A DNA stretch of 64,000 bases from Phlyctochytrium arcticum (taxonomy: Eukaryota; Chytridiomycota; Chytridiomycetes; Chytridiales; Chytridiaceae). Below the pieces are notes generated by a model. It saw only the letters and a program-made list of their open reading frames with translations, did not search any database and had not been told where the DNA came from. The DNA is taken from contig JAHLKI010000013.1 of assembly GCA_025602905.1 (NCBI GenBank), positions 372,001-436,000 on the forward strand, written 5' to 3'. Positions 1 through 64,000 of this stretch are shown here, piece after piece. Both the position numbers and the translations under genes were made by a program. Numbering within the stretch: the first letter of the stretch is position 1; each line of letters opens with the position of its first letter.

Positions 1-2
1 AT

Positions 3-1124
3 TTTACCTCGAAAGGCATGGGACAAATGCGTGCAGATGGTTTTGATCAAACTATTGCTGTACTAGGCCCGGAAACCGACACCAATGCGCAGTGGTTCAG
101 GGTTCGAGGATTCGCAACCTGTACGCTCATGCGGACAACCTGCCACTGTGGCAGTGGGAGCCGTGCAGCATGGAAGGATCTTTACAAGGATGCTGGAATT
201 ACGGAATACGAAGAGCCTCCGAATCGACCTAACGTCAACACTGAAGGCACCGGCGGTATTTACATCGCAACCACCATAGCCACCCTGGCAGCTGTAAGCA
301 ACTCGACCAATAAAAATAGCGGCCTGCTCAACCAGGAGCTCTATGATGGGGATATCTGCGGAGGGAAATCATCACGGCTCATGTGCACAACCTTCAGTAC
401 CCTACGGAAGGGAATCGCAACAGTGGAATATGCTGCTAGTGTTGGTGGTGTGGCCCCCAGTGCCGTGTTGGTCTCGGATATTGAAGTCAGCGATGAGCCC
501 TTTGTTGCCGGTTCAACAACATGGAAGCTACTGCTGAGCTGGTTCAACTTATTCAACACTACGCAACCGTTGAGCCGGTTCCGCATGAGTCGCCCACCCC
601 CACTACTGCAGTGGCTCTCCCAAACGGGTTCAGGCCTATCGGCACTCATGGCCGAGGAAGGCATGGAAATGTTTAACGTTCTACTTGTAACCCAAGCTCT
701 TTCCATTTCCCAAAACTACGCGGTCGAGACTTGTGACGTTACTGAGCGAGGATCCGGGAGTTTTTTGACATTATCATCATTCCCACGCACTATTCTCTTC
801 GTGCTCGGAGGAGTGACTTTAGTTCTTGGCATTACAGCGTATGTAGTTGCACGCTACGACGATCAGGTACCCACACTATTGGGACCGTGCTCACGAATTC
901 ACAACGACACGGCAGCTCTTATGCAAATTGCCTCTCAATCAGAATTTATCCGAAACCGGCTCAATCTTCTTGGAAACTCTCCCACCCCCGACTTGTGGAA
1001 TGCATTGGACGCGAATGTGGCATTCGGTGAGGCGCTCAGCACAATTGAAGGTGATGTCGGACACTTGTCAGTCGGACCCAAAAAGTCAATCCGTCCGTTG
1101 GAGATGGGGCGGCGCTACATATAA
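3..1124 (+). CDS. Hypothetical membrane protein, 3' part (5' end outside window)
   Basis: The frame is open from the left edge, so the ATG at 18 may be internal and the gene may start outside the window. The visible 368 residues match no family I recognise. Near residues 255-280 there is one strong hydrophobic segment (ILFVLGGVTLVLGITAYVV), followed by an RY-D stop-transfer pattern and a polar tail of about 90 residues. The upstream part is Ser/Thr/Gly/Cys-rich and could be extracellular. Stop is TAA at 1122-1124. It converges on the m-AAA protease gene, with about 190 bases between the two stops. The coding call rests on length and the membrane segment only; function is unknown. Confidence 0.45.
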   Translation, partial: FTSKGMGQMRADGFDQTIAVLGPETDTNAQWFRVRGFATCTLMRTTCHCGSGSRAAWKDLYKDAGITEYEEPPNRPNVNTEGTGGIYIATTIATLAAVSNSTNKNSGLLNQELYDGDICGGKSSRLMCTTFSTLRKGIATVEYAASVGGVAPSAVLVSDIEVSDEPFVAGSTTWKLLLSWFNLFNTTQPLSRFRMSRPPPLLQWLSQTGSGLSALMAEEGMEMFNVLLVTQALSISQNYAVETCDVTERGSGSFLTLSSFPRTILFVLGGVTLVLGITAYVVARYDDQVPTLLGPCSRIHNDTAALMQIASQSEFIRNRLNLLGNSPTPDLWNALDANVAFGEALSTIEGDVGHLSVGPKKSIRPLEMGRRYI

Positions 1125-1311
1125 CAGGATTGGGCGAGAAAAGAATATCATTTCCTTTGTAGAGAAATATTTAGCAGACTGTTGTTCTTTGGAAATGTAT
1201 GAGATCGTATTTAACGCAAAATGTGTGTTGGGAATTTTATTTTATGCAACATTAGAAGTGATATTATAGCAGCGACAGCAGGGGGGAAAAATATATATAC
1301 GATCTGAGATT

Positions 1312-3834
1312 TTACTCCTTCTTCTCCTCGGATGATGGCTTGCTATCCTTATCCTTATCGTCGATATGTTGCTCCTTCTTCAAATCTTCGATAATTTCTT
1401 TGGCATCCTCAAGTTGTGGAGTACCAAGGTACTCGACGTAATTGCCACTCTCTGGCCATTCTCTGTAAGATTTGTTTTAGAATGCTAAAGATTTTTCGAA
1501 AAGAGTAATTGCAAAAACAAACCTTGGACCGAGCAAACGAATCATGTCTTCACGACCAATGACCTCCTTCTCAAGGAGCAACTTTGCGACTTTCTCAACC
1601 TCGGCGCGACGCGTGGTCAAAAGTGTAACAGTCCTCTCATACGCGCTAGCGATAATTTTCCGAACTTCCTCGTCAATCAATTGCGCAGTGTGTTCTGAGA
1701 ATGGTTTCTGGAAAGTTTGTTCGCCCTGACCGTTGTCGTACGAAATGTTTCCAAGAGCGGCTGTCATACCGTAGGTCTGAACTTGCGCATAGGCCATCTT
1801 GGTAACCTTCTGCAAATCGTCGGACGCGCCAGTGGTTATAGAGTCAAAGAAAATCTTTTCGGACGCACGACCACCAAGCGTCATACACATCATGTCGAGT
1901 ATTTGAGCAGTTGAGTGCAAGTATTCTTCCTTTGGCAGGTACTGAGCGTAACCAAGGGCTCCTACTCCGCGAGGAATAATTGAGACCTTGAGGAGCGGAT
2001 GAGCGTGCTGCAAGAACCATCCAGCAACAGCATGACCAGCTTCGTGGTGAGCAACAATCTTCTTCTCTTCGGGACTCAGAACGCGGGACTTCTTTTCCAG
2101 ACCTGCAACCACACGCTCAATGGCTTGCTCAAAGTGCTTCTCGGTAACGGACTCGGCTAGGTTACGGGCGGCAATAAGAGCGGCTTCATTGCACACATTG
2201 TGGACATCTGCACCAGAAAATCCGGGGGTCAAAGCAGCCAGCTTTCGCGCAAGACGCTCAATGTCCTCATTCGTCTTGATCGGTTTCAGATGGACTTTGA
2301 AAATCTCAACACGACCTTTGATGTCTGGTCGATCAATGGCAATGTGTCGATCGAATCGTCCTGGTCGAAGCAAAGCGGGATCAAGCACATCGGGACGATT
2401 GGTACCGGCGAGGACGACAACGTGTTCGCTTGAGCCAAAACCATCCATTTCGACCAAAAGCTGATTGAGAGTACTCTCACGCTCATCATTGCCACCGGCC
2501 ATACCACCACGCCCACGAGCCTTACCAACAGCGTCGATCTCGTCGATAAAAATGATACATGGGGCATTCTTCTTGGCAGTAGCAAACAAGTCACGCACGC
2601 GGGATGATCCAACACCAACAAACATTTCGACAAACTCTGATCCAGAGACACTCAAGAATGGCGTACCAGCTTCACCAGCTGTGGCTTTGGCCAAAAGGGT
2701 TTTACCCGTACCGGGAGGACCGGACAAGATGGCTCCCTTGGGGATTTTAGCACCGAGCTTTTCGTACCGAGCTGGGTCCTTCAAAAATTTGACAAACTCC
2801 ATGATCTCCTCCTTTGCCTCGTCCATGCCGGCCACATCCTTGAATTTGACTTGAACGTCGGTTTCGTGGTTGAACATCTTGGCCTTGGACTTGCCGATGC
2901 CAAAGATTCCCTGTCCACCACCGCCGGCTCCACCTGCTCGTCGCGAGAACCAGTAGAAGACACCGACCATCAACAAAGTGGGAGCCAGGTTCAAAAGAAT
3001 AGACAAGGTGCTCAATTCATTAACGTAGGTTACAGGGATACGCTCCCGGGATGGAATACCCAGTTCGTTCTGTGCACCTTCAAGGCTTTGTTCGAAATTC
3101 TCAACACTTCCGATTGTGAAGTAAAAGTGTGCCCGGTTTGCCGGCAAATGGCCCTGAGTGGTTGAGCGAAGCTGTGGTGCATCCGGACGGAGGTATACAC
3201 GCACCAAGGCCTTATTAACAACCTCGAGGTGGTCAACAAAGCCCTTCTCCAGCATATTGCTACGGAACTCTTGCCATGTAATCTGATGTTCGTTGTTGAA
3301 TGACGAGGAAAATTGGTAGAGGAAAAACGCGGCGGGAAGTCCATAAAACAGAACAGCGTTGGGATTGATCTTGAAAGTGAAAATCTCTATTGGTGGTGGC
3401 GGTTTAGGTCCTTTGTGCTGACCCCCCTCCTCCTCCTTTTCCCCATCTTGACTCCGCTTTGATCGACGCCCACTCGACTCTTTTCTCGACTCGGATTCAT
3501 CCTTTTCCTCGTTTTTGTTCTCATTTTCGCCGTCACGCTTGGGATCGGATCCACGCTTGAAGTTTTCGAATCCCTTGGGCAAATCTTCGTCCTTCTTTTG
3601 ATGATCCTTTTCAGTTGCCATTGTCCTTATGCTGCCGCTCAGCCATGGATGTGACGATATAGAGGTGGCAGGAACGCGGAAAGCATTGGGATCTGGTCGC
3701 AGGGAATGCCCGACTCGGGAAAGCGAAGATAGGGACGAGACTGTTTGGAAGCGGGAGGATTTGACCAGTGACAGTGTCAGATTGCCGACAGGCCCAAACA
3801 GGACATGGCGAGTCCTATTGAGTAAAGAGGCCAT
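1312..3834 (-). CDS. AFG3: Mitochondrial m-AAA protease subunit (Afg3/Yta12 type, FtsH family)
   Basis: ATP-dependent zinc metalloprotease of the inner mitochondrial membrane, which degrades misfolded membrane proteins and processes precursors. Two exons: 3834-1523 and 1462-1312, intron 1463-1522; 820 aa, normal for the family. The N-terminus is Arg/Ser-rich and poor in acids (targeting peptide), then a charged linker (about 80-145). FtsH_ext lies between membrane segments near 157-175 and 274-296. Walker A GPPGTGKT is at 372-379, Walker B IIFIDE at 427-432, the SRH includes RPGRFDRH (490-497), and the zinc site HEAGH is at 597-601. The second exon restores the family-like LGPR-EWPE junction and ends in a Lys/Glu-rich tail; without it the frame runs into intron sequence. 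Afg3 and Yta12 paralogues cannot be told apart by eye. Confidence 0.95.
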
Positions 3835-5384
3835 ATGCGAGTTGATGCTGGTGATGGGTCACAGTTGCGGATAAATCTAAAGTGAATAAGAGTGTGAGAT
3901 TGAGGACGTTGGCTGCGATACGACGAAATATGTACCCACAAACTAAAGTCCGGTACTAGTAGCAGTCCAAGACGGGTCCTTCTATATCAGAGTTTACTAA
4001 TTGCCGGACTGCAAATGTGCTGCAGTTTGGCAATTTCGCGGAAGTTCGTTGCGGGGCCCCGCCGTCGCCGATCCCGACCGTTGCCAAGGCACCAGCCGGG
4101 TGACTCATGGAATTCATCTTTTCCTTCAAGACGATCTCTCAATCTGTCAACACATTCTGACCACCCGTCGACCGTGGACTGGAGGATTGAAGGCCTGATC
4201 CTTGGGCATACATTCGCAGACGGCAAATTGTCCTGGTTCAAGGTCGGTTTGGGTGGAGATCCTGGAGGAAGTCCATTACGAAACCGGTGATCTCTTTGGG
4301 AGTCTTTGAGTCTTGATCTAGACAGTTCTAGATGTTTTTGCGCCGTATTGTTTAGATCTAGAATTATCCAGTGTTCTTGCATCTCTTGGGCTGACACCTC
4401 CCTTGATGGAGGATTCTCCACCTCTCAGGCTTCAGCATATATGCTCCGAAATGTATGACTCGTGCGATTTTGGAAAGGCATCAACAGCATCTGCCAGAGT
4501 ACTGAGAGTACCTGCCAACCAAAGCCTCATTGTCAACGTGTTTGCTATACTCCCTTCGAGCATTGTATGGGAAAACCTTTGGCATTTGCTGTGCTAGGTT
4601 GCGTCCAACTCCATCGTGATCCTCATAGATCACAATATGCAATTATTTCTGCAATAAGAGTTCCACCTGAACGTGCAGGATATCGTAGGGGAGACTCCAG
4701 CGGCTGAAGGCAAACATTACAAAGTGTGTGCTGCAAATGCTACTAATGAGCATATGGCACTGCATGAATCTACCCCATCCGAATATGTACCGTCAACAAA
4801 AAACACATTGCAGGTAAAGACATCTATAGCCTGCTTCTGGAAACCGAACCCGTCTCGAAGTTGTTATAAATGTTGTGTTGATGAATGTTGTGATAACTTT
4901 TTGTTTGTGACGCGAGCAGCTGCGCAGCGACTCCGTGGTTTCCCGCCCCCGTCGGGCGATTCCGGAGCGGCCGACCTCCGTTCCCGGATTTCATAAAAGA
5001 GCGTGTTGATAGTGTTTTCCGCTCGAACATTGTTATTCTTCTAGACGTATTTTGATTGTCAGAACTCAACGGCGAGGGACCCATTATATCTGGCAAGAGT
5101 TTTCCCAAAGTCACCGAGACAGTCTTTCCGCTCAACACGTATATAACACTTTTGCACGAGCGTGATACCCACCTTGACGCACCTTGACCTCTTGCCGTTC
5201 TCTATATACTCTGCTCCTGGTTCTGCGCTACTATCGTACTCGTTGCCAGCTTACATTTGAGAAAGCGCTCCACGTTCATACATCCCACGGCCTCTTGATC
5301 AACACTTTTTCAAGTCGCGACGCACTTTTCACACTCATCATCACAGGACCGGCGCAAGTTTGAGAGGCGAACTATACCGACAAA
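3835..5384. other. Divergent intergenic region between m-AAA protease and ZIP transporter
   Basis: About 1.55 kb with several short open frames on both strands, none with a recognisable domain, splice logic or codon pattern. It must hold the promoters of both flanking genes. A GC-rich stretch at about 4910-4985 stands out from its AT-richer surroundings. I see no RNA gene. Confidence 0.5.
5202..5210 (+). promoter_or_regulatory. TATA-like element of the ZIP transporter gene
   Basis: CTATATACT lies about 180 bases upstream of the ATG at 5385, in a pyrimidine-rich context. A second AT-rich candidate (GTATATAACA) is at about 5140. Position and sequence only. Confidence 0.35.
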
Positions 5385-6584
5385 ATGGCCGAGGGAGAGA
5401 TACAAAATGTTGGCCTCGCCTTTGGTATATGCATAGGAGCGGGCCTGGCAACGGCCATTGGGAGTGCCCTGCCATTTGTTGTGAATCACGCCAACCCATT
5501 ATACCTGGCACTCTCACTAGCACTGTCGGCTGGTGTGATGCTATACGTCTCTTTCGTTGAAATTTTTGTCAAGGCCGAGGATGCATTTGCGAAAACGGTA
5601 TGCTTACAGTGCTTTAATGTTGTTTATGCTATAAAACAAGTGCTGATTTCTTCTCTATTGTCTAGGTCCCTGCAGGCAGCAATTTGGGTTACATCTATGC
5701 CACGGCTAGCTTTTTCGGAGGAATGGCCTTTTGTGCATTACTGGATATCTTGGTGCACTGGTTACATCCGCAACATAACTGCTCGACTCTACCCCCAGAA
5801 TTGCTGGGACGCGATGCAGAACGTACTCCTTCATTACCACGTAGCGCGCGTGGATCCGAAGTCAGCATCACCCCCGAGGAGGATCAGATATCTGCGATTC
5901 ATGTTCCAGAGCCGTACACAAAGGATGATGTTGAATCTGTTCTTCCTGCTCCAAACAACGTAAGTGAAATGTCTGATGTGCGGGTGGTAGTGCCCTATAC
6001 TGATCTGTTGTTTAAAGCAGAGCTCCAACCGTCGAAGACAGAGCAATGCAAGCAAGTTGTGCATGTCAACTGCCTCGGCCAATCATCAGCATTCACATCC
6101 TGTAGACAAGTACGGTCTACACAGAATGGGGGCCCTGTCGGCAGCTGCTATCGCCATCCACAATCTTCCCGAAGGTCTCGCAACGTTCATGGCTACTCTT
6201 GCATCGCCCTCCCTGGGAGCTTCTCTGGCCGTGGCGATCGCCATCCACAACATACCCGAAGGCATTTGTGTGGCATTACCCATATTTTACGCGACCGGCA
6301 ACAGGTGGAAGGCATTCATGTGGGGAACCCTGAGCGGAGTCAGCGAGCCAATCGGCGCCCTGATTGGGTACGGCATATTGCGCGCTTCGGGGAGCAGGGA
6401 CGGGTTTAGCAATATGGCATTTGGCATCATGTTTGGCATGGTGGGCGGGATCATGGTGTTCATCAGTCTGGGCGAGCTGTTGCCGACGGCGCACCGCTAC
6501 TGCAGCAATTCGGGCAAGATAAAAGCGGCCATGGTGTGTGGGATGGCCATTATGGCCCTGAGTCTAGTTTTGTTTAAAATCTAG
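5385..6584 (+). CDS. ZIP-family metal (zinc) transporter, ZupT/GufA-like
   Basis: Moves Zn2+ or related divalent metals into the cytoplasm, across the plasma or an organelle membrane. Three exons: 5385-5597, 5666-5959, 6021-6584; both introns start GTA(A/T)G and are phase 0; 356 aa. The two signature motifs of membrane helices 4 and 5, HNLPEG and HNIPEG, are in exon 3 and supply the metal-binding His/Glu residues. About eight hydrophobic segments are visible. Between helices 3 and 4 lies an acidic/His-containing cytoplasmic loop (about residues 105-200). The start has an A-rich context (CAAAATGG). The second acceptor could also be three bases earlier (6017), adding one Gln. Which membrane it acts in cannot be read from sequence. 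Confidence 0.9.
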
Positions 6585-7010
6585 AGAGACAAATATATAC
6601 ATCCCTTATGTGTCCAGGTCTTCAAATTCTCCCGAGTTCCTGTGGCGACTCGCGAGACGAATCAGAGACGGATGGCCTGATTTCAAATGGTCAAAACTTT
6701 AAAACGACGCGAGGCTAAGCCCCCCGGAAGTCGCAGTTTGCCAGTTTCCGAAATTTCAGAAATCCCCGTTTCCGTATCCACCTTGCAGGTAAAGAATCCC
6801 CGCAGCAAGATCCCCGATCCTCCCAGCCGCACTATATAAGGGTGGGCGAGTAGGACCCTCCTCCCTCCCTCGTCGTTCTTGTTGCCCTTTACATATACTC
6901 TATGACTTTCCCGTAAGTGATCTGCAGCCCCGTTCGTGCTCCCTCTTGACTTTTGGACGTTCACTAAATTGTGTCCATTTTGCTAGTTAAAAAGTAGTTG
7001 CTTCAGCATC
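6585..7010 (+). promoter_or_regulatory. ENA-type ATPase promoter with TATA box and 5'UTR intron
   Basis: TATATAAG sits at 6833-6840, preceded by a C-rich stretch. A canonical GTAAGT donor at 6913 pairs with TTGCTAG ending at 6986, which would remove a 74-nt intron from the leader before the ATG at 7011. The region 6585-6830 shows nothing else I can support. Confidence 0.5.
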
Positions 7011-10000
7011 ATGCCATCTACATCAAATACCATCGTGGAAAGCACTCTGCCCGACTCCTTGGTCTGGCACACTGTTACTGTTGAACGGATATGCAGCTTC
7101 CTCGGCGTTGACACCGCACAAGGCCTTCACTCTGCTTCCGTCCCCGACTTACTCGCCAAGTATGGACCAAACTCTATTCGCACTACACGGGTACTCAAAT
7201 GGTTCCATGTTCTTATCCGGCAATTTATCGATGTGATGAACTGGGTCTTTTTCGCTCTGGGTGCTGCTGCCTTTGTCCTGGGAGATATTGCAACTGGTGT
7301 CATCTTTTGTTGTTTGAGTGTCATAAACATTTACTTGACATTCAATGAGGAGTATTCTGCGGAGAAAACACTGGAGGCGTTACGTGGATTGTCTTCGCCG
7401 ACCTGCACTGTTATCCGCGACGGCGTCGAGTCTGTGATTCCTGCCACTGATGCAGTCCCTGGGGACATCCTGGTCATCAAGGCGGGGGACAAGATTGCCG
7501 CTGATTGTCGACTGTTCCTGGCTAGTGGACTTCAAATCGATGAGGCTTTGTTGACGGGCGAGTCTGCCCCTGTCACTAAAAATTTGGATCTGCTCACGAA
7601 TGAGATCGAACCGTTGGGCGATCGGAAAAACATGGCCTACAGCTCCACGATTGTCATCAAGGGCCGAGGAATGGCCATCGTTGTCGCGACAGGAATGCAA
7701 TCCGAAGTCGGCAAGATTGCCAAATCACTACGGGACGCTGATGCAGAGTCGGGCGATAAGACGCATATTCAAAAGGCCTTGAACAAGATGTACTTTGCTC
7801 TGCTGGGAGTAGCCGTTTTACTCGTGTTGATTGTTTTAGCGAGCAACAAGTTTGTCGTTCCGTACAGTGTTGGAATGTACGCTCTCACCGCGGCCCTGTC
7901 CGTTTTGCCTGCTGGATTGACGACCGTATTGACGGTGACTTTGGTCTTAGGTGGGAAGGAGATGACCCGCCAGCGAGCTCTGGTACGCAAGCTGCGCTGT
8001 CTTGAGACACTTGGTGCCGTCAATGCCATCTTCTCCGACAAGACGGGTACATTGACCGAAGCCAAAATGACGGTTGTCCGAGTTTGGGCACCTTTATCTG
8101 GTCACTGTATCTTGGGCAGCGATGGACGCATCCAAAGAGCAAATGCTGCTGGCGATGAGGACGACACTCTGGCCGACGAAAAAGTTGTTCCTTCTGGGCA
8201 ACTCGAGGTGCTGATCCAATGCTGTGCACTTTGTAATACCGCCGCCCTCATCGAGCCATCGCCAATCAAGTCGGTCACTCCCACACCTGCAGTATCCAGT
8301 GACTCACTCGCCAAGCAACAACAACTGTCCAATGAAAGTATTTTGTCGGCAGCCGCACCATCTACCGGTGGTACTCCCACCGAACTTGCACTCCAAATAT
8401 TTGCCGATCGCTTCAATATGGCCAAACCCGTTTTGGAAGCTCAGGGATGGACTTTGATTCACGAACACCACTTTGATTCTACCATCAAGCGCATGTCGGT
8501 TGTCTACAAAATGCCCAACTCAGACGATTTGGCTGTATTTGTAAAGGGTGCCGCCGAGAGTGTCTTGCAGCTATGCAACAACGTAGATTTGGTCGAGGTC
8601 AATTCCGAGATTGAGAAGGGAGCAAGCAAAGGGTTGCGATCTATGGTGCTGGCGTTTAAACATATCCCCGCGGCTGCTGTTCAGCAAGGCTGGACAGGAC
8701 TGCAACGCTCTGAAGCAGAATCAGAACTCGAATTTCTCGGAATATGTGAAATTCAGGACCCGTAAGTAACCGACATCTTTTCAACATATGTTAGCTACCT
8801 TGCTGACTTTACCTGTTAGACCACGACCTGAAAGTAAAGGAGCCGTCAAGCAAGCACATCAGGCCGGAATTACTGTTCACATGCTGACTGGAGATCACCT
8901 TGCCACCGCAATCGCAATTGCCCGACAAATCAATGTATTACCCGCCACGTTCCCTGCTCATTTCGTCAACACCGGTCCCGCATTCGACGCTCTTTCAGAT
9001 GCAGAAATTGATGCGCTCCCGACCCTCCCGCTTGTAGTGGCGCGCTGCTCTCCCGAGACAAAGGTCCGAATGATCCGAGCGGCCAAACGCCGCGGCATGA
9101 TTAGCGCCATGACGGGTGACGGTGTCAACGACTCTCCATCACTCAAAATCGCAGACGTTGGGATCGCAATGGGTCTGAATGGAAGTGATGTAGCCAAACA
9201 AGCATCCGATATGATTCTCACCGACGACAATTTTGCCACCATTATCCGCGCCATAAAAGAAGGACGTAGGATTTACCGCAACATTCAGCGATTTCTTCTC
9301 TACTATTGGATCGGTCTTGCCGCTGGTGCGATTGCTATTATTGTCAACCTGTGGATGAAGGATCTGGACAATGAACCGATTGCACCTTTGACCACGGTCC
9401 AACTGCTCATTCTTGCCATTGTCATGGCCCCTCCTGCAGCCTCCTTGTCAAAACAGCCTGCCGCCCCGGGACTGATGCGCGAACCGCCCCGCCCTTCATC
9501 GGAATCGCTCTTCAACAAGGAGATTACTATGGACATGATCTTTTACACGTCTCTTACCATTCTTTGCTTACTGCTACCATTTTATATGGTTCTACTGGCT
9601 CTCGCCCCCGATGGCTTCGCGGGCCGGGGCTGCGATTTCCTCTACACGGACGAATGTGCTCCACTCCAAAGCGCCCGGACCGTTTTCATGGCCATCTTTA
9701 CATTTACCCTCGCCATCCAAGCCATCCATTGTCGCTCATTCCGGGATACGGAATTCTTCTCGGTAGCGGGTCTTCGCACCACAGCCAAAAACTATCTCTG
9801 GATCGGCTCTTGCCTGGTCGGCGTTCTCTACCTCGTTCTCTTCTCTGAAGTCCCCGGTATTGCCCGCAACGTCGGCATGCGTCCTTTGGGCTGGGAATGG
9901 GGCTTGATCGTCGGTGTCGTGGTACTCTACTTGTTTGTCGGCGAGCTGTACAAGGCCGGAAAACGGCGATGGATGAAGGTGCCGCAGGGTCAGATTGTTC

Positions 10001-10053
10001 TGCATGAAGCCCATTCGGAAATGGAAATGGGGACGGCGGCCGGGTTGCCTTGA
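7011..10053 (+). CDS. ENA1: P-type ATPase, type IID (ENA-like Na+/K+-exporting ATPase)
   Basis: Predicted plasma-membrane pump that exports Na+ and K+ using ATP, giving salt tolerance. Two exons: 7011-8761 and 8820-10053; the intron starts GTAAGTAACC and ends GTTAG; 994 aa, close to the family norm. Visible parts: N-terminal cation-ATPase domain (about 15-90), actuator loop with TGES at 182-185, phosphorylation motif DKTGTLT with Asp343, a nucleotide-binding domain with a variable Ser/Thr-rich insertion (about 430-465), and hinge motif GDGVNDSP from 683. The segment after it (VGIAMGLNGSDVAK) and the C-terminus (GWEWGL..GELYKAGKRR) resemble ENA pumps more than SERCA or PMA pumps. Ion specificity is inferred from this; an ACU-type or Ca2+ pump is the alternative. 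Confidence 0.9.
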
Positions 10054-10832
10054 GTACCTTTTCGCGGACAGTCTGCCGGGATACTCAAATACCGTTTGCT
10101 ATCACTTACTCGTACTTTATTAATCTACCTTTTGCGTTTGTACATATCTATTTAAATTTTGAATACCGCCTCCACTTTACATTTGAAATACTTTGGTACA
10201 ATATATACATTGTTTAGTTTCGCAGAACCCGTATCAATTCGTTTCTTTCACTCGCGAAACTTGCACCGAAAAGGTGCTCCAGTTTCAGGTATGATTCTGT
10301 AAAAATCTGCATGAAGTGTCATCTGAGACTCGTTTTACCACAGAACTCATTCTCATGCTTTGCATCTGACTTTGTTGCCAGTGGCGGAAGGGGGCCAGGC
10401 AGACCGTCGTCTCTGCAAACGCGGTGCTTACTTGCGGTGCTCACTTGCTCTGCTGATACCTGACGAATTCGACCGGTTGAGGAGGACGCTAATGAAGGTT
10501 TTATTCTCAAGTCGGGAGGTATATATTGCTGGGCTCGCCTTTTCAGCTTCAATACTCCCACGCCTCCACCGTTTATTTACGTCGGGGTGGATAAAATCGC
10601 AAGTAAGAACTGAATTCAGGCCGCGCATCAAGTATATTGTTAAATGGCTTTATGAAGAGGTCAAATACACACATCCAAAAGGGAAGCAGCTCTATTCGGG
10701 AACCATCACAAGGGAAGTTGGTATGGCTATATAGTGTGTCAACGCACTATATTAAGAGACAAAAAGAGGGAGGTTGAGATATACACTGTGAAAGAGGGGA
10801 GGCAGAAGGGAAAATTGGGGGGAGGAGTGCGC
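10054..10832. other. Convergent intergenic region (ENA and OPT 3' ends)
   Basis: About 780 bases between two converging stops. It is AT-rich with small shadow frames on both strands and no recognisable gene or repeat; probably 3'UTRs and terminators of both neighbours. Confidence 0.5.
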
Positions 10833-13218
10833 TTAGCCGCAGTAAGAGACTTCCCAAGGAGTTTGGAGACTGCCGGCGTGGCAACCAAATGCTGTTCCAA
10901 CCTTCTCTCCCTCGAGTCCGCCAATGGCAAAGATGGCGTTGATCAGACCACCAAGACCCTCACCGGCAATCAAACCAGAAGAAAGAGCGTAACCCCAGAC
11001 GGCCCAAGAAGCAGGGTTCTTGCGTTCCCAGACAGTCATCAGCAAGGCACCGATCACCATGGCGTTGGAGTATTGAGTTGTCTGCAAGACCCATGCGATA
11101 CCGATGGCGGAAAAGTTGGGAATCATCCACTTGTACTTCTTTGGGAGACGGTGCTTGGTGATGACGGCGATGATGGCGATGCATCCCAGGACGATGGCGG
11201 CGATTCCGGAGGAGGTGGGGATGGCGGGGTTGGGGGATGTAAGAGCCTCGGCAGTCTTGGCCCAGGCAGCCACGGATGGCAGAGCAAAGGGGCAAGTCTC
11301 GGCATCGACGTCGTTGATACAGGGATAGGCACCAGCGTAGAGAACGTACAGAGCGATACTGATAAAGACGGCACCAAAAGTACCGGCCATCTGGGCGTAG
11401 AATTGGGTCTTGGGGGAGGCGTGCAACAAGTGACCAGTCTTCAAATCTCCGACCATGTCGACGGCTTGGGAAGCGGCGGATCCAGAGATGGAACCGGCGA
11501 GCAAATTGGTCAACTGAGCCTTCTTCAAGAGATCACCCTCGGTCCAGCCCTTGGATCGTGAGACACCACCGAAAACAAACTGGGAAGACTTGGCAATGGC
11601 ACCGACTGGGTTGACATCGGTGGTTCCGGACGCTTGCAGACCGACAAAGGAGAAGATACAGGCGAGAATAATGGCCAAGATGGATTCATCGACACCGACG
11701 TCAAAGACAAAGGACATGACCAGGATGGTGGTGATGACAGACAAAACGAAACCGGAAACCCAAAGGACGGCTGGGACTTGTTCATGGGGTGGGGCTGGGT
11801 CATCGTCCTCCTCAATGGCACCACCAGCAACGGCAGAAGATTGACGGCGTCCCTTGAAACGTCCAACGATCAAAAGAACACCTCCCTTCATACCAGTGTA
11901 AATCATCCTCCAGTTCAAGAAGAGCTCCGTGAAGGAGGCGCAGATCATGGTAAGAATACCGGGCCACAACATCCAGTAACGAGCAGTGGGGAAGTTGGCG
12001 GGATCGTCGAGTTTGCTGAGCGTCATGAAGGGGGCGACAACCTTTCCGTTATGGTAAAGAGCAGGACCGACTACACCCCAGGCGAGGAAGGATCCAAACC
12101 ACATGGAGACCGAAGCGTGCAGACCAGTGAGCATACCAGCACCAATAAAAGCGGGAGTCCAGTCAAGGAACCAGGTCCAAGCATCAATTTCACGGGCAGC
12201 CTCCCATCCAGTAGCCTTGTAGATCCACCAGAAAACGTACCAAGTCTTGACTCCAGGGACAAAGAAGGCAAACACTGTCCACAGGATGGAACCCAACATC
12301 GAGTACGCCATAATCTTGGCCTTGAAGATTCCCTCGGCCTCACCACCGGTTTGGTGCAAAGACAGGATAGTGTTGGCGGAGGCAGTTGGGGTAGGGAAAA
12401 CGAGCTTTTGCTTGATGATAAAGTACTTTCGGAGGGGAATGGCGAAGAAGAGACCGTAGTAAGCAGTGATGAAGGTCAAGGCAAGAAGACGTCCAAACTG
12501 GTCCTTGGGGTTAAGAGAGTCGCCCATCAGCTTCAAGTGGTACATGGCAGGGACGGCAGCAACGAAGAGGGAGGAAAGACCACCGGCAGCGGTAGCAGCG
12601 GTTTGTACGGTACAGTTTTCCTTGGGACCAAAGTAGCGGCGACCAAACAGAGCTGGGAGCAGACGCGTTCCACTCTTCATGACGGCAAATCCAAAGATGG
12701 CACCGAAAAGCGAGGCACCGAATGTGAAACCTGGTTAAAGAGAGGGACAGAAATTCAGAATGACCGAACATTAAGGCACGATCGTTATAAACAAAGACGA
12801 ACTCACCAGTTTTGAGACCGAGATAAATGTTGGAGGCACCAACAATAGATCCCAAGATGGTACCAATCAAGAGGGCTCGGAAGGTGAGCGCAGTGCCTTC
12901 ATCAGGAAGCCCGACGGGCATGACCAGCTGGTCGAACCGACCAGAGTGCTCAAATCCATCAATATCGCCCTTTGCGTGGACACCGTGGTGGACAGTTGGG
13001 TCGGCGTGGTCGTGCGACATCTTTTCCTCACCGGCAGCAGTAGAGAGGTGGACGGTCGTGGCGTGCACGGCGGGTTCATGGTGAACGTGGCCTTCGGCGG
13101 TGGTATGAGCGACAGCCGTGGCAGCCGGGAGCGGGGCGACGACGGGGGCGGTGGTGGTGGTATGCGCGACCGTCGGGGCGACGACCGGGTCGGTCGTTGT
13201 CGTGTGGTGGGTAGACAT
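10833..13218 (-). CDS. Oligopeptide transporter (OPT) family protein
   Basis: Proton-coupled importer of small peptides, peptide-metal or siderophore-type substrates. Two exons: 13218-12807 and 12730-10833, 76-nt intron with GTGAGT donor; 769 aa. The first 85 residues are a His/Thr/Ala/Val-rich low-complexity tail with many His residues, which could bind metal. The core then shows the usual pattern of many hydrophobic helices, including the family-like RALLIGTILGS, LVFPTPTASA and DQFGRLLAL segments. A charged cytoplasmic loop with a run of acids (EEDDDP) lies mid-protein. It resembles the YSL-like/peptide OPT clade, but the substrate cannot be read from sequence. A long open frame on the opposite strand is a composition shadow. 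Confidence 0.88.
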
Positions 13219-15793
13219 GTCCGGCGTATGGAGTTTTCCGAAAGAGGTGGTGATGAGGATTCTAATCCGTCCTTTTTGGTCGGATGTCTAGTATGAGGCA
13301 AGGACGAGCGACCAGCGCACGATTCTACAAGCGACCAGCGCGGAACGACGTGTCTTGAAGAGATGTGGAGAGCGAGGTTTCGGATGGGTGAACCTGCAAA
13401 CGATGGAATCTACTTGACCAAAAAGCAAGGGCGGGACGGGGGCCTACCGAAACGTCTTTATGCAGATCTACACGTCGCGTACGTTCGTGGCCGCAAAGCT
13501 CCGCGGTCCGTGAACCACGCATTCTGACACTGGCAAATGTGGGACACTGATCAAGCCGGTGGATGCAACAGATTTCCCAATCACACCCAACTTGTCCGCG
13601 GGAGACGCTTCCGGTGATTGGGTGGCCCAGCCATCTACACCATTGTGCGCCGGTCGGGCGACGGGCGCTGGGTTTGGAAAAGGCACACCTCGGATGCGCA
13701 CAGATCTGGAGGAGTCTCGCAAAATGCAGCGTGATACCAAGCGAAGAAACTGTATGGACTTGTTGCTGAGGCGTGTTTGAGCGCAGGTTTGAGCTTGTTT
13801 GCATTTGAAACCGGAGCTGCTGCTACTTGCTGCCAGGACAGTTTCGGGCATCAAGCAAATCCACCACATAGTATCATACTCTCGTACACGACCCCTGTGG
13901 GAACCGCAATTGCAAGGTTAAATCTAAATGAAGGCACAGGCAATTCTGGTGTCTACCTGTTATCCCCTCGAAGTTCTACTGCATTCATCAAACTCGGGCC
14001 CGCCGCCTCATTATTACTCTCCTGGTTGTTGTATTCGAGTATGGCTCCGTTTTTAGAGTTTAACGGGACATTTGCCATCTGGCATCTGAAAGCGATTGCC
14101 ATATCTTTCGCCTACGAGTAGGAGCTCACCTCAGCGCGCTGGTGGATTTGTATTACTCGTAAGTGGTGGACCACAGTCCAAGGACTTCAAGCAGGACAGC
14201 CAGTATCGCGCTGATAGTCTGATACGCTGGCATTATTCATGACGGATCATGTTGACATGTTGAATTCAGGATCCCCTCGAGGTAATTAGTTTCGCATGTC
14301 GAGTTCTTCAATTCTCCAGTGTTCTGCAACGTTTTGGAGCAGCTTTGTTTACTGTAAACAAATGCTTTTACACTTTCACACTTGAAAAATTTTCGCTGCC
14401 GAGAGTCGGAGTCGTCGTAGTCGTAATCGCGGTTCCCTCAGAATCCCCCGACGAAACAGCGTCAGACACTTGATATCAAAATTCTGGGTCTGTGCCGAAC
14501 AACCCGGCTCTGTGATCACGAATTTCGATAATCGTGAATCAACAATATCTGTTGTTAAAAGTTGCATGATAAAACTCGAGTACGAGTATGGACGGCTGCC
14601 GTCGCATCCACAAATCGCGTTGATGAAAGTCGTAGATTTGCAGCCAAAAATTCATTGCAAATGTGCGTGATAATTTGTTGCATTCATCTCTTGCGATGCG
14701 TATGCATGGTCAAAGCAAACTCGAGTCAAATGTTGGTGTTGGTGACCGCTCCAGATCTACGGCTCTAATCCGCTTCCGAATTGACCCCCTTCTGGTTGGC
14801 AAATGTATTAATTTTTAGACGTCTCTGATTTTACGCCGAGTATTCGAGTAATCAGTTCGAGTATGACTGTCAGTGAGGAGAACTTTCAACTTTGGGAAGT
14901 CGGTAGGACAGATGGCAAGCACACCATTGAATTAGCCCTTCTGTAAATTCGATCGGCCCAACGGCGTCCACTCTTTGCCATCTTTGGAGCCTCCCTCGAC
15001 GTTTGTAATTTAGGGTGGATTTACCCCCCAATATGGCAAACACCCAAACACATGTTCCAAGTGCATGTAAATTACTCCCTCGGTACCGGTACAGTATTTA
15101 CTCTCCGCCTGCGGAAATGATCCCACATCGTTTGCAAACTGCAATGAACATTATCCGTATCGGCGATGGAGACGCTGCCGGAGCCCGAGAAGAGCAAAAC
15201 AGCCGGCCTCATTTGCAACATAAAGCGGAGTACGCCAGTACAATACAGCAGACGCTCAAACAATGAGAATGAACCGGGAAAAAGTAGAGCAAATGATACT
15301 TGACACTCGATCGAAGTAAATGGAAGTATCGAAGTAGAAGAGAAGGATGGATAACTTCCAGCCGATGCGCAGCGGCTGGCCAAGGCCCAATGGACGGAAC
15401 GTGGCTTGAGCCTGTGTCATCGCGATGTGTCATCAGCGGAAACTACCCCACAGCGTCGCAGCAGTCTCTTTCCCTATGTCAAAATCTTGCAATATATAGT
15501 CTCGACCCTTTTCGACTGCCGGAGAAATACGGACGAACCATTCATACACTCTGAATCGAAGGAACCTCACTGTCCATTTATCTGCATCGAGTAATATAGC
15601 TCAACTTAGCATCCAATACTTGCTTCTTGCACCCTCAATCTCAATCGACAACGACGACAAGAGACTGACATTACCTCCATACCCCACATTATGAAGTTTA
15701 TGGCTGCATACCATCCTCCTCGAATAAGACACTGATTACCAGAAACTCAAGCCAAACCCATTCATTCACACACCTCCACAATCTATTTTACGT
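13219..15793. other. 2.6-kb intergenic region with TCGAGTA half-sites
   Basis: No convincing gene: the open frames here (up to about 160 aa) lack domains and splice structure. It contains the OPT promoter and the leader of the GTPase gene. Copies or near-copies of TTCGAGTA/CTCGAGTA recur at about 14033, 14574, 14843 and 14857, related to the TACTCGAGTA palindrome seen elsewhere in the window. GTCG-rich simple sequence is at about 14404-14430. Confidence 0.45.
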
Positions 15794-17902
15794 ATGTTTC
15801 GCAAACAAGAGGCCACGAGTCTGGCCCTCTCTACTACAATGAACAGCTTTATGGCTGAACGTGAGCATGATACCCGATTGCCCCCAGAGGTCGAGCAAGG
15901 CAATGTAAGTTCAGCACACTGTCAACCTGATTCCGACACGCGTTTCTCACCAAGTCAAACAGGTGGAATATAAACTGCAACTCATTAATACCCCGCCCGA
16001 TCGCTTAGAGCATCTAATAACACAGCTGAAGTGGAGGTAGGGATCTTCGTTCGTCTGAAATTTGCGCAATTTCTCTGAGCTTTTCAATTTTACCAAAGGC
16101 TTGCTGAAGGGTATGGGGAAGCCATGTACGAGATCGGCGTATCCGACAAGGGCGTCCTGGTGGGCCTTACCCAGGAGAACCTGAACAATTCATTTGCTAC
16201 TCTGAAGAAGATGGGCGAAGCTTTACGCGCTGATGTGTCAATCATCCGCGAGCGGGTCGTTACCCCCGCAACCGTTGAACCGGTGCGCAAAGTAGCCGAG
16301 GTCTTGTTCCGAAAATGTCTCACGGACGACCAGCATTTCCTGGAGATTCGGGTTGCCATTATCGGCGGGGCAGATGCCGGCAAGTCGACTCTTTTGGGTG
16401 TCCTAGCATACAGCGAAAACGACAATGGGCGCGGAAAGGCACGTTTGAATTTGCTGCGACATCGCCATGAAATCGAGTCGGGCCGGACATCGTCCATCTC
16501 TCATCAAATCGTCGGGTTTGATCCCCATGGCGCAATCATCAATTACGCTTCCACCAACGTCCACACCTGGGCTCAGATCTGCGAGACGGCCGCTAAGGTG
16601 GTTACATTTCTCGACATGTGTGGCCATCCAAAGTATCAAAAGACAACCCTCAGCGGTTTAACTGGACATGCTCCCGACTACGGTTGTCTTATTATCGGTG
16701 CCAACACTGGCGTGACTGAAATCACCAAGGAGCATCTCGGAATTGCTGTTGCGCTCAAGGTTCCCGTATTCATTGTCATTACAAAAATTGACATTGCCAA
16801 CTCGACCCAGTTGACAAGAACTGTTTCCTCCCTGTTGACATTACTCAAATTACCGGGCATAAGACGACTCCCGTTGATTGTGCAGAATGAAGACGATCTT
16901 GTCGTGGCAGTGTCCAATTTCCTAGACTCAAGGTACTTTTTCTGAAAGTCTCTTGCTCTTGCATGAACCATTCTGGTGATGACTTCTTTCGCCTGTTTCT
17001 TTTCAGAGTGATTCCAATATTTCTCACTTCAAGCGTAACAGGAGAAAACCTGTCGTTGCTTATTGGGTTTCTGAACCTTTTGCATAAGCCCGTCAACAAG
17101 CTTCCTACCTTAAACAAGGAAGAGGTGCAGTTTCAGGTGGAGGAAGTTTATTCTGTTCCAGGTGAGATATTTAAAGAAATTTGAGCATGACCGTAAATGC
17201 TTAAAGAGTTTGAGGACAGATGTTGGCAGCGTTGTTGGCGGCAAACTCTTATCTGGCGGCATCCCGACCCATCGAGCCTCCTCCAACAACGTATACTACC
17301 TTGGTCCTGACCGCGGACATTATGCCCTAGTGCGCATCATGTCCATCCATCGACAGCGTTGTCCCGTCAGCTTTATTCAATCTGGACAAGCAGCTACCTG
17401 TGCCCTGGGCTTTCTTAGCAACCCAAACGGCGGATTTGACCACCACACGGAACCCCCTGACATGAGCAACATGATTTGCAGCACAAGTGCACCAGCAGGC
17501 TTCCGATTACGCAAAGGACAGGTGTTGCTATCCGAGTTGCCACCCCCACCTGTCTGGGACTTTGAGGCTGAGCTGACCGTTCTCCATGCGCTCGGACAGG
17601 TCGGAGTTGGATGTCACGGGATGCTGTATGTTGGCGCGGTCAGACAGGGAGCCAAAGTCATCCGAATCAGCCCTGTCTCTTCGCAGAGTGTCTCGGACGG
17701 AAAAGGAGTTGCGGGCCATGCTACTAGCCCGGTGCCTACGGCGCTCAAGACGGGCGACTGCGCACGCGTTCAGTTCCAATTTGCCCACGAGCCAGAATGG
17801 ATTGTTGCCGGGCGGACAGTGCTGTTCCGGGGTGAAGGATCAATGAAGTGTGTAGGAGAGGTCGTCAAAGTCAATGGCGCGGCACCAGTGGAGGATAGAT
17901 GA
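15794..17902 (+). CDS. GTPBP1: GTP-binding protein 1/2-like translational GTPase
   Basis: EF-Tu/eEF1A-like GTPase of the GTPBP1/GTPBP2 group, linked in animals to ribosome rescue and mRNA decay. Five exons: 15794-15904, 15963-16036, 16099-16932, 17007-17161, 17220-17902; 618 aa. The family hallmark DRLEHLITQLKWR-L.EG.GEA spans exons 2 and 3. The G1 loop GGADAGKST is at 151-159, G3 is DMCGH, and G4 is ITKID. Domains II and III follow (VPDVGSVVGG, SGQAATCALG). The last acceptor (ending 17219) was chosen because only it restores the VP-DVGSVVGG register. Vertebrate members have D where this G1 loop has DA (NVDSGKST versus GADAGKST), so binding residues are kept. Members are missing from many yeasts, so this points to an early-diverging fungus. 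Confidence 0.92.
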
Positions 17903-18699
17903 ACCTCACTTTGATCCTCTCTTTGACTAGGAGTAGTAACTGTAGTGTCCTTTCTTTGCTAAGAAGATTTTAGTAGAGACGGTCCATATAGCGTCAAAAA
18001 ATCGGACATTTGCTTGGTTTACTTAGATGTTCCATCCGCGACCCTTTTATATGGTATACCGGGATACCAACGCCCATTTAGCGCGGCCAATAGGATTATA
18101 CGTGGCGAATGCGTCTGATTCTCACGGGTGGATGCCTGCGATGTAACGATATCCAACTGGCGCAAATTGATGCCATTCATCTTACATCTAATGAATGCAC
18201 GGCACAGGCTCATTACATCTTCCAATAGTGACTGAACAGGTCCAAGATCGACGGGCGTATGGTAGCTATTGAAAACGAATGGCTCGTGGAAGATGTTGAT
18301 CCATCACAAAGATAATCGGCCAAAATGCATTATGAGCACAGGCAAACAAATGGAACCGTCTTCGGATGAAGCACGGGATTAAAGTTCCAATTCTGGATTA
18401 TATATAGCGCTGTGTGATGGCTTTCGGTGATCGGTTTCGTCTTCATCGTTGAAGGAAATTATGGATACTTCCTGGTCGAAAGAGGCCAAATTTCCACAGC
18501 CTACCGAGAAAAGGTCAGCTCCTTGGGCCCATCTTAAGGCACAGCGAAAGAATAGAATATCGATACAGCATACTCGATCGAGAGTCAAGGGGTATATATA
18601 CATGGTGCTCAAGATGTGAGGGTGATGGCACAGTCATGCACTTCAAGTCGGAGATGTTGGAGAACAAGATCGATCTGTCGAAGCAAGCATAATCGCGGC
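17903..18699. other. Intergenic region upstream of the SERGEF-like gene
   Basis: No supported gene. Two TATA-like stretches face right: TTATATATAG at about 18395 and GGTATATATA at 18591-18600. The second lies about 100 bases before the preferred ATG at 18700. Confidence 0.45.
18591..18600 (+). promoter_or_regulatory. TATA-like element of the SERGEF-like gene
   Basis: GGTATATATA. If transcription begins about 30 bases downstream, the ATG at 18616 would fall before or at the start site, which supports ATG 18700 as the true start. Confidence 0.35.
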
Positions 18700-19795
18700 A
18701 TGCCTCTGTATGCGTTCGGGTCAAACTCTTATGGGCAGCTGGGGACCGGGAACAAGGAGGATGCTCATAAACCAAGTCAAAGCATCTTGCCACAATCTTT
18801 CCTGGATTCGACACCGCGCGTTATGACTGGGGGAGCCAATCACTCGCTCATTGTCTCTGCGGATGGGATGGTTTTCACCTGTGGCCGCAACGATGAAGGA
18901 CAACTGGGCCTTGAAGGTCCTGCCCGCGAGTCTTTCTGTGAAGTTGTGCTGGACTCGAGCGTTCCGAGAGAAGCTTGCGAAGCAAGATGTGGGTGGGATC
19001 ATTCACTCGTTACAGACAGCGACGGCAAAGTGTTTGGCTTTGGATCCAACGAATTCGGGCAGCTTGGGCTCGGAATGAGCAAATATGTTATTTTTAATCG
19101 CCCTCATATAGTATCTGTACCGGGTCCGGTCAGAAAGTGTGCTGCTGGTCTGCGACACTCTGTTTTGCTGTTGAACGATGGATCAGTTTGGGGCATGGGA
19201 TTGGAACGCTTTGGCCAGCTTGGGGTTTGGGTCAGACGATGGAGTGAGATCTACATATAAACCGCTTCGGCTGCCTTTACCACCATGTACAGATATTGCC
19301 GCTGGAGAGCATCATACACTTGGCCTTACGAGATCAGGGACTATCATTGGGATGGGCCGCAACCGCCACGGACAGCTCCTCCCGGCCACACCTAGCAAGG
19401 AGGTACGGGTGCCCGTCGAGGTCCGCAGTGCGGATGAGCAGCAAGTTTTATGGCAGATAGCATGCGGTTGGAGCTTCTCTGTCTGTATCAGCGTCAATGG
19501 CAAACTGGAAATGTGGGGCCGGGACGATCACCATCAGACGGCTGGCTCAAGTCGCTCAGAGGTGCATGAGGTCTCTTGTGGCAGCGAGCATGTTCTATGT
19601 CTAACGACTGCCAGCGCTTGCCTTGCCTGGGGCTGGAACGAGCATGGCAACTGTGGAGTGGGCCACTGCAACGATGTTACGAGTCCACAAACGGTTGTGT
19701 CTTCAGGCGTAACCAAGATTGGATGCGGATACGGACATTCACTTTTATACATTTCACCACCACCAATAATAGACAAGGCGGGAGTACACAACTGA
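18700..19795 (+). CDS. SERGEF: SERGEF/DelGEF-like RCC1-repeat protein, with a one-base frame break
   Basis: Seven-bladed RCC1-type beta-propeller, closest in my reading to SERGEF (DelGEF), which in animals binds the exocyst subunit Sec5 and affects secretion. The start MPLYAFGSNSYGQLG..KED aligns with the SERGEF N-terminus; an upstream in-frame ATG (18616) adds only a basic extension. Repeats recur about every 50 residues (SNEFGQLG, ERFGQLG), and the SERGEF-like VSCGSEH and WGWNEHGNCG are near the end. At the GGGG run 19222-19225 the frame must shift by one base: the first frame stops at 19260 while homology continues in the +1 frame to the stop at 19795. No intron can explain a one-base shift. 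It is either an assembly/sequencing error or a young pseudogene. Confidence 0.75.
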
Positions 19796-20868
19796 GTTGC
19801 AAGTTTCAATTGTTTAATCATTATTATTAGGAAAGACAATATGATGGAAATGTGTGATGGAAAATTGCCAAGTCATTTCACCGACCATCCAAAGGAGCGG
19901 GCCGACTCCAGCTTGGCACCCGTTTTCCAGCACTGGGTTGATTCTGCTTATCCCTGACGACACGCCTGCATTATCGCATGACTATCCTTTGCCGAAGCAA
20001 AAGTCACCTTGCGGACGGTGCTTTTTAAAGGGTAAGGTTTCTTCCTTATCAGAAAAGAAGAAAAGAAGCAGCAGAGGCGGGGGAACCTTTTTTTTTGAAA
20101 CCTGACGTTCCTTAACCGAAAAAATGAATTTCACGTTGGGAAAATTTCAAGGACCCCGCCCATACAAGCTGAGGCACACCGGCAGTATGCAATAAAGCTT
20201 TCGAATTTTGTTGAAGTTCCAACGTAGGTTCCATGATCCAAGAAATCTTCGGAATTCACCAGAAGGGCGTGAGTAGATTAAGTGAGGAATCCCGGGAATA
20301 CCCGTAAAATCTTTGATTCTTTAAAAACGCTATATGTACCTGGATATGGAGCATCTGGGGGTTAAAAGATTTGTATGATATCTAACCATTATATATATCT
20401 TGACATGTGCAAAATGGCGAACAAGGAACTATCATGATGTGCCTTAAAAAGATGCATGCAAATACCTGCTGAATAACGAGCAAAACCTTTTAGTTCACGA
20501 AAGTTCACAGATTGATCTAAGCGTTGGAATTCACAACATACGCTGTATTTTGCCGTATCATTTCCCATTCTCTGACCAAAAAATAAACCCAGAGCACCTT
20601 ACTCGCGATGACAGCACGCGTGCGCGTTTGGCAAGCCCCCCGTTTCCCATCGCTCTCGACTCCTCTTGGAAACTTCCCGAACGTTCCCAGCCAATCAAAC
20701 AGGGCCGCGAGCAGATGGCGTGCGATGAATTTTTTTTTCCGAATAGCGACGTCCCGCGCCTCAGCGCTTGGCGGTATAAAAAGACCTCTGTTGAGCCGCC
20801 CGCCCCAGAACATGCCGACATCCACGACATCCACGACATTCACGACAACCACCCACTGAAAAACAAAA
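19796..20868. other. Intergenic region upstream of the Fanzor gene
   Basis: About 1.07 kb without a supported gene. Purine-rich sequence with a run of nine T is at about 20085-20096. A short tandem motif based on GACATCCAC lies at about 20817-20845 in the presumed 5'UTR. I looked for terminal inverted repeats matching the far side of the Fanzor gene and found none by eye. Confidence 0.45.
20775..20782 (+). promoter_or_regulatory. TATA box of the Fanzor gene
   Basis: TATAAAAA lies 87 bases upstream of the ATG at 20869 (context AAAAATGC), following a GC-rich stretch. The spacing suits a short 5'UTR and suggests the gene has its own promoter. Confidence 0.5.
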
Positions 20869-23800
20869 ATGCAGTGTCCTCATGGGAAACCGTGGGGGCA
20901 CTGTTTCGTCGCGGATTGCGCTCGCCAATTCAATCATAGCACCACGGGGGGGGGGGGGGGGGGGGGGCCGCAACGCCAACGGGAGGCACCTGCTGCTCGA
21001 CTTCGTCTGGTAAGGGGGTGTGGATGGTGGTCTACGCATGTTAAACACACGACTCACCTGCAATTTCCTTCTCATTCTCAGAGCCAGGTCCATCATTCAA
21101 TCCCAAGAATGCCAAACGTATCCCACGCCCTTCTCAGCCAGGCAGAAAGTCCAAACGCCCTCGACCTCGCACACCTTCTCCACGCACACCCTCTCCACCT
21201 CCTTCGGCGTCGTCTCGACCTCAAGAACCGTTGTTGTCCTCGTCTCCAATGCGAGAAGGAGAAGCTATCCAAGGACGCAGTAAGTTCAACAAACCCAGAC
21301 GGAAACGAGAGTCACTCACAACTAAACCGTTACTCCGTCATTACTAGGAAGACAAAAGAACCCTTGCGATTGCCACTTGCTCGACTCTACCATTCAAAAT
21401 ATGACCGTCCATTACCGCTCTAACCAGAGGGAGTGTTTGCTGCACGGCAAGTCGTTGGCTGAACGAAAGGAGCTCAAACGCCAGATCACAAGAATCAAGA
21501 CCGGCGAGCCTGTACGATCGTCTACAGGCAGCGCCCATTCCAAGTCGTCGACTTCTCGCCCACTTCCAGGAGGTCAACCGACTCTTTCAGCTCCCTCACA
21601 ACCATTGGATTTAAGCGTCACAGAGCGACCGCCGACAGTGGTAAACGAGACGGATCAGGTAGACGAGGAGCAGGAGGTTCAGGAAGACCAAATGGGGGAG
21701 AATGAGGAGCAGCAGGAACAGGAGGAATCAAACGCAAAGTCGAAATTCAGCGTGAAGTTGGGACTCACAAAAACAGTCAAGTCGGAAATGGGCGAACGCA
21801 TCGTGGACGCCGTTCTGAGGTGAGATTTTCTTTGGAGTCTGTGGAGGATTGCCCGAACTTCTGCTCAATTGTGACGTCTGAATAGCTTCAACGAAATCAC
21901 CTACCATGGTCTCAAACTACTCTCCGTATACACCATCATGTTGGGGAAGACGCTTCCACCCTTCGACCGTCCGGATGGGAAAAGGCTCATTCGACAGTGT
22001 TTCTACGCTGTTTCGGTGACGACGAGACAAACCGTACCGGCGACACCGGTGGATCCTCGCCTCAAAAGAGCCTTCGATGAGTACCGAAAACAGCTTCCCG
22101 AACAGGATCGTAAATGGCCTTCCAGAGAAGCGTTGAATCAGTCTTTGACCTACCACACCACCACCGTCATGGCTGACATTCGTCGTCACATCGTCGTTCA
22201 TCTGGTGAGCCGAATCACAAAATACGCCAGGATCAAGCTCACCCACATTCTTGGATCATCCCCTTCCAACGTCTCCTTGGATCCCCGCGACGTAAAGGAG
22301 CTTGCTCAGCGATTAACCAAGCGCCTTGTCTACAATGAGAAGCAAGCCTGGGTAATCGCCAAAAACAAGAATGAAGACCCTCCCCCCATTCCTGCTTGGA
22401 CGAGACCTTCTGATGTGTACGACATTCTCAGGCTTCCAACGAGCCCCCAACGCAAGTCTGATCAACACCTCTTCAGCCTTCTGTCCACTCACAAGGAACT
22501 TGCGACTGCTGTTTCCCAGGTCTTCGACTCTGTGGTCCATCGCGTCGAAGGCAGCGGTGGTCTTCCGATTTGCTCCAGCAAAGCCCGCGACCAATATAAC
22601 GAAACGGGAACAGAAAACCCATGGCTGAAACGTTACTATCCCCTGCATCGTTTCCTTCTGCGAGAAATGGAAGAACTGAACGGGCCAGTAGACAACAACA
22701 TTGCCGGCGATGGTTCAGAGGAACCCATACGGATTGCGGAAGCCGCTCCTCACATTCATCACGCTTGGGCTCGGCGGAAGGTGACAAAAATATGTGGACG
22801 ACACCCCGAAGTCTTCGTTTCCCGCCGTTCAAGACGGCGCGCCGCAATGGCGTTGTTGAAGGCAGTGACCAACCGGCTGACCTTGGAAGCCAACAGTGAA
22901 GGTAAAGTATTGCGAATCGCCATTATGAAGTGCGTTCGGTAGGACTCATCAGAATCAAACAGGCTCGAGTCGAGGGAATAGAAGCTGCAAACGCAGAGGA
23001 ATATTGCCTGAATCCATCATGACGGAGGTAAAGACAAAGGCAGCAAAAACAATCCGAAAACTGGAAGAAGGGAGCTTTTGCTTGAAAGGGACCGGAAAGC
23101 CCACTGGCCAGGACCCTTCCCGCCTGTGGACGTTATTGCCACAACCTTCTCTTCGCCGCCGCCACATGCTCTTGGACACCACAACCCTGGTAGAACTCTA
23201 CAAAATTATCGACTGTCGACGGGCCCTCGAATACGAAACGGCCAGACTAGCCGACCGGAAAAAAATTTGGGCTCAAGTTTTTCATCTCGAACGTGTGAAG
23301 GGCGTGGACTTTTCTGAAAGGTAATTGTTCGCCGTTTCTGTGGAAGTGTTGTTGGCCGATACTGATAGAGTTTACGTGCAGACCATTGCAAGGGAAGAGA
23401 CGCGAGTTCACGAATATCATCAGCACCGACGGGGAGGCTTGTTCCTTTATTTGTCGTCGACCGAAGGCTGGAGCAACTGGAAAAGCGGATCCTCCATCCC
23501 CAAGATCGGTTTGTTTTGACGAAGAAGTGGTCTTCCGATCTATCGACCCGGGCGAGTCGGATGTTATTTCCGGATTTATTCCGAGAATGACCTTTGACCC
23601 GGACGACCGTCACCGTCTGTCACCATCGTTTCAACCGGATATCGACCAACAACGGATGCCTGCCACTAGTTCGCCGCACCAACAACGGAAGGAAAAGGCA
23701 AAAATGGGCAAGGAAACAACATTTGGCATGTCCGGAAAGGAGTGGCGGCACCTGGCCGGACACAACTTCACAGACCAGTGGCGAGACGCCTGGAAGAAGG

Positions 23801-24521
23801 AGGTTGCCGCCGTGGCGGGTGTATCTATTTCCACACTTACTTCCAGTATCACCACACCCAAGACGGTCATCCTTCAAACGCATCTCACACATCTGCAAAA
23901 AACGTTTCGTTCCGTCGACTTTTTGACCACGTACCATTCGAAAGAGCACCGGTGGAATTTTTTTAAATACCGGCAATCCCAAAAGGCGTTGAGCGAAGTT
24001 GTCAGACGGGTTAAAGGCGATGACTTACAAAGGGAAATCCAGGGTTATTGTTGCGTTTGGCAATGGAAAATTTGGTGGTCGGAAAGGAAGTAGACGAGCT
24101 CCCCTGAAGAAAATCAAAAATCATCTTTCCACATATGTCACTTTGGTGCTGATAGATGAATATCGTACCTCGCGAGCATGTTCAGGCTGTTTGAAGGAAG
24201 AATGCTGGCAGGATGACGAGAGCCAGACACCACCGCCTGTACCAAGTGTCACCGATGATCCAGATGATGTTGAAGAGCTGAGATGGGAAGCCCTCGATGA
24301 AGACGACGACAACAATACAGCCAAGGATGACAAGCAGAAAGAATGGTAAGTCGGAAACACATGTCGCAAGGATTCCCAATTCTTCGACTGAAACACATCA
24401 CAACAGGGACGTCGAACCGATGTATCGATATATTTACAAAGGGAGCCGTGAAGCGATCTATGCCGTACGACATTGCCAAAAATGCTACACGACATGGAAC
24501 CGAGACACCAACGCCGAATAA
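20869..24521 (+). CDS. Fanzor1-type RNA-guided endonuclease (eukaryotic TnpB homologue)
   Basis: Predicted programmable DNA endonuclease of the Fanzor/TnpB group, guided by an RNA usually made next to the gene. Seven exons with GT-AG introns: 20869-21009, 21082-21279, 21348-21819, 21886-22901, 22963-23320, 23382-24345, 24407-24521; about 1,087 codons. Order: Cys/His-rich start, Pro/Ser/Arg-rich basic stretch (likely nuclear signal), Glu/Gln-rich linker, long helical region, WED-like block (RLWTLLPQP..RHMLLDTTTL), STDG, RuvC-I SIDPGESD (Asp at 23545), a RuvC-II region VIVAFGNGKFG, DEYRTS then zinc pair CSGC (24179-24190), an acidic insertion, second pair CQKC and RuvC-III WNRDTNA (Asp at 24504). 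Two problems: a 22-G run in exon 1 leaves exons 1 and 2 one base out of register, and one base must be skipped near 24010-24045. Catalytic motifs are otherwise intact. Confidence 0.82.
20946..20967 (+). repeat. 22-base poly-G tract in Fanzor exon 1
   Basis: Uninterrupted run of 22 G coding for polyglycine. The downstream exon-2 frame needs a different phase than this length gives, so the true length may differ by one or two bases (sequencing slip) or vary between cells. Confidence 0.9.
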
Positions 24522-24537
24522 CAGAATCGGCTAGCAC

Positions 24538-25552
24538 CACCAGATTGCACGTCTATTTTCAATTCAGTAATGCCAACGGCGAATGTCTACCCGGAATCTT
24601 CGTTGACGGTGTTGCCCTCGATGAGACAAGAGTGTATACGAACTGCGCAAAGCGGTGAAAAAGGCGTTCTCAAAAGCGTTGAAGAGAGTGGATCCCAGCA
24701 AGCTGCTCGTCCATGCCCACGCCAATAACGACGAATTAGACCCCAGTAAAGCCTTAATGGTGGGCCCAAAGGTTTCGACGTTAAGAGACGGATGGAACGC
24801 ACCCGCTGCTCCTTGTGATGCCGGAGCGAGGACCACCGGCAACGACTGGCAAGAGAGCATTTGTGAAGCGCTGCAATCTGGCTCTATGAGCTTTGTTATT
24901 ATAGCGTCGCACAATCCGTCTCTAACTTCTGTATAGTAAGTCTATCTTCTGATGAGACCCACCAAAATCACAATCGAAAGCGGAAGTGCGATGGGATGCT
25001 CTAAATAAAATCATCGGAGACAATGAGGATGCTGATGAAGCGAATTCGATAGGGTACTCCCTGACTTGGTTTCGAATGAGTGGGTTTATCAGAAGGAGAG
25101 TGTGCTCTCCACCCAACACTGACTTTGGAGCAACCTTAGAACCACCTGCATCAGACCTTGTGCACATACGGACGCATTTGGTGGAGTGGGCCAAGCAAAA
25201 TGACTGTACTTCAATGCTCGTATCTTGGCGTGTGTTTGTGTCTCTTTTCCTGGTGATTTGCAGATCTTGGCCGAAGGTACAAAATTCAAACGTTGATGAC
25301 AAGGTAATGTATTGTTGAATTTGAAACAAAGGACTTTCAACAAGGGCAAACACAAGTCCTTCTCGGATGTAAGGCAGTCGCTGACGTGGAAAACCGAGGG
25401 AGTGTTTATGGAATCGCTACAAACTATCTGACCTGGTTTTAACTGAAGAGCCACCACGGCAAAATCGAGACCGCACTTTCTTTGGATGATATGGGGCGCT
25501 ACCTAACCGGGGAATCAGTCGGCAAAATTGTTGAAAAAAATAGTACCTTGCT
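24538..25552 (+). pseudogene. Crinkler (CRN)-like effector/nuclease remnant
   Basis: Scattered frames in the same orientation resemble a crinkler protein: an N-terminal ubiquitin-like header (24541 to about 24910, with a frame break near 24635), a poorly conserved middle (24986-25320), and a C-terminal piece (about 25317-25500) with an E-x-K and following Q..L pattern like PD-(D/E)XK nuclease crinklers. Stops and at least three frame changes interrupt it and there is no start Met, so it cannot make a full protein. Crinklers are common in chytrids and oomycetes. It begins about 20 bases after the Fanzor stop. The family call rests on pattern, not on a search. Confidence 0.35.
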
Positions 25553-26281
25553 GTAAAGATGGAATCTTTGCAAGAGAGGAGCTCAGAGGTGGATTGTACA
25601 TTTGCCGGGTGCTTGCCCTCTCACAGAATGGATGTCCATCCATGTTAGTGTTATATGATAACATTACTTTCATTTGCATCCTTCAATTTAAAATAAAAAG
25701 CGGAATAGGGATTCCGACAGAATTTGAGGGTGCACCTATTGACGCGTGACAGACTGTGTACTATGCGACGACCAACCAATTTGGGCATGGATCACTGTGG
25801 ATTTTTTTAGTTTGCGCAAATAGAAGTTCCATGACCCTTTAAATGTAAGGGTCTTTCCAAACTGCAATAAGTATCATATTAAAACTATACTGGTCCCCGG
25901 CCCCACTTTTAGGCGCTATAGGGGCCGTGTCCGGTCGCCAGACATCTTTATAAATGACATGAACAATCCCAAGATAGCATCAATAGAAATGAGCGTTCAA
26001 TAGGAAATCCCACTATTTTCCCGGGCTGCAAAAGAAAGGTTCTGTTTGTTTGGAGAAAAGCCGCCGTTCGGCCCCACCCTGAACTCGCGTATGATGTGAT
26101 AAGAAGTTTCGAATATCTACACAAGTCCGCTCTGTGTCCCCTTTTGGTTTATCCAGCAAACGAAAGCTGCCTGACCGTCATAGCGCTTTAGTTTATATTT
26201 ATTAGCCGCCTTTTACCTGTTCGCAGCTACCACTTCTCCAGTCTCATTGCTCATTACTGCACTTTACAGCATCCATTCACA
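25553..26281. other. Intergenic region upstream of the seven-TM gene
   Basis: AT-rich, about 730 bases, no supported gene. A run of weak frames at 25528-25749 has no recognisable domain and may be the last of the crinkler remnant. Confidence 0.4.
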
Positions 26282-27524
26282 ATGAGCACACCAAAAATCG
26301 ACCTCGGGATGGCTTGCGTATTGGGTTTCCAGGGCATCATGAACGAATCGGGAATTCCAACGGATATGAGCGCAGCGATGGGATTCTGCGGAGGGGAAAT
26401 GCAACGTTTCGGAACTGCTGTGTCAAGGGAGATCTCCTATCCAGCTATGGTGACAGGATTATGCGTGCCATTCGTAGCAGCTGGACTTGTCCTCTCCATA
26501 ACGAGACTCTTTCGAATTGTCAATCCCCGAGCTATATTCTTGCTTGCCGGCAATGTGGGATCCTTGTTGATCTTGTCCATGATCATATACGCCTATCAGA
26601 TTGACGGTGTCAACTGGTTTGTGTCGGATAGTGTTGGGGTTGCGGGATTTCTTCTACTGCTGGTAAGCTTCTTGAATTGTAACGCCATTTCTGTCCCTGT
26701 ACTGATCTACGAATCCACAGCTTACCCTCCCATTAGCCGGCATCATCCGATTTACGGCAGTGATTGTAAATCGCCAACGACGGCAAATGGTACAATACAG
26801 TGTATCTGGAATGCTTTTGATTTGGACAGTTGTCGCCGGATACGTAGGCGGTAGCGAAATCCACAAGTCGACCGAGTCACCCGTCAAATTCACACCAATT
26901 TTCTATGGCCTTTGCTTCGTTCCCTTGGTCACCTACGCCAGTGCGGGTTTTATTTTCTTCTCCTACAACTTGTCTCGGCTCAAGGCGCAGACGGGCGAGA
27001 ATGTGCTGCATACTCTCAAAGTAGTAAACGACGGGATGATGGTTGCCGTCTTGATCCTGACTGTCATCCAGATGTGTGTTATGCTTCCTCTCCGCAGTAA
27101 GTTTCTGAGAGTCATTTTTGCTGATGACTTTTGCTTGATACTAAAATTTGGCGTAGCTACCTATTACAGTAACTCAGTAGCATGTCTCAATGTATCAGCA
27201 GCTCATTTAGTCGAAAACGTTTTCGAGTCCATCACGAATCTGGTCCGTGGACGAGCATTCTTTACCACCGGCAGTTCTGGTGGTGCAAACCGTTCGGGTC
27301 AAAACATCAATATGCCGATAATGGCGGCTGAGCGCACACCAAGCCGAGGAACAGGAGCGACCTTTAGCAATCAATCGAGTGGTTCTTTACGGGGTGGGAG
27401 TGCTAATCGGTCGGTAGAGTCCTTGGGCAAGTCACGGTTGGCAGATGACGGCCATCACAGAAGTGCCCATGGAAGAGCATATGGCAATCATCCCAACAAG
27501 CAACGCAGCGCTGATCGAGTATGA
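26282..27524 (+). CDS. Seven-transmembrane protein of unknown family
   Basis: Three exons: 26282-26662, 26721-27096, 27157-27524, joined at GTAAGC and GTAAGT donors; 374 aa. Seven hydrophobic segments are visible, near residues 57-76, 82-104, 112-138, 152-170, 190-212, 238-257 and 262-280. A short extracellular N-terminus (about 55 aa, two Cys) and a Ser/Gly/Arg-rich cytoplasmic tail of about 85 residues follow a receptor-like plan. I see no rhodopsin DRY or NPxxY, no retinal lysine, and no Ste2/Ste3 or cAMP-receptor signature. A sensory receptor is an inference from topology only. It lies just upstream of the PNS1-like gene on the same strand. Confidence 0.75.
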
Positions 27525-27853
27525 AGTGAAAAACAATGGGGCCAGAGATCCTACAAGCGTCGCATCTCCCAACTTGTAAAAAACGTGAAACCAACGCAGC
27601 GGGAAGACCATAAGCAACAGTCCTCAATTTTGCCCATTATACCTTTAGTTTGATTGAAATAGATGACTTTCTTGTACACATTTCTAGAAAAGGCTGATCG
27701 CGAGTGAGAAAGTGCCTTAGTGCCAAAATATATTTTGGGAAATTTGGCTGGTGACTCAATTGACGTGACAAAATCGAAATTCAAAATTGCAGCGGCTGCA
27801 GGCTTTCGCAGCTGCGTTGAACGTCTGTAGATTTCCAAAGCGCAGAAGCAAAT
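27525..27853 (+). repeat. Duplicated upstream region, first copy
   Basis: Intergenic sequence whose second half (from about 27580) is recognisably repeated at about 29870-30065: both contain a GGGAAGACCA motif, a TTTAGTTTGATTGA block, a CTTGTAC..CATTT block, GGGAAATTTGGCTG-like sequence and a GCAG..GCGTTGAA block before the ATG. It marks the left side of the transporter duplication. Confidence 0.6.
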
Positions 27854-29704
27854 ATGACAGTCGACAACAAAAAGTCTTATAACACTCAACATGCCTCGTC
27901 AGGCCTTGGCCCCGACGGCCTTCCGAATTACGACGCCGCTGCTGCCAGCAGTTCCGTCCACCAGCCTCTCTTAGGCCTTTCACCCCAGAACGGAAGTGAC
28001 GGCGGCCCGGCTTCTTACGACAGCAAGTTTGCACAAAACCCAAAATACCAAGACAAATGGGCCACGGCTCTATTTGTTGCCCAGTTTGTGGTGCTGGAAG
28101 CTCTGGCGATTGTCGGCTACCGCACGCCTTTAGAAGAGGGCGTGGATGTTCTGGAGGAGACAATGCCAATCGATGGGGAGGAGTTTCCCTTGAGCTCCTT
28201 CCTTTGGATTGTAGCCATTACGACTTTGTCAGGGTTCGGAATGACTGTTGCCTACTTTGCGGCTGTTGAAAAGTAAGCATCAAACAACCACGCGCGCCCC
28301 AATGTATAGTATTCTCATAAGCCTGTTCCTTCTTCCCAGGTGGCCCCGTCAGCTCATTAAAGTCTCCTTCTTTTTCAACACCGTCATTGCCCTCTTCCTT
28401 GGAATCATTTACTTGTTTTCAGGCTCCCTCATGGGCGGGCTTTTCTGTCTTTTCTATGCTGGGATTCATATTTTCATGTATTACGCCTACCGCTCGCGCA
28501 TTGAGTTTGCCAAGGTCATGTTGGAGCATGTCACGACGGTTATTAAGCGGTACCCAGGAACCATTGCTTCAGGCGTAATTGGGTTGCAAGTACAGACTGT
28601 CTTTGCGATTGTTTGGGCCGTGTCAGCTTTTGGAGCATACCGGCTGGTCATTGATTCAGAATCGCCAGTTGCAAAGGTAGTTTGCTCAAGGTTTCATTTG
28701 TTCTCTCTTCCAAAGTTGATGAAATTATTCGCAGTATACGATTATTGGCTTCCTCCTGTTTTCAATGTACTGGACGGGTGAAATCATCCGCAATACTGTA
28801 CACGTAACCGTTGCTGGAGGTATGTGTCTCCTGTTTGTTCCAACTACTCAAAAGTCAACTCACTTTGTATATTTTACAGTTTTTGCTACTTACTTCTTTA
28901 CTGGTGTGAGCAACTCAGACGGTTCCGTAACTGTTCCTGTTCGCAACCCAACACTCAAGGCTGCCAAACGTGCTCTGACTACAAGTTTCGGCTCAATCGC
29001 CTTTGGATCCCTCATTATTGCCCTTTTTCAAACAGTGCGAAGTTTACTTAGCATGGCCCGCCAACACGCTCGAGATGATCAAAACGCGTAAGACATTTTT
29101 CGCATTGACAAACAAATCTCGTTCCAAGTCATCTCACTCCACAATTTTTAGGATGCTGGTTTTGATTTTATCCTGCGCAGACTGTCTCCTCGCCGTTCTT
29201 GAAGGCTTTGCCGTCTTTATCAACAAATACGCGTATACCCAAGTTGCCATTTACGGCAAGGCCTACTGGCCCGCCGCCAAGGACACGTGGACTCTCATCA
29301 AAGCTCGTGGAATCGACCTCATCATTAACGACGATCTCACCTCCACCGTCATGTTTATGGGATCGCTTGTTGTTGGGCTCATCAACACCTTGTTTGCGTA
29401 CATTTACGTCAATCTGATGACCGGTCTCGGCGGGAACACGGCCTTTGTCGTTATCGTGTGCATGACGGCCTTCATGACGAGCTCGGTACAGTTTATGGTT
29501 ATGTCCGAGACCATCATCAGCGGTGTTGCTACTACCTTTGTGTGCTTGTAAGTTTATGTTTCCCATTCGTTCCTATTACAAAATCTGACCAATATCGCTT
29601 TTTACAGTGCTGAGGATCCGGCTGCTTTGGAACGCACAAAGCCGGACTTGTACCAGAAAATTCTCAACTCTTACCCCAACACACAAATCTACATGATGCC
29701 TTAG
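27854..29704 (+). CDS. PNS1: Choline transporter-like protein (PNS1/CTL/SLC44 family)
   Basis: Multi-pass plasma-membrane protein of the CTL/SLC44 family. Six exons: 27854-28272, 28340-28676, 28735-28819, 28880-29087, 29152-29547, 29608-29704; 513 aa, the usual size. A soluble Ala/Ser-rich N-terminal tail (about 65 aa) precedes about ten membrane segments. Family-like blocks include the long loop after the second helix, TVHVTVAG.FATYFF, the conserved NPTLKAAKRALTTSFGSIAFGS, and the C-terminal AEDP..LERTKPDLYQKI. Yeast Pns1 is not required for choline uptake, so the substrate is open. A degraded second copy follows directly (30066-31626). Confidence 0.92.
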
Positions 29705-30065
29705 GCTGTATGATCAAGCATTACGTGGCGGATGTTGACATACAAATGCGCTTTCATTCATATCATCGGTGTTGTGTGCCGAGTATTACTATGCTGCTAT
29801 GTGAAACATATTGTGACCCCAATACGCGCACTTTGTCAAGTCAATCTTTTGGACTTGGAAAAAATATGAAATCAAAGTGGGGAAGACCAAACGATTAGTT
29901 TGATTGAGATTGATCTAGTTTCTTGTACTCATTTGTAGAAGTTTGAAAAATTCGGTGGGAATTTGGCTGAATGACTCATTGTGTGACATATTAAACAGCG
30001 GAGTCGGATGTTGGCGCTTGCAGCCTGCGTTGAAGTTTTAAGATTTTTCCGGCTCAGAAGCATTT

Positions 30066-31626
30066 ATGACAGTCTCCAACAAAAAGTCTTATAACACCCA
30101 CCGAAAAGGATGGCAAGGGCAAGAATGTTCTGGAGGGGTTTCCCTTGAGCTCCTTCCTTTGGATTGTAGCAATTACAAATTTGTCTGGGCTCGGAATGAC
30201 TGTTGCCTATTTTACAGCAATTCCAAAGTAAGCATTCACATGCACCACGCGCCCTGATGTGGTATTCTCATGAGCCTGTTTTTCTTCCCAGGTGGCCTCG
30301 TCAGTTCTTTAAAACCTCTTGGTTTTTCATCTCTGTCGTAATGTTCGCCATTGGAATCCTTTTGTGGAATTCAGGCTTCCGCCACTTCATACTTTATTGG
30401 TGTCTCGCCTTTCCTGGATTTGCGCTCTGTGACTTTGTATACAATGCCTTCTTCCCCTCGCACGCTGAGTTTGCCACGGTCATGTTGAAGCATGTCGCGA
30501 CGGTCGGTTATCAAACAGTGTCCAGGAACTATTGCATCAGGCGTAATTGGGTTGCTGGTACAGACTGTCTTTGCGATTGTTTGGGCCGTGTCAGCTTTTG
30601 GAGTCTATCGACTGGTCATTGACTCCGAGTCGCCATATGTCAAGGTGTGCATGCAGGTGTGCGCCCAAGGTTTCTATTCGTTCTAGGTGACTGATGGATT
30701 TGCAGCTCATGGTATTACTTCTGTTTTTGTGTTCAATGCACTGGACGGGTGAAATTTTTCGTAACACTGTACACGTAACCGTTGCAGGAGGTGGTTGTCT
30801 TTCATTCGTTCAACTGTTCAAATGTCAACTAATATCCGATAGGACAGTTTTTGCTACTTACTTCTTTACTGGTGTGAACAACTCGGACGGGTCCGTACAT
30901 GTTCCTGTTCACAACCCGACCCTCAAGGCTGCCAAACGTGCTCTGACTACAAGTTTCGGCTCAATCGCTTTGGATTCCTCTTGCTTGCATTCTTCCAATG
31001 CGGGGGGGAACTTCCAACGTCAACTTATCGCACTTCAGCGGGATTTACGAGATAATCCAAGTCTGTAAGTCATTTTTGCATTGACACACAATCTCACTCA
31101 GTTTCACCCATCCGACTGATAGGGCGTCGTCTCTGTTGCTTCGCATCTCTCGCATCTATTCGTGCCCATGGTTGAAGGACGCACTTGTCATCTTTGTCCA
31201 CAAATACGCGTACTGCGATGTAGCCATCTACGGCAAAGCCTAATCGACCTCTTCCTCGCCAAAAATGCCATCCCCTTCACCCTATCTGCAGAATCTTTTG
31301 TTGGTGGACTCCTCATCGCTACTTTTACGTCATTCCGATGACCGACCTCGCTGACGACAAGCTGGTTGTCGCTCTCATGACCATCCTAACCCTATGGACG
31401 AGCTTCCTCCAATTCAGGGCCATGTTTGAGACTATTATCGGCGGACTTCACACTACCTTTGTGTGCTTGTAAGTTTTGCTCATCCGGCCCTTCTCGTCCA
31501 AAAAAATTCATTTATGCTTTGTTTTACAGTGCCGAGGATCCGGCAGTTTTGGAACCCACATACCCGGTCCTGTACGAGAAGATTATTAATGCTTGTCCTG
31601 ACATGCAAATCGACATGATGCGTTAG
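30066..31626 (+). pseudogene. Decayed tandem copy of the PNS1/CTL transporter
   Basis: Starts MTVSNKKSYNTH like the intact neighbour, but about 280 bases of exon 1 are missing and the frame is lost almost at once. Recognisable pieces follow in order: the GVSLELLPLDCS shadow, WPRQFFK after a CCCAG acceptor (30291), the SGVIGLLVQTVFAIVWAVSAFG block in a shifted frame (about 30540-30620), the TGEIFRNTVHVTVAG exon, the NPTLKAAKRALTTSFGS exon (about 30915-30970), and the final AEDPAVLEPTYPVLYEKI exon ending MMR at 31624-31626. Several splice sites survive, yet exon 5 is largely scrambled. A recent tandem duplication followed by neutral decay is the simplest reading. Confidence 0.85.
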
Positions 31627-32961
31627 GTCGTCTGATCAAGCTGTAAGTGAAGAATCCGACTGGCAGACCAAGTCCTGTCGGCGAAGCTCCCTTGATTTCT
31701 TTTTCCGGAAATGCAAATATACCGAACTTGTGCACGAAAACTCAGAGAACACTTGAAAAGCAATATAGCAAGATTATTGAGTGGAAGTGGTTGTGCCTAC
31801 ATATCTTCTTTTCGAAACTACGCGAACACCATCACCATACATTGCGCAGCATCCGGAGAAGGAGATCACTGAAGGCCGAAAGGAACTAAAAATCAAACTG
31901 GGCGCGGCGCTGGCGGGCCGCACTTGATAAGAGGACGTCAAGGAAAGGCTTCTTCCTCATGCCAGCTTGAGGCTAGCGCCATAGTAGATAAAAGAGGCGG
32001 TCCCATCGGCAAGTCGAATTGACGGTTCTTTGTCACCCAATTTGGCCTCTGACAAGGAAGATTCAGCTGCTGAGGACCCAGAAGGCCACGGTACAATGGA
32101 ATCTCGAGTACAGGTCAAGACGGAAGTTGCTGCGCAGCAAGCGCAGCTAACGGTAACCCCAAGAAGTTGTCAGAATAGTCAACTTGAAACGCCCGCAAGA
32201 TCTTCGGGAGGTTAGCTCTCAAAGGGCAGCCAGAAAAAGGTACTGTGGACTGATCTTTTCAAACAGATATAGCTGGAGGAGTGGACCAAGTGTGACACAA
32301 TACCTGCCACATAGAGAGGTACAAGCCGGCCATACCTGCCAAACGGAGGTCGGTCACGCTCGCAGTGTGGAGTGGTGTATTTGGGGAGCGGGAATCGGGA
32401 TATGCTCGTTCCTCAGAAATCATCAGAGCACAAGGTCCTGGAATGCAAAGGGTTGCGACAGGTTGCGATACCCATAATTCCCACGCGAACATTGATGGTT
32501 TAGCTAGTTACTGGAGGGATGAATGAACCTCATTCTGGAATTTAATCTACCAAGCCAAGGCTCCTGACATGTACAACCGCTTCTATCCATACCGTACGGA
32601 TTTTACCCCAACACCATATCGTCAAGTGAAAATGCCAATCTTTTCTGAAGGGTACTTCACGCAAAGAATTGTATTAAGAAGTAAGAAATAAATTTTCCCA
32701 AACTCACAGAGAAAAAAAGTTCACTGCCCGACGACGACACACAAAAATATGACAATGAACAAAAAGTTTAAAAAAAAAAGAAGAGAGATATGGAACGAAA
32801 CGGAAAAAAAATACAGGAATGGATGGGGCTGTGGTTTGGAGCCTCAAAAAAAAAGTACAAAGAAAGAAGAGGTGTGTCGTTTTGTTTTTGGTTTGGAGGT
32901 TACGGTAGATATGGGGGTTGGTAATGGTTCTTTTTAAGAATTGGTGTGTTGTGGGAAGCTG
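31627..32961. other. Intergenic region between PNS1 remnant and Atg1 3' end
   Basis: About 1.3 kb with no supported gene. The part at 32700-32870 is very A/purine-rich on this strand (T-rich on the Atg1 strand) and is probably Atg1 3'UTR. Confidence 0.45.
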
Positions 32962-35900
32962 TTAGCGACTTGTATAGCCTTGCTGCTGGGGTGGAGTTGG
33001 TAAATGGGTTTGTGGTCCGGCAGCACTGGATGGTTTGCGTGCTACGCTCGACACGCGCGCCCATAAACTGGCCACAAAGCGTTCAAGGACCCTTCGATCC
33101 TCGTCCGACAAAGACTCCTCCAGGACGGGTGCGACAGTTGATGCGTCGGTGGTGGATGGGTGCTGAGTTGCTACTGCTGCTGCTCCGGATGGCGACACGG
33201 GGGATGGCGGCAAAGTATTTATAATCGGGGGGCGAGATGATACATCGGGGGTTGTGTCGTCGGACAGGAGGAGCGCTTCAACTAGGAGAATACAGTGGCG
33301 GTAGAGTGCCTCACAATGAGAAGAGCTGGTGGATTGCGGAGAGGGAGACAGTTCTTCGAGTGCTGCTGCGCGGGACTGTATAATGTGATTTTCGTCAGCG
33401 AAAAGTAACTAGGGACGTATGATCAAAAATGACTTACCACTTCCAAAGCCCGATCATACACAATTCGTTCAACGCAGCGACGCTCAACAGGTTCATCGCC
33501 CATTTGCGCCTCCACGCGCCGCCGACAGACTTCAGCCGCTTCCAGACATTCATTAAATCGCTCGCGCACCCATTGTACAGCGGTACTCAAAACTCTTAAA
33601 TCGACTCCAGCCTGGCGAGCCTCCCAGACATTCTTGGCCACCTCCATGCCGATTTGGTAGCATCGGAGCGCCAAAAGGTAACATGCCAAAGCTTCGTCGG
33701 CCTGCAGTGCCGTCTGAGCCGATGTGAGGATCGTGTCTGCCAATTGTTGGACAGCATGCCCACGGAGAGCACACAGGTTCAGAGGTTCGAGGAGTGGATG
33801 CGGGTTCTCTGTCGGTGGCTGTGGGAGCGATGTGGCAATTTGAAGGGTTGAAGGGGAAAGCGGTCGATGAATCTGATTGGGTATGTGGGATGATAGATGG
33901 GAAGTAGGCGTCTGAGCAGCGCTTGCGGCGGCAATATAGGCTGCAGGTGGGGTAGTGCCAGCGCTTGCCGTGCCTCCCGCAGCGGTTGATGAGCCAGGAT
34001 TGATGTTGGATGCATTCAGGAATTGATGAGTTGACTCGCGAAGGGATCCAAAGATTCGTCCCGACGTTTGGGTTTCTAGACGAAGACTTCGGGGACTCTG
34101 TGGCGACCCAGTTGATGTAGCGCCGACCACGCCCGTCATCAAGCCGGCAGTCGATACTGGTACCGGAATGGCCATGGGACTATATCCTTCATGCGTGGTG
34201 GCAACATACCCTCCTGACGATGTGCGGGTTACTGGTGGCTGGTGATGTGCGACGGTTGCTGCATTCGAGGATGTGGCCGAAGTAGTGGGATTTTTTGCCG
34301 AAATGCTTTCTACCGCGCCCGCGACCTCATCCGCTAACCAGTTGACTTCAACAACGCGTTTTTCAACCACCACGTACTCTTCCAAACTGCCCCGAATGTT
34401 CTGCCGTCCGGTCGCCCCGCTGCCACTCCCACTGGCCGAGTCACTGTCGCTTCCATTACTATTAGTCAACCGGGGGCTTGCGCCATACTGTGGATGGATC
34501 TCGTCCGGACGAGGCGGTAAGTGGGGAGCAATCGCAGACATGGTGGGGCCGGCATAAGTCGGAGACTTTGCGTCATCATTCAAACTACCCCCTGCACCCT
34601 CTTCCGTGTCATCGGCATCCGCATCACTAAACTCGATAGACCCCAGCGAGCTCAAAGACGAGTTATTGTTGTTTGTGCCGGCATCATTTTGCTCATTCAT
34701 GGACGAATGGACTGATCTGGTCGGTTCTTCATGTGCGCCATCTTCATCCCGTGTTTCTGAAGCCGAGAGGTCGTGATCAAAAATGGACGGGTCCACTTCG
34801 GCGTAACCCGGAAATGGCGGTTCTACACGAGGAACGGTCGCAGGTTCGTCAGCAGTCGACGATTTGTGGCTGCGCTGACTGGCTGTGCGCGTTAATTGCG
34901 GGCCACTGGCCTTTTCCAGACTAGAGATGGACGAGAAGGGTGGGACGTGCGATGTATCGAAACCAGTCTGAAGGGGAACCCCGCCACTACTCAATCCTGC
35001 CATTTTCAAATCTGAAGACGATGATGGCTGGTTCTCATCATCTTCGGCGGTTTGACTTAGTTGTGGATTGGGGTGGTCAGCACGGAATCGGGGAGTGGTT
35101 CCAACGACCGGTGCCGAAGTCTGTCGCTGCATGTCTACACGCGGGTTATAACGCATTTGTTGCGCTGGGTTGATGGGGAATTTCATGACGGTATGATCTG
35201 CCTGTGGGCGGCTACTGTATCGAGCGTCCATGCCTGCTTGCTGCGGAGATGTGCCCAATTGGCGAGCATGACTATCTGGTGAAACATGATGAGGTACAGC
35301 GTCCGGGTGTGCCATACCCAGCACCGTAGTTGTCTGCATTCGGCGAAGATCAGACGGCCCAGCACCGCTGGATGTGGTGGCCGGGGAGGTATGCACCCGG
35401 TTCATCGACGTGGGAATAGGTAATTGTGCTCCGCCCACATCATGACCCCGTAAACCGCCAGCAGCATTTTCCGAAATGGCCACATGAGCAATTCCACCCG
35501 ACTCTGCGACAGACGTAGTCACTGCAAATGGCGGATTTGCAAGCGGGGAGGGCGGTGGAACGTACGACAGGTTGCTTTTTTGCGAGCTCGATGAGCTGCG
35601 TCGCAAGTGAGTCCGATATGACTGGTCTGGATTGTACACTCCTTGCGATGGTGACTGATTTACTGCACGATTGCTGATGATGGAGGGATGAGCAAAGAAG
35701 GCCTCAAATGTCAGCCGTTCAGCAGGGTTCCGTTTCAACAGCTTGCGAATCAAATCTTTCAGGTCGTCACTAATGGGCTGGCCTCCTTGTACATGGGGAA
35801 ACCGCGGGCTCGAGCTTGGACTCCCTCCACCAATGATACGACCGCCGGGCGAAGACGACATGATGGTACTGCTTCTCCGACCCACCATGGAGACCATGTC

Positions 35901-36873
35901 ATCCCCCGGGAACCGAATAATGCCTTCCCCCCGCTCAATCTTTCGCAACAAGTCGATATGATTTTGAGCTTTAAAAGGTGGCCGGCCAGTCACCATCTCG
36001 TACAGGATCGCGCCAAAGGACCATAAATCCGCTTTGGCATCGTATCGGTCTCCACGAAGAATCTCGGGGGCCATGTAAAGCGGTGACCCGCACAGCGTTG
36101 AAGCCAGGGATTGTTGTGGTAACGCACGGGCAAAACCGAAATCGGCCAGTTTCAAAATTGGCAGAGGCGGGACGGTCACGTACGAGCCAGGAATAGATGG
36201 ATTGGGTATGCGGAGCTGAGGGGCATCGTCGGGCGCAGGACATAGGAGTACGTTTTGCGGTTTCAAATCACGATGAATCAAGCTGTGAGCGCGCAGAAAC
36301 TCCATGGCCGAAGCTGGATAGGTCCATGTTTAAATACGGGATCTTTCAAATCAAAGGCTCGTTTTCAAAACCTACCCAATTGCCGCAAAAAATGTCTGAC
36401 AACAATCTGATTAAGGCCACCCCATGTCCCTGCCAAAGGGTTCCAAGCGCCAGGATCCAAAGTGGTTCCAGCGACCAGTCCACGACGTTTAATGTAATGG
36501 GAAAGATCACCCAAAGAGCAATACTCCATAATCAAATGAATATGCTTCTCCGTTTTCTATATTTCAGCAGTTAATAAATGCTTCTGGGGTATCCGTCATC
36601 AAGCAAGATGTAGTTACGCACCATAATGTCCAAGAGAGCCACCACATGGTCATGCTGGATCCCTTTCAAGATCTTGATTTCAGTTTCCAGATTTTCGGCA
36701 AGCTTGCGGTTCAACTTGTCTCGCGAGACAGATTTGACTGCGACGGGCCGCCCAGTGGATATCGATTTAGCCATATAGACTGTCGCAAACGAACCGCGCC
36801 CAATCTCATGGCCGATAATGTAGTCGCCCACCGTTGTAAACGGCGTATTGGATCCGCCGCCGCCTGCTGACAT
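32962..36873 (-). CDS. ATG1: Serine/threonine kinase Atg1 (ULK family), autophagy initiation
   Basis: Kinase that starts autophagosome formation with Atg13 and Atg17-type partners. Four exons: 36873-36622, 36556-36376, 36313-33438, 33375-32962, introns 61-65 nt; 1,240 aa. Kinase domain about 17-295: glycine loop GRGSFATVY, Lys47 in VAVKSV, the Atg1/ULK-like [18 protein letters not shown] with Asp160, DFG at 202-204 and APE ending at 228. Two insertions are unusual: a fungal-type one between HRDLKPQN and DFG, and a Ser/Gly-rich one near '[11 protein letters not shown]'. A long disordered Ser/Thr/Pro region follows, then a helical C-terminal tMIT/EAT-like domain (about 970-1100) that would bind Atg13. 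Exon 2, not openable as one frame with its neighbours, was recovered from splice sites. Confidence 0.94.
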
Positions 36874-39665
36874 GTTGGAAGGGGGAATGTTTGCGATCGG
36901 GTTGGATTTGATGGAGTCCAGGGGATACCTATCGATCCTATCGGTACTTTAAACTTGATAGAAGAGTCGGAGAGGGGTTGCACGCTGTGTGTGCGCTAGA
37001 TGCTTTGACTTGGCGCAAAATGGATCGTTTGGAGATGTTTACTGAAAGAACAGGTGGGAAAGCGTAGAACAGGTATCAAAGGACTGGAAAAGGGCAAGGG
37101 CAAGATAAGGGGAAGGGGGGGGGGGACTAAACTACTAAGATGGGGGGAAGAAGAAAAAACAAAACTAAGAAATCATGATCTGGGGGTCAGTCGTGACTGC
37201 TTTCCTTTGCCGATGGGAGCGCCCGTCCCCGCCGCGGCCAGGAATGGGGCTCTCACGAGCGCTGATGTCTGGATTGTGGGTTACCAGGCAGACAATCGAC
37301 GACGTGGAAGGAGAAACAAGCAGCCCTTTTGCCGCGATTTGTTTGATGTGGGTCCGGGGGAAGGCCGGATTGTCAGAGCAAACTTAGTGACCTAGACACA
37401 AAGAGGACAAGTGAGTATTGATGCACAGCTGGACGATCATAAACAGCATGACTAAATCCTTACTTTTTTGAAATACGGGTGACGAGCACTTTACTTACAC
37501 TCGTCGTCGTCCTGTCCAAACAAAAACTTCAATTGAGCACCCTGCCAGAGGGATATGCCGACTTTTGGAATGGCAACCTGGCCAAATCGTTCCTGAATAG
37601 GTGTGAGACTGTTTTTTTTGTGGAGGAGGCGGTGGTATAAGGGGGTTCCCGAGTCAACAATGTCGGATGGGTAGAGAGGTCTTGGGGTTCGCGGAACGAG
37701 TTGGACAATTTGGTTTGGGCGGGTGGTTTGTGGGTAGCGGCGGGCAAAGTAGGATATGTGGGGAAGAGACGGGGGTAGCTTTCTTTGGGTCGGTCTTGAG
37801 AGTGGGAAAAGACAATGGGAAGAGACTGCTCACGACGAATTGGCAGTCTTTGGCCTGTGACAAAGCGCTATTTGGTCTTGAAGCTCGTACCGCGGTAAAC
37901 CCGTAACACTGCTCACGGCCTTTCTTTACAGTACAGGACTGATAATATATGCTGCTGCTGGGGCCGAAGAACCTGACGGAGGGGAAGGTATATATATTAC
38001 TCGGCGGCCAAGGAGTCAGTGTCTTTGGAGAGAAACCCACGACCAAAGAATCTGTTGGCGGCGGCAAGGCAAAAGAGAGAACGGTTTGACGTGGATATCT
38101 AGTAGGAAAACGGGGGTTGACGGCCACCTTTGCCGACAAAGGACTTGTGGAGAGGGAGAGAATGTATATGGTAAAAACTTGTTTGCAGCTTAATGCTTGG
38201 AATGCACACAAAAAGGTTGCGAAATTGCGACTGCCTCTAGCGGCGGGTGGCCGCCCGTCAGCATCGTGACAAATGGCCGTGTTGACGCGATATCAGATTC
38301 CTGGCTTACTCGAGTATTTACTATTGATACTATGGATACTGGGTACTTTTACAGCACTCGAGTAGTGGGGAGCTGCTCTTTCTTTCCTTGACTTTCTGTC
38401 GTCGGCGTTGGGCCTTGGACACATCAATCATTATCGGTATCTTGAGAACATCAAAAATCCTGATGATGACTGTACTTGGTTGAATCGTAAAAGCCAAACC
38501 CTGCGCCAAACCCTCACCTGCCATATGAATCTTTTCCCAAGATATGATAGCGTCGAGATTATTGTCAGCTGATTTTGGAGATGGGATGGCAGGGATCTGT
38601 TTTTATTAGTCTCTCCTGGGGCCCTGCCTGGGGCGCCTGGGGTGAGTTCTTTTCTGCAAAATTGCAAGATGCGTGGGAGAACTTTGAATGACAACCAAAG
38701 CGACATACCATCAGACATATCATATTAGAAGCACGTTGAAGAATGCCATATAGATTTTGCTAATACTTGCTTATGTCTTTCTGATGTGTTATGAGATGAT
38801 GATCCCGAACAAAAGCTGGCCCCCCAAACAAAATGTTATGTCACGAAACTTGTTCCTGTGATTTGACCTGTGATGCCCGAAAACTCCGGTTGGTATCAAA
38901 GAAACCCTTTGTACTTTGGCCGATCGAAAAAAACATCCAAACTGTGAATTGCTATTGTTTACTAGAGTACATTTTCCCATTTGGCTGCCCGGGCCAAATT
39001 CATAGTTTTAGTTTTTGGTCGGGGTTTGGCTTCGGTAGTCTGTGTTTCATTCAAGTCCCTGAATCCATACAATCACTATCCGCAAAAAAGATGGTCATTC
39101 GAGTTGTTTACACTCAGATCCCCTCTCAGACTCTCACCCAAAACCCTCAACGTCGCAACCAACCCCCAACATGCTACCCAAACTGCAAACGCAAAAGCAA
39201 TATTCATCTCGGAAAAAAGAAGACCATTTGAGGGTCCATACCCACTTAAACGTCATCCACACATTGGTTCGTGCTAAGATCGATCCCCTCAAAACCCCCA
39301 AAAATACAAGAGTCCGGATAAAATATTTCAAAAGAAAAGTAAAAAAACTCTTTCTTCGGAACATTTCATGTGCCAAAAGAGACACCCACATTTGGACCAG
39401 CTGAGTTGTTTTTTGGGGCGAGAAATACAGGATGCCTCTGCCGGGGCCCACGCAACATCTCTTGGCGGACATAAAAAGGAGGGATCCAAATGAGAATTCC
39501 CTCTCTCTTTACCTCTTATAACCACCACCTTCTCCAATGTGCTCTTAGTATTTGTCAATTAGTGTCTTGCATCCTCATAGAAACCCCCCGTTCCTTTGCG
39601 GCCCCCTCTTCATCGTCCCTGTTACAACCCAAAAACCTTGCGTCAACGCCCGCTACTCATTCATC
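36874..39665. other. 2.8-kb intergenic region (Atg1 promoter side)
   Basis: No supported gene. It has a run of 12 G at about 37114-37126, C/T-rich sequence on the Atg1 strand at 37650-38210 (likely leader or promoter; its 185-codon frame has no domain), two CTCGAGTA elements at 38307-38316 and about 38355-38364, and ATAAAAAG at about 39474 as a possible TATA box for the next gene. Confidence 0.45.
38307..38316. promoter_or_regulatory. TACTCGAGTA palindrome, copy 1
   Basis: Perfect 10-base palindrome in intergenic DNA, with a related CACTCGAGTAGTG 48 bases downstream. Identical copies are at 42005, 42341 and 63605. Confidence 0.5.
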
Positions 39666-41950
39666 ATGAGTAATCAACATCTGCCGCCCGCATCGGTCAA
39701 GGTAAGGACTCTTTGTCATGGTTATAGTAGATCGTTGGTATTCACTTTTTGTTGATTCTTAGACTGCATCGTCGTCGGCATCCAAGTTTGCTGCTGTCGT
39801 CGAGTCGGATGGCATCGCCTTGATCCCGTCACAATCCTCCTCAACACAAGCTTCTACTGAACCCACATCAACCATGTCAGCAACTTCGAAAGCCCCTATC
39901 CCACCGACAAACCCTCTCCGCCGCTCACCCCGCAAACAATCTGCGACCGCCCAAGTCGTCCCGCTAGCCGAATCCTCATCAACCTCCAAACGTCCGCGCA
40001 AAGCAGCAGAACCCCTCGCGTCAGCAGTTGCTGCCGAAGCACCCCATGTCCAGCGCGACGACAACGACGACAATGAGGTAAGCGTGGCGCGTACGCGTAT
40101 TGACTGCGCAATTTTTGTTCTAAACATGAATGGGTTTGTTGTAGGAGGAGGAACCGGCGAGCAAGATTTCGACGAGTTCGCGGGGACGGGGACAGACTAG
40201 GGGGAATAGTCGGGGGCAAAAGAGTAGGAGGGGTTCAGGGTCTCGCGGGGGCTTGTCGTCGTCGCGTGGGAGAGGCCGGGGACGCGTCGCTGCCAAGACT
40301 CTACCACCTTTGTCCATTCAGACTTTGGGTAGCAATGCCAGTAGTAGTTATGGAACTCGGCAACCATTGTCCTCGCCATACATTGACACGCCAACAACCA
40401 TCGAATCAGATGACATCTCACCAACAACTGCGCAGCACCCCACTCACGCACTCCCCGTACCCACCACCGCCAGCCAAGAACCCCCTCACCTCCTCAAACA
40501 AGACTCGCAGAGCCTCAAGCAGGTCCAGCAAGACGATGACGATGACGATAGTATCACGTTCAGTAGTGTCGAAAGCCAGAGTTCCGAACCCGACATTGAT
40601 TCTGCGCCGGCATCTCCCACTGAGGTTGTGTCAGTGTCTAGCGGGGACGACGACGACGACGAGTCTGTGGTGTGGGAAAGTGGTGACGAGGAGATTGTCA
40701 AGCTGTATTTGGATGGCGATGAGGATGAACACGAGAGTGAGGATGACGAGAGTGGGTCGAGCCGATCCTTGTCTCCCATGATGGAATCGTCGACGGCCAA
40801 CAACAGTCCCACTTCCAAACCCTCCACCACCACATCTTTTGCAACCCAGTATGACGACCAAACCTATAACGGTCCAGTCTTTTCCGAGCCTAATCTTTCT
40901 ACCATTACGACGTCCCCACCCCCTAGCACCCTAGGAGGCGTCCCGCTCGAAAGCATCTACCCGATTCCCGACCTCGACATCTACCCGACTGCCAACTTCG
41001 GCACGTCGTACGTGCCTCCGCCTACGAATCCGGTCTCATCGCAGCCCGAGGAGTACCACTATGAGGGTGGATCGGGCCGCGAGTTTTGGGAACATCGAGC
41101 CACCTCGAATTGGTTGAACAGGCAAGATGGGGTGAGGTATATTCCCACATCCATATATATGGTGTCCCAGCAACATGCAACGGAATACCCTTACATGGCC
41201 ACCGCCGCCAGTGGTTCCGAGTATTCATCTCAAGAATCCATGTCGCCCACTACCTCCGAGAGTACTTCTGGCGATCAAGAAGAGCTCAGAGTCGTGCTGG
41301 GCAGCGGACCAAGCAAAGACCAAATGTCGTCGTATTTCCAGAGTCTACAGAACCACCACCAAGCCCAATTCTCCAAACTTCCTGCTCTCCCTTATCAACA
41401 GCATCAGCAACAAGCATGTATTTACCAAAACCCAGAGTGTACTTACCCACCGGCAGAACCGTCTCCTCCGGTCCTCCACCACCTCTCCTTTACCAAAGAA
41501 AAGGTGTACGCTGAAGTTGACAATTATTCCACTGCCGACCCGCAGCTGGATACCGAGTTTACACATTCTGAATCCTTACTACCACACGACCGCCAGTCGC
41601 CGACCGGAGATCATTCACTCGCCGTCACGCCTTTTCTCGATGCACATAGTCTGAAAACTCTGGATGCGCTATTACACCTCCACTCGCCGACCGGGCATCA
41701 TTCACTCCCCATCACGCCCTTTCTCAACCCATATAGTGTGCAAACTCAAGATGTGGATACAAGTCTGCATTCGGCGCAGCCTCCGACACAGTGGCAGCCT
41801 ATGACCGGGTGGACTACCTCCTCCTCGTCTTCCTCGTCTTTGTCCCAACAAGACACATTGCCGTCGACTCCCACCTCGGGCTCGTCCACGTCGACTATTA
41901 CTTTAGAGAACCGGTACCGCACCGCTCGAAGCAATATTTCCTGGTTATGA
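39666..41950 (+). CDS. Disordered low-complexity protein, no recognised domain
   Basis: Three exons: 39666-39701, 39763-40077, 40145-41950, all phase 0 with GTAAG donors; 718 aa. I do not recognise it. The first 150 residues are Ser/Ala/Pro-rich with a basic RRSPRK motif. Then comes an Arg-Gly-rich stretch (SSRGRGQTRGN..SRGRGRGR) that could bind RNA, and an acidic block with Asp runs (about 230-290). The C-terminal half is Ser/Thr/Pro/Gln-rich. A direct protein repeat of 29 residues starting SPTG(D/H)HSL sits near the end (DNA period 87 bases, from 41597). The mix of RG, acidic and disordered regions suggests a nuclear or RNA-associated protein, which is inference. Confidence 0.7.
41597..41770 (+). 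repeat. 87-base tandem repeat inside the disordered protein
   Basis: Two in-frame copies begin with TCGCCGACCGG at 41597 and 41684. They share most of their 29 codons, with divergence toward the 3' end. Confidence 0.75.
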
Positions 41951-42004
41951 ATATGATTTTACTGTTTATTTCTCACACGAACATAGCATAGATATAGCAT
42001 GATA

Positions 42005-42014
42005 TACTCGAGTA
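42005..42014. promoter_or_regulatory. TACTCGAGTA palindrome, copy 2
   Basis: Extends to a 12-base perfect palindrome ATACTCGAGTAT (42004-42015), 55 bases downstream of the preceding stop codon. Confidence 0.5.
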
Positions 42015-42340
42015 TAGGGGTTTCTTGGTTTTTAACTTATCATATCACATACATTTTGCTCTTGAACCTTCTGGGCTGTTCTGGCATCACCTCAAAGCCG
42101 ACAATGCCACCCAAACAAACGGATCGCCGGCCGATCCGGGCGGCGATCCGATGCCCAGTCTGGGCCGTCTGGGGCGTTTGGGCTCTGTGCGGCGCAGTCG
42201 GATCGCCGGGCGTAGGCTCTCTGGACTTTTTTGATTTTGACCAGGGATGTGCTCTTTTTGCCATTCGGCCATTGATGAGAATTAATGCTTTTTACTTACT
42301 TTTATGCCTGTGGATACAGCAATGTCCATCTCTCGTCGAG

Positions 42341-42350
42341 TACTCGAGTA
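42341..42350. promoter_or_regulatory. TACTCGAGTA palindrome, copy 3
   Basis: Preceded by a further CGTCGAG and followed by a GAGTACTC palindrome (about 42355-42362), so palindromic elements cluster here. Confidence 0.5.
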
Positions 42351-43020
42351 TGCAGAGTACTCTACATATGCGTGAGAGGATTAGGAGGGATGTGTATGGC
42401 CATGCCAGCCCTGCAGCTTGGAATAAGAACGGGCTTTGAGTCCAAAGGGATCTATCTCTCTGGACCCGCTGGACCAGACTCCACGCTCAGCATGACCCAT
42501 CAGAGCCGCCGGCCCGGGTCCTTGTTTATCGCCCAACGACGAGGGCTTTTTTTTCCCAATGGCCTTTATTTGGTGTCTTACGGGCGTATTCGGGCAGCGT
42601 GTCGCATGCGTTGCGGGAAGCATTTTTGGTTTCCATATGTTTTATATTCCATTCCAGAGCAAAAAACTCTCTTCTAGTATCGTACCGTGCTAAGTCCTAG
42701 TCAGAGTAGGAGTCACGTAGAGAAACCCGAAAAGCTGTTTCCTGGCGGATATAAGAACCAGGCCTTGGGCTTTGGGACGGCGAGAGCCTTCGGTAACCGG
42801 TTTTCCATATATATTCGGCAGGCTTCCGCTGCTTCCCCCCCGCACCGCCATAGACCCATTCACGACGCAACACAACGTCGCTATCACATTCATCAGGCAA
42901 CAGCAAGAAGAAAAAAAGACACTCTGCTAAATCAAAGTGGAAAGAACACTTGTACTGTCAACCAACGCGACAAAAATCGACCGACTCCGACGACGAACGA
43001 CAAAAAACGAGAGGAAGAAT

Positions 43021-44187
43021 ATGCCTGTATCGTGTTCCAAACTTCCATCTACTTCCTCTGCATCCTCAACCTGCTCTTCATCGTCCTCGCCCTCGCCCTC
43101 TCCAACATCCTCCTCGGCCCAATTGGCTTTGGCATCATCATCGCCACCACCATCACCGGTAGAGACAGTCCTACCACCTTTGACCACCACTCCAACGGCA
43201 ACAGAGTTGCTTCTTGATACCCCCAACAAAGCCATGCTGGCCCACTCGGCAACATCGCATCCCCCATTCTACCCACTCGACTACTCGTCCCTGTCCCCGT
43301 CATGCACATCACTGTCTCCACCACGACCACTCACTTCAACATCAGCGCCGACAAAACCCAGTACCCATGTCCGCCGACCATCCGTCCCCGTCCCCAACAA
43401 ATACCCCAACCTCCGAGTCGCTCTGGTCGACGACAACGAAATCAATCATAAAATCCTCGCCAAAATCCTCGAAAAATCCCTCGGGCTCGCCCCCCACCAA
43501 ATCGACGTCTTTTTCAACGGCCAATTGTGCCTCGACGCTCTCGCCCTCAACCAGTACGATCTCCTGCTGCTCGACATTGAAATGCCCATCTTGGACGGCT
43601 GCCAAACCACGCATTTCATACGACATGCCCATTCTCCCGAGTTTATGCCCGTGGCATCTACCTGTAACCCGCCACCCCTCCCCCGCTTGGACCAGGAACC
43701 CATGACCCTGCACCCTCCATTGGCCATGCTGCAAGCTTTCAACCACAGCAATCCCGTCTCTTCCTCCTCTTCATCCTCATCCCTCGCCTCCTGTCACATC
43801 CCATCATCTCCCCTACCTGAAACAACCCCATCACCCCATTTCCTATCACCAACAGCTCGCAAACCCTCTACATCTCCCCTCTACCCCACCACCCCACCCT
43901 CCAGTCTCCCCATCCAGGAATCCTCCTCCTCGTCGCCTCCCTTAGCCGACATCCAAGACTCGTACTTTATCCCCTGCCACTACGACCAACCCCATGTCCT
44001 CTTTGCCAACCGCCAAGTCCCCATTGTCGCCGTCACATGCAACGGCCGCCAAGACCAGCAACGCGAATACATGGCTCTAGGTGCCGATGCCGTTATTTGT
44101 AAACCGGTGCAGTCGTCCAAATTGGTGAGGACGATTGAGCGATTGATTACCTTGCGGACAGCGGCTGCTGCTACTACTCCACTTTAA
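43021..44187 (+). CDS. Response-regulator receiver-domain protein with a long internal insertion
   Basis: Phosphorelay receiver (REC) protein, 388 aa, single exon. The first 125 residues are Ser/Thr/Pro-rich and disordered. The REC domain then starts with VALVDDNEINHKIL (acidic pair Asp137-Asp138), and the phosphoacceptor is Asp185 in LLLLDIEMPILDG. Instead of the usual short connection, about 130 Ser/Pro-rich residues (about 203-332) intervene before VPIVAVTCNG (Thr339) and the invariant Lys361 in ADAVICKPV. The set D-D, D, T, K is complete, so phosphorylation by a histidine phosphotransfer protein is plausible. I chose ATG 43021; the frame is open upstream to 42937 but has no ATG there. Neither DNA-binding nor kinase domain is present. 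Fungal Srr1/Mcs4-like regulators are the nearest idea. Confidence 0.85.
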   Translation: MPVSCSKLPSTSSASSTCSSSSSPSPSPTSSSAQLALASSSPPPSPVETVLPPLTTTPTATELLLDTPNKAMLAHSATSHPPFYPLDYSSLSPSCTSLSPPRPLTSTSAPTKPSTHVRRPSVPVPNKYPNLRVALVDDNEINHKILAKILEKSLGLAPHQIDVFFNGQLCLDALALNQYDLLLLDIEMPILDGCQTTHFIRHAHSPEFMPVASTCNPPPLPRLDQEPMTLHPPLAMLQAFNHSNPVSSSSSSSSLASCHIPSSPLPETTPSPHFLSPTARKPSTSPLYPTTPPSSLPIQESSSSSPPLADIQDSYFIPCHYDQPHVLFANRQVPIVAVTCNGRQDQQREYMALGADAVICKPVQSSKLVRTIERLITLRTAAAATTPL

Positions 44188-46380
44188 TAGCCTCTTTCTT
44201 TGTTTTTGGCTTCTAACCCCACCACCACAACCAACGTATATTCTTTCGCGTAGTTCTCATATATTCATATAATATATCTTGTACATACACTCCTTGCTTG
44301 CCATGCGAAATTCGGTCGAGTGTCACTGCGTACATGTTTCTGGAACAAAGGACGGGGACATGAACCTCAGCCACCGTTCCTCAAAGATCCCAACCCAGCA
44401 TTCTTTGCCCTATCTGTGCTCTCAAGGCTTTCGGGATGCGTGTGAAAAAAAAGCCTGCGTTGCTTAAAAACAATCCTCAAGGAAAACCCTCTTATCATAG
44501 CGACAGTGAAAATACAGCATGACAGTAAAGTAAATAGCTATAGTAGCTTCTTCATTCTGCTGCTCGGGTGAAGAGTTTGGATTTGAAAATGTAAATGTGA
44601 TGTAGAATAGAATTCCGTTCATGGGGAAGGCAGGTCCGGTAAAGTATACCCAGAGTGTACCTAGTCCCACACTCTCAAACTTCAATCATATTCCATTCAT
44701 CCCTGATAACATACCGCCCTGTATTCTTGCAAGCCCCAGTGACACACTTTGACACGGAGTATAGCTTGCATCAGCACGGCTTCGTCCAACGTCTGCGTGT
44801 TTATGGTTTCCCGTTGGTTAGATAGCAAGCCATGATAACCGCTGGACAAAAACTGTACCAGCAAAATGATACGTCCCGGGGATCCGGCGCCATGGGATGT
44901 ATGCTGTCTGTAGACAGAATGGAAGGTGGGAAACCAATGAATGTTAGAAGCGGTACACAGTTTAGAGAATGGATAGATGGACTGGACAGATCCACGCGTA
45001 GGATAGATCGCCGCGTAGCTGACTGCCCGACCCCCATATTCTTGTCCCGGGCTTATTATTCGGCAACAACCAGAATCATCAAGGCGCCACTCTTATGAGA
45101 ACCAAACACGTAAACTGGAGCCTTGGGGCTTACTATTCGCAAAAGCATACCGACGAAGCGGAGGGACGAAGACGGTAAACAACCACCAATTCTAAACGTC
45201 CTTTACATCGTTCCCAGAGCGTTGAAGGATAATGGAAGAGGACAATAGAGTATTGCTGGTGACTGCTCAGTGTGGGGTTTGGGAATAGATGGACAGGTTG
45301 TATGTTTTCACTCGTTGTTGTCATCACTGATCGAGCGCGTTCCCAATTGTTTCCAGGTAGCGAATGACAACTGGTCAGATTCCCAGATGCGGAAGACGAT
45401 GTATTTTGAAATGATTGGAAGAGTGGTCAAAGGGTAGAGATGCGTCTACCGGCATCAGGAACGGATGATCAAATCTCCTCACAAGCCATGAATGAGATTC
45501 TTGCAAGTCCAAAGAGATCCTGCAAACCAAATAGTTTTCGGGTAGTAGTTAGCGGTGCGAGGATGTGCCTTGTATCAGTTGATCTCAAAATTGAAAGAGT
45601 GTTCAAAATGGACAAAAACATCCTCCAAAGTCACAAATCAAACACTTTGACAACCCCCAAAATCCTGCCAACCAGATGGGGTTTTCGACCAGCAATTGGA
45701 GAAATGGCTGACTAGATTCGAAATGCAAGGGTTTTCGGGTCAGACTCAGTTGGTCATAATACTGGAGAGTGGTTAAAAGGTCATGCTTCATACTTGTATC
45801 GGAACTACAGAAGGAGATACCCTCGAAAGCGAGGAATGAGTCCAGAATCTCATTCGAAACAGCAGCAACCATTGCAGAATTCATTCCGTGTCTTCTCCCT
45901 GTCCTCTTGATCACGTTCTCAGACGTATCGGTGCTGGTTTGTGCAGCTGTGCTGTTCGTCATCCTATCGATTTAGCATCATACTTGCAAGACTGCGTGAT
46001 ATACCTGATCCCCCTGTTGGCGATACACCTTCTCCAGTAGACACTCAGAAGTCTCTTACCCGGTGCATCAAAGTCCATGTTAGATTCAGCACCAAACACG
46101 CAATGTTGGTCCTTGTTGACACCATATTAAGTCTTTCCCTCTTGGATGCGGTTGTAGCTGCTTCAGGTCGATGTTTCCCCGGCACAACATGGGTTGAAGG
46201 AATTGCCCATTTCGTTGCTGCTGTTGCGTAAAGGTTTGTGCCGTTGATTAGACCAGCGCAGACTTGAGAAATGGTATCCATTCCCAGATCATTTCGAGCA
46301 TTTCGACGGCAAAGGTCAAGGTCATCTGAAATGTCATGAGGGTTGTGAGCGGCAAGCCACGCCAATTAAAACCCGACTGC
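44188..46380. other. 2.2-kb region without a confident gene
   Basis: Two minus-strand frames (46365-46045 and 45962-45603) can be joined near a CGG|GTAAGA donor, but the downstream frame has a stop close to any acceptor, and no domain is recognisable. On the plus strand 45769-45975 encodes a hydrophobic end. Either could be a decayed membrane-protein gene; I do not call one. Confidence 0.35.
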
Positions 46381-46971
46381 TGCGCAGACCATTGCGGCTC
46401 GCGAATTATGGGCGAGCAGCGAGAGACTGAGAGACACTACTCTCAGGGCCATTCTCCGACGACGAATAAAGTCAGCAGGGCCAAACAACTTCCTTCTCCT
46501 TGCTTTGCCCTTTCCCCGTTCAACATTTAGAGACGACTTGCATACCCACAACTTAACGCTCACCCCAGGTTAGTCGGCATCCATTTCTGTCGTAGATTTG
46601 GCCACCAACTTACTCACAGTACATTGACGTTGTGTAGAGATCAGACTGCCAATCCAACACATTTGTTCTTCCCACCGACATTATATGGTCTCCAGTCAGC
46701 CTTAAAGTTACCTACTGTCAAACAGCGTAAACCGCATCTAGGTAGGATACCGCAAATTTTAAATGGCATTAATTTGGGATGCTGAATGAGACTTGAATGT
46801 TTAATTTTGCTTTCCTATTGTTACCAAACAGTTCCCCATCTGAGCCCTGGCAATCATTCTTACCACGGGTCCTCCGCAAATCGGTGAAAACGTGAGTGTT
46901 TATCGGATGGACTGCAGTCAGATACGTATATCTGATCAGTTTTGACCATATAGCGTCTTCCGACGACAGCA
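46381..46971 (+). promoter_or_regulatory. Leader/promoter of the PRRC2-like gene (array copy 1)
   Basis: A conserved leader element (GACGACGAATAAAGTCAG..GGGCCAAACA) lies at 46459-46488. A leader intron runs from about 46741 (GTAGGATACCGCAAA) to the ACCAAACAG acceptor near 46831. The same order recurs in the three downstream units, so the regulatory region was duplicated with the gene. Confidence 0.5.
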
Positions 46972-49900
46972 ATGTCTGGAGCTCATTTTACGCCGACGGG
47001 GTCTCCTCCATCTGGAGGGCGCTTTCGTCAGTCCATCAACTTGAACAAATCATTCAAAACGTCATCTGGCCCGCAGAAATCCAACCAAGGTACGCCTCAT
47101 CTCTGTGCATCGACTGCAATGCATTTTTCTAACCTGAACATTAGGCAATAGAAATGGACTGCAGGTCCTGGGAGGCAGCCGACCACGTCTTCAATCGTCT
47201 CTTGTCGCGGCCCCTAAGCCTGTAGATCTCCCCAGTTTGCGCGCAGAAAACGCCGGGCTTGATCCTTCAGTCAGTATCGTTCCCGCTGGTGGAGCAGGCT
47301 GGGCGAGCGGTGCTTCAAAGCCCGGTACTTCCAATGCCGCTGTTTCCTCGACCTCCGACAGTAAAGAAGAGCAAAATGGAAAGACTACCAACGCGGATGC
47401 AAATACTCGAGCTGACCCATCAAACTCGTCTAAAAGCCCAACTCCGCGCTACTGGGGTACCAGTGCTAAACCTACCACCTCCACTACCGTCGCTGCATCA
47501 TCGGATTTCCCAACGGCAGCTGAAGCCCGAGAGGCCCAAAAAGCAGAAAAGCGCGATACTCAGGCTCCGGTCGAAGGTAAAAAATCCCAAAAGGCGGCCA
47601 AGCGAGAGCGTCGCGAAGCTGCGCGTCGCGCGGCAGGGCAAGCGCAAGAGTCGATGCCTGAGTCGGAGAATGATATGAAGAGCGAAACAGACACGTCCAA
47701 AGTCGAGGAAGAAGAGATTGATTTTGCTACAATGTCCCACCCTAAGCCTGTCGCTACCGTCACGGAAATCCTGCAAAAGCCCGTAGCAACCAAGCAGTCA
47801 AAGACCACCACTGATTCCAGCAACGGTCGGGAGGCAGATTCACGCAAAGCATCAGCGGTTGCACAATCTAACAACTCTCAAGATGAAGCCACCAATGTAC
47901 CAGCTGATGCCAAACCGGAAGTGCAGGCTGAAAGTTCACAAGCCGATGCGAAACCTGAGGTAAATGTTCCAAAGAAAGTCGAGGCCGCTCAGCCCAGCGC
48001 GCCCCCTGCAGCACCAGCCAAGAGGGGCGGACCCAACGCCTACAAAATGTTTGCGGTCCAGGAACAAGAGAAAATCCGAGAACAGAAGATCGCTTATTGG
48101 GGGGATCTTAAGCCTGAACTTCAGATTAAGCCTGATTATGAGGCGCAGTTGAAGATTCCTGCCCACCAAAGACAAGCGGCCTTGAACCAACACAGAGGGA
48201 GCCAGCAATTTGCCACACCCCAACACCGCCCGTCCGCTGACAATAGATCATACAACAACCGCGGTTCCAACGAAAGATTGACAGCTCAAAACAACAATTG
48301 GGTAAAGCCGGAACCAGCCAGGCAAGCACCGAAGCCAGAACTCGTCAGGTATGTATTCGACAGTCGAATTTATGAGTTAAAGCCTTAAAAGCTGACGGAT
48401 GGCCTCTTTGATAGCCCTGTGCATGTGACGCCCAAACCCAAAACCCCAAGGTATGCCCTTATACATTTTCAATTTTTGATATATGAAATATGAAATCTAA
48501 CTGGATAGTTTTGATAGTGTCGCCCCCGTTGAAGGAATCAAAGATCACACATGGGTCGATGATGATGGAGACATGGACTTTAGTAAGGTACCCGTCTTCC
48601 ATACGGGTGTGGATGGCGTAGAGGTCGAGGTTATTAAGGAGGAGAAGCCGGCCGCGAAAAAATCTACGTGGAGTCGTCCACAGGAACAGGTGTCACATTT
48701 ACCCCAGGAACAGATGTCTCACGGCCAACAAGGTTGGCAACACTCTCGGAACCAAAACCATCCCGCTCAAAGGCCGCAGTCAACCTGGGGCCGCTCCCCG
48801 CAGGAGTATGCAGACCATCCCGCCCAAAGGCAGCATGCAGATCACCCCGCTCAAAGGCAGCAGTCCAATTGGAACATGCTACCCTGGGAAAGAAACAACC
48901 TTCACCCGTCCGAAGGGCCGTCCTCTCAGCAACGCGTTAATGAACATCGCAACGGTCCTCCTTCTCAATGGCAGTCACCATCTCTTCGATCAAACAATGC
49001 CGTAGGCCAAAATTCATACGCAGGTTACAATAATAATCCCATCAACTCGCTCCGGGCTCGTCGCGACGGTCCTTACCGGGAAGACAATAATCTTCGAGGT
49101 TATAGGGAACAGAACAACCAGGGCTTCAGGCACCCAAGAGATACCATGGATGTTGATACCGCACACAATAATCACCAGTTTCCCCCTCACGCCGGCAATC
49201 CCATTCAACATCCCACCAACCAACAGCCGCCGCCACCAGCTCGTAACTTTTATCCCACGCACCGTAGCAATGAAGCCGAGCACGACCCGTTTGCGACCAA
49301 TTGGCGCCAGGGACGTGGACAGCAAAGACAAGACCGCGCTCGGTTTTCGAACGCGCACCCACCCCAATTGCTGCAGCGGAAATCGCACGCGAATGACGGA
49401 CCCCGGCATGATGCTGACATCCCTTGCCACAAACCCGATCGGCGCGCGAGCAGTGACCATGTGGCTCTTCCTGACAATGGTCGACAGCACGGTCCAGGTA
49501 CGTCACCTTTGCAAATGTTTTTGCTCCTTTTTTTTAGACTAATTGTAAGTTGTAGAGCACGGTTCGTCAAACAGGGAGGTCGTTGAACGTGATTCAGCTC
49601 CTGCTCACAGAAGGGACACCTCTCGCGACGACTCATTTGCCCCACGTAAGAAAGATACTCCTGTCGACGCTCCCATTCACGCTCCAGCCTCGTCGGACGT
49701 TGTTGGGGAGACACAGCATGGATCTGAAAAGGCGGATGTAAAGAAAGAAATCTTGCACCGAAAGGCAGAGGAGCCCACCCCGACCGATGTGAAGCACGTG
49801 AACACGAAGAAAGGTTTACGTTCTACAACCCCCCGCAATAGACTTTCATCCGGTTCTCTCCGAGGATCGCGCGAATTGCCCACTGGAAAACGTCATTCTC

Positions 49901-51069
49901 ATGCCGATGAACAACCGAATGCTAAGGAAGGGCCCGTCCCAGAATCAAGGCGTAAATCATCCGATTCTGATTTGCATAGATCTGCAGGAAGATTGCATGA
50001 TACTCGCAAAGCTGAGGGTAAAGGACCGCGTTCACCAGCCGTGGATCAGGCAATTATTCCTCCTGAAGTCGATTCACAAAAGGCCGCAGATGTACCACAT
50101 AAGATGACAAGGAAGTTGTCTCGTACACCAGCCGTTGATCACACAAATTTTCCTCCTGATACCGAATCGCAGAAGACCGGAGATTTACCAAAGACTGGAG
50201 ATTTGCCACCAAAAGTCGGAGGGAAGCCGCGCGGTAACCGGAAAAATAAACGCAAGAACTCACCCGTACTGAACTCGACCGATCTGCCCGTTTCACCCAA
50301 TGTAGCCGAACCCCCCAAATTGAAGTCCAATTCGAAGGTCTGGCGGTCGCAACGTGCGGAAGCGGCATCTTTGGCCAACCCCTTACCTGCCGAAACTCAT
50401 GACACCATTGAGGATACTGTTATCAAAGTCAACAAGTTGTTTGAAGACCGTACGGGGTCTGGGAATCCCAAGGAAGTCAACCCCCGGGAAACATCCTCTA
50501 TGGCTTCAAGACGGGATCGCAAACCGTCCCATTCTGATTTGCGTAAGGCGGAAGGCAAGCCACGCGATGATTCAAAGACAGACCCCAAAGACTCGCCGGC
50601 AATGCCCGTGGACCCGATTCGCAGACCATCCACTGGTTCCGACCTTCCCAAAGGAAAGTCACACAAAAATTGGCGGGCAAACCAGGAAGCGGCTTCGTTG
50701 GATAAACCCGCGGCGTCTGTTTCTGAACCCGTCTCTACACCGCCTGTCGAAACCCGTGGCCCTAGTGAGGAAAACGCCTCCAAAGGCAAAGAGCTCAACG
50801 TCGAAACCAATGGTCCTGTGCGTCCTAATCGCAGACGCAACAGCGCGAAATCACCCCGGAACCCCGACTCACTGCCCAGCCCAGCCGCAGAAGGTCCTAC
50901 TAACCCCGATGTGGATGGATCAGGACCGTCCCCAAAGAGTGCAAACATGGATGGACCTTCCCGACCTAAATCACTGCGAAAGTCCAAATCAGGAGGTAAT
51001 ACTAGAATATGCCACAAGTGCAATCAGCCCGGTCATTATGCCAACGAGTGTACCGCTGAGCGAGCTTGA
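46972..51069 (+). CDS. BAT2_N/PRRC2-like protein with C-terminal CCHC zinc knuckle
   Basis: Five exons: 46972-47089, 47145-48348, 48415-48450, 48509-49497, 49556-51069; 1,286 aa. Residues about 20-97 look like the BAT2 N-terminal domain of PRRC2 proteins (GLQVLG, VDLPSLRAEN, DPSVSIVP, GWAS). PRRC2 proteins associate with stress granules and translation factors. Then come Lys/Glu/Ala-rich low complexity, a ~40-residue module at about 330-385 (PNAYKMFAV, EQEKIR, AYWGDLKPEL) that recurs through the array, and a disordered stretch with HPAQRQ repeats and RG dipeptides. Last is a CCHC knuckle C-x2-C-x4-H-x4-C (about 1266-1279). All splice joins keep one frame. PRRC2 proteins do not normally carry a zinc knuckle, so an RNA-binding role is inferred. 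The family call is moderate; the gene structure is firm. Confidence 0.78.
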
Positions 51070-51245
51070 TTTTTGTATTTGACACTTGGTCATTAATGTT
51101 TGGCTTTGTGTGGCATGGAGAAGTCCTTATGGTCTCTATAATTTGTATATAAAAAATGTTGTGCCAGCGTCGTCCTGTCACCAAATCTACCGTTCGCGAA
51201 CTTCACTCAGAATCGAAGATCACACTTGTGGCGAGATTTTTTGGA

Positions 51246-51660
51246 ATCATGATCTGCACTCTGATATACGGGACGAATAGACTGTAGGGCCGAGTGTAGG
51301 CATGCCCTACAAATACTCTCTCGCACCAACCGAGTGGAGATCGTCCGGTTGCTCACCTTCAAACCCTGGTCCGCGAAACCTTTTGGGAGCGGTCTCCCCT
51401 CCACTGAATCAACCTCTTGCGATATATACCCTACCAAGCTTTGACGATGAATGGACTCGACTTTCTCGGTTAATTATGTCTCCCAACTTTGCTTTTTGGA
51501 GGAGCAGGAGGATGAGGAGGTTGATCAAATGGCTAGGGGGGATACCGAGGACGTTTGTCACGACTTTACGGTAAATCTTGTTTCTAGTCTACGGACAACT
51601 TGACATGTGATTCTTACGAAGGGAATTATAGAGTGGGCTGCCGGGCACCGAGACGAGCAA
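51246..51660 (+). pseudogene. DPH6-like pseudogene, array copy 1
   Basis: Aligns base by base with the intact gene at 57542-58354: the ATATACGGG block, CTACAAATACTCTCTCG, ACCTTCAAACCCTGG, GACTCGACTTTCTCGG, GATACCGAGGACGTTTGT and the donor GGTAAATCTTG are all visible. Small indels and stops break the frame and the PP-loop lysine region is damaged. It directly follows the intact PRRC2-like gene. Confidence 0.75.
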
Positions 51661-51728
51661 GCTGGAATCATGCTCATTAGTGCTGGTTTCTTGCCGTGGG
51701 GTAGTCCTGGGAATTGACGCGTACTGGT

Positions 51729-51970
51729 AGAGAGACTGAGACACCGAATCCGACGTCGAATATACCAAATCTTTCCGTGGGGCTAATAGTCCTGGGAAGT
51801 GGCCGTAGACTTGCGTAATGGCAGAGAGACTTAGACACCGAAGGGCGACGGCGAATAAACCAAGCATTTCCGTTGGGCTAAAAGTCTTGGGAAATGGAGA
51901 GAGACTTAGACACCAATGCGGAAGTCGAATAAAGTCAGTTGGGCCAAACATTTCTCCTTCCATTATCCTT
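51729..51970 (+). repeat. Three tandem leader repeats (about 75-95 bases each)
   Basis: Copies begin GAGAGACT(G/T)AGACACC near 51730, 51824 and 51897. Each continues with a GACG..GAATA..CCAA segment and GGGCTAA(A/T)AGTC(C/T)TGGGAA. The last runs into the conserved leader element at 51921-51950. They lie just upstream of the short module gene at 52321. Confidence 0.65.
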
Positions 51971-52320
51971 TTTCCTCCATCGTTCCAAAATTGGAGACGA
52001 CTTAGCCATTCTCACATACCGACAACTTAAGTGTTATCAGAGGTCAGTCTACATCGTTGATGGCGTAGATTGGGCCACCTGCTCACAATAATGATGTTGC
52101 CTATAGATCACATACTGTAAACACAGCACATTTTTGCATTCCACCGTCAAACTTATTTGGTTTTGACTTCCTATTGTCAAGCAGCTTAAATCAAATTGAG
52201 GTAAGACACCGCAAACTTTAAATGTCATAAACGTGGATGTTGAAGATGCTTAAATGTTTAATTTTGTTCTCCTGTTGTTTTCAAACAGTCTTCATCAAGG
52301 TCCTCATCATCATTGTTACC

Positions 52321-52650
52321 ATGGGCCAGAAATCCAACCAAGGTACGCCCCCGTCTCTATGTATCGGTGTGATCCTTTTTCTAATTTGAACATTAGGCAA
52401 AGTCAAGCCCTCCACACCCATCGCGCTCCCCGCAGCACCGGTAAAAAGAGGCACGCCAGATGCCTTTAAGTTCTTCGCTATTCAAGAGCAGGAGAAGATC
52501 CGACAACAGAAGATCATTTATTGGGGTGACTTGAAACCCGAACTCAAGATCAAGCCCGATTACGACGCGCAACTCAACACTCCCGCAAACAAAAGGCAAG
52601 CAGCAATTAATCAATACAGGGCGGGCCACAAGTTTGCCTCGCCCCACTAG
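52321..52650 (+). CDS. Compact 91-aa protein consisting of the array module
   Basis: Two exons: 52321-52342 (MGQKSNQ) and 52397-52650, using the same donor and acceptor that join exons 1 and 2 of the PRRC2-like gene; 91 aa with a clean stop. It is nearly all module: PVKRGTPDAFKFFA, EQEKIRQQKI, YWGDLKPEL, KPDYDAQL, then a basic tail. The BAT2_N part is deleted. It keeps the duplicated leader, leader intron and promoter-like repeats. It could be a functional stand-alone small protein or a decaying copy that happens to stay open. Downstream (52780-53055) lie out-of-frame relics of the parent's last exon, including the knuckle. Confidence 0.5.
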
Positions 52651-52779
52651 GATATCAGCGCCAAATCGATGTCATCCACCACCGCCGCCTGATATCCCAA
52701 CGGCAGCTGAGGCCCTTGACCAGACCCGCCATGTATCCTCCGGCTCCGACATTTCCAAATCAAACCCAAAAATTAAGCG

Positions 52780-53055
52780 GTCCTTGTCATAAGCCGTGGC
52801 TCTAGTGAAGACAATGTCTCTAAGGCAAAGAACTCAACCTAAAAACCGGTCGTCCTGTGCATCCCCAGCAGTGCCAAATCACCCCGGGATCCTGACTCAG
52901 TCCCCAGCCCAGCAGAAGGAGACAGTACCAAGCACGATGCAGTTGGACCAGGGCCGTCCCCAAAACGCGCATCGAAAGTTCGAGTCAGAACGGTAAAGCT
53001 AGAACATGCTTCAAGTTCAACCACCCCGGTCATTATGCCGAACCTGGCACTTAGT
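52780..53055 (+). pseudogene. Relic of the PRRC2-like 3' exon and zinc knuckle
   Basis: Matches 50750-51069 (AGTGAAGACAATGTCTC, AAATCACCCCGG, CCCAGCCCAGC, GGTCATTATGCC). Frame is lost and two knuckle cysteines are altered, so it is non-functional. Confidence 0.7.
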
Positions 53056-53186
53056 CTTCTAGTCTTCAATATGTACTGCTTATTGTGGTCCTAATTTGTA
53101 AATAAATCATTTGTATGTCCAAACTAAGATTGTCACCAATCCGACCTAGAATCGTAGATCGCGCTTATAGCAAGATTCTTCGGGGC

Positions 53187-53345
53187 CATGATCCAGTTGT
53201 CCTCTTTAAAAGGGGAGGGAAAGATTGTGGTGTTGCCCTACAAATAATCTCCTTTGCAGGTCGTCCGGTTAATCACCTCTACCCCTCTGGGCAACTTGGC
53301 TACTTGGGCTGGTTTCGTAAGCCAAACTCCGACCGCTGCGCATTC
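53187..53345 (+). pseudogene. DPH6-like pseudogene, array copy 2
   Basis: Short relic aligned to the 5' end of the intact gene: GGCCATGA, GGGAGGGAAAGA, TTGCCCTACAAATA, GGTCGTCCGGTTAATCACC. It is heavily truncated after that. Confidence 0.65.
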
Positions 53346-53618
53346 CCATCCGGGCCATTCCCAGCACCGTATCAAACCCGTCTCATCCCCCAATCTCTTC
53401 AACTTTTCCGTCTCTCGGTCGACCACCAAATGTACGTACAGTGGTGTAGCATGCGATGAACTTGTATACCCCTTCTAAAATTTTACATCTATGCCCATGT
53501 AGAGACCTTCCAAACGCGACGAGCACAATGACAACTTCAAGCACCAAGGACCCAAGACCATCATCAAAACTGCCATCTGGCCCTCCATCAATCGGACCCC
53601 ATCATTTCATGCTTCACA

Positions 53619-53813
53619 TTGGGCCTTCTTCCCCGCGTAGCCCAAAGGGAAGAGTCAAATGGAACAGCCATTGTGTACAAAATATTCGCAGTTCGCGAGC
53701 AGAAAATTTGCGAGGCAAGGATGGCCAATTGGGGTGACCTCAAACCGAAACTACGACTGAACCCGAATCACGACGCACAGACGCGACGCACAGGCGGAGA
53801 CGTTCATTCATGA
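53619..53813 (+). pseudogene. Array module copy in spacer (copy 3)
   Basis: A 64-codon frame whose second half matches the module (VYKIFAVREQ, NWGDLKPKL, NHDAQT). No leader or splice start precedes it, so it is probably a relic. A similar copy sits in the same relative place in the next unit (56175). Confidence 0.5.
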
Positions 53814-53989
53814 TACCGACCCATAAGCTCTTGGAGCAAATTCCTTATTACCGATTCTCCTCTTGCAAATGAGGAACAGGATGTACTCGTAAACGCCATC
53901 ACGCACAAACCTCACTCGCACCCCGTCATACCGTATGCGCAGCGATCGACACGATGAGATTCTGTCAATACATCACTGGTTGTCTCAGC

Positions 53990-54892
53990 GGCAGCCGAGG
54001 CCTGCGTTTTAAGGAAGCAGTCAACGTGGCCAGAGTCATGTGTAATGGCAGAGACTTTGAGACCCTAAAGATCCTTTCAAAGTATAATTCTCCGACGACG
54101 ATTAAAGGATGCAGGGCCAAACAACTTCTTCTTCTTGCGTTACCCTCCCTTGTTCAACACTTAGAGACGAATTACATACCCACAACTCAACGCTCACCCC
54201 AGGTTTCATTTCCATCATGCATCCACACATCCATCCGACCAAACGATTCCGTCGTAGATTTGGCCACCAACTCGCTCACAGTACATTGACGTTGTCTAGA
54301 GTTCAGACTGCAAATCCACCGTCTTTGTACTTCCCACCGACGTTATATGGTCTCCAATCAGCCTTCAAGTTACCATTGTCAAACAGCACAAACTGCATCA
54401 AGGTAGATACCGGAAACTTTAAATGACATTAATTTGGGATGTTGAAAGAGACTTGATTGCTTAATTTTGTTTTTCTATTGTTGCCAAACAGTCCCTCCTC
54501 CATCTGGAGGGCGTTTTCGCCAGTCTATCAACTTGAAAAAATCATATATTCAAAACGTCATCTGGCCTACAGAAATCCAGTCAAGGTACGCCTCATCTCT
54601 ATGTGTCGTCTGGAATGCTTTTTTCTAACTTGAACGTTAGGCAATATAAATGGACTGCAGGTCCTGGGAGGCAGCCGAACACGTCTTCAATCGTCTCTTG
54701 TCACGGCCCCTAAGCATGTAGATCTCCTCAGTTTGCGCGCAGAACCCAGCGCGCTCCCTACAGCACCAGTAAAGAGGGGCGGACCCAATGCCATTAAGTT
54801 GTTCGCGGTTGCCGAGCAGGAAAAGATCCGGCAACGCAAGATTGCCTATTATGGTAATCTGAAGCCCGAGCTTCTGAGAAAGCCTGACTAGG
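53990..54892 (+). pseudogene. PRRC2-like truncated copy, array unit 3
   Basis: Leader element at about 54093-54123, leader intron ending near 54491, and the exon-1 segment (54492-54585) are present, but the ATG is gone and a four-base insertion breaks exon 1. The second exon (about 54643-54892) stays open: NGLQVLGGSR, SLRAE, then the module (PNAIKLFAV, EQEKIRQRKI, YYGNLKPEL) to a stop. Without a start it is best called a pseudogene. Confidence 0.65.
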
Positions 54893-55434
54893 CACCGAGT
54901 ATCTCAAACTGTCCCACGTTTTTGGTTCGTGATGTCGTTGCTATCGATTATGATACCAAGGACAGTTCTACCGATCATGATACTTCCAATAACGTCGACT
55001 TGGAACTCGCGTTGGTCTCTGGTGATCCATCCTGTACATGTACCAGTAACAGTGGGGACACCTCGATATTGGCGGATATTCAGTCGTTGGACTTCCTAAC
55101 GGCCCATATCCCGACGGCGGCGGAAGGACCCCAGGACCCAGCCCCCCAGGACCTAACCCTCACTCGTCTCCGCACCGACGAACAAGAAACTGCCTCCTCA
55201 AAGGCAAATCAAAAGAGCGCAGGCTTGCGCACCACCATGCGGACCTTGATTCGTAAAACCATGCGAAGTTTTGTTTCCGTACTCGTAAAGTTGGTCGTAT
55301 GTAGATAATAATAAATCAAATTTTGTGTGTCCGAAGACCATTATAGCTGCCTATTCTACACCAGATTCTATAGCACATCGAGAATATACATGCCGGTCGC
55401 AAAACCGACCATAGATCGTGGTTGTGGGAAGGCC
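54893..55434 (+). other. Array sequence between module copy 4 and the DPH6 relic
   Basis: A frame at 54922-55308 (128 codons, Asp/Thr/Ser-rich, ending in a basic KKTMRSF-like tail) has no recognised domain. It may derive from the disordered last exon of the PRRC2-like gene. Confidence 0.3.
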
Positions 55435-55560
55435 ATGAGCAAGCAAGCAAAAGGCGGCTTTCTCATATACTGGGGGACTGTAGTCTTACACTACAAATAC
55501 TTTCTCGCAACAAGTCATTGGATGTCGTTCGGTGAATCACCTTCCACCTCTCAATTGTTG
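55435..55560 (+). pseudogene. DPH6-like pseudogene, array copy 3
   Basis: Starts ATGAGCAAGCAA as the intact copy does, then TCATATACTGGGGGACTGTAG and CTACAAATACTTTCTCG. The PP-loop codons are disrupted and only about 125 bases remain. Confidence 0.7.
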
Positions 55561-56009
55561 GGAACTCTGGCGATTTCGTAAGCCAAACTCCGCTCCGCTC
55601 CCTCCTATGCGGGCCATACCCAGCACCAGATCAAATTCCTCCCATCCCTCTTCGTCTTCTCCGTCTCTCGATCGCTTGCCAATAGTAGGTACAGTGGTGT
55701 AGCATGCGATGAGTTTTGTATATCCCATCTAACGTTTCATATCAATGTCCAAGTAGAGATGGACGATCACACTCCAAGCACAAAACCTCCGGGCCATTCT
55801 CAGCACCCCCATCTGGCCCTCCATCAATTCGACTCCATCTTCCCAAGCTCCTCACTGAGACATTTCCCCACGCAGCTCAAAAGGAGTAGTCAAACCGAGC
55901 CAGAACCAGCCGGATCGTCATCACAAATCTAGTTGGGACATGCCATCCTGGGAAAGCAAGGATAACCTGGACTATGAGCACATATTAGATACCAATGGCA
56001 TCAGCGTAA

Positions 56010-56330
56010 AGCAGCAGCAGTCAAAAGGGGCACACCGCATGCCTTCGAGATGTTCTCTGTTCAAGACAAGATCGAACATTCTGGTGATTTGAAACCCGGA
56101 CTTCAGATCAAGCTCCTTTATCCTTTTCGCCACCTGTTCAACTGAGAACAATCTTGAAATGATCACAAAGCCTGGAACAGCTACTGTGTATAAAATGTTC
56201 GCAGTTCGCGAACAAGATAAAATTCACGAGGCAAAGATTGGCCATTGGGGTGATATGACGCCGGAACCTCGTATCAAACCCGACTACGACGCACAGACAG
56301 GGACACTCACTGGTGATAACGACCCCTAAA
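56010..56330 (+). pseudogene. Two array module relics (copies 5 and 6)
   Basis: Copy 5 (about 56020-56120) keeps VKRGTPHAFEMFSV and DLKPGLQIK with a deletion in the middle. Copy 6 (about 56170-56330) reads VYKMFAVREQDKI, HWGDM, RIKPDYDAQT to a stop. Neither has a start or splice signal of its own. Confidence 0.55.
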
Positions 56331-56713
56331 CATTTGGAGGAAATTCCTTCTTACAGAACCTCCACTTGCGAATGAGAAACAGGATGTACTCGTAAGCGCC
56401 ATCACGCACAAACCTCACCTGCACTCCGTCATCCCGAATGCGCAGCGATCGAGACGATGAGATTCTACCCATAGATCGCCGGTTGTGTCAGCGCCAGCCG
56501 AGGCCAGCGTTTCAAGGAAGCAGTCAACGTGGGGGATGCTGGTTCTCGCCGTGGGGTTTATAGTCCTGGGAGATGGCCAGAGTCATGCGTAATGGCAGAG
56601 ACATTGAAACCCTGAGGATACGTTCAGCGTATAGTTCTCCGACGACGATCAAAGTCGGCAGGGCCAAACATTTCTCCTTCCTTTTTCCTTTTCCCAACCT
56701 GTACACCTTTACA

Positions 56714-56845
56714 ATGACTGCAAAGCCAGGCACCCCCAATGCTTATAAGATGTTCGCAGTTTGCGAACAAGGCAAGATCAGAAAGCAAACGATTGCTTAC
56801 TGGGGAGAGTTGAAGCCGGAGCTCTCGTACGATAACATCGGCTAG
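56714..56845 (+). CDS. Possible 43-aa module-only protein behind the array leader
   Basis: Intronless ORF starting 44 bases after the conserved leader element (56641-56670), context TTTACAATGA. It consists only of the module (PGTPNAYKMFAV, KIRKQTIAYWGELKPEL) and a stop. A further module fragment starts at ATG 56847 and breaks by frameshift at about 56920. Like the 91-aa gene it may be a true small protein or a relic. Confidence 0.3.
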   Translation: MTAKPGTPNAYKMFAVCEQGKIRKQTIAYWGELKPELSYDNIG

Positions 56846-56846
56846 C

Positions 56847-57040
56847 ATGAAAAAGGGTGCTCCAAACGCCTACAAACTGTTTGCGATCCAGGAACAGGAA
56901 AAAATCCGCAAGCAAAAGCAGCTTACTGGGGAGATTTGAAACCAGAGTTCTGTACCAGACCAGACTATGAAATCCAACTGGCAGCCCGATATTCGAAAGC
57001 CCAGGCCAGCGGTCTCCGGAAACCGCTAACCTGAAATATG
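56847..57040 (+). pseudogene. Array module relic (copy 8)
   Basis: Reads KKGAPNAYKLFAIQEQEKIRK from ATG 56847, then a small deletion puts TGGGGAGATTTGAAACCAGAG out of frame; the remaining KPDYE-like part continues to about 57040. Confidence 0.6.
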
Positions 57041-57541
57041 CTACCTTGGGAAAAACCGGACTTTGCCTCGTCCGGGGCGCCCACTTTGTCCTCCCTAGCA
57101 TCAAACAGATTTATCAAAGCAGAAGCCGCCTCCCGACCTCCAGCTCACAATTTTCCTCCCACACAAAGCATGGTTCCTCTTCCTGCAGGTGCGCGCATGG
57201 CTCAGGTTCAGGAAGTGGTCGTGCCCCTGCACCCATGTCTCGTACTAGCTCATTTCAATCTGGGGACGCTGGCTTCCGATGCGGTAAAGCTGTAACGGAC
57301 CGCTTTCATCCAAGTTGTTGTGCTTGGCAAAATCCGTAAAAGCCGAAAAGGCATTCTTCACGAAGATGACGATCTGTACATATAATAAACATATGTCATA
57401 CGGGATTCAAGCACAACCTCACTCCCACCCAACTCCAGATTCAGCACCATATTCTGTGTGTTATTTGAAAAAAAAACCTTTGTAGCGAAATCGGCTATAG
57501 TCCGAAGGTAGATCGCGTTTGTGGCAAGATTCTTCCGAGCC

Positions 57542-58354
57542 ATGAGCAAGCAAAAGGTTGCACTCTCATATACGGGAGGGAAAGACTGTAGTCTTGCCCT
57601 ACAAATACTCTCTCGTGACAAGTCAGTGGAGGTCGCCCGCTTAATCACCTTCAAACCCCGATCCGCAAAACCCTTTTTGAGCCATCCCCTCCCACTAATT
57701 CAACTTCTTGCTCAAGCACTTGATATACCCCACCAAGTGTTGACGGTCGACGGACCCGACTTTCTCGGTTCATATGTTTCCCAACTTCGCTCCCTGAAAG
57801 AGGAGGGGTTTGATCAGTTAGCTACCGGGGATATCGAGGATGTTTGTAGCGATTTTATGGTAACTACTTGTTTGGAGAGCGAAACTTGAGGTTGGAGAGT
57901 CTTACGAATGGAATTATAGAGTCGGGCTGCCGAACAGGCTCAAATTACGCTCACTCGGCCTCTGTGGCAAGTACCCCGGCCTCAACTTCTTTCCTCCTTG
58001 TTTGAAACCTACAATCTATCCATCATCATCTCGTGCGTCAATATGGATTTGGTACCGGAACAGAGTGCCCGTCAGTTGGTTGGCAAAGTTTTGACAAGAG
58101 AACTGTTGGAGAAGATCCTGCAAGAGGAGGGGTGCGAGAAAGTGGATGCTTGCGGCGAATTTGGGGAGTATCATACCATGTGTGTTGACAGCCCCTTACA
58201 TAAATATCGCGTGGATCTGGGCCAGGGTACTATCCAGCAAGAAGGAAGTTTCTTGTACTGGGATTGTAGTGCATCACAGAAACTTCTGGTAGAAAGGCAC
58301 GAAATACTATCAATAACCAAATATCCGGCGAGCCCGATCCTGTCTTTTGAGTGA
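57542..58354 (+). CDS. DPH6-like diphthine-ammonia ligase family protein (PP-loop ATPase)
   Basis: Adenylating PP-loop enzyme of the diphthine-ammonia ligase family, whose eukaryotic members finish the diphthamide modification of eEF2. Two exons: 57542-57859 and 57920-58354; 250 aa, the size of the short single-domain members. The PP-loop reads SYTGGKDCS near residues 8-16, where SGGKDS is usual. EEGFDQLATGDIED matches the EG...GDI region, LTRPLW matches the PLW motif, and CGEFGEYHTMCVDSPL matches the signature near the C-terminus. The long C-terminal RidA-like domains of yeast Dph6 are absent. It is the only intact copy in the array. An older in-frame GTG start upstream was ignored in favour of the ATG. 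Confidence 0.8.
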
Positions 58355-58764
58355 GATTTTTGATTCGAGCGGGACTATCTCGTACGATTACCGAAGCCCA
58401 CCGGCCACACTACCATAGGATCCACCTGTGACCTATCACCAATAAAGGCTGCAACCCCAGAGAAACACATCGGTGTTGCCACTGTTCTTTTGATCGAACT
58501 GGTTTTGCCGAGATGGACTTTCTGTAACCTGACAATTCTGATACCTCTTCTTGAACTCCTATGGTCCGTTCACCTGTTCACTTTGGCAGAAGCCCTCTGT
58601 GGGCCAGTGACCGGTGAAAATTTGCGAGAAACACGTAGACATGGCACGTTTTATCTCATAGAACATAGAATAAGCTTATAGCAAGTAGATAGTGCAAGAA
58701 TGATTGAGATACTGCATGAATAACATACTGTATTGTGAAAAAGGACACACTTCTGCCCACCGTC
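58355..58764. other. Convergent intergenic region
   Basis: About 410 bases between the DPH6-like and TRAPPC10-like stops. One weak 63-codon frame (58490-58681) has no recognisable feature. Confidence 0.4.
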
Positions 58765-61700
58765 TCACAACTCCTTCAAATTAAGTGCTATCTGAGCATG
58801 CAAAGGTGCTTTGATATCAATGCTCAAGCTGCTTGACGGATAAACTGCATCCACCAAGTCCGAGCTTGAGTAGATGGCAATTTTGGGAAACTCCAGTCGT
58901 CCGGTTTGCACGGGTAATAAGACTATGTTAAACGGCGCAATAGCATCCTCGCTTCGCTGTAAAGGCAGCGGCATCAGGTACAGCGCATGTTGGCAGATGA
59001 AGCATTACGCCAACACGTACCTGCAAAACAAAATTCTGCTTCCGTTTGCCTCGGATGAGCCATGAGGTGCAGTCGGTAAAGATTTCGTAGCTCAAGTCCA
59101 ACGCTCCAAGTTCGGCAAACCAATGAGCTACTGAAATTTGGAGTTGGCAATTGATGGAGCTGCCAATGGAGGTGTTCTGAACCAACAATGCTGGATCTTC
59201 GGGCTGTAGTGTAGCCGCCAAAAGAATCTTTGCGTGCGATAAGTGGGAAGACTTTACAAAAGTCCAACAAATCACTCGTACATACTTGACATGATGATAC
59301 GGGTGTTCGTACGGTCAAAGTACTCTGGTTGATTATGTCCAATGCCTCAGCCATCTCAGCTCTGACTGGCGTAATATTCTATAAAAAGGAGCGCGTTAAT
59401 GTCGGGAACGGAAGTGACGACATGTGGGGTAGTACTTGGATAAAATCCGCTAAGGAAACTCGGATTTGGGTGGCTACGTCCTGCTTTTGCTTACGCAGAA
59501 AATAGTCAAGATGTCCCAAGTCCATCGCCGAAACGTCCATCGAAAGCTTTACGGCGTATGTGTCATAAGATAGGGATGGGAAGACTAGAGTGGCAATGGC
59601 ATGTCGCAGGAACGCCGAATACGGTTGCATTTCTTTTGCCACAATGTGCGCTTCCAACTTCGAAAGAATGAAATTTTCCACCTCTATAAATATCTGGTCA
59701 ACTTGGTTCAACGCATCTTCAATATCTGGGGACGGTACCTTCACGAAGCGACCGGTAGCGAATGGCCACTTGTACCCAGTTCTGATCCATGTCGCCGGAT
59801 TGCGAAAAGGTCTGTACCTCTGTATCACAAAACAGATCAGTTCAACTCCCTCTAGTTCTTCAAGAGAAAAGCCTACTTTCGGCTGGAGCGTTCATCAGAC
59901 GATAGAGCACAGGAATGCTTTGCCCGCTATGAATGAGCTAGGGATCCATTTAGCTCCAGCGGCAATATTCTTGTCAGACCGAATTGCTCCTACCTTATTA
60001 CTGATGTCTGATAATGGGAAGGCCATGGAAGGTGCGCCCACCATGGACATGTCCAGTAGTCTAATAGGTATTTGGGAGATACCTCTCAGAATAAATTGCA
60101 GCAACAGTCTAGGCTGTGAGAGTGAGCGGGAACAACCGCCTATTCCCATCTTCAAGCACATACCCTTGAGGACTCTCCTTTGTGATGATTGCTACGTGCA
60201 GCGGAGGTGCCAAGCTGATATCACTTGTGATGGCGGTGTGGAAGCGCTTCCCCTCTGGAGTTGAATACGACAGAAGAAGGCGCACCTGGACGAATGGGTA
60301 TATCGTTTATAAGCAGTCCGATGAGCGGGTTACCGAGACATACCTTGTGCTCTATACCCTGACTTTCCGAGTAATCGCCTAGGCATATGTTGAAGGTCAC
60401 CAGCTCATGCTGTTCTACGGGAGGTAGAACGGTTTGCCCATCGACGGTGTCGATATTGAGCTCACTGGAGTGAGAGATGTCTGCAAATTTCTTTGGATTA
60501 CTACAAATGTCTAAGATGACATATCGAGCTCTTCGTGCTGACCTGATTTTTGGATTTTTCGAAAGGAAACTGATTTTGGCTTGGTGAAAGTCAGATTTGT
60601 GATTGCGAGAATCTGCAGTCGTGCTTCAGTCCAAGCATGTTCATTGGAGGATAGCTGCAGTCGCAATTGGCGAATAGGATCTCCCTCGATGGCTAAAGAA
60701 AAACATCTTGAGTATGTTATCATTCTCATGTTCTAATTTAGCGAGCTACTTTGTTCTGGCAAGGTAATAGTGACTCCAACTGGCACGGGAGTTCCGACAA
60801 TCTTGAACGATCGCCGCGCGCGATACGATAGACGTAGTTTTCCGGTACTAACTACGATTTGTTCGGAAGTGTACGTTCCCGAGGTAGTGATTTTCTATGA
60901 TGGAAGGCATCGGCAACACAATCAGGACGTAACGCATTCTATGTTGACAATACCTGTCCCATCAAGTTGATCACATTGAGCCCGTGCACAATCTTCACAT
61001 TGGTGGCGTGAACACGAACAGTCATGCTTTCAGGGCCTAAAAGGTCTATATGCATCTCTTCCAAAGTATACTCCTGATCATAATAATGGTTAAGGCAACA
61101 GTGGAGATCCTGAATGTTGGCCACCGACCTTGGGCAGTATGCTGCGAAATTCGATCTGCATAGTGACGCCAGCATCATTCGCAATATCGTTCACGACAGA
61201 GAGGATTTGTAGCGACGCGATCGCATTATCTGATTTACTCACGACTATGGAAGGCTCAGGTTACTAGCTGGTTTCAATAACCAGGCGCTTTAACAGATCC
61301 TTTACCATTTTCCGCATGTTTTGTTGCCCAAATGAACTCATCAGAGAAATGACTCAAGCGGTCACTCTCCAGCAAATCCGCGTTCGCGACAATGTGTAAA
61401 CAAACCTCTAAATACGTGCAGGAGATGGTTAAGGATAACAATCAAAATGAAAAGAAAGGACGTTTTCGCAATGAGTGAAGGATATTGAGTAGTCCTCTGC
61501 AACTTCTTCTGGCAGATAGCTAGCTTCTCCATGACCAGCAAGTCTAAGCCTGTCCATCCATTTGCCGAATACTTGTAAACCATACTATCCCAGATGGCGA
61601 CGGCCTCCTGAAGACGTTCCCGAGAGCTGAATAGTGTCAAAAGATGTTCATTGATAAAAGCACAAAACGACAATCGCTTACTAGTATAGATGAGCAATAT

Positions 61701-63534
61701 CACCTTTCAATAGCCACATTGTTCTAGTATGTCCGCTCAACTCACAACTTTTGACAGCCCTTGATGTTACTTTCTTGTCGCACAATCAGAACAAACACCG
61801 CGGCCTCAAAATGATATCAGAATTACCAGGTATAAATCATCAAATGTATTTTCGGAAGCTAATGCATTCTTGAGCTCCTCGTTAGTGATGGCGGTTATCG
61901 GCGAATGGGGCTCCCCCAATTCGAGTGTTTTCGAAGGAACATTAGCATGTATAGAATCCAAAAGTAGTCCAAATCCAGCTCCGAATCTGTCAAGCTATGT
62001 CCCTTGTAAGTAACAGTTGTTTTTCAACCCCGAGCTCTATTTGAGGTTGTCACCAACCTGCATTCGGGCGTACTGGAGGAGATCCAGCTTCACGCCTTCG
62101 TATGCTGCGATGGTTTGCTGAGTTGGTGATGAGACGGCCACTAGCTCTTCGCAATGACCAATGACGTTCATGCACGCGGTAAATATCCAGGATTCGGCGA
62201 AATAGGGGATTAACGACACCTATATCCAGAGTCATGAACGATCCTTGACAGAGAAGCACATGAAGAGTTTTTGTTGAACCTCGTTCTCTCGGATAGTCCG
62301 TGCGAATTGCGTGATGAATGCTTTTGCTCTTTGACAAATATCGATGGCATTTCCCATTCGAAATAAAAGTTGACACTGCCTCGCAAACAGGTATATCCGA
62401 AAATCGAAAATCGAAATCTCATTTTGGATAATCATCTCGCGATATGATTTGCGCTTTGTATTGAGAATGTCTCCACTGTCATCCCCAATGTCTGTTCCAC
62501 CAAAGTTGGCAAACCATGGAGCCCCTTGCTCTAATCGATGACTGGGATTCAGACGGGTTCTTTGCTGCTGACAACACACACTGAATTCTTACCCGTCAAG
62601 GTCTGGAAAAAGGACGCCTCTAGCTCGTCATACTGCAGTAAGGACTCATCAAAAAGATTCATAATCTCAAATGTGTACGCTAGGCCTTCCTGGTGAGCCG
62701 CATCAGCAAGTGCTGCTCGAAGAAAAGATGTGATCGTGAGCAAACCTTCATGATAAAGTACTGGCAATAGTTCCACCCGGGCATGAGCCGTTGACTGTCC
62801 AAGCGACGCGTATCTTCATCGTATTGTAAAACTTGCTGGTTCAAGCTGCTAGTGACGCCTTCCTTGATGTGTGACAACAACTCTGTCCACGACTCTGAAT
62901 CTTTCGCTGGTTCATTGTAAAGCTTCACGCGTAAACACCTGGGTATCCCAGTTCAATGCAAAGTTCCAGTAGGATAAAGTCGGCTTTGGCTTGCCTTTCT
63001 TTCTTGAACCCAAAGTCCGACTTGATTTTGTCATAAACACTCGTCCCTACGCCTAAAAATCGAGCAGATTTCCCACGCGTTTCCGGACTTGAAAAGTAAA
63101 CAATGAGCCATTCCTGGTTCTTCTTGTTGGCTACTACATTCAGCCATTCCTGGATCTGCTTCCGGAGATTGGCCTTGTAATGTTCATTATCCTGGAACGA
63201 AGTACCAGTATTAGATGACTGGGATCATTGTCTACATGCTCGCCCTCAGTTAACCTACATCCGTGGTCACTATGAAGAGGTGCAGGAAGAAAGGACTATG
63301 ATACAGTGTTCCGGGTGTTACGCGTGGGAAGGTGTCAGCCGTGAAGCGCTTGAGTTCGACAGGCAGCGTTGAAACCACTCGAGGTACATTGGAAGCGCCC
63401 AGGGGATTTTGCCAAAGTACATTGCGTAGCGGCAAGCGAGAAGCTAGCTCTTCCGACAAAGCAGTACAGGCGGTCGTTTCCTCTGCGTCCGAGCCGTGGC
63501 TATAGGTGATGATCAACTTCCTTGGTTCAGTCAT
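58765..63534 (-). CDS. TRS130: TRAPPII complex subunit Trs130/TRAPPC10-like
   Basis: Large subunit of the TRAPPII tethering complex, the exchange factor for Rab11/Ypt31-type GTPases at the Golgi. Starts MTEPRKLIITYSHG at 63534. Exons supported in frame: 63534-63259, 63191-62995, 62938-62746, 62689-62593, 62530-62280, 62219-62058, 61994-61827, 61741-61683, and the one starting at 61626. Family-like blocks: RLPLRNVLWQNP, QEWLIVYF, DFGFKKERC, RRLDSQR..PGWNYCQYF, EGLAYTFEIM, QYDELEASFFQ, ISIFDFRIYLFARQCQLL. Further exons are recognisable but not all joinable: 61180-60965 (EEMHIDLLGPESMTV), about 60860, 60690, 60480, 60290, 59828-59380, and the final SWLIRGKR...LLPVQTGRLEFPKI to 58765. The third exon follows a GC-AG intron (62939-62994). 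The join after the ninth exon is unclear. Confidence 0.85.
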
Positions 63535-64000
63535 GCTGGCCAAGATCGAGCGTTGTGTTTTCAACTTTTCACTCTGGTTGGCGTGGCGGACCGCTGACGC
63601 TCGTTACTCGAGTATTAGCCTTAAATATGATATTGCATACGTTGGGAGAACAGTTTGTAGACGCTGACACCAGATGCCAGCGGCGAACTTTGCAGTGTAT
63701 AAAGAAACAGGTAAAGAATCGAACCCCACTATTGGCACATCGGAAACCACCCACTATATATGAATGACCCCATGGACATCTGCATTAGTTGACAGTATGA
63801 ATTGTAGAACCGGTAATAGGTTCTAGCTTTGTTGGCAACAATTTTCATATGAGATGCAAAAAGTAGCTCGTCATAAATTTCTTGGCAAACCCAAAATTCT
63901 GGAGGAGCACCCTGACGCGTATCACCGGCATTTGAAGCATCACCGGCATTTCCAGCAATTTTGTCTTAACCGCACCGGCATAAGTTTACCAAACGACGAA
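63535..64000. other. Right-edge region, TRAPPC10 promoter side
   Basis: No supported gene. It contains a TACTCGAGTA palindrome at 63605-63614, a TATATATGAA-like stretch near 63755, and three copies of CACCGGCAT at about 63923, 63941 and 63975. Confidence 0.45.
63605..63614. promoter_or_regulatory. TACTCGAGTA palindrome, copy 4
   Basis: Perfect copy 71 bases upstream of the TRAPPC10-like start codon, flanked as TTACTCGAGTATT exactly like copy 1. Confidence 0.5.

Follow-up and report, generated by a model that had tools for sequence, protein, structure and literature searches.

Among the closest known systems is SpuFz1 of the chytrid Spizellomyces punctatus (PDB 8gkh), since which the Fanzor1 kind has been known in chytrids (PMC3627910). 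Its element is described there as about 2.1 kb long with 33-bp terminal inverted repeats (TIRs), and the 633-residue protein as encoded in a single open reading frame. Fanzor proteins are recognised in PMC10711439 by a RuvC-I DPG and a catalytic glutamate shifted to a position six residues ahead of the zinc finger, and in PMC3627910 by the pattern D-X(125,275)-[TS][TS]-XX-C4 zinc finger-X(5,50)-RD. In the S. punctatus element, the region between the stop codon and the right end encodes an RNA whose scaffold is 75 nt long and whose guide comes from 14-15 nt of flanking DNA (PMC10432273). The third catalytic aspartate of SpuFz1 is described as lying on a helix, and R631 beyond it as contacting DNA (PMC11423790). 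Another Fanzor, PpFz1 of Parasitella parasitica, bears an insertion in its RuvC domain that is described as binding cyclophilin. Jiang and colleagues reportedly carried out a broad Fanzor survey in 2023, which may already include the proteins discussed here; we found no paper that joins Phlyctochytrium arcticum and Fanzor in its title or abstract.

The window analysed here is a 64,000-nucleotide stretch of DNA from P. arcticum, a chytrid of the order Chytridiales (bases 372001-436000 of contig C13; assembly of 31.48 Mb in 91 contigs), in which a preliminary description had proposed a near-complete Fanzor1 gene. We conclude, with a probability of about 0.9, that it contains a copy of an intron-rich P. 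arcticum Fanzor1 element, truncated at its 3' end and broken in frame.

Results

The gene lies at 20869-24521 on the forward strand, as do its parts given below. Its seven exons splice in phase across six introns, all GT-AG, into about 1,070 residues, and the frame is open save for two breaks. A TATA box recognised in the sequence at 20775-20782 is 94 bases upstream of the ATG, and TATAAA is also present about 100 bases upstream of the ATG in the second copy on contig C13 (C13:321k). The seven exons, the clean introns and the TATA box proposed beforehand were all recovered. Exon 1 (20869-21009, beginning MQCPHGKPWGHC) is broken by a run of 22 G residues at 20946-20967, the length of which varies between copies; the C13:321k copy has this exon without the run. 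Exon 2 (21082-21279) joins in phase and contains no stop. Exon 3 (21348-21819) holds an N-terminal C-x-C...H...C...H motif, and a similar motif is found in the proteins P0006-P0008 and P0011. Exon 4 (21886-22901), with an open stretch of 355 residues, gave 11 exon-level matches in the genome. Following exon 5 (22963-23320), exon 6 (23382-24345) encodes RuvC-I, the alternative glutamate and the first zinc pair, and carries the second break at 24034/24035. This break is absent from the copies on contigs C2 and C7, so a mutation explains it as well as a sequencing error does. Exon 7 (24407-24521) encodes the second zinc pair and the third catalytic aspartate and is cut at 24516; its stop codon (24519-24521) is within foreign DNA. 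The public P. arcticum protein DFS34DRAFT_116035 (P0001) reads as the same gene, in a model of 842 residues that ends soon after the 24034/24035 break. The downstream open reading frames at 24625-27518 matched no Pfam family, Rfam gave no match in 18000-27000, the tRNA scan of the 64-kb window was empty, and scans for bacterial promoters and terminators returned none of either.

The Fanzor motifs stand in the order and at the places that had been proposed. RuvC-I DPG (23545-23553) begins at residue 766, the first catalytic aspartate by homology. DEYRTS (24155-24172) contains E971 (24158-24160), the relocated RuvC-II glutamate, which stands six residues before the first zinc cysteine. The zinc pairs are CSGC at residue 978 (24179-24190) and CQKC at residue 1056 (24474-24485), followed at residue 1066 by the RD with the third catalytic aspartate (24504-24506). 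The window protein thus has the DPG together with the relocated glutamate, as set out in PMC10711439. It also follows the pattern of PMC3627910 through D766, TS at 974-975, two C-x2-C pairs, five residues and RD, with the zinc finger split by 74 residues. Judged by the spacing given in PMC10711439, the upstream VIVAFGNGKFG, earlier described as RuvC-II-like, is probably the site of the canonical TnpB glutamate, DEYRTS providing the relocated one.

Protein searches, in each of which about 8,000 candidates were scored, connected the gene to a wider family. Two unnamed proteins of Borealophlyctis nickersoniae, HK104_006940 (P0003) and HK104_006022 (P0004), matched the window protein at E values of 8.3e-198 and 1.1e-185, far beyond chance, with 40-45% identity over most of its length, and the tree placed them with it (support 93/93, on an unstarred branch). 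P0004 shares all RuvC and zinc motifs and the acidic insertion between the zinc pairs, and differs in having a full C-terminus. Profiles built from family alignments matched SpuFz1 at E values of 8.2e-5 (alignment A1) and 3.4e-14 (A3), the latter across the RuvC domain and the zinc ribbon, and GtFz1 at 1.6e-6 (A3); both outranked the Cas12 and TnpB chains. The Fanzor chains in this PDB comparison are labelled Fanzor or Fanzor1, and the comparison and the tree contain no Fanzor2. As a single sequence, the window protein matched no Fanzor chain in the PDB and scored 17.3 bits against the PF07282 zinc ribbon, under the curated cut-off of 26.3, which its orthologue P0004 passes with 33.0 bits. The insertion and the truncated end of the window protein plausibly explain its low PF07282 score. 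A structure model of the orthologue was poor (mean pLDDT 47.9, pTM 0.33, RuvC mostly below 50). By sequence and family, the gene is a genuine multi-exon, Fanzor1-type chytrid gene, as had been claimed; it shares the relocated glutamate of SpuFz1, whereas the SpuFz1 gene is a single frame.

A genome search with PF07282 gave 15 matches, 13 over the cut-off, and the window locus was not among them. With at least 15 such matches, this one chytrid harbours several Fanzor-like families. The matches include a 731-residue open frame at C8:349045 (L032 4995-7190). At L026 3455-5326, a 623-residue open frame joins part of what appears by eye to be a copia-like reverse transcriptase in frame with a Fanzor-like zinc ribbon.

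The zinc pairs of the window protein are separated by 74 residues, 23 of them D or E. The acidic part of this insertion (24191-24345) runs for 52 residues up to the intron, 20 being D or E, and so exceeds the 45 or so residues estimated before. Two P. arcticum paralogues, on contigs C28 and C1 (37% and 32% identical to the window gene in exon 4), likewise have the DPG, the relocated glutamate and acidic insertions, of 81 and 74 residues, which in their genes lack an intron; the C1 gene is open through both exons read, and DFS34DRAFT_30699 (P0010) covers part of it. With 100 residues in P0004, the gap is 74-100 residues in all four chytrid sequences measured (P0002 was left out), versus 22-42 in five others: 22, 22, 24 and 42 in metagenome Fanzors and 36 in P0011. 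In SpuFz1 it is about 34 residues and not acidic, as read off the profile alignment. The long acidic gap is common to these chytrid sequences and is therefore a trait of the chytrid clade as sampled; the insertion, earlier thought possibly distinctive, is so for the clade and not for this gene. A regulatory or docking role would be a guess, to which the cyclophilin-binding insertion of PpFz1 offers a loose parallel; that insertion is in the RuvC domain, whereas the present one is acidic and in the zinc ribbon.

DNA similarity to the relatives on contigs C2, C7, C13 and C15 ends at 24514-24516, with unrelated DNA beyond. The four relatives go on past this point with sequence coding for AARNI-x-FLFWY and then with a right-end block in which GCTGGGATTGCCACGTGACGGCATC precedes ACACATTACT, give or take slight variation; this block ends at the same base in all four, and the loci differ from the first base after it. 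Allowing up to three mismatches, the block was found in the genome at exactly these four loci and not in the 64-kb window, and a reversed control gave no match. The DNA after the break in the window (24530-24800) occurs once in the genome. Only 4 residues follow the third aspartate in the window protein, compared with 51 in P0004, so that the gene cannot be called near-complete. Given the position of this aspartate on a helix and the DNA contact of R631 in SpuFz1, loss of the C-terminal region would be expected to abolish activity. A 117-base 3' match at several loci was considered as the element end and rejected, as the other copies continue and only the window copy stops. The truncation junction (24516-24522) reads GAATAAC, the same seven bases as at the inferred left end (20471-20477); the two places show no clear likeness further on, and the observation, made post hoc, may reflect chance.

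By analogy with S. punctatus, we infer that the right-end block may be the 3' part of a guide-RNA gene. Its RNA folded no better than shuffles, either in longer pieces (z -0.91, -0.56 and 0.72) or in short ones (z -1.29, 0.39 and -0.80). The pairing of a six-pair hairpin is kept in all 24 cells, a single change being two-sided, and was equalled by 129 of 500 shuffles; covariation consisting of this single change is suggestive only. Of three pairs compared, C7-C13 alone shows a block that clearly exceeds the coding DNA beside it in conservation (94.9% versus 75.0% identity; C7-C15, 89.7 versus 84.5; C13-C15, 85.0 versus 86.2). On the same analogy, the window copy is probably devoid of a complete nuclease domain and of its own guide RNA.

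DNA and protein searches placed the family at six dispersed loci, the window among them, and all six copies found are damaged. The copy at C2:692k is 98.2% identical in DNA to window 18404-24516 (one blastn match of 6,150 columns, L021 1301-7433), and its reading frame is interrupted by three stops and by indels of 4, 1 and 5 bases. The C56:20k copy (97.1%, window 20471 to 23290) has one stop and is split by 1.2 kb; the C13:321-329k copy (77-85%) has a 26-base deletion and more small indels and is split by about 5.3 kb. The copies at C7:272k (97.9%, from window 23348 on) and C15:284k (72%, from 23753 on) are without their 5' half, and exon 7 of both is marked by 1-base indels. The C56 insert (L020 about 6235-7429) is a 1.2-kb segment with 61-base inverted repeats and a 9-base target repeat. 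The C13 insert (L022 4776 to L023 103) carries the same 239-base direct repeat at both ends and 5-base target repeats; a solo copy of this repeat, also with 5-base target repeats, is present at C2 (L021 about 7519-7752).

The segment common to the window and C2 includes an RCC1 gene remnant next to the Fanzor gene, and its single level of identity over 6.1 kb fits a segmental duplication in which the element, already in place, was copied along with its surroundings. The 3' end would then have been lost with or after this duplication. The RCC1-repeat gene (window 18556-19792; Pfam PF00415 and PF13540) is in two overlapping frames and was duplicated together with the Fanzor gene at C2; the RCC1 part has another match of 86-88% on contig C3. 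That similarity to C3 stops at window 20041 and revealed no empty site. Similarity to the C56 copy begins exactly at 20471, where the sequence starts GAATAACGAGC, and the DNA before this point differs; the left end of the element is placed here (GAATAACGAGCAAAAC, 20471-20486). This placement is weak, drawing on two left contexts (window/C2 and C56), and the C13:321k copy stops short of it. No transposase, TIR or target-site duplication was established for the family, TIRs being judged by eye. A search for an empty site with the DNA after the right ends found none; this flank is single copy at C7, partly common to C15 and C23 at C2, and enters an unrelated repeat from position 86-98 on at C13. 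Window 20601-20726 resembles (73-78%) DNA of contig C29 upstream of another TATA box (L042), after which no Fanzor exon follows in the stretch read. The sequence at window 53917-59039 is a dispersed repeat (2.7 kb matching at 91%), which is also present directly in front of the Fanzor copy on C56.

In comparison with C13:321-329k, the long copy that has diverged most (dS 0.489, dN 0.115), dN/dS was 0.235 over 930 codons, with a value of 0.117 for the stretch of exon 6 that encodes RuvC-I; in comparison with the C15 copy it was 0.191 over 180 codons. Eleven of the 17 coding indels relative to C13:321-329k are multiples of three, the unaligned parts of exons 3 and 7 being left out. The low ratios and the indels in threes indicate that the protein was maintained while most of the family's divergence built up, and that decay came afterwards, which supports at family level the earlier suggestion of past function. 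Values for the near-identical C2, C56 and C7 copies (0.397, 0.844 and 0.487) derive from 23, 22 and 19 changes, numbers too small for a conclusion.

Discussion

By analogy with SpuFz1, the ancestral protein would have bound RNA from the right end of its element, the RNA would have used flanking DNA as the guide, and the RuvC site would have cut double-stranded DNA. The window copy appears to have spread within a 6.1-kb segment with the RCC1 remnant, and not by clean transposition. It stops directly after the third catalytic aspartate; lacking the C-terminal region and the right end, it is most likely inert.

An undamaged gene in the living fungus, with frame problems and 3' truncation that are sequencing or assembly errors, including a misassembly at 24516, is improbable. 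Runs of 22 G residues are difficult for sequencing, this one varies in length between copies, and the remaining frame is open; yet at the 3' break coding sequence gives way to DNA found once in the genome, the annotated protein P0001, from this contig, likewise ends at the 24035 break, and the other five copies are damaged in other ways, so that decay is the rule. The preliminary description had allowed for a working gene if the two frame problems were errors, and this did not take account of a third defect, namely that nothing of the gene or its right end is left beyond 24516. Less credible still is a domesticated, shortened Fanzor with an expressed product that would bind DNA or RNA but not cut, for instance using the right-end RNAs of other copies in trans. 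Such a protein would draw on the retained D-E-D residues, zinc pairs and promoter TATA and on the four right ends still in the genome, and trans-acting loci are an idea raised for SpuFz1 ghost elements in PMC10432273; against it, the frame is already broken twice before the truncation, and the few differences from the near-identical C2, C56 and C7 copies show no clear constraint. Single-sequence scores below curated thresholds could suggest a chance or non-homologous zinc-ribbon protein, a reading that hardly merits belief given that P0004 passes PF07282 and SpuFz1 and GtFz1 rank over the Cas12 and TnpB chains.

A decayed copy of an intron-rich Fanzor1 element is therefore our preferred reading, and the window copy itself is of little practical use. 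What is new is the lineage, with its large split genes and acidic zinc-ribbon insertion; the mechanism is not. It is a doubtful but conceivable proposal that in this lineage, with proteins of about 1,000 residues, the acidic zinc-ribbon segment regulates RNA-guided cutting, by mimicking DNA or by docking a host factor, and that the short right-end hairpin serves as the 3' part of the guide-RNA scaffold. The family displays several routes of decay, namely truncation, homopolymer change and insertion by other elements. The right end mapped at four loci gives a basis for predicting the guide RNA and testing it in a relative with an intact gene. Fanzor1 is extended by these findings into a chytrid lineage of large, intron-rich genes with an acidic insertion in the zinc ribbon.
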